A stretch of 52,250 bases of DNA. Source: an uncultured Prevotella sp. (GTDB lineage: Bacteria; Bacteroidota; Bacteroidia; Bacteroidales; Bacteroidaceae). Location of the stretch: assembly GCA_945834405.1 (NCBI GenBank), contig CAMAHD010000003.1, positions 1 to 52,250 of the forward strand, written 5' to 3'. The notes under the pieces are model-generated. The model worked only from the letters and a program-made list of their open reading frames with translations, ran no database searches and was not told where the DNA came from. The position numbers were made by a program, and so were the translations under genes. The first letter of the stretch is position 1. Every line of letters starts with the position of its first letter. Positions 1 to 52,250 of the stretch are shown here, one piece after another.

Positions 1-1351
1 CAGAAAGACCGATACGACGCACACGGAGGTTGCTGAGAGCGATATAACCACCACGCTTTACACCTTCTTCTTCTGCAGGCATGGTATAATCGAAACCGAA
101 CTTCACGTTACCCTCAACGCCAGCCTGGCTCTCGGGAATCTCAAAGAAGATGACATAACGCTTGTTTTTACGGGTGTCCAGAGTGCCCAGTTCAAGAGTC
201 TGGTCGTTACCGAAGATGGTACAACCCTTCACTTCGCTGTTCAAGTCGGCATCATACTGTGAACTAGTGCCCTTCAGCATGTAGTAGCCCATCACATCCA
301 GATACATGAAATACTTACCGGGCTCCCAGGTCTTGGTTACGCTGGCGTTACCGCTGGGGAGGTCGAAGGAGCGACCTATCTCAAGGCTGATGGTTTCGCG
401 GCGTTCCTCGCGTATGTCAGAATCGTTGCTGTTGCAGTGGAACCAGCGTTTCGAGGTCAGTTCCCAGTCACCGATCTTGGTGGTTCCCGCCTGGCATTTG
501 CTGGATGTGGTGTTCCAGTGGGTGAAGTTACCCATCATGCTGGCAGAGTTGGCTGCCAAGAATTCTTCAACCAGACCGTCAACAACTTCCAGGTTATCAG
601 CTCCTTCCTCAGGACTCATGTCCTCATAGAAGCTGGCGTAAAGCTCCTGAAGACCGCCGAGGAGGTCATCAAGACCTTCGGTAAGCCAACCATTGGCAAG
701 CAATGATTCAATGTAGGCTTTCTTGTCGGCAACAAGTCTGTCGTCGAATACCTGTTCTACCTTGTTGATAGAAACGTTGGTGATGCGGGTTCCTTCTGCT
801 ATACGGTCGGTATAGAATACGAAGAACTGCTCGTCACCTTCAAACTGTACGGTGTCAGATACCAATACCCATTCTGTTGTAATGGCTGCGGGATCAGAAA
901 CGGTACGGTCAATCTGTGCGTAAGTACCGGTGGTGTTGATGTAGGCACCTACATAGTTGGCACCGCCTGCGGCATTAGAAGTATTGCCCTCTGCTGCACC
1001 CTGGATGTAATAAGAGTAAACGTATGTGCCAGGACCACCTAATTCGGCTACTGACCAAATACGTGCCATCACGCTACCTGTCGTTCCTGTCTTGCTGGAA
1101 GCAACGGTTTCTCCGTTAGGACCTACACCGGGAATCAGTTCCCATGCATCAGTGCTGGGTTCTACAGCTGATTCGTCGGAACCATTTGTCCAACCAGTAA
1201 ATTGGCTGGAAAAATCACCATTGGAAATCAAGTTTCCAGTGACTGTCTTGTACTTGGAGTCTGGTGTGTAGATATATTCGCCATCATTGAAAGCTGAGGC
1301 AGATACTACACCCATCATTGCCAAGACGGAAAAGAGTAAACTTTTTTTCAT
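1..1351 (-). CDS. Secreted protein with CBM/galactose-binding-like N-terminus (truncated at window edge)
   Basis: Minus-strand frame open from ATG at 1351 (MKKSLLFSVLAMMGVVSASAFNDGEYIYTP...NLISNGDFSSQFTGWT...) to position 1 with no stop. Signal peptide. The 'NGDFSSQFTGWT' motif is typical of CBM-like beta-sandwiches. Not in the ORF track because it runs off the edge. Confidence 0.75.
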   Translation of the reverse strand, partial: MKKSLLFSVLAMMGVVSASAFNDGEYIYTPDSKYKTVTGNLISNGDFSSQFTGWTNGSDESAVEPSTDAWELIPGVGPNGETVASSKTGTTGSVMARIWSVAELGGPGTYVYSYYIQGAAEGNTSNAAGGANYVGAYINTTGTYAQIDRTVSDPAAITTEWVLVSDTVQFEGDEQFFVFYTDRIAEGTRITNVSINKVEQVFDDRLVADKKAYIESLLANGWLTEGLDDLLGGLQELYASFYEDMSPEEGADNLEVVDGLVEEFLAANSASMMGNFTHWNTTSSKCQAGTTKIGDWELTSKRWFHCNSNDSDIREERRETISLEIGRSFDLPSGNASVTKTWEPGKYFMYLDVMGYYMLKGTSSQYDADLNSEVKGCTIFGNDQTLELGTLDTRKNKRYVIFFEIPESQAGVEGNVKFGFDYTMPAEEEGVKRGGYIALSNLRVRRIGLS

Positions 1352-1411
1352 CTTTAAATTGTTTTAATGTGTACTTATTAGGTTAATTTATTTCAAATCG
1401 GTAATTCTCTG

Positions 1412-1440
1412 CAAAATTAGTTTTTTTCAGTATTTGTAAA
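1412..1440 (-). promoter_or_regulatory. Bacteroidetes-type promoter for the 1351 gene
   Basis: Reverse complement contains TAATTTTG (1412-1419), an exact TAnnTTTG -7 match, with a TTTA -33-like element about 17 bp upstream. Confidence 0.5.
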
Positions 1441-1465
1441 CCTTGATTTTTGATTTTCTTGCTGT

Positions 1466-1505
1466 AAAAAGTGAGGGTAGGGGGATAACCCCTACCAGTT
1501 CACTT
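1466..1505 (-). terminator. Stem-loop terminator downstream of the PL11 gene
   Basis: Perfect GGTAGGGG/CCCCTACC stem (1476-1483 / 1489-1496) with outer AAGTGA/TCACTT pairing. Followed by TTTTT on the minus strand. Confidence 0.65.
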
Positions 1506-1506
1506 T

Positions 1507-4500
1507 CTACCAATTTACTTTTCTCACTTCTGTTTTTGTAGCTGTCTGCATCTTGATGAGCAAGGTCTTGCCGTAAGTACCCATTGCTCTTAGGTGGGTC
1601 TTGATGTCAGACTTCATAGACTTGAAGGTGCCGATATGCTGACCTGTCAGTGAGTATACTTTGCAAGTAACTTCTTCGCTCTCGGCAATACCGTTGATGG
1701 CGTTTGTGTTGCTTATCTTCAGAATACCTGTCGAGCTGAGCAGTTCGGAGGTGTCCCATGCAAAACCTTCCGGTAGCTCAGGCAGACTCAGTGTGGGAGT
1801 GCCTGCAAAAGAGGCTGAAGTTGTCCACAGCGTGTAGGTAGCACCAGCGGTAGGAACAAAATCCTCGCTGAGGCTTATCTTCAGTGTACCATTCAAGGTC
1901 AGATACTTTGTCTGCAGCTGAGAGTTCTTGCTGTTGGTAATGAGCAGGTCAATGGTAGAGCCTGATGAAGATGTGAGAACACCTGTCGTCTTGATGGTTC
2001 CCGGAATGTTCTCCATGTAGGTGCCGCGTGGAAGAAGCTGACCGCCACTGGCAACGGTAATTGCATTGACAAGTCCTTGACCCATTACCTTACCTGTGCC
2101 CTTCACCGTCAGGGTATTTGTGCCGGTGACGGCGGTACTCAGAGAAGATTGGTTAAAGGTCAGACATCCTGCCCTTACCTCTACGGCTGCATTGATGCGA
2201 CCCAAGGACATAATCTTCATGGTGCCTTCGCCCCTCTTCACAATCTTGGAGTTGGTATAGGGTGTGAAGATGAAGTCGTCGTTCTTGTCACCGACATAAT
2301 AGCTGCCCGTACCTTCCAAGGTGCCTGTGCCTGAAACACCTCCCAGTACCACGTCCTTGCCGCCATTCTTGAATATGACACCTGAGTTGAGCTTCAATGT
2401 AGCGTTGGGCAAGCCGTAGGTGTTACTCCAGTCGAATGATGGATCGTAAGAGCCTCGTTTAGACAGTCCCGGTACTAAAGTGCCCTCGAAACTGCTCCAG
2501 TTGCCCTTGAAGTAATTGCGTACACCGGCGGCATAGACGGTAAAGGTGCCCGCACCTGTCAGTTTTCCGGTATAGTCGCAGCGTGGGTCGCAGTAGAGTG
2601 TGCCGGATTGACCCTCCTCAACTACATAGTTGGCACTGTTGGTATTGCCTGGCATGTATTCGGAATTGGAGTCGTAAAGTGTTCCTCCCTCAAAGACGAC
2701 GGTTGACGGTAGCTGGTTGATGCCATCGCTGACAATAGCGTTGACAGCACCGCTCTTGATTACCAGTTTGGAGATGTTGTTTCCGCTTCCAAGAGTCAGT
2801 GAGCCGGCTCCTGTCTTGGTGAGCACAGAACCTGTGGCTCCCGACTTGATGCCTGTACTCATGGTCAACGTCTTGCCAGAGTTGACTTCAATGGTACCGC
2901 CTCCGCTACCGATGGTGATGGTTTGTGAGGTTGTGACATCGTTGGTTACCTGAAGGGTTGCATTGTTGCTGATATGGATCTTGCTGGATACACCACCCAA
3001 AGCACCATAATCAGTGCCGATGGTATTAGCCAGTTTGGTGACAGACAATTTACCCGACTGCAGCGTGGTATTTCCAATTCTGTTGACATTATTGACAGTC
3101 ACTTTTCCACTGCCTTCTATTGACAGTGAGGGTTGACCTACAATGCTGTCGCCTAAAAGGGTGAAGTTCTTGCTGTTGTTGGCAAAGACTATGCTCTTGG
3201 GAGCAACCTTTCCGGAAACGACAATCATCGTCTCTGCGGCACTGTCATCAAAGATTACTTCATCTTCGGGGAAGAAGTTTCTCGCTTCCTCTGAACCCTC
3301 TGCCTTGAAGTTGGCTGTTTCGTCAGTATTCCAAGTGGTACCTGCCTGACCTGTCCATACAACCTTTCCTGCCTGGTAAGCAGAGATGCTGACGTAGAGT
3401 TTGCCATCCTCCCATGACAGGGATGACTTCATGTCAGAGAATCCCACGAGGACAATGTCTTCCAGATTTCCTTCAATCTTGCCGATTGTTCCTATCAGGT
3501 ACTTGCCTTCGGCAATTTTGGAAGAGCCATCGGCTGCATGACCTGTCAACTTGAAGATGGGCGTTTTGTTGGATGGACCCTCGCGCCATGTGTTTTTTTC
3601 TATCTTCAGTACGTTGGCATTCAGGAGGTCGGCGCTCATGTCCTCAGAAAAGAGGTCAAATGAAACGGTGGAACCAAAGTTAAGAGCCAGAGTGTCTGTC
3701 GTGATAGAGCCTTTGACGTTGTTGCCTCCAGGTATGATGGTGGCATTGTAATTGGCTTGGATGCCTTTTTCAAATTTACCTCCATTGGAGATGAGGGTCG
3801 TATGACGATTGAGCCAGACAGGACTGTTTGTCAGGGTACCGTCACATACCAAGGTGCCATTCCAGACCATTGTCTTGCCGGTGTAGCTGTGGGTGACAGC
3901 GGGAAGAACCAGTGTTCCTTCGCCCTGCTTCACCAGTCGCATTTCGCCTGTAAGTGAACCTCCTGTCAGTGTATGAGTATAATAGCTCGTCTTGATGTTG
4001 GCGTTATTGCCGCTGCCTTGTGTCCAGGAAGGTGCATTGTCTGTCAGAATATATGGTTTGGCACCTTCGCTGATGGTAACCGTCATATCATTGTTTTCGT
4101 CCAGCAAGAGGTGTTTGTCGTCAAGAGCAGAACCGATGGTTTCTCCATTGGCAACCACAGTACGACCTACGGTGGTCAGAGGAGGTGGTGCCATGGTGAT
4201 GCCTTCCAGTTCTCCCAGGAAGTAGCTGGCGTGAGGAGGCTGGTTATAACCATTCATCTGCCATACAATGGCGTTGCGGTATTGATGGTCATGCCAAAGT
4301 GTATAGTTGCGCCAAGGTGTCGGACTTGTAGTGGTATAGATACGGATGTTGTTGTCTGCTGTTCGCATCACTACCTCTTCGCGCCAGTCGCCGAAGATGT
4401 CTGCCTGTAAACAGGGGGTACCCTTGGTGTAGTTATTGGTCATTGAACCCGTGAAGGTGGCAATGACACCTTTGCCATATTTGAGTATGACACCTTCTGT

Positions 4501-5988
4501 ATCATGGCCATTGGCATAGTTGAAAGTTTCTTCACAAAGGTCACCGTCCCAATAGATACGCATGTTTTGGGCAATGTCGTTTTTCGTGCCTCCGCTCAGT
4601 CCTGCATAGGTGACGGAACTGATCAGTTTGGGGTCGCGAGCTGATGAGCCTTGACAGCCGGGGAAGTCGTTGGAGAAATTTCCCATGATGGCGCGACCGT
4701 CATCACTGCTGGCTGAATTTCTGTATAAAATCTTGCGCGTGGTGGCATCACAGAAGTTGTTTCCGGGATGGTCTTCGTTAGCACCGAAGAATTCCAAACC
4801 GGGGCGATAGGGGTCGAAGTCGCTTACATGCTGGGCATCACCGTGACCAAGACCGCTTGAAGCCAGACCTTTTCCGTTGTCATCAATAGTCATCGAACCA
4901 AAGACGATTTCATCTCGTCCGTCCATGTCCACGTCGGCTACTACATAGTTGTGGTATCCCTGACCATACCAGATGCCTGGCGTGTTATTGCTCCACTGCC
5001 AACGTACAGTGAGTGCGTGAGATGATGGGTCTACATCGTATGCAATCATCTTGTGGCGGGTGTAGATACCACGAGCGAGGAAGATGCTGGGCCTGTGACC
5101 ATCGAAATAGGGTGCTCCGAAGAAATACTTGGAAGAACGGTGTCCATAACCGTCACCCCAAGCAGCTTCAAGATTGCTCTCACCAGCTTCCAGCCTCTTG
5201 AGGGGATAGTCCATGACTTGATATGGCTCTGCTGTTTCTCCGTTCAAGTAGAGCAAGTACTCAGCACCTTCATGAACGAACCATTGTCCGCTTTCTGTGG
5301 GGCGGTAGTTCTTGGAAGCGTTACCTATTGTCTGTGTCGTTCCGTCGGCTTTATAGATAACTGTTCCGTCAGCAGCACGCATGATACATTCTGCTTTGCC
5401 GTCAAGGTCCCAGTCATAGCAGGCAATATTGATTTCGTTGTTCTGGAAGTCACCCATGTTCCTGCCGCAGTTGATCCACCACAGCAGGGTGCCATCAAGT
5501 TTGAGCGCTTCGATGATGGTGTAGATACCATCACCGGTGGTAGCGTGGTCGTACTTGACTATCAGTTCCAATTGTCCGTCACCATCTAAGTCTGCAGCTG
5601 TTGCATCATTAGGAATGAAGGTGCCGTTCTTTGCCTGATGTTTGGGGACGATTTCCAGATAGTTGTTCGCCATGGGTTGTACTTCTGCACTCTTGGCCTG
5701 GGCTACACCCCTGACAATAGCCTCAACGGCATATTTTGAAGTGGTAGTACCTCCTGCATCTGTATAATTCGATACAGTCAGTGGTTCGGCATTGAGTTTG
5801 GTGCCGTCACGATAGATGTTATAGGTAACATCATAGTACTCTTCTCCCAAAATTCGCCAGCTACAGAATGCTCCTGCAGATGTTTTGACTGCAATCAATC
5901 CACGGTCTACCCGGTCTGTTTGTCTCTGAGCTTGCAGGTTGAGAGCCAGCAGGCACAGAAGCGTCATTAGTAGAATTTTCTTTTTCAT
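1507..5988 (-). CDS. Rhamnogalacturonan lyase (PL11-like) fused to autotransporter-type beta-helix repeats and a T9SS-like C-terminus
   Basis: N-terminus resembles the YesW/PL11 family (RQTDRVDRGLIAVKT...FCSWRILGEE; DLDGDGQLELIVKYD; DWDLDGKAECIMRAADG; DVDMDGRDEIVFGS). The central and C-terminal parts carry 'SVLTKTGAGSLTLGSGNNISKLVIKSGAV' style repeats. C-terminus 'CKVYSLTGQHIGTFKS...TLLIKMQTATKTEVRKV' is sorting-domain-like. Confidence 0.88.
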   Translation of the reverse strand: MKKKILLMTLLCLLALNLQAQRQTDRVDRGLIAVKTSAGAFCSWRILGEEYYDVTYNIYRDGTKLNAEPLTVSNYTDAGGTTTSKYAVEAIVRGVAQAKSAEVQPMANNYLEIVPKHQAKNGTFIPNDATAADLDGDGQLELIVKYDHATTGDGIYTIIEALKLDGTLLWWINCGRNMGDFQNNEINIACYDWDLDGKAECIMRAADGTVIYKADGTTQTIGNASKNYRPTESGQWFVHEGAEYLLYLNGETAEPYQVMDYPLKRLEAGESNLEAAWGDGYGHRSSKYFFGAPYFDGHRPSIFLARGIYTRHKMIAYDVDPSSHALTVRWQWSNNTPGIWYGQGYHNYVVADVDMDGRDEIVFGSMTIDDNGKGLASSGLGHGDAQHVSDFDPYRPGLEFFGANEDHPGNNFCDATTRKILYRNSASSDDGRAIMGNFSNDFPGCQGSSARDPKLISSVTYAGLSGGTKNDIAQNMRIYWDGDLCEETFNYANGHDTEGVILKYGKGVIATFTGSMTNNYTKGTPCLQADIFGDWREEVVMRTADNNIRIYTTTSPTPWRNYTLWHDHQYRNAIVWQMNGYNQPPHASYFLGELEGITMAPPPLTTVGRTVVANGETIGSALDDKHLLLDENNDMTVTISEGAKPYILTDNAPSWTQGSGNNANIKTSYYTHTLTGGSLTGEMRLVKQGEGTLVLPAVTHSYTGKTMVWNGTLVCDGTLTNSPVWLNRHTTLISNGGKFEKGIQANYNATIIPGGNNVKGSITTDTLALNFGSTVSFDLFSEDMSADLLNANVLKIEKNTWREGPSNKTPIFKLTGHAADGSSKIAEGKYLIGTIGKIEGNLEDIVLVGFSDMKSSLSWEDGKLYVSISAYQAGKVVWTGQAGTTWNTDETANFKAEGSEEARNFFPEDEVIFDDSAAETMIVVSGKVAPKSIVFANNSKNFTLLGDSIVGQPSLSIEGSGKVTVNNVNRIGNTTLQSGKLSVTKLANTIGTDYGALGGVSSKIHISNNATLQVTNDVTTSQTITIGSGGGTIEVNSGKTLTMSTGIKSGATGSVLTKTGAGSLTLGSGNNISKLVIKSGAVNAIVSDGINQLPSTVVFEGGTLYDSNSEYMPGNTNSANYVVEEGQSGTLYCDPRCDYTGKLTGAGTFTVYAAGVRNYFKGNWSSFEGTLVPGLSKRGSYDPSFDWSNTYGLPNATLKLNSGVIFKNGGKDVVLGGVSGTGTLEGTGSYYVGDKNDDFIFTPYTNSKIVKRGEGTMKIMSLGRINAAVEVRAGCLTFNQSSLSTAVTGTNTLTVKGTGKVMGQGLVNAITVASGGQLLPRGTYMENIPGTIKTTGVLTSSSGSTIDLLITNSKNSQLQTKYLTLNGTLKISLSEDFVPTAGATYTLWTTSASFAGTPTLSLPELPEGFAWDTSELLSSTGILKISNTNAINGIAESEEVTCKVYSLTGQHIGTFKSMKSDIKTHLRAMGTYGKTLLIKMQTATKTEVRKVNW

Positions 5989-6198
5989 GTTTGTTATAGG
6001 TTTTTTGATTTATTATTCGAAAGATTTTTCACGTTCGGATTTTCTTCAAATATCACATGAGGCTTATGTTTTTACAATTCCTTTGAACCTGCAAAATAAC
6101 GTTTTTTTTTTGAAATAGCTCTTATATAAATAGAAAAAAAAACTTAATTTTACATTTCACCCTCTCGTAAGCATCAAAAGTAGCCGATGATGAATAGA

Positions 6199-6237
6199 AA
6201 AAGCAAGCATTCTTTCAAGAGTAGAATGCTTGCTTTT
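6199..6237 (-). terminator. Bidirectional rho-independent terminator at the end of the SusC/D operon
   Basis: Perfect 15-bp inverted repeat AAAAGCAAGCATTCT (6199-6213) / AGAATGCTTGCTTTT (6223-6237) with a 9-nt loop. U-tract on the minus transcript. Confidence 0.85.
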
Positions 6238-6292
6238 CTGCTTATTTTCTGCATCTCTCATTTGAAGATGCTGTTCGTTTCATTGTCATGTA

Positions 6293-8134
6293 TCAGTTGA
6301 AAGGCAGATACCAGTTCTTTTCTACACTTAAGTCTTTTGTGGTTTTTGCCTTCAGCATCTCTTTCAACCAGATGCCGCCGAAATTCGCAGGATAGCCGGC
6401 AGGGCTTAATCTGTTTTTATGGCGAGCAAGACGCATCAAGTCATAGTAGCGTGTACCTTCAAAAGCTGTTTCCAAGGCATACTCATCGCAAATAAGGTCT
6501 TCAACAGCATTGATTTCGTCTACCAGTGTTTCTCCTGTCTGTACACCAAAACGTTCTGCTATGTATGCCAACTTGTTTCCTACAATGACATCCATCTGAT
6601 ATGGAGAGATGCCTGGAGAATAGGTTCGGATTCTGTAGTCCGCAGTAGACCATCCATAGTCAGAGGTAAAGCCACAACCACGCTGGTGTACACCCATGGA
6701 GTTCTCACGTGTGAACTTTTCAACGTTAGCTGAGGAGAGAAGGGGATAAGTATCTGTCAGCACTTCACGGCTCTCCGGACGGATATAATTGGCGTATGTC
6801 AGTACTGTGGGGTTCAGACCATCCTTCAGTATGGCAAATGCCAGATCGGGATAGCCTAAACGGTTGAGCGCCTCTGCCAAACGAAGCCATACGGTGGCTG
6901 TGCTATACAGTGGAACTCTGGCGCGATATGTCTTTTCAATCCAAGTCATTATAGAGTCCTCTGTCACATAATCTGTCTTGATGATGTTGTCATATCGTGT
7001 ATCTCCCACCTTTGCCGACTTGATGTTCAGCTTGCCTGTTTCGTAGTAGTAATACGACAGGGTATCCTTCAGTTCCTGATACTGTTTGGAAATCTTCAAC
7101 TGTATAGGATACTTCAAGTACATCGAGTTGATATTACTACTTGAGCTGTAGAAGTCAATGCCATAGATTTCTGCCAGGCTGGTGGTAATACCCATCTGAC
7201 TGTTCATAGGCATCTGAACCAAGGAAATATTTTCGTAGTCAGTATTGCGGATGGTAGAGCTATAGCTTAAACCGCTTATCTCGGCATTAGAAGCGTAGTC
7301 GGAAGGCATCTCGCTGAATGTCAACATCTTGGAATACAAAGTCCCTCTATATATCATGGTGCGCTGTGAGGCGTTAGCTACCTGAGTCAGATAAGTCACA
7401 TAGTGAGAGGCTGCACCAGAATAGTTGCCGCTTTCCAAGTAGAGGTCGCCCAATACCAGGTCGACAGGCATATAGAGCAGGGAAGAATTAAAGCTGAAGC
7501 GTCCTCCCCAGTTGGCGGTGCCAAAGTCGAAATCTCCATGATTAGGACATGGGGTTCCGGTGTATTGCTCCAAATCGGGAGCCAACTCGTTTACGATACC
7601 CTGAAGGTCTTTTTTCTCGAAATCAGTGCTTTCTATCTGTGAGATAGAAGTCAAGGGCTCCGTGACGAAGGGCACTTCTCCGTAGTTGCGAACTAACTGG
7701 AGGTAAGCCCAGGCACGAATAGCCTTGATACTTACATACTCGTTCTTCACTACTTCTGTACTACCTGTCAGCAAGGAGGTGTCGCGATGTGCAATGTAAT
7801 AGTTACAGTTGTTAATAACACGATAATACTGGTATGCACTGTCATACTTGTTGGTGGCTGTTGCAGAGAAGTTTGCCAATTCCTGAAGGTTCTTGTCTGT
7901 CACTCCGGGAATCACGTCAACCAAATCGCCACGTAATTCACCCTGCATATAATATTGGTCAATAACCCCTTGCAAGGCTTGCAATACACCAAAAGCATAG
8001 TACATGGAGTCGGTCTTCTCGTTCATCTCAGGATCAAAGAGATAGCGCGAGCTGTCTGTCTCCAGCATGTCGGAACAGCTATAGAAGGAACCCAATCCAA
8101 ACACTGCCGCAATGGCTATAATTATTTTTTTCAT
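6293..8134 (-). CDS. SusD/RagB family outer-membrane lipoprotein
   Basis: Lipoprotein signal (FYSCSDML). SusD-like sequence with 'IKAIRAWAYLQLVRNYGEVPFVTEPL' and C-terminal 'ALETAFEGTRYYDLMRLARHKN'. Confidence 0.93.
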   Translation of the reverse strand: MKKIIIAIAAVFGLGSFYSCSDMLETDSSRYLFDPEMNEKTDSMYYAFGVLQALQGVIDQYYMQGELRGDLVDVIPGVTDKNLQELANFSATATNKYDSAYQYYRVINNCNYYIAHRDTSLLTGSTEVVKNEYVSIKAIRAWAYLQLVRNYGEVPFVTEPLTSISQIESTDFEKKDLQGIVNELAPDLEQYTGTPCPNHGDFDFGTANWGGRFSFNSSLLYMPVDLVLGDLYLESGNYSGAASHYVTYLTQVANASQRTMIYRGTLYSKMLTFSEMPSDYASNAEISGLSYSSTIRNTDYENISLVQMPMNSQMGITTSLAEIYGIDFYSSSSNINSMYLKYPIQLKISKQYQELKDTLSYYYYETGKLNIKSAKVGDTRYDNIIKTDYVTEDSIMTWIEKTYRARVPLYSTATVWLRLAEALNRLGYPDLAFAILKDGLNPTVLTYANYIRPESREVLTDTYPLLSSANVEKFTRENSMGVHQRGCGFTSDYGWSTADYRIRTYSPGISPYQMDVIVGNKLAYIAERFGVQTGETLVDEINAVEDLICDEYALETAFEGTRYYDLMRLARHKNRLSPAGYPANFGGIWLKEMLKAKTTKDLSVEKNWYLPFN

Positions 8135-8144
8135 ATCTCTGATA

Positions 8145-11100
8145 TTACAAGTTAATCTTTACTCCAAATGTGAACGAACGTCCCATGGCCAACGTACCGC
8201 AGTCTATACCCTGATAGTATACGCTATTGCCGATACTGAACTCGGGATCATTGCCTGTATATTTCGTGAGGGTGAACAGATTCTGTGCCTCTGCCCAAAT
8301 GGTGAGACCCTGCAACCATGTCCATGAACCGGGAACAGGAACGCTGTATGACAGGTTGAGTGTTTTCAGACGGAGATAGCTTCCGTCTTCTATCCATCTG
8401 TCGCTGAAGCGGTTGTTGCCCATCGGGTCACCATAAGTGGCTCGTGGAAGGTTGGCCTGCTGACCTTCGTAACGCCATCTTCCCACTTCCGCTACCTGTT
8501 GATTATACAAGGTGGCACCAGAGTTGAGGATGGAACGCTGATAGTTGTAAACGTCATTGCCTACACAATAGTTGAAGCCAAGACTGAGGGTCAGCTGTTT
8601 CCAGTTGACAGTAGCAAAGATGTTACCATAGATATCGGGGTTGGGGTCACCAATGACCATACGGTCTGTTTCATCGATGATGCCATTCTCGTCAAGGTCT
8701 GCAAAATGGATGTCACCCGCCCTGAAATACTGTTTGGCTCCGGCAGCATCTTCTATGCAGAGATAACCTTGTGGTGTAGCCTGACGAGCTTCTTCGTCAG
8801 AAGAGAAGACACCCAGCGACTTATAGCCATAGAACAGACCAACAGGCTGGCCAACCTCTGTCAGGAGAGTGGCACCGTATAAGCTGGTCTCAAAGGTGCC
8901 GGCAGGCAGTTTCTTGACTTCATTCTTATAGTGTCCCAAGGAGGCACCCATCTCTACGCGCCAATCTTTGGTTACAACGGGCTTGACGGTGAATGACACT
9001 TCAAAGCCTGTGTTGCGCAGTTCGCCTCCGTTACACCAGTAGTTGTTGATACCTGCAACAGGATTGCTGAAGTTCTGGAGTGTCAGCAAATCAGTGGTGT
9101 TGTGGATGTAATAGTCGAACGAAAGACCCAAACGGTTGTTGAGAAGACGTGACTCCAGACCGACATTCCATTTTGTGGTCGTCTCCCACTTAATCTCATC
9201 ATTACCGATGTTGGTCAGCTGCAGACCTGTTTTCTTGTTGTGGAACTTAACGGCTCCGAAGCTGCTGCGTGCTGCATAGTTGTCGATGTCGTCATTACCG
9301 CTCATGTCAAAACCAGCATTGACGCGGAGATAGTTCACCGTCTTGTTTTTGGGGAACCATGTCTCGTTGGTCAATACCCAACCCAACTGTACGCTGGGGA
9401 ATATGGCCCATTTCACTCCGCAGAGATCCAGACCATCAGCATTCTCGCCGAAGCGGCTGTTGGATTCTGCCAGAAGAGCTACAGAAGCAAAGTATCGGTT
9501 CTGATAGTTGTAATCGGCAGAACCATACCATTGGATGTATTTCCATACATCGTTTGTTCCGTCGGTAATACCACCACTGGCGTTGAGCTGAGGATTCTTG
9601 TCATCAGTCGTTCCTGTAAATTCGGTGGACAGGTTGTTCGCATCAAACGAGAAATAGTTGTACTTGAAACCTCCGCGAACAGCAAGGTCATGGGCATTCC
9701 ACTGCTTTTTCCATGCTGCGAAGGCACCTGCTGCAAAGTTCGTTTCCTCTGCATACAGCGAACCTACCTTGCTTGTCATCGTGCCGACACCCTCTACCTT
9801 AAAAGGAGGAACGCCCTCGAAGGGTCGATAGTATCGTTGTGTGTTACGGTTCAGCATGTAGTTGACCGTGGCACCCACTTGGAGATTGTTCTTGAAGGTG
9901 TATGTAGGACTTAACTGAATCGCGAAGTTGGTGTTCTGCACGATATTTTTATTGTCACCATTTCCGTTCTCGATAATAGCCATCGGGTTGGCAAGTGAGT
10001 ATTTCGTGCCATTATCAATCTGGCTGAACAGGTCATCATAATTGCTCAGAAGGCTGGTAAAGCCACCTACACGTTTATTGTATTGGTATGGTGTTACCAG
10101 TGGCGACTTGATGGCTGCCAGATTGGTAGGAGAGGTGATGGTCGACTTCGTGAAGTCGCCCATAAAGCCATCATCATACAATTCAGTATTGGTGCGGGCA
10201 ATAGAGATGTCGAACTTGGTTTGCAATCCCTTGAATACTTCGATGTCCGTGTTGAATCGGAGATTCATGCGGTCAAAACTTGTATTCTTGACATTCCGTT
10301 CTGCATCCATGTAGCCGACAGAAAGGTTATACATTCCCACGTCGTCACCTCCTTGAACATTGATGCTGTAGTTCTGTGTCAGGGCTGTCTGGTAAATATA
10401 GTCCTGCCAGTCCGTGTCGTTGTGGTATACGTTATAGTAATAACCATTGGGGTCGTCATTCAGGAAACGGAAGGTAGAAATATCCCTGTCTGCCATCTCA
10501 GGCATTGTACCCATGATTTCGGTTGCATAGGTTCGAAACTGAGAAGCATTCATCATGGTCTGAGTCTGAGGAACCAGTGCTACTCCAACGGAAATGTTGG
10601 CATCAATGCGTGTTGCCATGCTATGACCTCTCTTCGTTTCAATGAGAATGACACCATTGGCACCTCGTGAACCATATAATGCAGTAGCATTCTTCAATAC
10701 GGTCACCTTTTCTATATCATCAGTAGAGATATTTGTAAGGAGGTTGTTGAAGTGTCCATGATGTAAGGAAGTGCGATTGTATTGCATGTCAATCTCTACG
10801 CCATCTACTACTATCAGTGGCATACTGTTGGATGTGATAGAGTTCAGACCACGAATGAACATGGCTGCACCTCCCTCCAAGAAACCGCTACGGTTGATGG
10901 AGCGAATGTCTGCGCCCAACTTGTTTCCGATTTCCTGGTCTATACTTGACGCGGTTTGTGTTGAAGTAAATTCATTCTTGGCAGTGATGTCTGTTTTCTT
11001 GCCATACATGGGAAGAAAAGCGTCGCTTAACATCTCAATTCTCACGTTTTGTGTTGAGTCCATGCCTGCCACGCTAACCTGCTGAGACATGAAAGCATCT

Positions 11101-11366
11101 GCATGGACGTAAAGAGACGTTACATGGGCAGGCACCTTGATGGTAAACTCACCTTTTTCATCTGTCATTGCCGTATAGCGGAGGTTGCCGAGGGCTTGCA
11201 GCTGAATACCAGCCAGTGGTGTCTTTGATACTTGGTCGATAATAGTACCCTTCAGCGTCTTCAATTGGGCCATCATCGGCATGCCTGCACCAAGGGCGAG
11301 GGAGCAGAGAGCTAATCTGAGACTGGTTCTCCACATATTCTTGGTTTCAAAAAATGTTCTCATCAT
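8145..11366 (-). CDS. SusC/RagA family TonB-linked outer-membrane protein
   Basis: CarboxypepD_reg-like N-terminus, plug with 'AMFIRGLNSITSNSMPLIVVDGVEI' and 'TVLKNATALYGSRGANGVILIETKRG'. C-terminal beta-barrel. An internal start at 11336 (MWRTSLRLALC...) is plausible. Confidence 0.94.
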   Translation of the reverse strand: MMRTFFETKNMWRTSLRLALCSLALGAGMPMMAQLKTLKGTIIDQVSKTPLAGIQLQALGNLRYTAMTDEKGEFTIKVPAHVTSLYVHADAFMSQQVSVAGMDSTQNVRIEMLSDAFLPMYGKKTDITAKNEFTSTQTASSIDQEIGNKLGADIRSINRSGFLEGGAAMFIRGLNSITSNSMPLIVVDGVEIDMQYNRTSLHHGHFNNLLTNISTDDIEKVTVLKNATALYGSRGANGVILIETKRGHSMATRIDANISVGVALVPQTQTMMNASQFRTYATEIMGTMPEMADRDISTFRFLNDDPNGYYYNVYHNDTDWQDYIYQTALTQNYSINVQGGDDVGMYNLSVGYMDAERNVKNTSFDRMNLRFNTDIEVFKGLQTKFDISIARTNTELYDDGFMGDFTKSTITSPTNLAAIKSPLVTPYQYNKRVGGFTSLLSNYDDLFSQIDNGTKYSLANPMAIIENGNGDNKNIVQNTNFAIQLSPTYTFKNNLQVGATVNYMLNRNTQRYYRPFEGVPPFKVEGVGTMTSKVGSLYAEETNFAAGAFAAWKKQWNAHDLAVRGGFKYNYFSFDANNLSTEFTGTTDDKNPQLNASGGITDGTNDVWKYIQWYGSADYNYQNRYFASVALLAESNSRFGENADGLDLCGVKWAIFPSVQLGWVLTNETWFPKNKTVNYLRVNAGFDMSGNDDIDNYAARSSFGAVKFHNKKTGLQLTNIGNDEIKWETTTKWNVGLESRLLNNRLGLSFDYYIHNTTDLLTLQNFSNPVAGINNYWCNGGELRNTGFEVSFTVKPVVTKDWRVEMGASLGHYKNEVKKLPAGTFETSLYGATLLTEVGQPVGLFYGYKSLGVFSSDEEARQATPQGYLCIEDAAGAKQYFRAGDIHFADLDENGIIDETDRMVIGDPNPDIYGNIFATVNWKQLTLSLGFNYCVGNDVYNYQRSILNSGATLYNQQVAEVGRWRYEGQQANLPRATYGDPMGNNRFSDRWIEDGSYLRLKTLNLSYSVPVPGSWTWLQGLTIWAEAQNLFTLTKYTGNDPEFSIGNSVYYQGIDCGTLAMGRSFTFGVKINL

Positions 11367-11368
11367 AA

Positions 11369-13132
11369 TTACTGATTGGATTTGGATAATTCAACGGGCA
11401 CCATGATTACTCTCGCTATTCGGAGAATACGTGAGTATTTTCCGGTTACATCTTTATGCAGTTTAGGAACGGCAATCTTGATGGTGGGATGACAGTTGGT
11501 CAGATGCCTATAGCATACGTCCAATGTGACATCACCCAAATAAACTGGGTCTAATTTGTTGATATCGTTAGAGAATGCCCATTCCTTGCACTTGCCTTCT
11601 GTGTCTGACGACTTGGGGCCTTCCTTCAAAGGAGTAGGTTCTCCTGGCTTGAAGAACAGCTCCATCGTCTTGGAGGTCTCAGGATTGAACACGTTGATGG
11701 ATGCATTGAATAAGCTGGGCAACATTTCTGGCTCGGGTTCATAAGCAGCGTGGTCTGCGTCGCCATCTGGTGGCAGCATGATGCAATAGACACTGTATGT
11801 TCCGGCTGTAACCGAATTGATGTTGTAGTAGATAGACATTTCGCTGGATGTCAGCTTCGGTTCTAACCTTTCGTATTTGATGGTTCCGGTGTTGAACAGT
11901 TTAGGCAAGCAGAAGTCAAATGCGGGCAAATCGCTTCTCAGATTGGTGACGGTGTAGCTTACCGGAGTGTTTGCATATTTGTATGCATTGCAGTTGCTGC
12001 GTGATGCATAGCTTGTATACCACTCCCATGGTTTGAACGCCAGAGAATCCATTACATAGCCCATACCGTTGCTCATCTGAATTTCAGCTGACTTGTAGCG
12101 CAGAATCTCGTCAGGATTGCTGAACTTTCCGTATACCGTACATTGAAGGGTGTCGTTAAAGTCGGGATTCACACCTTCCAACCAGCGGTTGTACCAGTTC
12201 TTTGTGCTGAAAACCAGTGGCAAAGCAATTAGCTGTCGTGTAAGAGAATCAGAGAGATAGGCAGCGTTGACCTCGTCAGTAACCTGTTCCTGCTTAAACG
12301 TGGTTTTATCCATGTAGAAGTTCTCTGAGATAACCTTTCCCTTGCTGTAATTGTATCTTTTCTTGATGGTTTCATAAGCTTTCAGCCATGCCTCATTGGT
12401 GGGGAGAAGCATGACAAACGAGCTGTCTTCAAGGTCGATGTCAGCGTCCATGTCATTCAAAAGACTATTTTCGAGAATCATGACAGAGTCTTCCCACGTC
12501 TGAATACCGTCTACGATAGGACCAGCGACGCTGTTGTTTTCGTCCAGAATCTTCTGCTCGTACTGAAGAATGTATTTAGCCAGGGAGTCATTTTCCTGAT
12601 TGGCTGTCAGATACTCATAGAAATTATAGTGGTAGATAGCTTCACCGTCCAATGTGTAGAGTACACCGTTGCTTCCAGGCACATTGCTTTTGGCTATCTG
12701 AACGCCTCCGAATGTCCCTTTCTCATGGTTGCCTTCAAAGGAATAAGTCTTTGAGTTAAGCGTCTGAATACGCTCGTTGATGGGAGAGGAGATGTAATGG
12801 TTGAAATTGGCAATGTGGTTCTCGATGAATTTGAAGCGAAGGTCACTGCTGTCTGCCGCTGACCACTTGTCGAAGTCAAAGGTTTCGTTCAAGGGAGCCC
12901 ATACGGTGTAAGTACGAGAGGCTGACAACAATTTGTCGTAGCCAGATTTCTGAACCAGACTGGCAAACTGACTGAGCTCCTGGTTGTTTTTGATGTTTTC
13001 CCATAGGGTCAACGAGGCTGACACATTGTTTTCCGCTGGTACCTCGTTGTAGTCATCAAAGTCGGAGCATGATGTGGCAGCCAAGCATGTGGCTACCATC
13101 ATCGTGATTCCTATATTATAATAATGTTTCAT
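11369..13132 (-). CDS. Fasciclin (FAS1)-domain lipoprotein
   Basis: Lipobox 'AATSCSDFDDYNE'. FAS1-like segments 'ELSQFASLVQKSGYDKLLSASRTYTVWAPLNETFD' and 'SSFVMLLPTNEAWLKAYETIKK'. Confidence 0.82.
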   Translation of the reverse strand: MKHYYNIGITMMVATCLAATSCSDFDDYNEVPAENNVSASLTLWENIKNNQELSQFASLVQKSGYDKLLSASRTYTVWAPLNETFDFDKWSAADSSDLRFKFIENHIANFNHYISSPINERIQTLNSKTYSFEGNHEKGTFGGVQIAKSNVPGSNGVLYTLDGEAIYHYNFYEYLTANQENDSLAKYILQYEQKILDENNSVAGPIVDGIQTWEDSVMILENSLLNDMDADIDLEDSSFVMLLPTNEAWLKAYETIKKRYNYSKGKVISENFYMDKTTFKQEQVTDEVNAAYLSDSLTRQLIALPLVFSTKNWYNRWLEGVNPDFNDTLQCTVYGKFSNPDEILRYKSAEIQMSNGMGYVMDSLAFKPWEWYTSYASRSNCNAYKYANTPVSYTVTNLRSDLPAFDFCLPKLFNTGTIKYERLEPKLTSSEMSIYYNINSVTAGTYSVYCIMLPPDGDADHAAYEPEPEMLPSLFNASINVFNPETSKTMELFFKPGEPTPLKEGPKSSDTEGKCKEWAFSNDINKLDPVYLGDVTLDVCYRHLTNCHPTIKIAVPKLHKDVTGKYSRILRIARVIMVPVELSKSNQ

Positions 13133-13188
13133 AGATGCGTTGTTATTTTGTTCTCAGGTCGATGCTCTGTGAGCTGCAACCTATGGAA

Positions 13189-15309
13189 TTAATACCAGTC
13201 TTCTGAATACTGTTCATTATTAATCACTGAGGTCGGAACGAGTTCAATGAAGTCGAGCTGCCATTTCAGGTTCGTGTCGTCAATGACACTCTTGATACGG
13301 AACCAGTGGTCTTCACTTTGCAGATAGTGTTCTGTTCCTAACAACAGTCTCAGTGTGGTCAGCGTAGGAGCTTCACCGCGACAGTTGACACCTTCTGCAT
13401 CACCACTTGTAACGTTGGTACCTCCAAAGAAACTGTAGGGACCGCGCATGTAACCCCTGTTGCGCATGGCTTGGTCAGAAGCGATACCGTCGTCATCTTC
13501 TTCGTAGAATTTCGTCCATCCAATCAGCGGGTCATCAGCCTGAATACGAGCGTCAAGAGGAATGCCCAGGGCGCGCATGGAGTTCTTGGCACTGCTATTT
13601 CCCATGTAGAACTGCATCATGCCTGCATGGTCCATAGGTGTATAGAAGAGACGTAACTCATAATCACCCGTTGGAACAGGAGGAATGCGGATAGCCAAGT
13701 CGTAGTTGCCCCACCCTTGGAAAGCATCTGCCTGATATGCTCGATACCAACCTTTTACGTTGTAGCGGAGAACCGTTTCTGAAGAATAGCAAACGACGTT
13801 GTCAAAGAAGTTCAAGGGGAATGCAATACGTGCACCATGGCCGCCGCCATTCAGTCCGCTTGCCTCATTGACAGAGAGATAGCGGAATCCATTGTTCACC
13901 AACTCGGGAAGGAAGGTGGAGGAGTCGAAGCGCAGACGCTCCTTCAAGACGCCTTGTGGCACTTGCTGGTCATAAACCAGTATGCTCTTGATAGGAATGA
14001 TATAACCATTGCGTGTGCTGGACTTATCTTTGATGGATTCGTCAGGATTTTCCACTTCAACACCCTCAAAGATTACGGGATGCATGGTACTTGAACCCAT
14101 TGAGCGTGTCTGGTCTGTCAACGTGTTGTTTTGTATGTAACGGTTGATATAGATTCTTGAACCGCGAGTGTTACGAGGATTCCAGATCTTCAGCAGCGTA
14201 TGTGGCAGCATGGTCTCATAGTAATCGTAAGGTTCACCACCGTTGGTATAGTTCCAAAGCAAACCTGCGGGGGGATTGCTGTTGCTGCTTCCAGGTTTCA
14301 TGAAGACCAGCTGATTGTATGGCATACCACAGTAAAGGATATGATAAGCTACAAACATGTTCACTACATTGAAACGGTTTTCATAATCCGTGCCAGTACT
14401 GATTTGCTGACCTGTTTCTGCTGCATAATCATACCACTGGGTAGCATTGCCATAGTATTGCTTGCATTTTTCTACCAGATCTTCGAAACTGTTGATGCCT
14501 GCTTTTGCCAGCACTGCATCAGATTCTGCAAAGACAGTGAATTTGACATCGCAGGTTTTCGGCCAATAACATTCGGCATTACTTGCAGTAACGTCTGTCG
14601 CATCAGACAGCTCATACTTGATGGCCTGACCAAATTCGTCGGTTTTCTGTACTGTTGCTATAGAGTCTGCCAGACCTGTCTTTCTCAATGCTTCAGCAAA
14701 AATGCTGAACCCTTCCAGTTCTGCAAACACATCATACAGTTTGCTGTTGTTACGGGGAATGACTTTGTCCAATCGGTAAAGAATACCATTGCTGGCTTCC
14801 ACTTCACCTGATACGTCGTTACTGCCGATGATGCGTGCCTGACTGTTCAGCAGGATGAGACCATCGTTGTCTACGCTGCTGTTCATGGCGCGTCTCAGCA
14901 TGGTGGTTATCGTCTTGCCATTACCGCCCAAGTCGCTCAAGGGTTGCAGTGTGGAAGCGAGATGATACAGTGCAATGTCTTCGCAAAGGCTATCAGACAT
15001 GCCTTCCAAGGAATTCGACTCCATTCCATTGTGATTCTCCATGGTTGGGTCTTTATAAAGGCTGTCTATGTATGCCATGACTGCCTCATTGGAGGGCGCA
15101 AAACAGGTATATTGACCATACGACTTCATCATGCGGTCCATTCCACTACGCTTGAGGATATAGTTGAATGCCGTGAGAGTGGAGTCTGAATCAATCATCG
15201 AACCAATGGTCTCCTGGGTTTCCGTGAAACGGCTTGATTCATCTGGCTCTGGATTACAGGCAGTGAGACAAAGCGCCACGGTTGCGAGGCCTCCCAAAAA
15301 TCTTTTCAT
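13189..15309 (-). CDS. Fasciclin (FAS1)-domain lipoprotein
   Basis: ORF opens at 15363, but the signal peptide MKRFLGGLATVALCLTAC starts at 15309. FAS1 motifs 'TAFNYILKRSGMDRMMKSYGQYTCFAPSNEAVMAYI' and 'LEGFSIFAEALRKTGLAD...FTVFAESDAVL'. Confidence 0.85.
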   Translation of the reverse strand: MKRFLGGLATVALCLTACNPEPDESSRFTETQETIGSMIDSDSTLTAFNYILKRSGMDRMMKSYGQYTCFAPSNEAVMAYIDSLYKDPTMENHNGMESNSLEGMSDSLCEDIALYHLASTLQPLSDLGGNGKTITTMLRRAMNSSVDNDGLILLNSQARIIGSNDVSGEVEASNGILYRLDKVIPRNNSKLYDVFAELEGFSIFAEALRKTGLADSIATVQKTDEFGQAIKYELSDATDVTASNAECYWPKTCDVKFTVFAESDAVLAKAGINSFEDLVEKCKQYYGNATQWYDYAAETGQQISTGTDYENRFNVVNMFVAYHILYCGMPYNQLVFMKPGSSNSNPPAGLLWNYTNGGEPYDYYETMLPHTLLKIWNPRNTRGSRIYINRYIQNNTLTDQTRSMGSSTMHPVIFEGVEVENPDESIKDKSSTRNGYIIPIKSILVYDQQVPQGVLKERLRFDSSTFLPELVNNGFRYLSVNEASGLNGGGHGARIAFPLNFFDNVVCYSSETVLRYNVKGWYRAYQADAFQGWGNYDLAIRIPPVPTGDYELRLFYTPMDHAGMMQFYMGNSSAKNSMRALGIPLDARIQADDPLIGWTKFYEEDDDGIASDQAMRNRGYMRGPYSFFGGTNVTSGDAEGVNCRGEAPTLTTLRLLLGTEHYLQSEDHWFRIKSVIDDTNLKWQLDFIELVPTSVINNEQYSEDWY

Positions 15310-15365
15310 ATCGAGTATTGTCATATTGATTACTAATTTAGCAGTTTCTTTTTTTGACGACATGT

Positions 15366-17129
15366 TTAGTCCTCATCGGTGTACATCGGGTTCTGTCTCA
15401 ACCACCCTCTGCACGTGATGATGTCATTATGCGGAACAGGCAGATAAAGGCGAGGTTCTTCCTTCATCTTGTTGGTGCGTGAGGCACCGTTGTCATATTT
15501 GCGACCTACAATATCAAGGAATTCCTGATAGTTTTTCATATAACTTCCCTGTTCTACCATCAAAGTGGAGTAGTTGCAAGGTGTTTCCTGATGACGATAA
15601 TTGTATCTCAGGATGTCATACCATCGCTTGCCTTCAAAACACAGCTCGCGGAAACGTTCCTGTAATACCAGTTTTTCCATGACTGCAGGATCGTTCTTCT
15701 TGTAATCCTTGTACAGAGAGGCAGACCACTGGCTTTCGTCAAGTGAACGCTTGTAAACCTGATTCACCAAATCCAAAGCTTCAGTAAGGCGTTCTGCATT
15801 CAGATTGGTGCCTTCCGTGTCTTCCTCACTCGTGACCTCACCACTGTTGTTTGCCAATGCCACGAGTGCTTCTGCCTTCATCAGCATGATGTCAGCTAAA
15901 CGATAGACAATGAAGTTCTGGTCAAAATAGTCATAGGTACGTACTGCCGTGCTGTTGTCACCCGATGTTGGCAACGAATTCGAAAACCATGCTGAAGTAG
16001 CTGTTCCCTTACGTATATTGAACTGGCTTGACTTGCCATCGCCAACACTGTAGCAATTGTTCCAATAGCGGCAGTCATATTGGTTGGTGTAGATGGCTTC
16101 CAGAGCATCAGGCTCAGAGCTGTTTTTCACAGAACCGAAGTTGAGCGCTGCCTGCAAATAGGCATTTTTGCCATTTTTCTTGTATTCGTAATACATCTGC
16201 GCCAGACCTGTATTCGTACTGGTGCTGTTGGCTCCGCTGAATTGCATCTCGAATATACTTTCTTCGGCATTCTGCGTCACATAAAGGTCTACAAACGCTC
16301 TTCCACCGATGGTCAGAGGATAGTCGAGTTTCTCAGAAACGACATCAGTTACGATATGCTGACTCTTCTTGGATTCGATGACCTTGTTGCAATAGTCTAC
16401 GCAAGCCTGATAGTCCTCGTTGTTGTGGAGTACAGAGCCTCTCCAGAGATAGATGTCTGCAAGGATAGACTGAATGGCATCTTTGGTAATCCAGCCTACA
16501 CGTTTCCAACCGTTCATCCTGGGTGAAAGTGCATTTTTTTCAGCCTCCAGCAGGTCGTCAATACACAATTGCAACACCTCTGTAGGTGGGAGCTGGTTAA
16601 CCTGCATTCCTTGGCTGGAAGACATGTATGCTGTTGTCGTGTAAGGTACGTCACGGAATGTCCTTACTAAATAGAAGTAACAGAGCGCGCGCAGACTCAG
16701 CATCTGTGAACGGTCAGCCAAATAGTCGCCTTCTGCATAGTTGGGGTCTATGTCCATCACAGCCTTGGCTTTCTCCAAAACGATATTGCAATAGTTGATG
16801 ACCGAGTAAAGCGAAGACCAGTCAGAGAAGGTGTTGGTCGTTTCTATATTCACTTCCTGTATCTGGTTGAGTGCAATATAGGTTCCGTCAGAAGCGGGAA
16901 CGCCAGAGTTCAGCAACAGTTCGTCAGAACGGAAACCTCCCCACACAATGAGACGCTTCTGAACTTCAGTGCTGGAGAATTGTTTGTAGGCTCCGTTAAC
17001 CATGAGAGCTACGTCTGACTTTGACTGCCAGAAGTCCTCGTCAACGGTCTTGTCGTTGGGCAGCAACTCCATGTCCATACATGCAGACATCAGGCCAGCT
17101 GCCAATATCATTGATAAATATTTTTTCAT
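15366..17129 (-). CDS. SusD/RagB family outer-membrane lipoprotein
   Basis: Lipobox 'GLMSACMDMELLP'. 'LRALCYFYLVRTFRDVPYTT' and 'LVLQERFRELCFEGKRWYDILRYN' are SusD hallmarks. Confidence 0.94.
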   Translation of the reverse strand: MKKYLSMILAAGLMSACMDMELLPNDKTVDEDFWQSKSDVALMVNGAYKQFSSTEVQKRLIVWGGFRSDELLLNSGVPASDGTYIALNQIQEVNIETTNTFSDWSSLYSVINYCNIVLEKAKAVMDIDPNYAEGDYLADRSQMLSLRALCYFYLVRTFRDVPYTTTAYMSSSQGMQVNQLPPTEVLQLCIDDLLEAEKNALSPRMNGWKRVGWITKDAIQSILADIYLWRGSVLHNNEDYQACVDYCNKVIESKKSQHIVTDVVSEKLDYPLTIGGRAFVDLYVTQNAEESIFEMQFSGANSTSTNTGLAQMYYEYKKNGKNAYLQAALNFGSVKNSSEPDALEAIYTNQYDCRYWNNCYSVGDGKSSQFNIRKGTATSAWFSNSLPTSGDNSTAVRTYDYFDQNFIVYRLADIMLMKAEALVALANNSGEVTSEEDTEGTNLNAERLTEALDLVNQVYKRSLDESQWSASLYKDYKKNDPAVMEKLVLQERFRELCFEGKRWYDILRYNYRHQETPCNYSTLMVEQGSYMKNYQEFLDIVGRKYDNGASRTNKMKEEPRLYLPVPHNDIITCRGWLRQNPMYTDED

Positions 17130-17142
17130 TCTTCAGACAGTT

Positions 17143-20100
17143 TTAGAATCCAATGTTAATACTTGCAGTGAATTGCTTGGAGCGAGGAGTCTGAGAGTTG
17201 TCAGAAGCGACACCCCATCCCTTAGCGGAAACCTCAGGGTCTGTACCGCTATACTTTGTCCAGCAATAGAGATTGTCCATAGAGAAGTACAGGTCGACTT
17301 GGTTCAATCCCATACCCTTTACCCATTTCTTGGGCAGCTTATAAGCTATTTGGAGGTTCTGGAAACGTACGAAAGAGCCGTCCTCTACATAGCGGTCTGA
17401 ACCCTGCCAGTTGTAAGCTACGTTATACATGGCGCGAGGCATCGGAGTAACATCGCCATCCTTACGCCAGCGATAGTTAACGGTTGCACTCTGGTTGTAG
17501 GTGGTATACATTTTTTCAAGGTCCATACGGGCGAAATTGACAACCTTGTTGCCAAAACGATACATGAAACGTCCTTTCAAGGTCAAGTTGCCATACTTGA
17601 AGGTGAGGTTGAAACCTCCGTTTACCTTGGGCTGTGAGCTGCCTAAGTAAACAACGTCAAGCTGGTTGATCTGACCATCGTGGTTGATGTCTTCATAGAT
17701 AGCATCACCACCATTGAACTTGTAAGTGCTTGTTCCCTCGTTATAGTTGTAGGTCATGCGCTTGGGCTTTCCTGACTCCTTGTCCATCAGTACCATACCC
17801 TGTGCGTCTGTAGCTACTGGGGCAGTCTTGCCTTCTGCCAGCATTCCGTTTATCCATGCTTCATACTGGGCAGTGCTCAGGTTGTGCTGTTTGCTGTAGT
17901 TCTCCAGATATTCATAAGAGTATTGATAAACTCCTTTGTAACGGAATCCATAGATAGAACCCAGCGCATTGCCTATCTGTACACGCTGTACGTAGGTGCC
18001 TCGGCTACTGTAGTTCCACTTGGCATTGAGCGAATTGAGCACTGTCTCGTCCATGTCGGTCAGCTCATTGGCATTCTGTGCGATGTTAAAGCTGGCACTG
18101 ACAGAGAATTTGCCTTTCTTGATAAAGTCGCGGGCATTGAGGGTCAACTCCCATCCCTGGTTCTTCATCGAACCCACGTTAGCGTAGGAGAGCTGTGAGA
18201 AACCTGTCATCGTGGGAATGCTCAACTTCTCCATCAGCAGGTCGGTGGTCTTCTTATAATAGTAGTCGAAATCTACTTCAAACTTGTTGTTGAGCAGTCC
18301 AACATTAAAACCAAGGTTGATGGCTTCGGTCTTTTCTACGTTCAGGTCATCCAGTTTCATGCCGTCCAGAGATGCAACGGGAACCCATCCTACAGAAGGA
18401 CCGAACTGAGAACTGCTGGTATTGTAACTGTTGTAGAACAGGTAATCCTTACCTGGCTGCTTGCCTACGATACCCCAGCTGGCGCGCAGACCTAACATGG
18501 ACAACCATGACTGGGTCGGTGCCATGAATGCCTCTTCACTGATGTTGTAGCGCAGAGAAACACCGGGAGAGTGTACCCACTTGTTCTTCGGACCCAATCG
18601 TGAGGTTCCGTCCATACGGTAGGAGAAGCTGGCGATATAGCGTTCCTTATAAGAGATGAATCCGTTGAAAATCAGGTTCTGAGAGTTGAATTCCGAACTG
18701 CTGCTGGTCATGCTGTTTAGGTCGGCAGGTACGTTGGGGGCAGTCAGTCCATTGGGCAACTGACGCATGGTTACTGACTGACTGTTGTATTTCTCATTGC
18801 CCATCTCATATTGGGCCATCACCTGTCCGTTCCAGTTGTCGTTGCCAAACCAAGGAGTGTAGGTAAGAGACGTACGTCCGTTAATCTTGAAACGGTTAGA
18901 TTCTGTTGTCGTAGCCACATTGTAATTGGCATTGTCCCAAGAGTCTGTTGTAAGTGCTGCAGGACAATATGTAGGCGAGTTGTTCGCGTAGATGTCAAAA
19001 TATACTCGTCCGTTGAAGGTGAGTCGATGCTTGCCTTCCTCTATGCCCAGCAACTCGTATTTGATGTTGAAGTCGGGAGTCAGACGGTATACTTTCTCTC
19101 GGTTGGTAGCCAGGTTGGCGATGGCAACGGGGTTACCCAATGAGCGGATGTCGCGCAATTCATAAGACGAGTAGTTTCCGTTGGCGGGAGTATTCAGATA
19201 TTTATTGTCGCCAGAAGGATTCATGATGTAATATTCATCCGTGTTGTTGCCATAAGCATCCTGACGATAGACAGACATGTTTGGTGCCAACTTCTGGGCA
19301 ATACTGAGCAACTCATTTTTGTTGTATTTATAGTTCTTTTGGTTGTCAGTATAAGTGAGGGCGAAGTTGGTTGAGAAACGAATGCGCTCACTGACATTGA
19401 AGTCAAGTGCAAGACGAGTAGTAAAACGATCCAGCACCTGCTTGATGATGGTACCCGTCTGGTGGGTATAGCCGGCACTGATACGGAAGGTCGCTTTCTG
19501 ACCACCGCCTGACAGGTTGAGCGAGTAGTCATGCTTCTGACCGAACTGCGTAACCTCGTCCACCCAGTCGGTGTTGTTGTTCCAGTTCTCAGACTCAGCC
19601 CATCTGTCACCCAGATAGTTCAACTCATAGATGCCATTGGTGGCATTGGGTGCCTGGTTGGGATTGTAAAAGGCTTCTTTCATCAACATGGTGTAGTCGT
19701 CACCGTTCAGCAAGGTATAACCGTCGGGCTGCCAGGTGCCAGAGAACATGTATTTGAAGTTGACACGTGTTTTGCCTCGTGCGCCTCGTTTCGTTGTAAT
19801 CTTGATAACACCGTTTGAACCGTTGACACCCCAGATAGCCGTCGCAGCCGCGTCTTTCAAAACGGTGATGCTGGCAATATCCTCCACATTGACCGAAAGG
19901 AGCGATGCATATTGTTCTTCGCTTGCATTGGAAAAGTCGAAGTTTTCATCGGGGTTATCGAAAATCTGGTCGTCAACAACAATCAGAGGGTTAGAGTCTC
20001 CATTGATAGTGGTCACACCGCGCAAGCGCATTTGCGTACCAGCTCCCAGGTTACCAGAGTTGGACACGATATCCAAACCGGCAATCTCTCCCTGGAGAGC

Positions 20101-20547
20101 TTCGTCGGCAGAAGTAAAGGAAAGACCTTCTACAGACGACATGTCCATGGTTTGCTGCGAAACGGAAACCTCTTTCTTGGACATCATCAGACCGCCCGTG
20201 TTGCTACGCTTAGAGCGAACAGTCACCTCTCTGAGTTGGGTTGATTCTGGCTCTAACTTCACGTTGAAGACCGTCTTGTCACCGATGGTCATCACTTTTG
20301 TTTTGTCACCGACATATGAGAACTTCAATTTGTTTTTCGGACTTTTCACCTGCATGGAGAAATTTCCGTTGAAGTCTGTCTGTGAAGCTGAAACGATACG
20401 ATTGTTGGCGTCAACTTCCACTACGTTGGCCATCATCACAGGACCTTCGTTATCGCTCACCGTACCGGATATTCGCTTCGCCTGTGCCATCACCATCTGC
20501 GTAATCAGACAACAGATGGCGGCGAACAGAAATCTTTTTATTTTCAT
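17143..20547 (-). CDS. SusC/RagA family TonB-linked outer-membrane protein
   Basis: Signal peptide, 'ISGTVSDNEGPVMMANVVEVD', plug 'MRLRGVTTINGDSNPLIVVDDQIFDNP', 'ITVLKDAAATAIWGVNGSNGVIKITTKRG'. C-terminal barrel. Confidence 0.95.
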   Translation of the reverse strand: MKIKRFLFAAICCLITQMVMAQAKRISGTVSDNEGPVMMANVVEVDANNRIVSASQTDFNGNFSMQVKSPKNKLKFSYVGDKTKVMTIGDKTVFNVKLEPESTQLREVTVRSKRSNTGGLMMSKKEVSVSQQTMDMSSVEGLSFTSADEALQGEIAGLDIVSNSGNLGAGTQMRLRGVTTINGDSNPLIVVDDQIFDNPDENFDFSNASEEQYASLLSVNVEDIASITVLKDAAATAIWGVNGSNGVIKITTKRGARGKTRVNFKYMFSGTWQPDGYTLLNGDDYTMLMKEAFYNPNQAPNATNGIYELNYLGDRWAESENWNNNTDWVDEVTQFGQKHDYSLNLSGGGQKATFRISAGYTHQTGTIIKQVLDRFTTRLALDFNVSERIRFSTNFALTYTDNQKNYKYNKNELLSIAQKLAPNMSVYRQDAYGNNTDEYYIMNPSGDNKYLNTPANGNYSSYELRDIRSLGNPVAIANLATNREKVYRLTPDFNIKYELLGIEEGKHRLTFNGRVYFDIYANNSPTYCPAALTTDSWDNANYNVATTTESNRFKINGRTSLTYTPWFGNDNWNGQVMAQYEMGNEKYNSQSVTMRQLPNGLTAPNVPADLNSMTSSSSEFNSQNLIFNGFISYKERYIASFSYRMDGTSRLGPKNKWVHSPGVSLRYNISEEAFMAPTQSWLSMLGLRASWGIVGKQPGKDYLFYNSYNTSSSQFGPSVGWVPVASLDGMKLDDLNVEKTEAINLGFNVGLLNNKFEVDFDYYYKKTTDLLMEKLSIPTMTGFSQLSYANVGSMKNQGWELTLNARDFIKKGKFSVSASFNIAQNANELTDMDETVLNSLNAKWNYSSRGTYVQRVQIGNALGSIYGFRYKGVYQYSYEYLENYSKQHNLSTAQYEAWINGMLAEGKTAPVATDAQGMVLMDKESGKPKRMTYNYNEGTSTYKFNGGDAIYEDINHDGQINQLDVVYLGSSQPKVNGGFNLTFKYGNLTLKGRFMYRFGNKVVNFARMDLEKMYTTYNQSATVNYRWRKDGDVTPMPRAMYNVAYNWQGSDRYVEDGSFVRFQNLQIAYKLPKKWVKGMGLNQVDLYFSMDNLYCWTKYSGTDPEVSAKGWGVASDNSQTPRSKQFTASINIGF

Positions 20548-20576
20548 AAAACTACAGTTTTGAAATGTTTACTATT

Positions 20577-23360
20577 TTACTCCACATCATATCTGTCCGC
20601 ACCTTCATTCCAGTTCATCGCATCTGTCAGCTCGTGGATGACGCAGAAGGATGATGTCTTGATGGATGTAGCGTTGCTTGCTGCATTGCCATTGAACCAG
20701 AAGTCGCGTGCCATCTGATTGGAGAGATATTGATTGTTCTTCGCATCTATTGTATGTGTCTTGCCGCTGTTGTCGGTCAGTAAAAGCTTGCCGTTACCGC
20801 CAGAAATCTGGTTGGTTATGGACACACCAATCTCGTCGGTGAGGAAGGTGTTATACTTTCCGCTGGCTACAATGTTGTCCGCATAGATGGAAACACTCTG
20901 GAAATGATAACGGACGAATTTGCGGATGATGTCAATCTTCCTGAGCATGTCTGCCTTGCCATTCTTCAGGTCTGGGTCATTTTCATCCAGTTCTTGCAAC
21001 AGACTGAATTGGCTGTCCAGATCCTCTGCCTTAGGAAGTCCCTTGGCATAGGCTGCCTTCATGGCATCATTGTTGGGCGCAAAAAGGGTGTAGTTGTATG
21101 TGTTGAACATCTTGACGTTCATGTCTAAACAGGCATCAGCAATGGCATTGCTACCTGTGCCATAGGTGTTGGTAAAGACAATGTAACGGTCCTGTGGACT
21201 TACGCCGAATTCGTTAGGACTATCACTGATGCCCAGCCAGTTCATCAGCTCGTTGCTACCCGTCAGCCATACACAAAGGTCAAAGAACTCGGAGAAACGC
21301 TGGTTGGTTTCCAGGGTCTTGTATACGCTGTTACGTGGACCTTCTATGACATGGTCAAGACGGAAGGCAACACCATTGTCTTCTGCGAATACTTCCTTGA
21401 TGACCGAAGGTGCCTGGTTGTTGTCAATTTGTGCTCCGCTGACAACCTTTCCGCCAATAGAGGCTTTGTCAATTTTTATAGTACCGCCATTCTTGGTCTT
21501 GTAGTAATTGTTTAATCCAAAGGTTTCGCCTGCATCCAACACAACCGTGTGGTAATTAAGAATGTCATTGATCTGTGATTGCAATGAATTGACGTTGGAA
21601 ACTTCAGAAACAAATTCACCTACGCTATTGGTTGTCGTATTGTACTTATAACGTTGCGCATTGAATTCATAGCGTTTGTTCCTCTCATTATAGACGTATG
21701 AGAAACGAATGGCTTCTGGTTCTACGCGACCTAAAGTAGCTGGGTCGACATAAAGATATTTGGCAAAAGCTGAGTCTTCTGGAATGAAGAAGGCATAGTT
21801 GGCTTGCATGGCAAGAAGATAGTACTTGAAGTCGCTACCTGCACCAGAGCTGGGCTGTTCTACCATCCACTTCATTACCTGAAGGTCTTCGTACCAAGAT
21901 GCAGGTGCAAAGACAGAACTGAACTCATCGGGAGCTCTCAGGCGGTCAATCTTGTAGATGACACCATTATTCGCAATCCTCACATCATACTTGTCGTCCT
22001 TCTTGGTCAAGTCGTTCAAGGTGATATTCAAGAATTCACCGCCGTCGCTTGTCAGCATGCTGAACTTGCTGGGTACAGATGCAGAGAATGATGACATCTG
22101 AAGGTTACGGATAATCTTGGAAATAACGTCGGGACGCTTGGCAAAAAGGGAATCCAGATTGTCCGTAAGATTTTCTTCTGTATTCTCTTTCTTTCCGTAG
22201 ATAGTCATGAAGAACGAGCCGGCACCTCCTGGCAAGAAATATTTTTTGACTGCATCGTCAGTGGGGACGAACATGGCAGCAATATCTGCGATGGAGTTGT
22301 CGGTGAGACCCGTACTTTTCATCTGATAGGTATTCCATCCCGGGTCATACTTCAGAGTAGCGTCTACACGCTGGTTGTCGGGGTCGTTAGACAATTGTGT
22401 CAGCTGGGAGTTGTCCGAGAAATATCTCTTCTGGAAGATGGAATCTATGAGTGGTTTGCCATACTGGATAGCAGCTGCATTGTAGGTGTTGGTCGTTGCT
22501 GCATCATAGTAAGGAGCACTGAAATAATCCAGCATACGGCTGTACAGTTTCGTGTTACTGCCGTTGGCAATCTCCTGTGCCAGGTTGCCTGGAGGCAACA
22601 GGACGTCTTCCAACTGGTGAATATAACCATTCTGACAGGTCTTGCCATCACTGTATTCTCCTTTGGTGATGATTTTGTTATTGTAGACATACGCTGCGCC
22701 GTCAGTGTAGGGCTGGCCGGTAAGTATTTCGAAGTCGCTGCCTTCACCTAATGTCGAGATGTCGTTGTTGACAAGATATTCGCGCGTCAGATGAACCATC
22801 ATAGGTGTCGTGTTGTCACAGACAAGATCGATACCGTCTTTGTGCTTGGTCCAATACTTGTTGCTCTTAGGCATGTCAGCCAAAGAGTAAATATGCGTAA
22901 TGGCATCTGTCGCACTGATGGCTGTCTGGTGTTTGATGGCATATCCACGAAGGATGCCGTCGGTACCGTTGGTGTTGGATAACATACTGACAAGCATGGC
23001 ATTGTCAATCATTGACGAGTAGAGTAGCAATTTCTTTTGCGACTCAGTGAGCTGGTCGTAAGACGTCACTCCCCATTCGTTGTTTTTGAAAAAGCGGTCG
23101 AAGGCTTCGTCGTTAGCAGGGAAGATAGTCTTGCTACCTGTTCTGTTAAGCGTTTCCGCGTACCCCAAATCATCCACCAAACGCAGGTAGGTGTTGAACG
23201 TACCTGTCAATGCGTTCTGATTGGGATTCTTCAATTCCGCATAAATGCTTTCTCCCAACCACTCAGGTTTGGAGTCAGCATCCACTTCCTCGTTCTTGTC
23301 AATACAGGAGGTTGTAAGTCCTGTTAATACAAGAGAGATACAGAAAAAGAGTTTCTTCAT
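20577..23360 (-). CDS. Multi-FAS1 (fasciclin) domain lipoprotein, about four FAS1 units by eye
   Basis: Lipobox 'GLTTSCIDKNEEVD'. Repeated FAS1 signatures: 'LNRTGSKTIFPANDEAFDRF', 'IAAMFVPTDDAVKKYF', 'YAFFIPEDSAFAKYL', 'NYTLFAPNNDAMKAAYAKG'. Confidence 0.86.
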   Translation of the reverse strand: MKKLFFCISLVLTGLTTSCIDKNEEVDADSKPEWLGESIYAELKNPNQNALTGTFNTYLRLVDDLGYAETLNRTGSKTIFPANDEAFDRFFKNNEWGVTSYDQLTESQKKLLLYSSMIDNAMLVSMLSNTNGTDGILRGYAIKHQTAISATDAITHIYSLADMPKSNKYWTKHKDGIDLVCDNTTPMMVHLTREYLVNNDISTLGEGSDFEILTGQPYTDGAAYVYNNKIITKGEYSDGKTCQNGYIHQLEDVLLPPGNLAQEIANGSNTKLYSRMLDYFSAPYYDAATTNTYNAAAIQYGKPLIDSIFQKRYFSDNSQLTQLSNDPDNQRVDATLKYDPGWNTYQMKSTGLTDNSIADIAAMFVPTDDAVKKYFLPGGAGSFFMTIYGKKENTEENLTDNLDSLFAKRPDVISKIIRNLQMSSFSASVPSKFSMLTSDGGEFLNITLNDLTKKDDKYDVRIANNGVIYKIDRLRAPDEFSSVFAPASWYEDLQVMKWMVEQPSSGAGSDFKYYLLAMQANYAFFIPEDSAFAKYLYVDPATLGRVEPEAIRFSYVYNERNKRYEFNAQRYKYNTTTNSVGEFVSEVSNVNSLQSQINDILNYHTVVLDAGETFGLNNYYKTKNGGTIKIDKASIGGKVVSGAQIDNNQAPSVIKEVFAEDNGVAFRLDHVIEGPRNSVYKTLETNQRFSEFFDLCVWLTGSNELMNWLGISDSPNEFGVSPQDRYIVFTNTYGTGSNAIADACLDMNVKMFNTYNYTLFAPNNDAMKAAYAKGLPKAEDLDSQFSLLQELDENDPDLKNGKADMLRKIDIIRKFVRYHFQSVSIYADNIVASGKYNTFLTDEIGVSITNQISGGNGKLLLTDNSGKTHTIDAKNNQYLSNQMARDFWFNGNAASNATSIKTSSFCVIHELTDAMNWNEGADRYDVE

Positions 23361-23419
23361 AAGTAGTCAATATAATAGTTTTTTAATAGGCAGTGATTGT
23401 AGTTTTAGCAATAATTACG

Positions 23420-23451
23420 CAAAGTAACACATTTTTTTTTAAATAAACAAA
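23420..23451 (-). promoter_or_regulatory. Predicted promoter of the SusC/SusD/FAS1 operon
   Basis: On the minus strand TTTG-N20-TTACTTTG (one mismatch to TAnnTTTG), about 60 bp upstream of the first ATG at 23360. Confidence 0.6.
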
Positions 23452-23566
23452 AAAATCGCAAGTTATTATCTATTATTATAGACAATTTCCCAATAATTAC
23501 AGAAGAAATGAGAGGATAGGCACTCGAAAATCTTCGGTCTGTACGAATGTACGAGGTAGCCGGATT

Positions 23567-23610
23567 TGCAGGTACGGGGTACCTACAATTGCAGGTACCC
23601 CGTACCTGCA
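23567..23610. repeat. Perfect 18-bp inverted repeat with nested palindromes
   Basis: TGCAGGTACGGGGTACCT (23567-23584), 8-nt loop, AGGTACCCCGTACCTGCA (23593-23610). Each arm contains GGTAC-N3-GTACC. Confidence 0.9.
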
Positions 23611-23693
23611 ATCTGCCAGTTCTTTAAACAGCCTTCATTCCCTGACTTACATTCCTTGCTCATGTTGAAGGGAATGCTGTTCATGTTCAACAG

Positions 23694-23735
23694 GGTCATT
23701 AGGTCATTTGGTCATTAGGTCATTTGGTCATTAAG
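23694..23735 (+). repeat. Left octamer array (GGTCATTW x5)
   Basis: ggtcatta ggtcattt ggtcatta ggtcattt ggtcatta ag. Inverted copy at 24061-24102. Confidence 0.9.
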
Positions 23736-24060
23736 ATTATTTCATCCTCAAATGGACGTTTTTAAAGAAAGAAAATATAAATTTTCTCGACTTTCGAAAG
23801 TAAAGGTGTCTGTTGGAAGTTAAGGTATTCAGCCAAATGCTATGGCGCTTATATCCAATGCTCAACACTAATGGCTTTTTCGCTACACTCAAGGGAACTT
23901 CTCTTAGCGACCGAAGGGCGTGATAACACCTTAACTGCCAAAAGCTTGAGTACATGCGACCATTGAAAGAATATATCATATTTGTATGTAAACACTTGCG
24001 GATTCGCAAAAGTGGGGGTGCGTTACTATCAATGAGAAATCTGAGAAACATTGCATTTCT

Positions 24061-24102
24061 CTTAATGACCAAATGACCAAATGACCAAATGACCAGATGA
24101 CC
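24061..24102 (-). repeat. Right octamer array, inverted relative to 23694-23735
   Basis: Reverse complement is ggtcatct ggtcattt ggtcattt ggtcattt ggtcatta ag. 39/42 identical to the left array. Confidence 0.9.
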
Positions 24103-24257
24103 AACCTTTCAATCAAATTCTTTCACCCTTTCGTTCATTTTTGTTAAAATATGCTATTTCCTTCACTTTTCATACACTCCGGTTCACGCTCGTTCAAAGG
24201 TTCCCTCTGTTCCCTCGACGTTCGTTTGTAAATTTTTTACTATTTTTACTCTTATGA

Positions 24258-24289
24258 TTTGCTTTTTTGCTCTTTTTTTCATACTTTTG
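24258..24289 (+). promoter_or_regulatory. Predicted promoter of the M20 hydrolase gene
   Basis: TTTG (24258-24261)-N20-TACTTTTG (24282-24289), an exact Bacteroidetes -33/-7 match, 35 bp before the ATG at 24325. Confidence 0.6.
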
Positions 24290-24324
24290 TTTTCTCATAT
24301 TTTCCTCTTAATATATAGAATCGA

Positions 24325-25371
24325 ATGATGGATAAGATGGATGCCGTTAATTTATTGAAAGAACTCATTGCTGTTCCCTCTGTCAGCAGGGATGAGACTC
24401 TTGCTGCAGATTTGTTGCAACAGAGAATGACTGAATGGGGGTTGAATCCATGCAGAAAGGGAAATAACCTTTACTCGCTTGACCCCCAGTATGACGAGAG
24501 ACGTCCCACCGTTTTGCTGAATGCGCATATCGATACCGTTAAACCAGCCGCATCTTGGACAATGAATCCTTTTGAGCCATTGGTCAAGGGAGATTATCTG
24601 TTTGGATTGGGGAGTAATGATTGCGGCGGAGGTCTGGTTGCTCTTCTCCACGTATATCGGACACTCATTTCTCGCGCGCGTACATATAATTATATATATT
24701 TAGCGTCTGCCGAAGAGGAGGTGGGCGGCAGCAATGGCATCAGCTGTGTCTTGCCTTCATTGCCTCATGTTGACGTGGCTGTCGTTGGAGAACCTACAGG
24801 TATGCAACCGGCAGTGGCTGAGAGAGGGTTGATGGTGGTGGATGGTATCGCCCATGGACGTTCGGGACATGCGGCACGCCAAGAGGGCGTGAATGCTATC
24901 ACCGAGGCTCTCGACGATTTGGTATGGTTGAGAGACTTCCGTTTCGAGAAAACAAGCGAGTTGCTGGGGGAAACCAAGATGAGTGTGACGGTGATACAGG
25001 CAGGTACTCAGCATAACGTGATACCTGACGAATGTCATTTCGTGATAGATGTGCGTACTAATGAGTGTTATACCAATGAGGAAGTCTTCCAGGTGATAGA
25101 TGCGCATACCAAGAGTGAGATGAAGGCACGCTCTTTCCGCCTCGGTTCGTCCGCTATTTCTCTTACACACCCTTTGGTAAAACGTTGTGTAGAGTTGGGT
25201 ATGAAGCCTTTTGGGTCTCCTACTTTGTCTGATCAGGCATTGATGCCTTTCCCCTCCATGAAGTTAGGCCCCGGTGACTCGGCACGCTCGCATACTGCTG
25301 ACGAGTATATCCGTATCAGTGAGATAGAAAAGGCAATTGACCTTTATCTCCTTTTGTTTGAACATTTCTGA
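24325..25371 (+). CDS. M20 family metallo-hydrolase (ArgE/acylornithine- or acylcitrulline-deacylase-like)
   Basis: 'PTVLLNAHIDTVKP', 'GLGSNDCGGGLVALL', 'SAEEEVGGSNGI', 'AVVGEPTGMQPAVAERG', 'GRSGHAA' are M20 zinc-peptidase motifs. Confidence 0.88.
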   Translation: MMDKMDAVNLLKELIAVPSVSRDETLAADLLQQRMTEWGLNPCRKGNNLYSLDPQYDERRPTVLLNAHIDTVKPAASWTMNPFEPLVKGDYLFGLGSNDCGGGLVALLHVYRTLISRARTYNYIYLASAEEEVGGSNGISCVLPSLPHVDVAVVGEPTGMQPAVAERGLMVVDGIAHGRSGHAARQEGVNAITEALDDLVWLRDFRFEKTSELLGETKMSVTVIQAGTQHNVIPDECHFVIDVRTNECYTNEEVFQVIDAHTKSEMKARSFRLGSSAISLTHPLVKRCVELGMKPFGSPTLSDQALMPFPSMKLGPGDSARSHTADEYIRISEIEKAIDLYLLLFEHF

Positions 25372-25384
25372 AGGTGTTGAATGA

Positions 25385-25420
25385 TGAAGTATGGGGGCTT
25401 ATCTGCCCAGCCATACTTCA
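25385..25420. terminator. Hairpin between convergent genes, overlapping the 3' end of the 25399-26877 CDS
   Basis: TGAAGTATGG-GGGC / GCCC-AG-CCATACTTCA. No U-tract on either side. Confidence 0.5.
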
Positions 25421-26877
25421 GGATTCAGCTTGCTTGTCTCGCGCCGCAACTGGAACTGGAGGATGTTTTCGGAACCAACGGTTCCAATAGCCTGACGGGT
25501 ACTTACCTTCTGACCTCTGCGCACATGTACGGAACCCAGGTTACAGTAGACGGATATGTAGCTTCCATGACGTATCATGACTCCGGTAGTACCGCCAAGA
25601 CTGAACACGGCACTGACCTCTCCGTCGAAAATGCTGCGTACCTGCGCTCCCGGACTTCCTAAGATATTGATGCCCTTGTTGTCAAGGGTTACATTCTTCA
25701 ATCCCTCTACGTTATATTGGCCAAAGTGACTGACGATGCGATATTGTCCTGCTACCGGCATGGGCAGTCTGCCTTTGTTATTCTCGAAGTTTCCACTCAT
25801 ACGGCGGTCTTCAGAGTCGAGGGTGTAGACAGTAGAGCTTTCTTTGCGTACTTCGGCAGCCTCTTTGCTCCCTTCGTTAGACTCTTTCTTCGGTGTTTTC
25901 TTGTCTGCTGCCGCCTTCTTCTTGGCGAGTTCTTCTGCGCGTTTGCGGGCTGCTTCGGCTTCTGCCTTTCTCTTGGCTTCTGCGATAGCTCGTTGTCTTG
26001 CCTTTTCTATCTCGATGCTTATCAGATGGTCAATCTGAGCATTGATGGCTGCATCTTTTTTGCGTTGTTCGTCAATGATGCGTTGTATGGTTTTCTGTTC
26101 TTTCTGGAGTGTTTTGACCACTTTCTGCTGTTCTTCCTGCTTGTTCTCGAGATTGCGGTGCTCAGCGATGCCACGGTCGAGTAACTTGTTCTTCTGTGCC
26201 TTGGCGGCTGTCAGCTGGGAACGTTTTTCTGCCACCTGTGCTCTCTTTTCCTTAACCATTTCTCCCTGTGCTCTCTGATAGGTGGCATATTCGCGTACAA
26301 ACCGCATTCGGCGAAACATCTGCGTGAAGTTTTTGGCACTGAAGATAAACATCAGTTGGTTTTGGATGGAACGGTTGCGGTGCATATAACGGATAGACTT
26401 GACGTATCTGTCGCGACGTTCTTGCAGTTCTTTGCTCAGTTCATCCAGTTGGCTATTCAGTTCGCTGATGTTGTCATCAAGCATATTGATGTCATGACGG
26501 ATAGTGTCTATGGTCTTACGCTTGTCGGCTATCTCTGTGTTGATAACCATCAGGTTCTGCAGTCTTTTCTTGACATCGCGTGCGTTGGATTGAAGGCGCC
26601 GTTCCTGTTCTTTGATTTTTTTCTTGATTTGGGCACTTTCGTTCTTCAATCCTTTGATGGAAGGAGTATCCTTGACGCTTGTCTTTGCCGTACTTTTGGT
26701 ACTGCGTTTCTTGCTGCTCTTCTTGTTTGTAGTACCTTTGCGTTGTGCAGTGGCATTTGTTTTGCTTCGTTGGGTAGTCTTTGTCTTTTGGGAACTGCTA
26801 CGGGTTTGTGCATCTGCATGTGGAAACCATGCAGTTGCCATAGCCAGCAGTACGATAAATGTCAGGATTCTTTTCAT
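25399..26877 (-). CDS. EnvC-like murein hydrolase activator (coiled coil plus degenerate M23/LytM domain)
   Basis: Signal peptide, long coiled coil, C-terminal LytM-like 'GINILGSPGAQVRSIFDGEVSAVFSLGGTTGVMIRHGSYISVYCNLGSVHVRRGQKVSTRQAIGTVG'. Confidence 0.88.
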   Translation of the reverse strand: MKRILTFIVLLAMATAWFPHADAQTRSSSQKTKTTQRSKTNATAQRKGTTNKKSSKKRSTKSTAKTSVKDTPSIKGLKNESAQIKKKIKEQERRLQSNARDVKKRLQNLMVINTEIADKRKTIDTIRHDINMLDDNISELNSQLDELSKELQERRDRYVKSIRYMHRNRSIQNQLMFIFSAKNFTQMFRRMRFVREYATYQRAQGEMVKEKRAQVAEKRSQLTAAKAQKNKLLDRGIAEHRNLENKQEEQQKVVKTLQKEQKTIQRIIDEQRKKDAAINAQIDHLISIEIEKARQRAIAEAKRKAEAEAARKRAEELAKKKAAADKKTPKKESNEGSKEAAEVRKESSTVYTLDSEDRRMSGNFENNKGRLPMPVAGQYRIVSHFGQYNVEGLKNVTLDNKGINILGSPGAQVRSIFDGEVSAVFSLGGTTGVMIRHGSYISVYCNLGSVHVRRGQKVSTRQAIGTVGSENILQFQLRRETSKLNPEVWLGR

Positions 26878-26907
26878 GAATACTTGATGGGTAACGTGAT
26901 GAGGACA

Positions 26908-27759
26908 CTATAATGCAAGGAAACGGCGAAGGATATCGTCGATAGACACCTCGCGGTATTTTCCTGAGATAACGGTGCGTGTCTCCCAATCCGTATCATT
27001 GCCCAAATAGTTCATGTTGAGCTGAATAGATATCTGTTTGTTGGGAAGAATCAGACGGAGGTTATTCTTAGTGGGGAATTGCGAGTTGCTGAATGGCTTG
27101 AAGTCGTCATAGTCCCAATTTAATTGGGTCGTTCCATTGATGGGGTCTGAGTATGCTATATTGGTCATTTTGATTTCCTTGCCCTCAGAGTTCAGGAGCC
27201 ATTTGTATGACAGCTTTTCCTTTTGGTACTGCAAAATCAGATTGTCTCCATCAACGCTCGACTGGAATTCGTTGAGCATGCTGGCATTGATTTGCTGGTG
27301 TCCGGGAAGGAACAGCTCGTTCCAAAAGAGTGCCTGTAAGGTGTGGAAGTTGATGCCGTTGGTGCGCAGGAAATCCAGATGGGAATAGGGTACTTTCAGG
27401 TATTGTTTGTTGATGCGGTCCATGATAAGTACATATTCCTTGGTGAATTCCAGACGGGCTGCTTCAACGAAGCCAAATGCCATCAGCTGTAGACGGATGA
27501 CGTCGTTTCGTTTCATCTTAAGATTTCCAGTGAGCGAAACGGTTTGGTTTCCCACTTCTGCCGAAAACTTAATCTTGGATGTTACGAAATCGGTGCTGAG
27601 ACGTTTGGTAGACAAGTCCTTCAGGTTTTTATTCAGTCCGACCGACTCGGGAAGCGTATTCTTGGTACCCAGGTCTGTAACGTTTTTGCTGCTGCGGCAT
27701 GAGCCGAAAAGTAAGGGCAATGCCATGATAAGGATGGCGAAAACTTTTGTTCCTTTCAT
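26908..27759 (-). CDS. DUF4292-type lipoprotein
   Basis: Lipobox 'LLFGSCRSSKNV'. Pattern 'KIKFSAEVGNQTVSLTGNLKMKRNDVIRLQLMAFGFVEAARLEFTKEYVLIMDRINKQYLKV', and its position next to TPR and EnvC genes, is typical for Bacteroidetes. Confidence 0.75.
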   Translation of the reverse strand: MKGTKVFAILIMALPLLFGSCRSSKNVTDLGTKNTLPESVGLNKNLKDLSTKRLSTDFVTSKIKFSAEVGNQTVSLTGNLKMKRNDVIRLQLMAFGFVEAARLEFTKEYVLIMDRINKQYLKVPYSHLDFLRTNGINFHTLQALFWNELFLPGHQQINASMLNEFQSSVDGDNLILQYQKEKLSYKWLLNSEGKEIKMTNIAYSDPINGTTQLNWDYDDFKPFSNSQFPTKNNLRLILPNKQISIQLNMNYLGNDTDWETRTVISGKYREVSIDDILRRFLAL

Positions 27760-27812
27760 ATCGATTGTTTTTTGACGTCTGATGGTATGATGTTCTTTGA
27801 TGATACTCTCTG

Positions 27813-29564
27813 TTATTTTGCGTAGTATTTCCGTTTCTTGATTTTCCGGAATAAAGTCTTATTGTCGGCAGAGTCTGCTTTTTCTGCTGATTTTTTCCAG
27901 TATTCCACAGCCTGCTCTACCAGGTTGCATTTGAAAAAGATATCGCCTGCATGTTCGAAAAGCAGGCTGCTCTCCGTGCTGTCGCATTGCAGAGCCTGTT
28001 CAATATAGATACGGGCTTCAGCATACTTTCCTTGACTGAATAAAATCCATGCGTATGTGTCCAGATTGTTCGGGTTCTTTGCATCCAGTTCTATGCTCTT
28101 GCGACTCATTTTTTCTGCTTTGTCCAGATTGTCCGAACCGTCAATACACAAGTAGTACGCATAATTGTTCAGGCAGGAGCTGTCTTCGGGCTTGATCTGC
28201 AGGCAGGAGTCGTATGCAGCATAGGATTGGGCAAACATGCCTTTTTTGTGATACAGCTCGCCCATGATTTCATAGATATTCGCCACGGTCGTCCTGTCTG
28301 TCTCTTCGTTGATGAGGTCAGCTCCGAGTTGTAGCGTGGCGAGTGCCTTGTCATCTTCGTTGTCTCTGTAATATGCCACCCCCTCGTAATAGTAGAAGGA
28401 AATATTGTCAGGAACGTATTGGCGTGCCTCGTGACAGAGGTTGATGACTTCGTGCATGTTGTTCTCTTCCCATGCATAGGCTATCAGGTTGAGCCGTGCA
28501 GCCGTGTTGTCCGGACTCAGTCTCAGGGCTTCTTGTATAAGTGGTTTGATGGTGTCTCTTGGGAACTCGTATCTCTGATAATAGGTGGCGCAGATAAGAT
28601 ACATCTCCGTGTTCTCTGGACAGAGTGGAAGGACCTGTTGGATGAGTAGTGGTATCTGACAGCTGTCCGAATCCGATTCGTATTTTCTTATCATGTCTAC
28701 CATCATGGAACATCTTATCTCGTCGCTCGTAGATGGCATGAAAAGGAGGTGCTTAGTGATGGAATCTGCCAATTCCTGCTTGTCCTGTAAGGTATACACA
28801 TTTCGCATGGACAGCATGGCGCGTTCATTGACGGAGTCTTCTTGGAGAATCTCCTGAAAGATTGCCATACTCTTGTCCAATTCATTACAGTTTGCCAGCA
28901 TGTCACCATAGAAGCAGCGGTAGTACAGGTCGTTGGGATAGCGCTCTGCCAGTTGTTTCATTTCTTCTATGGCTGCATCCTTGTTGCCAGAACGGATATA
29001 TAGATTTGCCTTGAAGTAGGAGAGACGTTCGCTTTTTCCGTTGAGTTCTTCCAGACGGTGTATACAGCTAATGGCTTTCTCCAGCTCTCCCTCCTCCTCG
29101 TGTAGCTGTATCAGAATCTGTATCAAATCGTCTCGCTCTTTATCCATCTCCAATACCTTTTCGATGGCTTTAATGGCATCGGCATATTGGCGGTTGTTGA
29201 TGTAGGCTCCGGCAAGCGTTTCGATGAAGGTCTGGTTGGTCGGTTCCAGCTTCGTTGCCTTCTCCATATAACTGAGGGAAAGCTTGTTCTCTTTCAGGTC
29301 GTCATAGCATTGGGACAAGAAAAAGTAGGCTTCGGCACGAGTGGAGTCAATATCTATACAATGCCGGAAGAGTTCGAAGGCAGCGGCACCGTCTCCTTTT
29401 TCTCTTTGCATCATAGCTTCCAGAAAAAATCGGTTGTATTTGGTGGCTTGGCTTTCTGTCGTATCTTTACCTTCCGTGTGGACGGTTTGAGCAAAGCCTG
29501 ATAAAGCTATTAGTGATAGCACCAATAGCAAGCCGGTTTTCTGAATAATACTCATGCCTTTCAT
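27813..29564 (-). CDS. Tetratricopeptide repeat protein
   Basis: Signal peptide and many TPR units (e.g. 'AEAYFFLSQCYDDLKENKLSLSYMEKATKLEPTNQ', 'SSCLNNYAYYLCIDGSDNLDKAEKMSRKSIELDAKNP'). Confidence 0.9.
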   Translation of the reverse strand: MKGMSIIQKTGLLLVLSLIALSGFAQTVHTEGKDTTESQATKYNRFFLEAMMQREKGDGAAAFELFRHCIDIDSTRAEAYFFLSQCYDDLKENKLSLSYMEKATKLEPTNQTFIETLAGAYINNRQYADAIKAIEKVLEMDKERDDLIQILIQLHEEEGELEKAISCIHRLEELNGKSERLSYFKANLYIRSGNKDAAIEEMKQLAERYPNDLYYRCFYGDMLANCNELDKSMAIFQEILQEDSVNERAMLSMRNVYTLQDKQELADSITKHLLFMPSTSDEIRCSMMVDMIRKYESDSDSCQIPLLIQQVLPLCPENTEMYLICATYYQRYEFPRDTIKPLIQEALRLSPDNTAARLNLIAYAWEENNMHEVINLCHEARQYVPDNISFYYYEGVAYYRDNEDDKALATLQLGADLINEETDRTTVANIYEIMGELYHKKGMFAQSYAAYDSCLQIKPEDSSCLNNYAYYLCIDGSDNLDKAEKMSRKSIELDAKNPNNLDTYAWILFSQGKYAEARIYIEQALQCDSTESSLLFEHAGDIFFKCNLVEQAVEYWKKSAEKADSADNKTLFRKIKKRKYYAK

Positions 29565-29587
29565 CCGCTGTCTGTGATTTTTTTCCG

Positions 29588-30022
29588 TTATTTTACTCCG
29601 GTGTGTCCGTAGCCACCTTCTCCGCGCTCTGTTTCATCCAGTTCGTCAACAAGTTCAAATCTGGCCTGTTCGTGGCGTGCAATAACCATTTGGGCAATGC
29701 GTTCACCGTCGTTGATCGTGAAATCTTCGTTGGAGAGGTTCATGAGCAAGACCATGATTTCTCCACGATAGTCGGCATCGACGGTGCCGGGAGAATTGAG
29801 TACGGTGAGTCCGTGTTTCAGAGCCAAACCGCTACGAGGTCTTATCTGCGCTTCATATCCTGCAGGCAGGGCAATATGGAGACCGGTTCCGATGAGTCTC
29901 CGCTCAAAGGGTTGCAGGGTTATGGGTGCTTCGATATTGGCACGGAGATCCATGCCTGCACTCTGCTCTGTGGCGTATGTGGGCAGGGGATGATGCCCGT
30001 TGTTAATGACTTTGATTTTCAT
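29588..30022 (-). CDS. dut: dUTP diphosphatase
   Basis: Start reassigned to [14 protein letters not shown] at 30022. '[11 protein letters not shown]', '[26 protein letters not shown]', '[10 protein letters not shown]', '[11 protein letters not shown]' are dUTPase motifs. Confidence 0.97.
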
Positions 30023-30168
30023 TGCTGATGTTTGTATGCCGTTTGATTCTTTTTGATGTTTGGTGATGATTCTTGTTGCTGTTGCATTATAAAGTGCAAA
30101 AATACAGAATTCTGTTTGAATGACCAATGTTTTTCTGTCAAAATAAGTTTTTTCTACAAAAAAAGCAC

Positions 30169-30176
30169 TACTTTTG
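30169..30176 (+). promoter_or_regulatory. -7 element upstream of dgt
   Basis: TACTTTTG matches TAnnTTTG 8 nt before the ATG at 30185. No clear -33 TTTG. Confidence 0.4.
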
Positions 30177-30184
30177 CAGGTACT

Positions 30185-31525
30185 ATGATGAATTGGCAGC
30201 AATTAATATCCAACAAAAGACTGGGTCAGGAGTCTCGTCATCCGATGAGACACGATGACCGTACGGAGTTCAAGCGTGATTATGACCGCCTGATATTCTC
30301 TGCACCTTTCCGCAGGTTGCAGAACAAGACGCAGGTGTTTCCACTTCCGGGAAGCGTTTTTGTACATAACAGATTGACGCATAGTTTGGAGGTGGCGAGT
30401 GTGGGAATGTCGTTGGGCTCGGATGTGGCTGCAGCCTTGATGCAGCAGCAACCAGCATTGAAGGAGACAATGATTGGAGAGATAGGCCAGATTGTTGCGA
30501 CTGCCTGTCTGGCGCATGACATGGGTAATCCGCCTTTCGGACATTCCGGAGAGAAAGCCATTCAGACTTTTTTCACCGAAGGTCCGGGAAATGAGTTGAA
30601 GTCGATGCTTTCAACTGCCTTTTGGCATGATATAACCCATTTTGAAGGAAATGCCAATGCCTTCCGCTTGCTGACTCATCAGTTTAAAGGTCGTCGTAAT
30701 GGTGGCTTTGTCATGACCTATACTACTTTGGCAAGTATCGTGAAATATCCTTTCTCTTCTGCGCTTTCGGGAAAGAAAGGCAAATTCGGATTCTTTGCCA
30801 CAGAGCTTGAATATTTCCAACGTATTGCCGATGAAATGGGCATTATTCGTTTTGAAACGTCTCCTCTTGGTGTCAGATACGCACGTCATCCCTTGGTATA
30901 TCTGGTAGAGGCTGCCGATGACATCTGTTACGAGGTGATGGATATTGAAGATGCTCATAAACTGAAAATCTTGAGTTTTGATGAGACGTGCAGCCTGTTG
31001 TTGGGATTCTTTGATGGTGCTGTACGTGAACAGATCATGAAGAGGGTTGATGAGGAAGGGCTGACTGACGACAACGAGAAGATTGTCTATATGAGAGCCT
31101 GTGTAATAGGAGCGTTGGAGCGGGAGTGTGTTCAAGCATTTGTCAAGCATGAGAAGGAGATATTGTCAGGCAGTTTCGAGGGTTCTCTGATAGATGCCAT
31201 CAGTGAATTGCCCCGTGAGGCTTATCGCCGTTGTGCAGCCTTGTCCAAAGAACGAATCTATCGCAGCAAACCGGTTTTGGATGTGGAACTGTCGGGTTAT
31301 CGAATCATGGAAACGTTGATGGAACAAATGATAGAAGCAGTGAGACATCCTGAACGTTACTATTCTCAGCAACTTATCGGAAGGGTGTCCAGCCAATATG
31401 ACATTGACTCGCCTCATCTTGAGACAAGACTCATGGCTGTCATTGATTATATCAGTGGCATGACAGATGTTTATGCGTTGGACATCTATCAGAAGATTAG
31501 CGGTATCAGTCTGCCCATAGTATAA
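30185..31525 (+). CDS. dgt: Deoxyguanosinetriphosphate triphosphohydrolase family protein
   Basis: Likely start [14 protein letters not shown] at 30185 or 30188. HD motifs '[17 protein letters not shown]', '[17 protein letters not shown]', '[15 protein letters not shown]'. Confidence 0.95.
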
Positions 31526-31554
31526 ATAATTTGGGCATACTGATACCGCTAATC
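31495..31554. terminator. Long hairpin between convergent dgt and acyltransferase genes
   Basis: GATTAGCGGTATCAGTCTGCCCA (31495-31517) / TGGGCATACTGATACCGCTAATC (31532-31554). 23-nt arms with one mismatch and a 14-nt loop containing the dgt stop. No U-tract. Confidence 0.65.
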
Positions 31555-31558
31555 GCAC

Positions 31559-32551
31559 TTATTTCTCTTTGTAGATGACGTTGTTGGCACCGCTGGTGAT
31601 TTGCAAGGCCTCGGGATGCTCTTTGATGTAAGAATCGATGTGTCGCATTCTTTTTTCTTCGAGAATCTCGTCAACGGCAATCAGTATGCCGGTTTCTTCT
31701 ACGTCGCCGAAACCGTCGTTGATAGCTGTTCCGAACAGTTTCATCGTAGGACTCAGACTCATGTAGGCATTGACCAAAGGAGGGATGTTGTAGCCCATTT
31801 TCCTTACTTCGCGATTCAGAATCTTATAGTCTTCCTTGAATGAATCCTCACAGAACAATGCCTCCAATTCCTTGGGGTCTGATTCGATTTGTAGCGGTTT
31901 CATCGGAGTTATCAGATGATCCTTATCGTCAAAGTGCTTCTTCAGGAAATACAAAATCATGTCCCTTCCCTTTCGTATATACGAGGGGTACATGGTCATT
32001 TTACCAAAGAAGTATTTGACATTTGGCTGGATGACCGTCAGCGCTCCTAAGCCATCCCAAAGATTATCCAGTGCGAAGAGACTTTTCGAACCGTTCTTGT
32101 TGGTGTTCTGGTAAGCCAATGATACGAAGCTGCGTCCCAATTCGATGGTCTGCGGCATATAGTCGTCCATGAAACGTTTGGAGAAATGGAACATGTGACT
32201 GGTTGCCAAGATGGGCTGTCCATTGGGTGCCGTTTCAACGTCCGTTCCGAGGATATAACGATAGCCACCGATGATTTCTTCAGCCTCTGGATTCCAAACA
32301 ATCAGCTGTTTGTAACAGTTGTCCATGGTGTCAAACTCGTCCAGATCGTATGCCTTTCCAGTGCCTCCACCGGCTTCGCGGAACACAATCTCGCGCAGTC
32401 TTCCTATCTCCAAAAGCACGTTAGGCGCATTGTGGGCGTCAACGATGTAAATCTCGTTGTTACTTTTGTTGGTCATTCTCAACTGGCGTTCTTGAGTCAG
32501 TTCCTTTTTAAGTAGCTCCCTGGGAATGGGCTGAATAATCTCCTGTACCAT
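31559..32551 (-). CDS. glsB: GNAT-fold N-acyltransferase, GlsB-like (glycine lipid synthesis)
   Basis: OlsB/GlsB-type features: 'LREIVFREAGGGTGKAYDLDEFDTMDNCYKQLIVWNPEAEEIIGGYRYI', 'IELGRSFVSLAYQ'. Paired with a PlsC-like gene. Confidence 0.65.
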   Translation of the reverse strand: MVQEIIQPIPRELLKKELTQERQLRMTNKSNNEIYIVDAHNAPNVLLEIGRLREIVFREAGGGTGKAYDLDEFDTMDNCYKQLIVWNPEAEEIIGGYRYILGTDVETAPNGQPILATSHMFHFSKRFMDDYMPQTIELGRSFVSLAYQNTNKNGSKSLFALDNLWDGLGALTVIQPNVKYFFGKMTMYPSYIRKGRDMILYFLKKHFDDKDHLITPMKPLQIESDPKELEALFCEDSFKEDYKILNREVRKMGYNIPPLVNAYMSLSPTMKLFGTAINDGFGDVEETGILIAVDEILEEKRMRHIDSYIKEHPEALQITSGANNVIYKEK

Positions 32552-32623
32552 TGTTCTATGCTGGTTATTGATTGTTTGTTTCTTTGGTTTCTTGTTGTCG
32601 GTTCTTGGTGAGACGAATGTTGG

Positions 32624-33451
32624 TTATAGCTCGTAAACACGTGCTTTAACGTACTGAGCCCACTCGTGTGGAGTCTTGCTCTTGTCAAAGGTTTGCCAGG
32701 GAATGGGTTTCCCGATGGCTACACGGAATGAGCGATGCACATTCTTGTACATCTCGTCCACAAGAAACAGCATGGCGATATTGACTTTCTTCACGTATTT
32801 GTCCGAGAAATTCGCAAGACGGTAGAAGAAGTCGGAGTTTTGACCGCCAAAATGAATAGGCACTACGTCACGCTGATATTCAACACTTTTAGTGATGAAT
32901 GTCTTTTTCCATTCAATGTCTTGAATGATTCCGTTTCTCTTTCTTGAGCAGATGCCGGCGGGGAACATCAGCATGTGGTTGTCGCTGGTGAATCCGGCTT
33001 CGACCATTGCAGGGAAATTACGGCTCTGCGACCCTGTCTTGTTGATAGGTATGCAGACTGGAGCAAGACCTGGCAGGTTCATCAACAGGTCGTTGACCAG
33101 ATAGCGGAACTTGCCGTCGTAGTGCCTTCCGATGATGGCTCCTAACGCCACGCCGTCTTCGCCTCCCAAGGGGTGGTTGCTGACGAAAGTGTAGAGGCGC
33201 CCGTCATCTTTCTGGGGAAGATTCTCTTCGCCTACTATTTCGAGCGTCATGTCCAGGTATCTGACGCACTCCTCCAGCCACTCAGTTCCACTGAGATGCC
33301 GGCTTTCCCAAAGGTACTTGTTTACCTCGTCCTGATGGATGATGTGTTTGAGCCAAGATACTAACGGCTTGGGTATGAAATTGGCTTTCGTGCCCATTTT
33401 GTCCTTTAGAATCTTGTCAATATCAATCGTCTTTTCTGTTACCTGTTTCAT
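32624..33451 (-). CDS. glsA: PlsC-like O-acyltransferase, GlsA-like
   Basis: Start reassigned to MKQVTEKTIDIDK at 33451. Acyltransferase-like 'FVSNHPLGGEDGVALGAIIG', 'MLMFPAGICSRKRNG', 'VVPIHFGGQNSDFFYRLAN'. Confidence 0.7.
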   Translation of the reverse strand: MKQVTEKTIDIDKILKDKMGTKANFIPKPLVSWLKHIIHQDEVNKYLWESRHLSGTEWLEECVRYLDMTLEIVGEENLPQKDDGRLYTFVSNHPLGGEDGVALGAIIGRHYDGKFRYLVNDLLMNLPGLAPVCIPINKTGSQSRNFPAMVEAGFTSDNHMLMFPAGICSRKRNGIIQDIEWKKTFITKSVEYQRDVVPIHFGGQNSDFFYRLANFSDKYVKKVNIAMLFLVDEMYKNVHRSFRVAIGKPIPWQTFDKSKTPHEWAQYVKARVYEL

Positions 33452-33494
33452 TTCTCTCTTTGCTTTCTGATGGTCAGCTTCACTAACAACGATG

Positions 33495-33502
33495 CAAAAG
33501 TA
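33495..33502 (-). promoter_or_regulatory. -7 element upstream of glsA-like gene
   Basis: Reverse complement TACTTTTG matches TAnnTTTG about 43 bp upstream of the start codon. Confidence 0.4.
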
Positions 33503-33691
33503 ACTAAAACCTTTGTATTTTGGTTCTTTTTTCTCCAAAAAAACTGAAAAAAGTTTGAAATAATTAATTTTTTATTGCCAATGCAATGAAAATGCAAGTA
33601 TTCTGAAGCAGATTTGCTTAACATTTGAAATATGGATGCTTGTAGAATCTCATTTTTTTACGTGTTTGGAAGAAACGTCAGCATGTGTTTA

Positions 33692-33723
33692 AGTGGGGCA
33701 AAGCCTGTGATGTTTGCCCCACT
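33692..33723. repeat. Perfect 11-bp stem hairpin in the glsA/mraZ divergent region
   Basis: AGTGGGGCAAA (33692-33702) / TTTGCCCCACT (33713-33723), 10-nt loop, then ATTTTAAC on the plus strand. Confidence 0.8.
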
Positions 33724-33800
33724 ATTTTAACAATTCTGTAAATGGTTGTTTTTCAGCGTGATAGCAAATAATATAAATGAAGGATAAAATTATTTTTGAA

Positions 33801-33848
33801 AAAGTGTGGGGAAAAGTGGGGGAAAGTGGAGGAAAAGTTGTAACTTTG
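33801..33848 (+). promoter_or_regulatory. mraZ promoter with candidate MraZ operator repeats
   Basis: TGGGG at 33807, TGGGG at 33817, TGGAG at 33827 (exact 10-bp period, within AAAGTG-rich repeats), directly upstream of TAACTTTG (33841-33848). Confidence 0.65.
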
Positions 33849-33877
33849 TAGCGCAATCCTTTATAAAAGATGTATAC

Positions 33878-34321
33878 ATGCGATTTTTAGGCAATATAGA
33901 AGCAAAAACAGATGCCAAAGGGCGTGCTTTTCTCCCAGCTGTATTCCGCAAGGAATTACAAAAAGCCGGCGAGGAAAGGCTCGTCATGCGCAAGGATGTT
34001 TTTCAGGATTGCTTGGTTCTCTATCCGGAAAGTGTATGGAACAGCCAGCTGGATGAGCTTCGACAGCGCTTGAGCCGTTGGCAGTCAGCGTCTCAGCAGG
34101 TTTACCGTCAGTTCGTGTCGGATGTAGAAATAGTTGTGCTCGATGGCAACGGAAGATTCCTGATACCCAAAAGGTACATGAAAATGGCAGGTATCGTGCA
34201 GGAAGTGAAGTTTATAGGTATGGGTGATACCATTGAGATATGGAGTAAGTCCATGACCGAAGAGCCCTTCATGCAGGCAGAGGATTTCAAACAGGCTTTA
34301 GAGAGCCTGATGGGTCAATAG
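33878..34321 (+). CDS. mraZ: Division/cell wall cluster transcriptional repressor MraZ
   Basis: Start MRFLGNIEAKTDAKGRAFLPAVFRKEL at 33878, and 'VVLDGNGRFLIPKRYMKMAGI' (two SpoVT/AbrB-like repeats). First gene of the dcw cluster. Confidence 0.97.
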   Translation: MRFLGNIEAKTDAKGRAFLPAVFRKELQKAGEERLVMRKDVFQDCLVLYPESVWNSQLDELRQRLSRWQSASQQVYRQFVSDVEIVVLDGNGRFLIPKRYMKMAGIVQEVKFIGMGDTIEIWSKSMTEEPFMQAEDFKQALESLMGQ

Positions 34322-34357
34322 GGAGAAAGCAAAAGAAGTTTTTAAAGGTCAACAATC

Positions 34358-35302
34358 ATGTTAACGGACGAACATATCATTACAGCAGAGGGCTATCATG
34401 TCCCTGTTTTGCTCCAGGAAAGTGTCGACGGACTGGACATCAAAGAGGATGGCATCTATGTAGATGTCACTTTCGGAGGTGGCGGTCACAGTCGCGAGAT
34501 ACTGAAGAGGCTTGGAGCCAAGGGCAGGCTGTATAGCTTCGACCAGGATGCCGATGCCCAACGAAATGCCATAGAAGGTGACGGGCGTTTCCATTTTGTG
34601 AGAAGCAATTTCCGTTATCTGAAGAACTGGATGCGTTATTACGGCGAGGACCATATAGACGGACTGCTGGCTGATCTCGGTGTGTCAAGCCATCATTTTG
34701 ATGATCAGGAGAGGGGATTCTCTTTCCGTTTTGAGTCACCGCTCGATATGCGCATGAATCAAGAGGCTGCCGTGAGTGCCGCAGACATTGTCAATCGGGC
34801 AGACGAAGGAAGACTTGCCGACGTGTTCTATCTGTATGGTGAGATGAAGAATGCGCGCAAGGTGGCTTCGGCTATCGTCAAGTACAGAGCTGAACACCCT
34901 ATCCTGACCACAGGCGATTTGATGAGTGCCGTATCTAACGTCATGGGAAAAGAACGTGAGAAAAAAGAGATGGCGAAGTTGTTTCAGGCTTTGCGTATCG
35001 AGGTGAACCACGAAATGGATGCTTTGCGCGACTTGCTCTATGCCGCTACGGAATGTTTGGCACCTGGTGGACGACTCTCGGTGATTACCTACCATTCGTT
35101 GGAAGACCGCATCGTGAAAAATGTCATCAAATCGGGAAATGCAGAGGGAAAAATCAGTCAGGATTTCTTTGGACGTGTGGAGACACCTTTCAAACCCGTC
35201 AATAACAAGATTATTGTACCCTCTCCGAAAGAACAATCACTGAATCCTCGCAGTCGCAGTGCCAAGTTGAGGGTAGCAGAAAAAATGAAGCAGGAGAAGT
35301 GA
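34358..35302 (+). CDS. rsmH: 16S rRNA (cytosine(1402)-N(4))-methyltransferase
   Basis: 'YHVPVLLQESVDGL', 'YVDVTFGGGGHSREIL', 'DGLLADLGVSSHHFDDQERGFSFRFESPLDMRM', 'SVITYHSLEDRIVKN'. Confidence 0.98.
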   Translation: MLTDEHIITAEGYHVPVLLQESVDGLDIKEDGIYVDVTFGGGGHSREILKRLGAKGRLYSFDQDADAQRNAIEGDGRFHFVRSNFRYLKNWMRYYGEDHIDGLLADLGVSSHHFDDQERGFSFRFESPLDMRMNQEAAVSAADIVNRADEGRLADVFYLYGEMKNARKVASAIVKYRAEHPILTTGDLMSAVSNVMGKEREKKEMAKLFQALRIEVNHEMDALRDLLYAATECLAPGGRLSVITYHSLEDRIVKNVIKSGNAEGKISQDFFGRVETPFKPVNNKIIVPSPKEQSLNPRSRSAKLRVAEKMKQEK

Positions 35303-35361
35303 TAGCAGCAAAGACTTTTTCTCCTCTGATTAGTTAGAAACAGATAAAGAAATAGGTGGAT

Positions 35362-35844
35362 ATGAATAAGGAAAAAAATGACACTCCGTTGGAGAAGACC
35401 GAAATACCTGCCATCGATGCCGCAAAGGCAGACAAGGAGCCGACAGAAGAAAAGCAACTGGAGCAAGCAATAGATAAGATTAAATCCAGCGTTACGGAAG
35501 ATGAGGTAAGGCCTGCTGCTTCCATGACATTGAAGAAGATTTTGGGCGGTGATATCCTTACGGCAGGCATGGTACGCAGCCAGTTGTGGCTGTTCGTGCT
35601 GATTGTGGGTTTTACCATCGTGTATGTCGCCTTTCGCTATCAGTGCCAACAGGATATGATTGCCATAGATAAGTTGGAGCGTGAGCTGAAGGATGCCAAA
35701 TACAAAGCGCTTGCCAGTTCGAGTGCCCTGACGGAACGCTGCAGAGAGAGCCATGTGCTCGACCTGCTCAGAAACAACAAGGACAGTGTCTTGCATATTT
35801 CCGACCAACCACCATATATCATTAGAACAGGAGAACATGAGTAA
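35362..35844 (+). CDS. ftsL: FtsL-like bitopic division protein
   Basis: Position between rsmH and ftsI, single TM segment 'LWLFVLIVGFTIVYVAFRY' and short coiled coil. The ORF track start 35356 is a GTG; the ATG is at 35362. Confidence 0.75.
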   Translation: MNKEKNDTPLEKTEIPAIDAAKADKEPTEEKQLEQAIDKIKSSVTEDEVRPAASMTLKKILGGDILTAGMVRSQLWLFVLIVGFTIVYVAFRYQCQQDMIAIDKLERELKDAKYKALASSSALTERCRESHVLDLLRNNKDSVLHISDQPPYIIRTGEHE

Positions 35845-37993
35845 GTTTGATACAAAAAATGCCATGCCGCGTTATTTCGCCATTGCTGTGGTGTTTACGC
35901 TTATCGGTTTTGCCATCCTCGGCAAAGCTCTCTATATCATGTCCGCGGAAAAAGAATATTGGTTGGACGTGGCATCAAGGCTGAAAAGGGACAGCGTGAG
36001 TGTGAAGCCTAACCGCGGAAACATCCTCAGCTGTGATGGACAGCTGATGGCAAGCAGTATTCCCGAATACAGGATATTCATGGATTTCGAGGCGGGAGGA
36101 CTGAAAAAAGATACGTTATGGAATGACAGTATAGATGTGATATGTGCGGGGCTTCATCGTATCTTCCCTTCCAAGAGTGCCGAACAATTCAAGGAAGATT
36201 TGGAACGGGGACATAAGAAGATGGCTCGCAGCTGGCCTATTTGGCACAAGCGTATCGACTATAACACCTTTACAGAGGTGAAGAAACTGCCCGTGTTCAA
36301 TCTTTCTGCCTACAAGGGTGGCTTCCACTATGAGGAGTTCAATGCCCGCCGCCGTCCTTTTGGGTCGCTGGCACAGAGAACGGTCGGTGACATGTTTGGT
36401 GCCAAAGATACTGCCCGATGCGGATTGGAGTTGGCATACGACAGCATACTCCGAGGAACCAACGGATTGACGCACAGGAGGAAAATCCTGAACAAATTCA
36501 TGAATATTCCCGTCACACCGCCTATTGACGGTGCAGATATCGTGACTACCATAGATGTCTACATGCAGGATTTGGCAGAAAGGGCTGTCATTGACGAGCT
36601 GCGTGAGATAGACGGAGACTTGGGTGTAGCCATTCTGATGGAGGTGAAGACAGGTGACATCAAGGCTATCGTCAATATGACTAAATGTGCTGACGGACAA
36701 TATAGAGAGGTGAAAAACAATGCGGTAGCCGACCTTCGTGAACCAGGCTCTGTTTTCAAGACTGCCTCCATACTGGTTGCCCTTGACGATGGAGTGGTCG
36801 ATACGACCTATCGTGTAGATACAGGCTCGGGTATCTGGCCTATGCATGGCAGGGAGATGAGAGACCATAACTGGCGTAGAGGCGGCTATCAGGTAATTTC
36901 CTTACCGCGAAGTCTGGAGGTCAGCTCCAATATCGGAGTGAGTCGAATCATTGACGAGCATTATGGAAACAATCCGGAGAAGTTCGTTGAAGGTATCTAT
37001 CGGGTAGGTCTGGCAAGCGACCTGCATATTCCTCTCGTGGGTGCCACTTCGCCCCGAATCAGAATGCCGGAGAAAAACAGCAGGGGGCAATACCTCAACT
37101 GGAGCAAGACGGCTTTGGCGTGGATGAGTATCGGATATGAAACGCAGATACCTCCTATCAGTACCGTTACTTTCTATAATGCCATTGCCAATGACGGAAT
37201 CATGATGCGCCCCCGTTTTGTGAAAGAAATACAGAAAAACGGTGATGTTGTCATGGAGTTTCCTCCTGAGCAGGTGATGGAACGAAGGATAGCCAAACTG
37301 AGTACAGTCAAAACCATGCAGACAATCCTGGAGCATGTGGTGAGTCAGGGCCTGGGTAAAAAGGCTGGCTCCCGACTGTTCAAGGTAGCGGGTAAAACGG
37401 GAACGGCACAGATAGCCGAAGGCGGTGCCGGATATCACGATGGAGTCAAGAAATATTGGCTGAGCTTTGCCGGTTTCTTCCCCGCAGACAATCCGCGCTA
37501 CAGTTGTATTGTCTGCTTGAAGAAAACAGGACTGCCTGCATCCGGCGGTGGTATGAGTGGAGTCGTTTTCCACCATATTGCAGAGGGAGTGATGGCACGA
37601 CATCTGAAGTTTGATGTAACTGATGCACATGACACACTGTCCATTCTTATTCCCGATGTGAAGAATGGAGACATCTTGGCTGCTGATTATGTCCTCTCAC
37701 AGTTGGGGGTAAAGACCATCTCGGAGTGGAAAGGCAGTTATGCCACAGGTAATCCGATATGGGGACAAGCACAGATACAAGGCAACCAGGTGGCGTTGAC
37801 ACAAGTGAATACTGACAATCGCATCGTTCCTGATGTAAAAGGGATGGGGGCGCGTGATGCCGTCTTCCTCATGGAGCAGTGTGGATTAAAGGTGAAGATT
37901 CAAGGCAGGGGAAAGGTGGCAAGCCAAAGTGTTGCTCCCGGAAGTTCTCCTGTCAAGGGAACGACCTGTGAACTGATATTTGAAAACCAATAA
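35837..37993 (+). CDS. ftsI: Peptidoglycan transpeptidase FtsI/PBP3 with C-terminal PASTA domain
   Basis: Start MSKFDTKNAMPRYF at 35837. 'EPGSVFKTASILVALDDG', 'SSNIGVSRI', 'KVAGKTGTAQIAEGG'. C-terminal PASTA-like 'NRIVPDVKGMGARDAVFLMEQCGLKVKIQG...SVAPGSSPVKGTTCEL'. Confidence 0.97.
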   Translation: MSKFDTKNAMPRYFAIAVVFTLIGFAILGKALYIMSAEKEYWLDVASRLKRDSVSVKPNRGNILSCDGQLMASSIPEYRIFMDFEAGGLKKDTLWNDSIDVICAGLHRIFPSKSAEQFKEDLERGHKKMARSWPIWHKRIDYNTFTEVKKLPVFNLSAYKGGFHYEEFNARRRPFGSLAQRTVGDMFGAKDTARCGLELAYDSILRGTNGLTHRRKILNKFMNIPVTPPIDGADIVTTIDVYMQDLAERAVIDELREIDGDLGVAILMEVKTGDIKAIVNMTKCADGQYREVKNNAVADLREPGSVFKTASILVALDDGVVDTTYRVDTGSGIWPMHGREMRDHNWRRGGYQVISLPRSLEVSSNIGVSRIIDEHYGNNPEKFVEGIYRVGLASDLHIPLVGATSPRIRMPEKNSRGQYLNWSKTALAWMSIGYETQIPPISTVTFYNAIANDGIMMRPRFVKEIQKNGDVVMEFPPEQVMERRIAKLSTVKTMQTILEHVVSQGLGKKAGSRLFKVAGKTGTAQIAEGGAGYHDGVKKYWLSFAGFFPADNPRYSCIVCLKKTGLPASGGGMSGVVFHHIAEGVMARHLKFDVTDAHDTLSILIPDVKNGDILAADYVLSQLGVKTISEWKGSYATGNPIWGQAQIQGNQVALTQVNTDNRIVPDVKGMGARDAVFLMEQCGLKVKIQGRGKVASQSVAPGSSPVKGTTCELIFENQ

Positions 37994-38005
37994 AACATAG
38001 ATACA

Positions 38006-39454
38006 ATGAAACTGATAGAGTTGCTTAAGGATGTTCGGACGAACCTCATGGAAGGCGCTGCCGACGTGGAGGTGACGGGTGTTGAGATTGACTCGCGCCA
38101 GGTGAAGGAGGGTTTTCTCTTTGTTGCTATCCGTGGCACACAGGCTGATGGTCATCAGTATATAGACAAGGCTGTAGCCCAAGGAGCCAAAGCCATTCTT
38201 TGCGAAGTCATGCCTGATGTGCGTCAGGTTGGGGTCTGCTATGTACAGGTAGATTCCACGGAAGATGTAGTAGGCGCTGTAGCCACTGCTTTCTATGGAT
38301 ATCCTTCCAATCATCTGAAGCTGGTTGGTGTTACGGGAACGAATGGCAAGACCACTATCGCCACCTTATTATATAATATGTTCCGGAAGATGGGACACAA
38401 ATGTGGATTGCTTTCCACGGTGTGCAACTATATCGATGGCGAGGCTATTCCTGCCGACCATACCACTCCGGGACCTATTGAGTTGAACAGACTCTTGGCA
38501 AGAATGGTGGAAGCCGGTTGTGAGTATGCCTTCATGGAGTGCTCCAGTCATGCCATTGCGCAGAAGCGCATCGGAGGACTGACTTTTGCGGGCGGACTGT
38601 TTACTAATCTTACTCGTGACCATCTGGATTATCATAAGACCTTCGAGAACTATCGTGATGCCAAAAAGGCATTCTTCGACCTGTTACCCAAGAAGGCCTT
38701 TGCCATTACCAATGCGGATGACAAGAATGGTATGGTGATGGTGCAGAATACCAAGGCGATGGTCAAGACCTATTCCACACGCACGATGGCAGACTTCAAG
38801 GGCAGAATCATCGAGTGTCATTTCGAGGGCATGTATTTGGATATCAACGGCAAGGAAGTAGGAGTGCAGTTCATCGGCAAGTTTAATGTCAGCAACCTGT
38901 TAGCTGTTTATGGAGCAGCTGTCATGTTGGGCAAAGACCCTGAACAGGTACTTCTTGTACTCAGTACGCTGAAGAGCGTGAGTGGCCGACTGGAACCCAT
39001 ACAGTCGCCCGACGGATATACTGCCATCGTTGATTATGCCCATACTCCAGATGCATTGGAGAATGTGTTGCGAGCCATCCACGAGGTGCTGAATGGCAAA
39101 GGCAAGGTCATCACCGTGTGTGGAGCAGGCGGCAATCGTGACAAGGGCAAGCGGCCACTGATGGCACAAGAGGCGGTCAAGCAGAGCGACAGAGTAGTCA
39201 TTACCAGTGATAATCCACGCTTTGAAGAGCCTCAGGATATCATCAATGATATGCTGGCAGGCTTGAATGCCCAGCAGATGAAGAAGGTCATCAGTATCGT
39301 CGACCGCCGTGAGGCCATCCGTACAGCCTGTATGATGGCAGAGAAGGGAGACGTGATACTTATTGCCGGCAAGGGACACGAGGATTATCAGGATGTCAAA
39401 GGCGTGAAGCACCATTTTGATGACAAGGAAGTGGTCAGGGAGTGCTTTGCCTGA
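38006..39454 (+). CDS. murE: UDP-N-acetylmuramoyl-tripeptide synthetase/ligase MurE
   Basis: '[19 protein letters not shown]', '[18 protein letters not shown]', '[16 protein letters not shown]', '[14 protein letters not shown]'. Confidence 0.98.
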
Positions 39455-39494
39455 AACACCAGTCAACATAGTCATGTATTAAAAACGTAAAGAA

Positions 39495-40766
39495 ATGCTG
39501 TATTATCTTTTCCGTTTTCTCGACCAATACGATATCCCGGGTTCACACATCTGGGCATATATTTCGTTCAGGTCTTTGCTCACACTGATTCTTTCGCTTG
39601 TCATCTCCGCATGGTTCGGTGAACGCTTCATCAAATACATGAAGCGTCGCAATATCTCGGAGACGCAGCGAGATGTAAACATCGACCCCTTTGGAGTGGC
39701 AAAGAAGGGTGTGCCTACGATGGGCGGTATCATCATTATTGTATCTATTCTTTTGCCGGTAATCCTTTTGGGACGTATGCGCAATATCTATCTGATATTG
39801 ATGATTATCACTACTTTGTGGTTGGGTTTTCTCGGTTTCTTGGACGATTATATCAAGATTTTTCGCAAGAACAAGGAGGGACTCAAGGGCAAGTACAAGA
39901 TTGTAGGACAGGTCAGTATCGGTCTGATTGTCGGTTTGGTGCTCTATTTCAGTCCTGATGCTGTCATGCGTGAGAATGTCGCCTTGGAGCGTCAGGGGCA
40001 GGAAATAGTGGTAAAACACAAGAGCAAGGCAGAGAAAAGTCTGCAGACGACCATCCCATTCTTGAAAAACCACAATCTGGATTATCAGGAACTGATGTCT
40101 TTCTGCGGAAAGTATAAGCATGTTGCCGGTTGGGTATTATTTGTTGTGATGACCATCCTGGTGGTGACGGCAGTGTCTAATGGTGCCAATCTTAATGATG
40201 GTATGGACGGCATGTGTGCCGGCAATTCCGCCATTGTAGGTGTTGCCTTGGGCATCTTGGCATATGTGTCGAGTCATATTGAATACGCCGCCTATCTGAA
40301 TATCATGTATATTCCAGGCAGTGAAGAGCTGGTGGTATTTATTTGTGCTTTTGTAGGAGCCATGATAGGTTTCCTTTGGTATAATGCCTATCCTGCACAG
40401 GTGTTTATGGGCGATACAGGTTCGCTCACCATCGGTGGTATCATTGCCGTCTGTGCAATCATCATTCACAAGGAGTTGTTGCTGCCTATCCTTTGTGGAA
40501 TATTCTTTGTGGAGAGTCTGAGTGTCATCATCCAGACTCAGTGGTTCAAGTTGCAGAAACGGAAGAACCGTCGGGTACGAGTGTTCAGGGCAACCCCCAT
40601 CCATGACAATTTCCGTAAGCTTGACTCACAGCTTGATGCTACCAGTACATACGTCTTTAAGAACTGGCCACATCGACCATTCCATGAGACGAAGATTACC
40701 ATCCGCTTTTGGATAGTGACAATCATCTTGGCTGCCATGACCATCATCACCCTGAAGATAAGATGA
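39495..40766 (+). CDS. mraY: Phospho-N-acetylmuramoyl-pentapeptide-transferase
   Basis: 'GVPTMGGIIIIVSILLPV', 'GFLDDYIKIFRKNKEGL', 'NLNDGMDGMCAG', 'FMGDTGSLTIGGI', 'HDNFRKLDSQLDA'. Contains an extended periplasmic insert. Confidence 0.97.
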   Translation: MLYYLFRFLDQYDIPGSHIWAYISFRSLLTLILSLVISAWFGERFIKYMKRRNISETQRDVNIDPFGVAKKGVPTMGGIIIIVSILLPVILLGRMRNIYLILMIITTLWLGFLGFLDDYIKIFRKNKEGLKGKYKIVGQVSIGLIVGLVLYFSPDAVMRENVALERQGQEIVVKHKSKAEKSLQTTIPFLKNHNLDYQELMSFCGKYKHVAGWVLFVVMTILVVTAVSNGANLNDGMDGMCAGNSAIVGVALGILAYVSSHIEYAAYLNIMYIPGSEELVVFICAFVGAMIGFLWYNAYPAQVFMGDTGSLTIGGIIAVCAIIIHKELLLPILCGIFFVESLSVIIQTQWFKLQKRKNRRVRVFRATPIHDNFRKLDSQLDATSTYVFKNWPHRPFHETKITIRFWIVTIILAAMTIITLKIR

Positions 40767-40825
40767 GAGGGAGACTGACGGTCAGCAGCATAGAACAACA
40801 AGGGAAATAAAAAGAGAGTAAGAAC

Positions 40826-42157
40826 ATGAAAAAAATCGTTATATTGGGAGCCGGAGAAAGTGGCGCAGGAGCTGCTGTTCTGGCAAAGAAAGAGGGCTTC
40901 GATGTGTTTGTATCTGACATGTCGGTCATAGCCGATAAATACAAGAAACTGCTGGATGACCATGATGTAGAATGGGAGGAGATGCAGCACACCGAAGAAA
41001 AGATACTTTCGGCAGATGAGATTATCAAGAGTCCCGGTATTCCTGATACTGCCCCCATGATGGTCAAGGTCAGGGAGAAAGGCATTCATGTTATCAGTGA
41101 GATTGAGTTTGCAGGCAGATATACGCAGTCCAAGATGATATGTATTACGGGAAGCAATGGTAAGACCACTACAACCTCCCTGATTTATCACATATTCTGT
41201 GAGGCTGGATATAACGTGGGATTGGCTGGAAACATCGGTCGTTCACTGGCTCTTCAGGTTGCTGAAGATCCCCATGACTATTATGTCATTGAATTAAGTT
41301 CGTTCCAGTTGGACAACATGTATGATTTTCATGCCAATATTGCCATCTTGCTGAATATCACTCCTGACCACCTGGACCGTTATGACAACTGTATGCAGAA
41401 GTACGTTGACTCCAAGATGCGTATTATCCAGAACCAGACGGCAGATGATGCTTTCATCTTCTGGAGCGGCGACCCTATCATCCAGCGTGAGCTTGAGAAA
41501 TATGACATCAAGGCAGTAAAGTGTCCTTTCTCAGAATTGAAACAGCGCGGTTCTATCGGCTATCTTGAGGCTGGACAGTACAAGATTGAGTGGCCTACGC
41601 CATTTAATATGGAACAGGAAGAACTCAGTCTTACGGGACGTCATAATGTATATAACAGTCTGGCAGCCGGTATTGCCACAGATATCGTGGGTATTAAGAG
41701 CGAAGTGATACGCAAGAGTTTGAGCGACTTCCCCGGTGTGGAGCATCGACTGGAGAAGGTTGCCATGGTTGGTGGCGTACAGTATGTCAACGATTCCAAG
41801 GCTACCAATGTAGATGCCTGTTGGTATGCTTTGGAAAGCATGAAGACGAAGGTGGTACTCATCTTGGGTGGCAAGGACAAGGGTAATGACTATAGTGCCA
41901 TACGCGACCTGGTGGCTCAAAAATGTTCTGCCCTGGTCTATCTGGGAGCAGACAACAGCAAGCTGCACCGTTTTTTTGACGACATGGGAATACCCGTTCG
42001 TGACACACATTCGATGAAGGATTGTGTCGCTGCCTGTGCCGAACTGGCTCAGGTGGGAGAGACCGTTCTCCTCAGTCCCTGCTGTGCCAGCTTCGACCTG
42101 TTCAAGAACATGGAAGACCGCGGTGAGCAATTCAAGGCATTGGTAAGAGCATTATGA
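40826..42157 (+). CDS. murD: UDP-N-acetylmuramoyl-L-alanine--D-glutamate ligase
   Basis: 'KKIVILGAGESGAGAAVLA', 'CITGSNGKTTTTSLIYHI', 'NDSKATNVDACWYALES', 'LLSPCCASFDLFKNMEDRGEQF'. Confidence 0.98.
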   Translation: MKKIVILGAGESGAGAAVLAKKEGFDVFVSDMSVIADKYKKLLDDHDVEWEEMQHTEEKILSADEIIKSPGIPDTAPMMVKVREKGIHVISEIEFAGRYTQSKMICITGSNGKTTTTSLIYHIFCEAGYNVGLAGNIGRSLALQVAEDPHDYYVIELSSFQLDNMYDFHANIAILLNITPDHLDRYDNCMQKYVDSKMRIIQNQTADDAFIFWSGDPIIQRELEKYDIKAVKCPFSELKQRGSIGYLEAGQYKIEWPTPFNMEQEELSLTGRHNVYNSLAAGIATDIVGIKSEVIRKSLSDFPGVEHRLEKVAMVGGVQYVNDSKATNVDACWYALESMKTKVVLILGGKDKGNDYSAIRDLVAQKCSALVYLGADNSKLHRFFDDMGIPVRDTHSMKDCVAACAELAQVGETVLLSPCCASFDLFKNMEDRGEQFKALVRAL

Positions 42158-43434
42158 ATAAAAAGATAGGAAACATATTTAAGGGCGACAAGGTCATCTG
42201 GATGATTTTCTTCTTCCTCTGTATGATCAGTGTGGTGGAGGTGTTCAGCGCTTCCAGCGGACTGACTTACAAGAGTAATAACTTTATCATGCCCATCATC
42301 AAACACTCCGGAACCATCATCATGGGTCTTTTTGTGGCTGTGGTCACACTGAATATTCCCTGTCGTTATTTTAAGCTTTTCACCCCTTTCCTCTTGTTTT
42401 TCTCTGTCCTGACCCTTCTGTGGGTATTGGTAGGTGGACAGAATATCAACGGAGCCCAACGAGTGATACAGATACCTGGCTTTACATTCCAGCCTTCAGA
42501 GATAGCCAAGGGGACGATGATTTTGGTGGTGGCACAGATACTCAGTGCCATGCAGAATGAGCAGGGTGCCGACAGGAATGCCTTTAAGTTTATTCTTTGG
42601 ATATCCGTACCTGTTACCCTGCTGATTATGATGGAAAACCTTTCCACGGCAGCCTTGCTCTTCTTCGTCATCATGCTGATGATGTTTATAGGCAGAGTGC
42701 CGCTGTCACAGTTGGGCAAGTTGCTGGGGTTCTTGATGGCAGGAGCTCTCATTGCATTGGCTTTTATCATGTTGGTAGGTCATTCCCCCAATGAGCAAAA
42801 AGACCAGACGCTGACCAAGACCGAAGTGGTGGATGCCAAACCCAAGAAAAAGAATGTCGTAGAAAAGCTGTTCCACCGTGCTGACACATGGAAGGGCCGT
42901 ATTGACAAATTCATCAAGAATGAGAAGGTGGCACCGGCTGATTATGATCTGGATAAAGATGCCCAGGTGGCGCATGCCAACATCGCCATCGTTTCCAGCA
43001 ATGTGATAGGCAAGGGTCCCGGTAATTCAGTGGAGCGAGACTTCCTGGCACAGGCTTTTTCAGATTTTATCTATGCCATTATCATTGAGGAAATGGGTAT
43101 TGTGGGAGCCTCATTTGTAGTCTTCCTTTATATCATTCTCATGTTCCGTGCAGCCAGGATAGCCAGTAGGTGTGAAAATAATTTTCCTGCCTTTCTGGTG
43201 ATGGGCTTGGCATTGCTCTTGGTGACTCAGGCAACCTTCAATATGATGGTGGCTGTAGGGTTGGCACCCGTTACCGGTCAGCCCTTGCCTCTTATCAGTA
43301 AAGGAGGAACCTCCACCATCATCAACTGTGCCTATATAGGTGCCATTCTCAGTGTGAGTCGGTCTGCCAAAATGAGACAGGCAGAAGAAAAATCATTGGT
43401 AGAAGAAGGCAGACAACTCAAAGAAAACGAATAA
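42154..43434 (+). CDS. ftsW: Lipid II polymerase/cell division protein FtsW (SEDS family)
   Basis: SEDS motifs 'GFTFQPSEIAKGTMILVVA', 'AFSDFIYAIIIEEMGIVG', 'PLPLISKGGTSTIINC'. ATGA overlap with murD. Confidence 0.96.
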   Translation: MNKKIGNIFKGDKVIWMIFFFLCMISVVEVFSASSGLTYKSNNFIMPIIKHSGTIIMGLFVAVVTLNIPCRYFKLFTPFLLFFSVLTLLWVLVGGQNINGAQRVIQIPGFTFQPSEIAKGTMILVVAQILSAMQNEQGADRNAFKFILWISVPVTLLIMMENLSTAALLFFVIMLMMFIGRVPLSQLGKLLGFLMAGALIALAFIMLVGHSPNEQKDQTLTKTEVVDAKPKKKNVVEKLFHRADTWKGRIDKFIKNEKVAPADYDLDKDAQVAHANIAIVSSNVIGKGPGNSVERDFLAQAFSDFIYAIIIEEMGIVGASFVVFLYIILMFRAARIASRCENNFPAFLVMGLALLLVTQATFNMMVAVGLAPVTGQPLPLISKGGTSTIINCAYIGAILSVSRSAKMRQAEEKSLVEEGRQLKENE

Positions 43435-43521
43435 AAAAAGATAAGAATACGGCAAATGACGAAGAAAATTTGTAATTTTGCCAAACATACCAGCGGTGAG
43501 CTGAATAAGAAACAAAGGATT

Positions 43522-44637
43522 ATGGACGACGAAGTTAGAATCATTATCAGTGGCGGAGGAACGGGAGGACATATCTTTCCCGCAGTGTCTATCGCTAATG
43601 CCATCAGGGAGATTGTTCCTGAGGCAAAGATACTCTTTGTAGGAGCACTTGGCAGAATGGAGATGCAGAGGGTTCCGGCTGCAGGCTACGACATCAAAGG
43701 ACTACCCGTAAGAGGACTCGTGCGTCCCCTTTGGTCACCCAAGAATATCGGTGTGGCCTTGGATTACCTGAAGAGCAAGCGTCTGGTAAGATCTATTATT
43801 TCCGATTTCAAGCCTCAGGTGGCAGTCGGAGTAGGGGGCTATGCCAGTGCTGCAACCTTAGATGCTGCCGCTGCGATGGGTATACCCTGTCTGATACAGG
43901 AGCAGAATTCTTATGCGGGAGTCACCAACAAGCATCTTGCGGAGAAGGCCTCCAAGATATGCGTGGCTTATGACGGCATGGAGCGTTTCTTCCCTGCTGC
44001 AAAGATTATCAAGACGGGTAATCCTGTCAGACAGAACCTGCTGGAAACTACCTGCAGCAGAGAAGAAGCCATCAGCAGTTTCGGTCTCGATCCTGCAAAA
44101 AAAACCATTCTCCTCGTAGGAGGAAGTCTGGGAGCAAGAACCATCAATGAGAGTGTGCTGAATCATCTTGACCTGGTGGAATCGGCTGACGTACAGTTTA
44201 TCTGGCAGACAGGTAAGTACTATCATGCCCATATTCAGGAAGAGATGGCAAGACACAAGCCGTTAGCCAATCTCAAGGTGATGGATTTTATCAGTGACAT
44301 GGGGGCTGCATACAGGGCTGCCGACCTCGTCATCAGTCGTGCCGGAGCAAGCAGTATCTCTGAGTTCTGCCTGATAGGAAAGCCGGTTATCCTCGTCCCC
44401 TCTCCCAACGTTGCGGAAGACCATCAGACCAAGAATGCCATGGCGCTTGTCAACAAGGACGCTGCCTTGTATGTGCCAGACGCTGAGGCCGCCGACAGCC
44501 TGTTGGAACTTGCAGTGAAGACTGTGGCTGATACAGCCCGACTGGAAGAGCTGTCATCCAATATCCTCAAACTGGCATTGCCTCATTCGGCAGATATTAT
44601 TGCCAAGGAGGTACTCAAACTTAGAAAACAATCATAA
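43522..44637 (+). CDS. murG: UDP-N-acetylglucosamine--N-acetylmuramyl-(pentapeptide) pyrophosphoryl-undecaprenol GlcNAc transferase
   Basis: Start MDDEVRIIISGGGTGGHIFPAVSIANAI at 43522. 'GVGGYASAATLDAAAAMGIPCLIQEQNSYAGVTN', 'VISRAGASSISEFCLIGKPVILVPSPNVAEDHQ'. Confidence 0.98.
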   Translation: MDDEVRIIISGGGTGGHIFPAVSIANAIREIVPEAKILFVGALGRMEMQRVPAAGYDIKGLPVRGLVRPLWSPKNIGVALDYLKSKRLVRSIISDFKPQVAVGVGGYASAATLDAAAAMGIPCLIQEQNSYAGVTNKHLAEKASKICVAYDGMERFFPAAKIIKTGNPVRQNLLETTCSREEAISSFGLDPAKKTILLVGGSLGARTINESVLNHLDLVESADVQFIWQTGKYYHAHIQEEMARHKPLANLKVMDFISDMGAAYRAADLVISRAGASSISEFCLIGKPVILVPSPNVAEDHQTKNAMALVNKDAALYVPDAEAADSLLELAVKTVADTARLEELSSNILKLALPHSADIIAKEVLKLRKQS

Positions 44638-44640
44638 TCG

Positions 44641-46023
44641 ATGGAACTGAAAGACATTAAAGCTGTATATTTTGTAGGTGCCGGTGGCATAGGGATGAGT
44701 GCCATTGCACGCTATTTCCTGCGCAAGGGACTCGTTGTAGCAGGCTATGACAAAACTCCTTCTGCACTGACTGAACAGTTGGAAAAAGAAGGGATGCTCA
44801 TCCATTATGAAGAATGTGTGGACGATATTCCTCATATTTGCAAGAACAAAGATTGGTGTCTGGTCATCTATACTCCGGCTATTCCTGACGACCATCAGGA
44901 GTTGCAGTACTTCCGCAAGGAGGGTTTTGAGATTCAGAAGCGTGCTCAGGTGTTGGGCACTCTGACACGTTCACATCAGGGCTTGTGTGTGGCAGGAACG
45001 CATGGAAAGACTACCACGTCAACCATGTGCGCCCATATCCTGCACCAAAGTCATGTTGACTGCAATGCCTTTTTGGGAGGAATATCCAAGAACTATGCGT
45101 CCAACTATATCATCAGCGAAAGTGACTATGTGGTTATAGAGGCAGATGAGTTTGACCGTTCTTTTCATTGGCTGCGGCCTTGGATAAGTGTCATCACCAG
45201 TACCGACCCAGACCATTTGGACATTTATGGAACCAAAGAGGCTTATTTGGAAAGCTTCCGAAAGTATTCATCGCTGATACAGAGTGAAGGAGCCTTGATT
45301 ATACACCGTGACCTGGAGATGCAGCCCGACTTGCAGCCGGGGGTTCGATATTATGATTATGCGTTACATGAAGGAGACTTCCACGCAGAGAACATCGTTA
45401 TCGAGAATGGAGAAATCACTTTCGATTTCATTTCTCCCATTGAGAATGTACCTCATGTAGAGTTGGGACAGCCAGTGCCTATCAATATCGAAAATGGTAT
45501 TGCAGCCATGGCGATGGCCCAGCTGAGTGGATGTACGGCAGAGGAACTCCGTTATGGCATGAAGACGTATAAAGGTGTAGACAGACGCTTCGATTTCAAA
45601 ATCAAGACCGACAAACTGGTCTTCCTCAGTGACTATGCGCATCATCCAAAAGAGATTTACCAAAGTGCAAAAAGCATCCGTGAGCTGTATCGTCATCGCC
45701 GTATAACGGCTATCTTCCAGCCGCATCTCTACACCCGTACCCGAGACTTCTATCAGGAGTTCGCAGAGAGTCTCAGCCTGCTGGATGAAGTGGTTCTCTG
45801 TGACATCTATCCTGCCCGTGAGGAACCCATACCGGGAGTCACTTCACAACTCATCTATGACAAACTCAAGCCTGGTGTTGACAAGGTTATGATAACCAAA
45901 GACGAGGTAATGGATTATGTCAAGAACCATGACTTTGATGTACTGGTAGTGCTTGGTGCCGGCGACTTGGACAATCAGGTTCCACAGATAGCCAAAATAC
46001 TCCAGTCGCGTTTGAACGCCTAA
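44641..46023 (+). CDS. murC: UDP-N-acetylmuramate--L-alanine ligase
   Basis: 'YFVGAGGIGMSAIARYF', 'VAGTHGKTTTSTMCAHIL', 'DYAHHPKEIYQSAKSIRE', 'FQPHLYTRTRDFYQEFAESL'. Confidence 0.98.
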   Translation: MELKDIKAVYFVGAGGIGMSAIARYFLRKGLVVAGYDKTPSALTEQLEKEGMLIHYEECVDDIPHICKNKDWCLVIYTPAIPDDHQELQYFRKEGFEIQKRAQVLGTLTRSHQGLCVAGTHGKTTTSTMCAHILHQSHVDCNAFLGGISKNYASNYIISESDYVVIEADEFDRSFHWLRPWISVITSTDPDHLDIYGTKEAYLESFRKYSSLIQSEGALIIHRDLEMQPDLQPGVRYYDYALHEGDFHAENIVIENGEITFDFISPIENVPHVELGQPVPINIENGIAAMAMAQLSGCTAEELRYGMKTYKGVDRRFDFKIKTDKLVFLSDYAHHPKEIYQSAKSIRELYRHRRITAIFQPHLYTRTRDFYQEFAESLSLLDEVVLCDIYPAREEPIPGVTSQLIYDKLKPGVDKVMITKDEVMDYVKNHDFDVLVVLGAGDLDNQVPQIAKILQSRLNA

Positions 46024-46081
46024 GGATATACCTTATATATATAAGTACCCATTAAGAAGAAACGTATCGTCAGACTTGAAC

Positions 46082-46849
46082 ATGAATATCAATTGGAAAA
46101 AAACATTGGTGGTCATCATCGACATCGCAGTGTGTGCCTATCTGGTGCTTGCCGTCGTCGCTTTCAACAAGCCCGACAGCAACAAAGGTGTATGCACACA
46201 GGTGAAGATAGATATTGGCGGAAATGTGGTACAGGGCTTCCTCGATGCAGATGAAATCAAGCAGATATTGGAGCGCAATCACATATACCCTCTGGCTAAG
46301 CCCATGCAAGACATTGATGTCCGTCGCATTGAAGAAACCCTTACGCGCAGTCCCTTTGTTGACGAGGCTCAGTGTTACAAGACTCAGGATGGTCATGTCT
46401 GTATCGGTCTTACGCAGCGTATGCCTGTGATGAGGGTTATCGCCGATAATGGTGAGGATTATTACGTTGACAATCTTGGCGGCATTATGACCAATGCCAC
46501 GTATCGGGGAGATGTGGTGATAGCCAATGGTCCCATCAGCAAGCTCTATGCCCGTAAGGTACTTACAAACATTGGCAATTATCTGGTCAACAACCGTTTC
46601 TGGCGAAACCAGATCGTCCAGATACATGTGCTGAACGACGGCTCGATGGAGATGGTGCCAAGGGTAGGTGAACATGTCGTCTATTTGGGACAGCCCACGG
46701 AAGTCGAGCAGAAACTCGAACGCTTGCAGAAGTTCTACAAATACGGACTCAGCAAGGCTGGCTGGAATAAATACTCCTATATCAATCTGGAGTTTGAAAA
46801 CCAGATTATCTGTAAAAAAAGAAATCATCACGTGAATAAAAGCATTTAA
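46082..46849 (+). CDS. ftsQ: Cell division protein FtsQ-like
   Basis: N-terminal TM helix, POTRA-like segment, position between murC and ftsA. The ATG at 46082 is preferred over the TTG at 46076. Confidence 0.85.
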   Translation: MNINWKKTLVVIIDIAVCAYLVLAVVAFNKPDSNKGVCTQVKIDIGGNVVQGFLDADEIKQILERNHIYPLAKPMQDIDVRRIEETLTRSPFVDEAQCYKTQDGHVCIGLTQRMPVMRVIADNGEDYYVDNLGGIMTNATYRGDVVIANGPISKLYARKVLTNIGNYLVNNRFWRNQIVQIHVLNDGSMEMVPRVGEHVVYLGQPTEVEQKLERLQKFYKYGLSKAGWNKYSYINLEFENQIICKKRNHHVNKSI

Positions 46850-46878
46850 GAACCCGTAAATACAATACATATTATAAG

Positions 46879-48321
46879 ATGGCAGCAAAGGATTTTATTG
46901 TAGCAATTGAACTCGGTTCATCCAAAATGACCGGTATCGCAGGAAAGAAGAATCTGGATGGCAGCATCAACGTGCTTGCAGTCGTGAAGGAGGACTCTTC
47001 TTCGTTTATCCATAAAGGTGTGGTTTATAATATTGACAAGACTGCACAAAGTATCAAGAATATTGTCTCCAAACTGGCACATATTCTGCAGACACAGATA
47101 ACTCAGGTATACGTCGGTGTCGGCGGACAATCCATTCGTAGCATCCGCAATGTCATCACCAAGAATCTCTCTACGGATACGAAGGTGACTCAGGATATGG
47201 TCATCGAACTCATGGATGCCAATCGTAATATGAGTTATTCGGACCAGGAGATTCTGGATGCCGCTGTACAGGAGTATAAAGTTGACAATCAGTTGCAGCT
47301 GGATCCCGTAGGGGTACAGTGTCGCAAACTGGAAGGAAACTTCCTGAATATCCTGCAACGAAAGACTTTCTACAACAACCTGAATAAGTGCTTCCAGGCT
47401 GCCAACATCAATATTGCCGAGATGTATCTGGCTCCATTGGCTCTTGCCGACAGTGTGCTGTCCGAGGCAGAGAAGCGTTCTGGTTGTGCCCTCATTGATC
47501 TGGGCTCAGATACCACCACGGTGTCGGTATACAGTAAGAATATCCTTCGCCATCTCTCGGTGGTGCCTCTCGGCAGCAACAACATCACCAAGGACATAGC
47601 ATCTCTGCAGATGGAAGAGGCAGAGGCAGAGAAGATGAAGCTGAAGTACGGATGTGCCTATACGGAAAACTCCGAAATAGACAATACCCTGATGCTGCCT
47701 ATAGATGCTGAAAGGAAGGTTGAAAGCCGTAAGTTCATTGAGATTGTTGAGAGCCGTTTAGAGGAGATTATCGAGAATGCCTGGTGCCAGATTCCGTCGG
47801 AATATTACGACAAGCTTCTGGGTGGTATTATTCTTACGGGTGGTGGCTCCAACATGAAGAATATAGAGACTGCTTTCATCAACCATACACATATAGAGAA
47901 AATCCGCATTGCCAAGTTTGTCACTCCTGTAGTCAACAGTACCAGTCCTGATGTCAATGCCAAGAATGGCATGATGAATACCGTGCTCGGCTTGCTTTAC
48001 AAGGGAGATGTCAGCTGTTCAGGTGAGGAACTGGAAGACGGACTCTTTGCCAATCAGCCGGCTACTACAACGCCCGAAACCCGCACGAAGGCGCGTCAGG
48101 TTAATCAGATACCCGTAGGTGTCGTCCGTACCGAAGCCGAAAAGCAGCAGGCTGAGGAAGAACAGCGTAAAAAACGGGAGGAGGATGAACGTCTGGCTCG
48201 TGAACAGGCAGAAGAAGAAGCCCGTCTTGCTGAACAGAAAAAGAAGGATGGCGGTCTCTTGAGAAAGTTCTTCGGCGGTCTGAAGAAGTTTGGCGAGAAC
48301 ATGATCAAGGAAGAAGAATAA
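46879..48321 (+). CDS. ftsA: Cell division protein FtsA
   Basis: 'IVAIELGSSKMTGIAGKK', 'GCALIDLGSDTTTVSVYS', 'GGIILTGGGSNMKNIE'. C-terminal amphipathic helix 'GLLRKFFGGLKKFGENM'. Confidence 0.97.
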   Translation: MAAKDFIVAIELGSSKMTGIAGKKNLDGSINVLAVVKEDSSSFIHKGVVYNIDKTAQSIKNIVSKLAHILQTQITQVYVGVGGQSIRSIRNVITKNLSTDTKVTQDMVIELMDANRNMSYSDQEILDAAVQEYKVDNQLQLDPVGVQCRKLEGNFLNILQRKTFYNNLNKCFQAANINIAEMYLAPLALADSVLSEAEKRSGCALIDLGSDTTTVSVYSKNILRHLSVVPLGSNNITKDIASLQMEEAEAEKMKLKYGCAYTENSEIDNTLMLPIDAERKVESRKFIEIVESRLEEIIENAWCQIPSEYYDKLLGGIILTGGGSNMKNIETAFINHTHIEKIRIAKFVTPVVNSTSPDVNAKNGMMNTVLGLLYKGDVSCSGEELEDGLFANQPATTTPETRTKARQVNQIPVGVVRTEAEKQQAEEEQRKKREEDERLAREQAEEEARLAEQKKKDGGLLRKFFGGLKKFGENMIKEEE

Positions 48322-48382
48322 GATACCTGCATGTGAAGAGTGAACAGTGTAAAAACATAACCACCTTTAATATTCATAGCAA

Positions 48383-49720
48383 ATGACAGATCAATATAGT
48401 AACATCGGAGTGGTTGATTTCGGAGCTCCGGAAAAGGAAAACAGCATCATCAAGGTGATTGGTGTTGGTGGTGGCGGCGGCAATGCCGTGAACCACATGT
48501 ATCGTGAAGGTATACACGATGTGTCGTTCGTGTTGTGTAATACCGATAATCAGGCTCTCAATGACAGCCCTGTGCCCGTTCACCTGCAGTTGGGAAAAGA
48601 AGGACTGGGTGCTGGCAACAAGCCGGAAAGGGCTCGTCAGGCAGCAGAGGAGAGTATTGAAGACATCCGCAACATGCTGAACGACGGTACACGCATGGCG
48701 TTTATCACAGCTGGTATGGGTGGCGGTACGGGTACAGGTGCTGCACCTGTCATTGCCCGTGTCAGCAAGGAGATGGGTATTCTGACTGTTGGTATCGTTA
48801 CCATCCCCTTCCGTTTTGAGGGACCACGTAAAATAGACCAGGCTCTGGATGGAGTAGAGGAGATGTCCAAGCATGTAGATGCCCTGCTCGTCATTAATAA
48901 TGAACGCCTGCGTGAGATATATCCTGAGCTGACAGTGCTGGATGCTTTCGGCAAGGCTGATGACACATTGAGCGTAGCAGCCAAGAGTATCGCAGAGATC
49001 ATCACCGTTCATGGACTTATCAATCTCGACTTCAATGATGTGAAGACCGTGCTGAAAGACGGTGGCGTCGCCATCATGTCTACTGGTTATGGTGAAGGAG
49101 AGGGTCGCGTGAAGAAGGCTATTGATGATGCCCTCAACTCGCCCTTGCTCAATGATAACGATGTGTTCCATTCCAAGAAGATTCTGCTCAGTATCTCATT
49201 CTGCGGACAGAAAGACGGCAAGGATTCCTTGATGATGGAAGAAATGAACGATGTCAACGACTTCATGGCCAAGTTCGGTGACTTTGAAATCAAGTGGGGA
49301 CTGGCCACTGACCCGGAACTGGGCAAGAAGGTTAAGGTGACCATCCTTGCTACTGGTTTCGGAGTGGAGAATGTGGATGGTATGAACAATCACCTCAAGC
49401 GTCATACCCAGGAGGAAATCAACAGCATTGCCGAGCAGCAGCAGAAAGCCGCTGACCTGCAGTCGCGTCGTGACCACTATTACGGACCTGATGGCAATAC
49501 CACCCGTTACAAGCGTCGTCCAAACATCTATCTTTTCCGTCCCGAAGACTTGGATAACGACGATATCATCTCTGCTGTGGAGTCTACACCTACCTATAAG
49601 CGTACTCGCGAGATGTTCAACAGCATCAGCAATCAGTCGAATGGCATACCTGCAGAGCGTACGGGTAATGACGATGGAGATGCTGCAACAGTAGTTCCTG
49701 GTATTATCAGTTTCTCTTAG
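48383..49720 (+). CDS. ftsZ: Cell division protein FtsZ
   Basis: 'IIKVIGVGGGGGNAVNHM', 'NTDNQAL', 'ITAGMGGGTGTGAAPVIA', 'DFNDVKTVLKDGGVAIMSTG'. Confidence 0.99.
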   Translation: MTDQYSNIGVVDFGAPEKENSIIKVIGVGGGGGNAVNHMYREGIHDVSFVLCNTDNQALNDSPVPVHLQLGKEGLGAGNKPERARQAAEESIEDIRNMLNDGTRMAFITAGMGGGTGTGAAPVIARVSKEMGILTVGIVTIPFRFEGPRKIDQALDGVEEMSKHVDALLVINNERLREIYPELTVLDAFGKADDTLSVAAKSIAEIITVHGLINLDFNDVKTVLKDGGVAIMSTGYGEGEGRVKKAIDDALNSPLLNDNDVFHSKKILLSISFCGQKDGKDSLMMEEMNDVNDFMAKFGDFEIKWGLATDPELGKKVKVTILATGFGVENVDGMNNHLKRHTQEEINSIAEQQQKAADLQSRRDHYYGPDGNTTRYKRRPNIYLFRPEDLDNDDIISAVESTPTYKRTREMFNSISNQSNGIPAERTGNDDGDAATVVPGIISFS

Positions 49721-49784
49721 GGTGTTTTACCATCATGTGATTATGAAACGTCAACACACACAACTATCAATAAAACAATAGATT

Positions 49785-50237
49785 ATGGCATTATTTGAAC
49801 AAGTAAGTAAAGACATTGTTGCGGCTATGAAGGCGAAGGACAAAGTGCGTCTGGAAGCTCTCCGCAATATCAAGAAAGTATTTATTGAGGCTAAGACAGC
49901 TCCCGGTGCCAATGACAATCTGGATGATGCAGTGGCATTGAAGCTGTTGCAGAAACTGGCCAAGCAAGGCCGTGATTCGGCTACATTATATAATGGTCAG
50001 GGACGTGCCGACTTGGCTGATGCAGAACTGGCTCAGGTGTCCGTAATCGAGGCATACCTACCCAAGGCTATGTCCCGTGAGGAGTTGGAGGCAGCTGTAC
50101 GTGATATCATCGCCCAGACGGGTGCTCAGAGCATCAAGGAGATGGGTAAGGTGATGGGCGTTGCCAGCAAACAGTTGGCTGGCAAGGCTGACGGCAAGGC
50201 TATCTCAGAAGTAGTGAAGTCACTGCTTTCTGTATAG
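49785..50237 (+). CDS. yqeY: GatB/YqeY domain-containing protein
   Basis: 'MALFEQVSKDIVAAMKAKDKVRLEALRNIKKVFIEAKT', 'AYLPKAMSREELEAAVRDIIAQTGAQSIKEMGKVMGVASKQLAGKADG'. Confidence 0.95.
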   Translation: MALFEQVSKDIVAAMKAKDKVRLEALRNIKKVFIEAKTAPGANDNLDDAVALKLLQKLAKQGRDSATLYNGQGRADLADAELAQVSVIEAYLPKAMSREELEAAVRDIIAQTGAQSIKEMGKVMGVASKQLAGKADGKAISEVVKSLLSV

Positions 50238-50278
50238 TAGCGGTTTTACCGCAATACATTTCATACTTTATGTCTTCG

Positions 50279-50314
50279 ACTGGAGCCTGCTTTCATGACG
50301 GGCTCCAGTTTTTG
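50279..50314 (+). terminator. Rho-independent terminator after yqeY / dcw cluster
   Basis: ACTGGAGCC (50279-50287) / GGCTCCAGT (50301-50309) followed by TTTTTG. Confidence 0.85.
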
Positions 50315-50364
50315 TTTGTGCTATTAAAGAAGTGGATGGAATAATCAAATGAAAGTTAATGGTG

Positions 50365-50398
50365 AAAAAGGCTGCCACCATGTGTAATGGAAGCAGCC
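50365..50398 (-). terminator. Rho-independent terminator for the 50538-51896 gene
   Basis: On the minus strand GGCTGC...GCAGCC with inner CCA/TGG pairing, followed by TTTTT. Confidence 0.65.
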
Positions 50399-50537
50399 CT
50401 TGATATTAGCTCAACTATCCTGCCTTTAATCAAGTGAAATAGTCCTTGTTCCGAAGCTGTTATCTGAGATGAGTAGTAGTGTAAGTGTCTAGCCCACATT
50501 TATTACAACCCAAACAAAGGGAGGAAATGTTTAGTTT

Positions 50538-51896
50538 TTAATAGATGTATTCGTAGTTGTAGAAAGAATTCTTAAAACCATCTGTTCGGATGTCGAATTC
50601 AGAACCGTCAGGACTTTTTACTATGTAATGAGGCAGAAACATATTTATGTTACCACTCCCTAATCCAGGAGTTAGATAGTCATAGGGATGATTGGTAACA
50701 GATCTTGGGAATGGAATTGGAATTGGAATAAGATATGCTGCCATAGTCCATGCCTTATTTTTTTCTTTATAACTGTCTGCTTTGAAATATGTGGTCTTGC
50801 TGCTGAGCCAAAAACCGTAATAGCCCCCGCCTTTATATATTTTCATGATTTTTTGACCTGCTCTTAAACCTTTCTCATAGGCATCCGTGCCTTCCAATAC
50901 ATCTGCAATTTCGCCAGTTCTCATATCTTCTTGGTTCTTGAATACTATGCCTCGTGTGCTGACAGAATAAGAATACATTTGTTTATTGAAAGGATAACAA
51001 CGCGCCCAATATGACACATTATTCTTTACAAGGTCGAGCATGTTGGTGAAATACTGATAAAAGTCGTTGAAATCCAATTGCCAAACTAAGGGGTTGGACT
51101 GTGGATTTTCACGTAGTATATTGCCATCATAAGCTTGCAATAGCAGATGAAGTTCTGATGTGTTGGTGGTTTTAGTATATCCACCCGAAGTAACAACACT
51201 ATTATTTACAACAGTGTTAGCATGAACATTTCCCTTGCGGTCTTTCCATGTATAGGTATTGGCACCTGTGTTTACTACTTGACGTTGCTCTGGTACGTAG
51301 GTAGAGTTGCTATTTTGGTTATATCTTTTGCTGAATTTGAAGATGAGATCGGGATTGTCTGAGGTGCGCTTCAGTCCTCTGCTTTCGAATACTTTTGATA
51401 GTGCTTCTGCTATATCCTTGTCTGTGAGTTTGTCATCTTCACCAATGGAAAAGTCAAAGGTGTTGTAGTTGAAAAAGTCGATTTCTGAGTCAGAAGAAAG
51501 ACTAATGGTGTTGGGAGTGTTTGCGGTCGGTGTCTTATTTAATCCGCTTTCTATAAAATAATTCTTTTTTGTTGAAAGTACACATTTCTTGTTGTGGTTT
51601 ACTCCGTTGTCTTTTTCAATGTATTCCAATGTGATGTCGCTGCTTTGGGATACTATTTTTGAGAATGTTTCAGCTGACATGTCATCGGTAGACTGACCGT
51701 TGATAGAGGTAATAAGTGAAAGAACGGGAGGCAGTTCACCTGATACTGTTGTACACAATAGGCCATCCCAGTTATTGGTTAAGGTCAGATATTGCCGACC
51801 CCACTGCTTGAATCTTTTTGCCTCGATGGCATTTTCAGCCATGGCAGTAGTGCATAGTGTGCATAGTGCCAATAGAGAAAATAATATTTTTTTCAT
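50538..51896 (-). CDS. Secreted protein with two PDZ-like segments and a DUF4136-like middle region
   Basis: Signal peptide MKKILFSLLALCTLCTTAMA. PDZ-like 'PVLSLITSINGQSTDDMSAETFSKIVSQ...ITLEYI' and 'GEIADVLEGTDAYEKGLRAGQKIMKIYKGG'. Middle part 'DIAEALSKVFESRGLKRTSDNPDLIFKFSKRY'. Confidence 0.7.
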   Translation of the reverse strand: MKKILFSLLALCTLCTTAMAENAIEAKRFKQWGRQYLTLTNNWDGLLCTTVSGELPPVLSLITSINGQSTDDMSAETFSKIVSQSSDITLEYIEKDNGVNHNKKCVLSTKKNYFIESGLNKTPTANTPNTISLSSDSEIDFFNYNTFDFSIGEDDKLTDKDIAEALSKVFESRGLKRTSDNPDLIFKFSKRYNQNSNSTYVPEQRQVVNTGANTYTWKDRKGNVHANTVVNNSVVTSGGYTKTTNTSELHLLLQAYDGNILRENPQSNPLVWQLDFNDFYQYFTNMLDLVKNNVSYWARCYPFNKQMYSYSVSTRGIVFKNQEDMRTGEIADVLEGTDAYEKGLRAGQKIMKIYKGGGYYGFWLSSKTTYFKADSYKEKNKAWTMAAYLIPIPIPFPRSVTNHPYDYLTPGLGSGNINMFLPHYIVKSPDGSEFDIRTDGFKNSFYNYEYIY

Positions 51897-51960
51897 AAAT
51901 GATAGATTTTTAGCCTTATAGCATCCAGATTCGGCTTACAACAGTTTTTAATCTTATAGT

Positions 51961-52004
51961 ATTGGAGTTCGCAGATGCTTGCCTTGTGGCAGCGGACTCT
52001 CAAT
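51961..52004 (-). promoter_or_regulatory. Structured 5' leader hairpin upstream of the 51896 gene
   Basis: ATTGGAGTTCGC (51961-51972) pairs with GCGGACTC(T)CAAT (51992-52004), with an inner TGCC-ACAA-GGCA hairpin on the minus transcript. Confidence 0.45.
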
Positions 52005-52031
52005 ATTTTACTTTTTTATTGTTAGACTGTG

Positions 52032-52039
52032 CAAATTTA
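52032..52039 (-). promoter_or_regulatory. -7 promoter element for the 51896 gene
   Basis: Reverse complement TAAATTTG matches TAnnTTTG, about 135 bp upstream of the ATG. Confidence 0.45.
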
Positions 52040-52148
52040 ATAATTATTTTTGATTTAAAAAAGAAAAATGTGTAATTATTACAAAAAACTCAATGTGTGG
52101 GATTGGTAAATATTGAAATCAGGAAATGAGGAATCGGCAAATGTAAAT

Positions 52149-52194
52149 AAAATTGCCTAACTGCAAAAATTTATCTTTCCAGTTGGGCAATTTT
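52149..52194. repeat. Strong hairpin near the right window edge
   Basis: AAAATTGCCTAACTG (52149-52163) / CAGTTGGGCAATTTT (52180-52194), 14/15 paired with the last position G-U, followed by GTTTTC. Confidence 0.75.
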
Positions 52195-52250
52195 GTTTTC
52201 CCAGTTGGAAAGTGCCAAAAACGCAGTTTGACGAAAAATGTTAGAAGTAT

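Follow-up and report, generated by a model that had tools for sequence, protein, structure and literature searches.

The closest described systems to the locus analysed here are the intervening sequences (IVSs) of 23S rRNA genes that carry the S23/IVP reading frame in Coxiella and Leptospira (PMC4990558). The Coxiella IVS has a 28-bp inverted repeat at its bounds and three tandem GACAGAT heptamers ahead of the S23 open reading frame (ORF); the number of heptamers varies between strains, one strain carries an ORF deletion, and RNase III cuts the sequence (PMC4990558). The spread of rRNA intervening sequences and the role of IVP/S23 were left open in that work, as was the origin of dispersed intergenic tandem heptamers in another (PMC4679880). 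Published accounts of such heptamers, from Cyanobacteria, Beggiatoaceae and Bacteroidetes, name no carrier element (PMC4679880, PMC4692102).

The stretch of DNA considered here (the window, 52,250 nucleotides) belongs to contig C3 of a Prevotella assembly of 182 contigs and 2.67 Mb, 88.9% complete. It contains, in the intergenic region that separates the genes for a fasciclin-domain protein and an M20 peptidase and not in an rRNA gene, an element bounded by inverted tandem octamer arrays. Our reading, to which we assign a probability of roughly 0.6, is that a gene-less element A with inverted GGTCATTW arrays is split there by a gene-less element B with degenerate AGTTAAGG arrays, both belonging to one class of hairpin elements with IVP/S23-encoding members. 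The ends of this class are probably inverted arrays of a 7–9-nt word, common to the two arms of a copy and different from copy to copy. The class, made of short, selfish-looking elements of Prevotella and other bacteria, is apparently large and undescribed. The best explanation of its gene-carrying members is that they encode the IVP/S23 four-helix-bundle protein (PF05635), and the 23S rRNA intervening sequences are best explained as members sitting in rRNA genes.

The likeness to the rRNA IVSs of Coxiella and Leptospira lies in long-stem terminal inverted repeats (TIRs) with short tandem repeats near the ends, and extends to a four-helix-bundle ORF in full members, a sporadic distribution, ORF-deletion derivatives and copy-number variation between strains (PMC4990558); the window element differs in being intergenic and in lacking the ORF. 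The STRR of heterocystous cyanobacteria and the TAACTGA and GGGAATC heptamers are, like the window arrays, dispersed intergenic tandem arrays of 7–8-nt words, although they were published as arrays of unknown origin and not as the ends of a gene-carrying element (PMC4679880, PMC4692102). On plasmids of Nostoc and Calothrix, STRR-type heptamers proved here to form the arms that enclose IVP genes.

Eukaryotic foldback (FB) elements carry long, internally repetitive TIRs around a core. This arrangement is shared by the window element and by Galileo, which is eukaryotic, of kilobase scale and associated with a P-element-type transposase, whereas none was found for the window element (PMC3573991). 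Within the Bacteroidota, the BrickBuilt and PgRS MITEs of Porphyromonas gingivalis are likewise intergenic, MITE-like and rich in tandem repeats, but their 23- or 41-nt repeats lie inside, between IS5-like terminal repeats, while the 8-nt repeats of the window are themselves the ends (PMC4596501). REPINs are also miniature dispersed bacterial hairpins; the window element differs from them in lacking the GTAG end, and no RAYT was found in its genome (PMC3116915).

Nested elements in the window

The first-pass annotation of this DNA had described inverted five-copy octamer arrays around a 325-bp core, and both the arrays and their positions were confirmed by TRF and an inverted-repeat search. 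The left arm of element A, (GGTCATTW)5 followed by AG, lies at 23694–23735 on the forward strand; the right arm, at 24061–24102 on the reverse strand, is its inverted counterpart with 39/42 identity. Each array is a tandem 8-mer (TRF period 8/16), and the arms can be extended to 23694–23736 and 24060–24102 with 93% inverted identity. They are the sole inverted tandem-array pair of the 52-kb window, and none occurred in 60 third-order Markov windows (3.1 Mb). The RNA fold predicted for 23694–24102 reaches −139 kcal/mol (z = −8.9 against dinucleotide shuffles), in support of the very long RNA hairpin proposed in the annotation, and with such inverted arms A can form a long stem as IVP/IVS elements do.

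The neighbouring genes are a divergently transcribed fasciclin-domain gene on the left (20577–23360, reverse strand; PF02469) and the M20 peptidase gene on the right (24325–25371, forward strand; PF01546). An IVP/S23 ORF is absent between the A arms, the window core has no Pfam match, and no IVP gene (PF05635) was found in this genome (88.9% complete); the window copy is therefore called a gene-less relative and not a full IVP element. The interpretation in the annotation stood in part: the element ends and the hairpin held, while the core as one unit and its 111-aa frame did not. That frame (23737–24072, reverse strand) belongs to no Pfam family, spans repeat B and is judged not to be a gene, but an open-frame artefact across two repeats. 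A search of Rfam returned only chance miRNA matches to a GTAC palindrome, and neither the window region nor the genus hairpin described below had a BLAST match among plasmids and phages.

Rather than a single unit, the core holds a second dispersed repeat, element B, at about 23793–23967 on the forward strand (23818–23967 by BLAST, the left end placed by eye from the C2 copies). Its other copies lie on C137 (84%), C126 (85%), C2 (three copies, of which two form a tandem and the third lies at the contig end), C30, C15 and C139. The better-preserved ones bear their own arrays (AGTTAAGGAGTTAAGG...CCAAATG and its inverse), which in the window are degenerate. The left word array of the window copy (AGTTAAGG..CAGCCAAATGCT; 23816–23841, forward strand) matches the end of the IVP element at locus L264 with a score of 16.5 against a shuffle maximum of 13.5; the right one (AACACCTTAACTGCC; 23925–23944, reverse strand), inverted to 23810–23829, scores 11.0 against that end, equal to the shuffle maximum of 11.0. 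The intact C2 copy of B scores 35.5 (shuffle maximum 11.0) and agrees with the L264 end at 36 of about 38 bases, the inner CCAAATG included. The end of B thus matches the end of an IVP-carrying element, and B accordingly fits the gene-less state.

Copies of element A in the genome

Element A has terminal inverted repeats and dispersed copies, as classical MITEs do. Searches of the contig sequences, on which the genome-wide repeat counts rest, found at least three tandem GGTCATTW units on nine further contigs (C12, C16, C71, C73, C80, C121, C157, C165 and C176) and a tenth further array on C32, so that the array is not confined to the window, a point for which the annotation had proposed a check of the host genome. 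Most of these roughly ten other GGTCATTT arrays are single and several lie at contig ends; the class offers a reason why many contig ends of this metagenome assembly fall in such repeats. A further inverted GGTCATTW pair, with a short core, is found on C176.

Sequences next to the arrays recur as well. The inner left flank of A (TATTTCATCCTCAAA... followed by an AT-rich stretch; 23737–23790, forward strand) is common to the arrays on C121 (82%; score reached by 0/500 shuffles) and C73 (85%; 5/500), and the inner right flank (24023–24060, reverse strand) to the array on C16 (C16:29001–29074, 80%; 1/500). The AT-rich stretch inside the C73 array is a reverse match to its C16 counterpart (score 36, 0/500 shuffles). 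An intact A would consist of the left array, about 27 bp, an AT-rich core, about 35 bp and the right array, the window copy being an interrupted one. Upstream, a module at 23643–23693 (forward strand) travels with the array (85% identity on C73, 84% on C12).

Further out, TRF and the inverted-repeat search detected a GTAC-rich hairpin of inverted and tandem 23-mers (TTGCAGGTACSSSGTACCTGCAA) at 23566–23611, with no strand assigned. Six array sites (the window, C12, C73, C16, C32 and C176) have a hairpin module with GTAC (TTGCAGGTAC...GTACCTGCAA) about 25–85 bp upstream of the array, which suggests that GTAC hairpin and array form a recurrent composite. A third dispersed repeat (GTTGTGAATGAGCTTTTGAGCACGCCCTG...) and words of the type TTATAATTT in tandem lie next to the arrays on C165, C157 and C32 (loci L054, L061 and L063).

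The GGTCA hairpin family of Prevotella

The exact three-unit pattern is present in 10 of 150 Prevotella genomes (reversed control, 0), and in these relatives it almost always takes the form of an inverted pair that makes a hairpin of about 150 bp. With a covariance model built from ten such hairpins, a hairpin with the same arms was found in at least 98 of 398 Prevotella genomes, a lower bound, as are all counts with this model, for which at most seven candidates per genome were scored. Each arm contains four GGTCA direct repeats at steps of 7–11 bp, the ends read GCGGTCA...TGACCAC, and the core is AT-rich. Variant words (AGTCATT, AGTCATTT, GGTCATTTT) occur in both arms of one copy, i.e., they covary. 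In the genome of the window the model matched only parts of arrays, plus one short inverted pair on C176. The window's own core gave no match to it, and the kinship of A to the family consequently draws on the word and orientation of the arms and on the architecture. The genus hairpins may form a distinct family whose ends happen to be similar, since their AT-rich palindromic core is absent from IVP elements. No IVP gene was seen between GGTCATT arms, the closest IVP-element word being GGTCATA/GGTTATA at locus L274. That A belongs to the IVP class is hence something we infer.

The ends of these hairpins bear on two other accounts of mobility. If A were a conventional MITE, it would derive from a DDE-type insertion sequence, lack autonomy and be mobilised in trans; its TIRs would then simply consist of tandem GGTCA sites, to which several transposase protomers bind. 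The four GGTCA pentamers per arm, with their 7–11-bp spacing and variable spacers, do resemble binding sites, and conserved ends, dispersed copies and an AT-rich core agree with such an origin. We nonetheless consider it unlikely: the annotation had seen no obvious target-site duplication at this element, 48 genus-level GGTCA elements yielded none either (100 shuffles were exceeded at no offset and at no length), the GGTCATT loci that were read showed no parent insertion sequence with ends of this kind, and one transposase family would not explain why many unrelated words have the same architecture at one site. Short dispersed intergenic hairpins without target-site duplication would also be expected if a RAYT (Y1 REP-associated tyrosine transposase) moved the elements, as in REP/REPIN systems. 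This account is largely refuted and its probability very small, as no Y1_Tnp (PF01797) occurs in this genome (88.9% complete) by a search that was positive in E. coli and four other controls, and the ends GCGGTCA/TGACCAC lack a GTAG or CGTC tag (compare PMC3733652).

Several hairpins of the family have recurrent surroundings. In many genomes, at L076, L074, L078, L172, L175, L180 and other loci, a GGTCA hairpin lies just 5' of a conserved promoter (TTCGTGAACCGCAATGNNAATGTTGTACCTTTGC), which at L076 drives an HU-HIG gene (PF18291); related flanks recur at these loci, and the triple-array end is mostly turned toward the promoter. L072 and L081 are related loci of one genome (G088) with common flanks, where a hairpin of 91 bp is an internal-deletion form of one of 151 bp. 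Tandem words of the ACGGACTTACAACGG and AGTCCGTTGTAA type adjoin GGTCA hairpins at L201, L203, L204, L197 and L200 (G111, G233) and have the appearance of another family of dispersed repeats.

IVP/S23 genes between inverted word arrays

Inverted word arrays are not confined to the GGTCA word. In 80 named Prevotella loci (809 kb) 25 inverted pairs with many different words were detected, whereas neither Markov sequence nor 200 kb of E. coli gave any, and two of the 25 enclose an IVP-like ORF, confirmed as PF05635 at L140. The family itself is common in the genus (174 of 200 Prevotella genomes, with up to 15 matches each). With a detector and a score cut-off set after examples had been seen, the flanks of IVP genes formed an inverted repeat with a score of 16 or more in 20 of 27 Prevotella loci, and in later samples under the same scoring this was the case for 15 of 16 loci of a second Prevotella batch (35/43 in total), 11 of 12 plasmid genes and 28 of 37 loci on viral contigs (22/28 without duplicates). 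Among control genes, inverted arrays enclosed dtd in 0 of 30 cases and the M20 peptidase in 1 of 80. IVP genes are thus associated with inverted word arrays. The arms of different IVP loci match in only 17% of cross pairs, and the words are therefore largely locus-specific. The IVP gene is under purifying selection, with a median dN/dS of 0.09 (9 pairs).

The plasmid genes come from Cyanobacteria, Gemmatimonadota and Alphaproteobacteria (Calothrix, Nostoc, Trichormus, Geminocystis, Gemmatirosa, Azospirillum and others), and the IVP element of the Azospirillum plasmid sits in 23S rRNA. Three cyanobacterial plasmid elements (L286, L287 and L294) lie between operon genes, namely cas6/cas4, nrdB/nrdA and cas10/cmr3. 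The link of IVP genes to locus-specific word arrays outside rRNA appears to be new: it is not described in the papers found, a search of the literature outside most subscription journals and preprints returned no paper that connects IVP genes with tandem arrays of words, and a search for the word sequences themselves found no relevant paper. Present in Prevotella, Cyanobacteria, other phyla and phage contigs, this link joins the questions of how IVSs spread, what IVP/S23 does and where the heptamers come from.

As to mechanism, the element would be selfish and would spread by insertion, the IVP presumably acting on the nucleic acid of its own element during movement, and gene-less copies would be either moved in trans or relics. 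The arms may be kept complementary by foldback synthesis, one being copied from the other, with slippage altering both copy number and word. Once transcribed, the arms would form a double-stranded RNA stem cleavable by RNase III, which could make insertion tolerable in transcribed intergenic sites. A wider proposition, which we advance tentatively and with somewhat less than even confidence, is that a class of minimal selfish elements with inverted, copy-specific 7–9-nt word ends extends across phyla and is marked by IVP/S23 genes, that STRRs, 23S rRNA IVSs and the Prevotella hairpins, the window included, are states of it, and that IVP is its mobility factor.

Tandem arrays of the GGTCATTA/G type in two other Bacteroidota families (G495, G512) were mostly single or in short pairs and had no IVP gene. 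The sole viral-contig match to GGTCATTTGGTCATTTGGTCA, L169, is GC-rich, and its positions 5590–5640 hold an unrelated short inverted AAATGACC pair between genes.

Occupied and empty sites

An empty counterpart of the window site was sought through the M20 peptidase, but among 80 orthologs (about 63–70% identity, the nearest about 70% identical) none had the fasciclin gene adjacent. Two other intergenic sites, sdhA-sdhB and uvrC-dtd, offer concrete loci for testing movement.

Between sdhA and sdhB, 16 of 30 species are empty, with a gap of 1–21 bp, and eight carry an IVP element of 490–615 bp; the remainder comprises one gene-less arm pair (L331, 134 bp), one solo array (L335, 45 bp) and four cases of other sequence. 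The IVP gene at L319 in this comparison is the L258 locus of the PF05635 search. Full, gene-less, solo-array and empty states hence coexist at one site. Together with the dispersal of the arrays in the genome and the genus-wide relative of about 150 bp, a class with occupied and empty orthologous sites supports the view, raised in the first-pass annotation, that the arrays are ends of a non-autonomous element. Architecture, dispersal, nesting, the genus family and the occupied and empty sites are all directly observed.

At uvrC-dtd 30 loci were compared, both families being confirmed by Pfam. GGTCA hairpins occupy the site in G007, G267 and G222, also in G153, and only a short gap is present in G294, G018 and G265. 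By reading, many other loci have an AT-rich core flanked by inverted arrays in which the word is a different one: TTGCAATG (G258, G111, G249), TGTGACTT (G276, G292), TGTAACAT (G151), TTGCCACA (G157), ATGACAG (G269, G081) and TTCACAG (G090). The words of these hairpins are 7–9 nt long across species, and a strict detector independently flagged six of the loci at this site. GACAGAT, the heptamer of the Coxiella IVS, is also a uvrC-dtd word, in G199.

Such changes of word at dtd while the site stays occupied could also be expected of structures formed in place, i.e., conserved hairpins that serve the host (as terminator, processing site or promoter insulator) and at which replication slippage generates arrays, whose words turn over by concerted evolution without mobility. 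The covariation of the arms and the many GGTCA hairpins adjoining HU-HIG gene promoters point in the same direction. Yet empty sites with gaps of 1–21 bp stand beside occupied ones of 490–615 bp, similar copies are present at unrelated places in one genome, and elements are nested in one another, as A with B in the window and in G199 and G291 at dtd; an origin in place is thus quite improbable. Mobile hairpin elements of the IVP class remain our preferred reading of these sites.

The nested pairs at uvrC-dtd, L226 (G199) and L240 (G291), each consist of one word-array pair inside another with a different word, and resemble the arrangement of A and B in the window. At the same orthologous dtd site, the hairpins of L171 (G007) and L173 (G153) look more alike than their flanks, which are 74–84% identical, a likeness for which constraint, conversion or independent insertion are possible causes.
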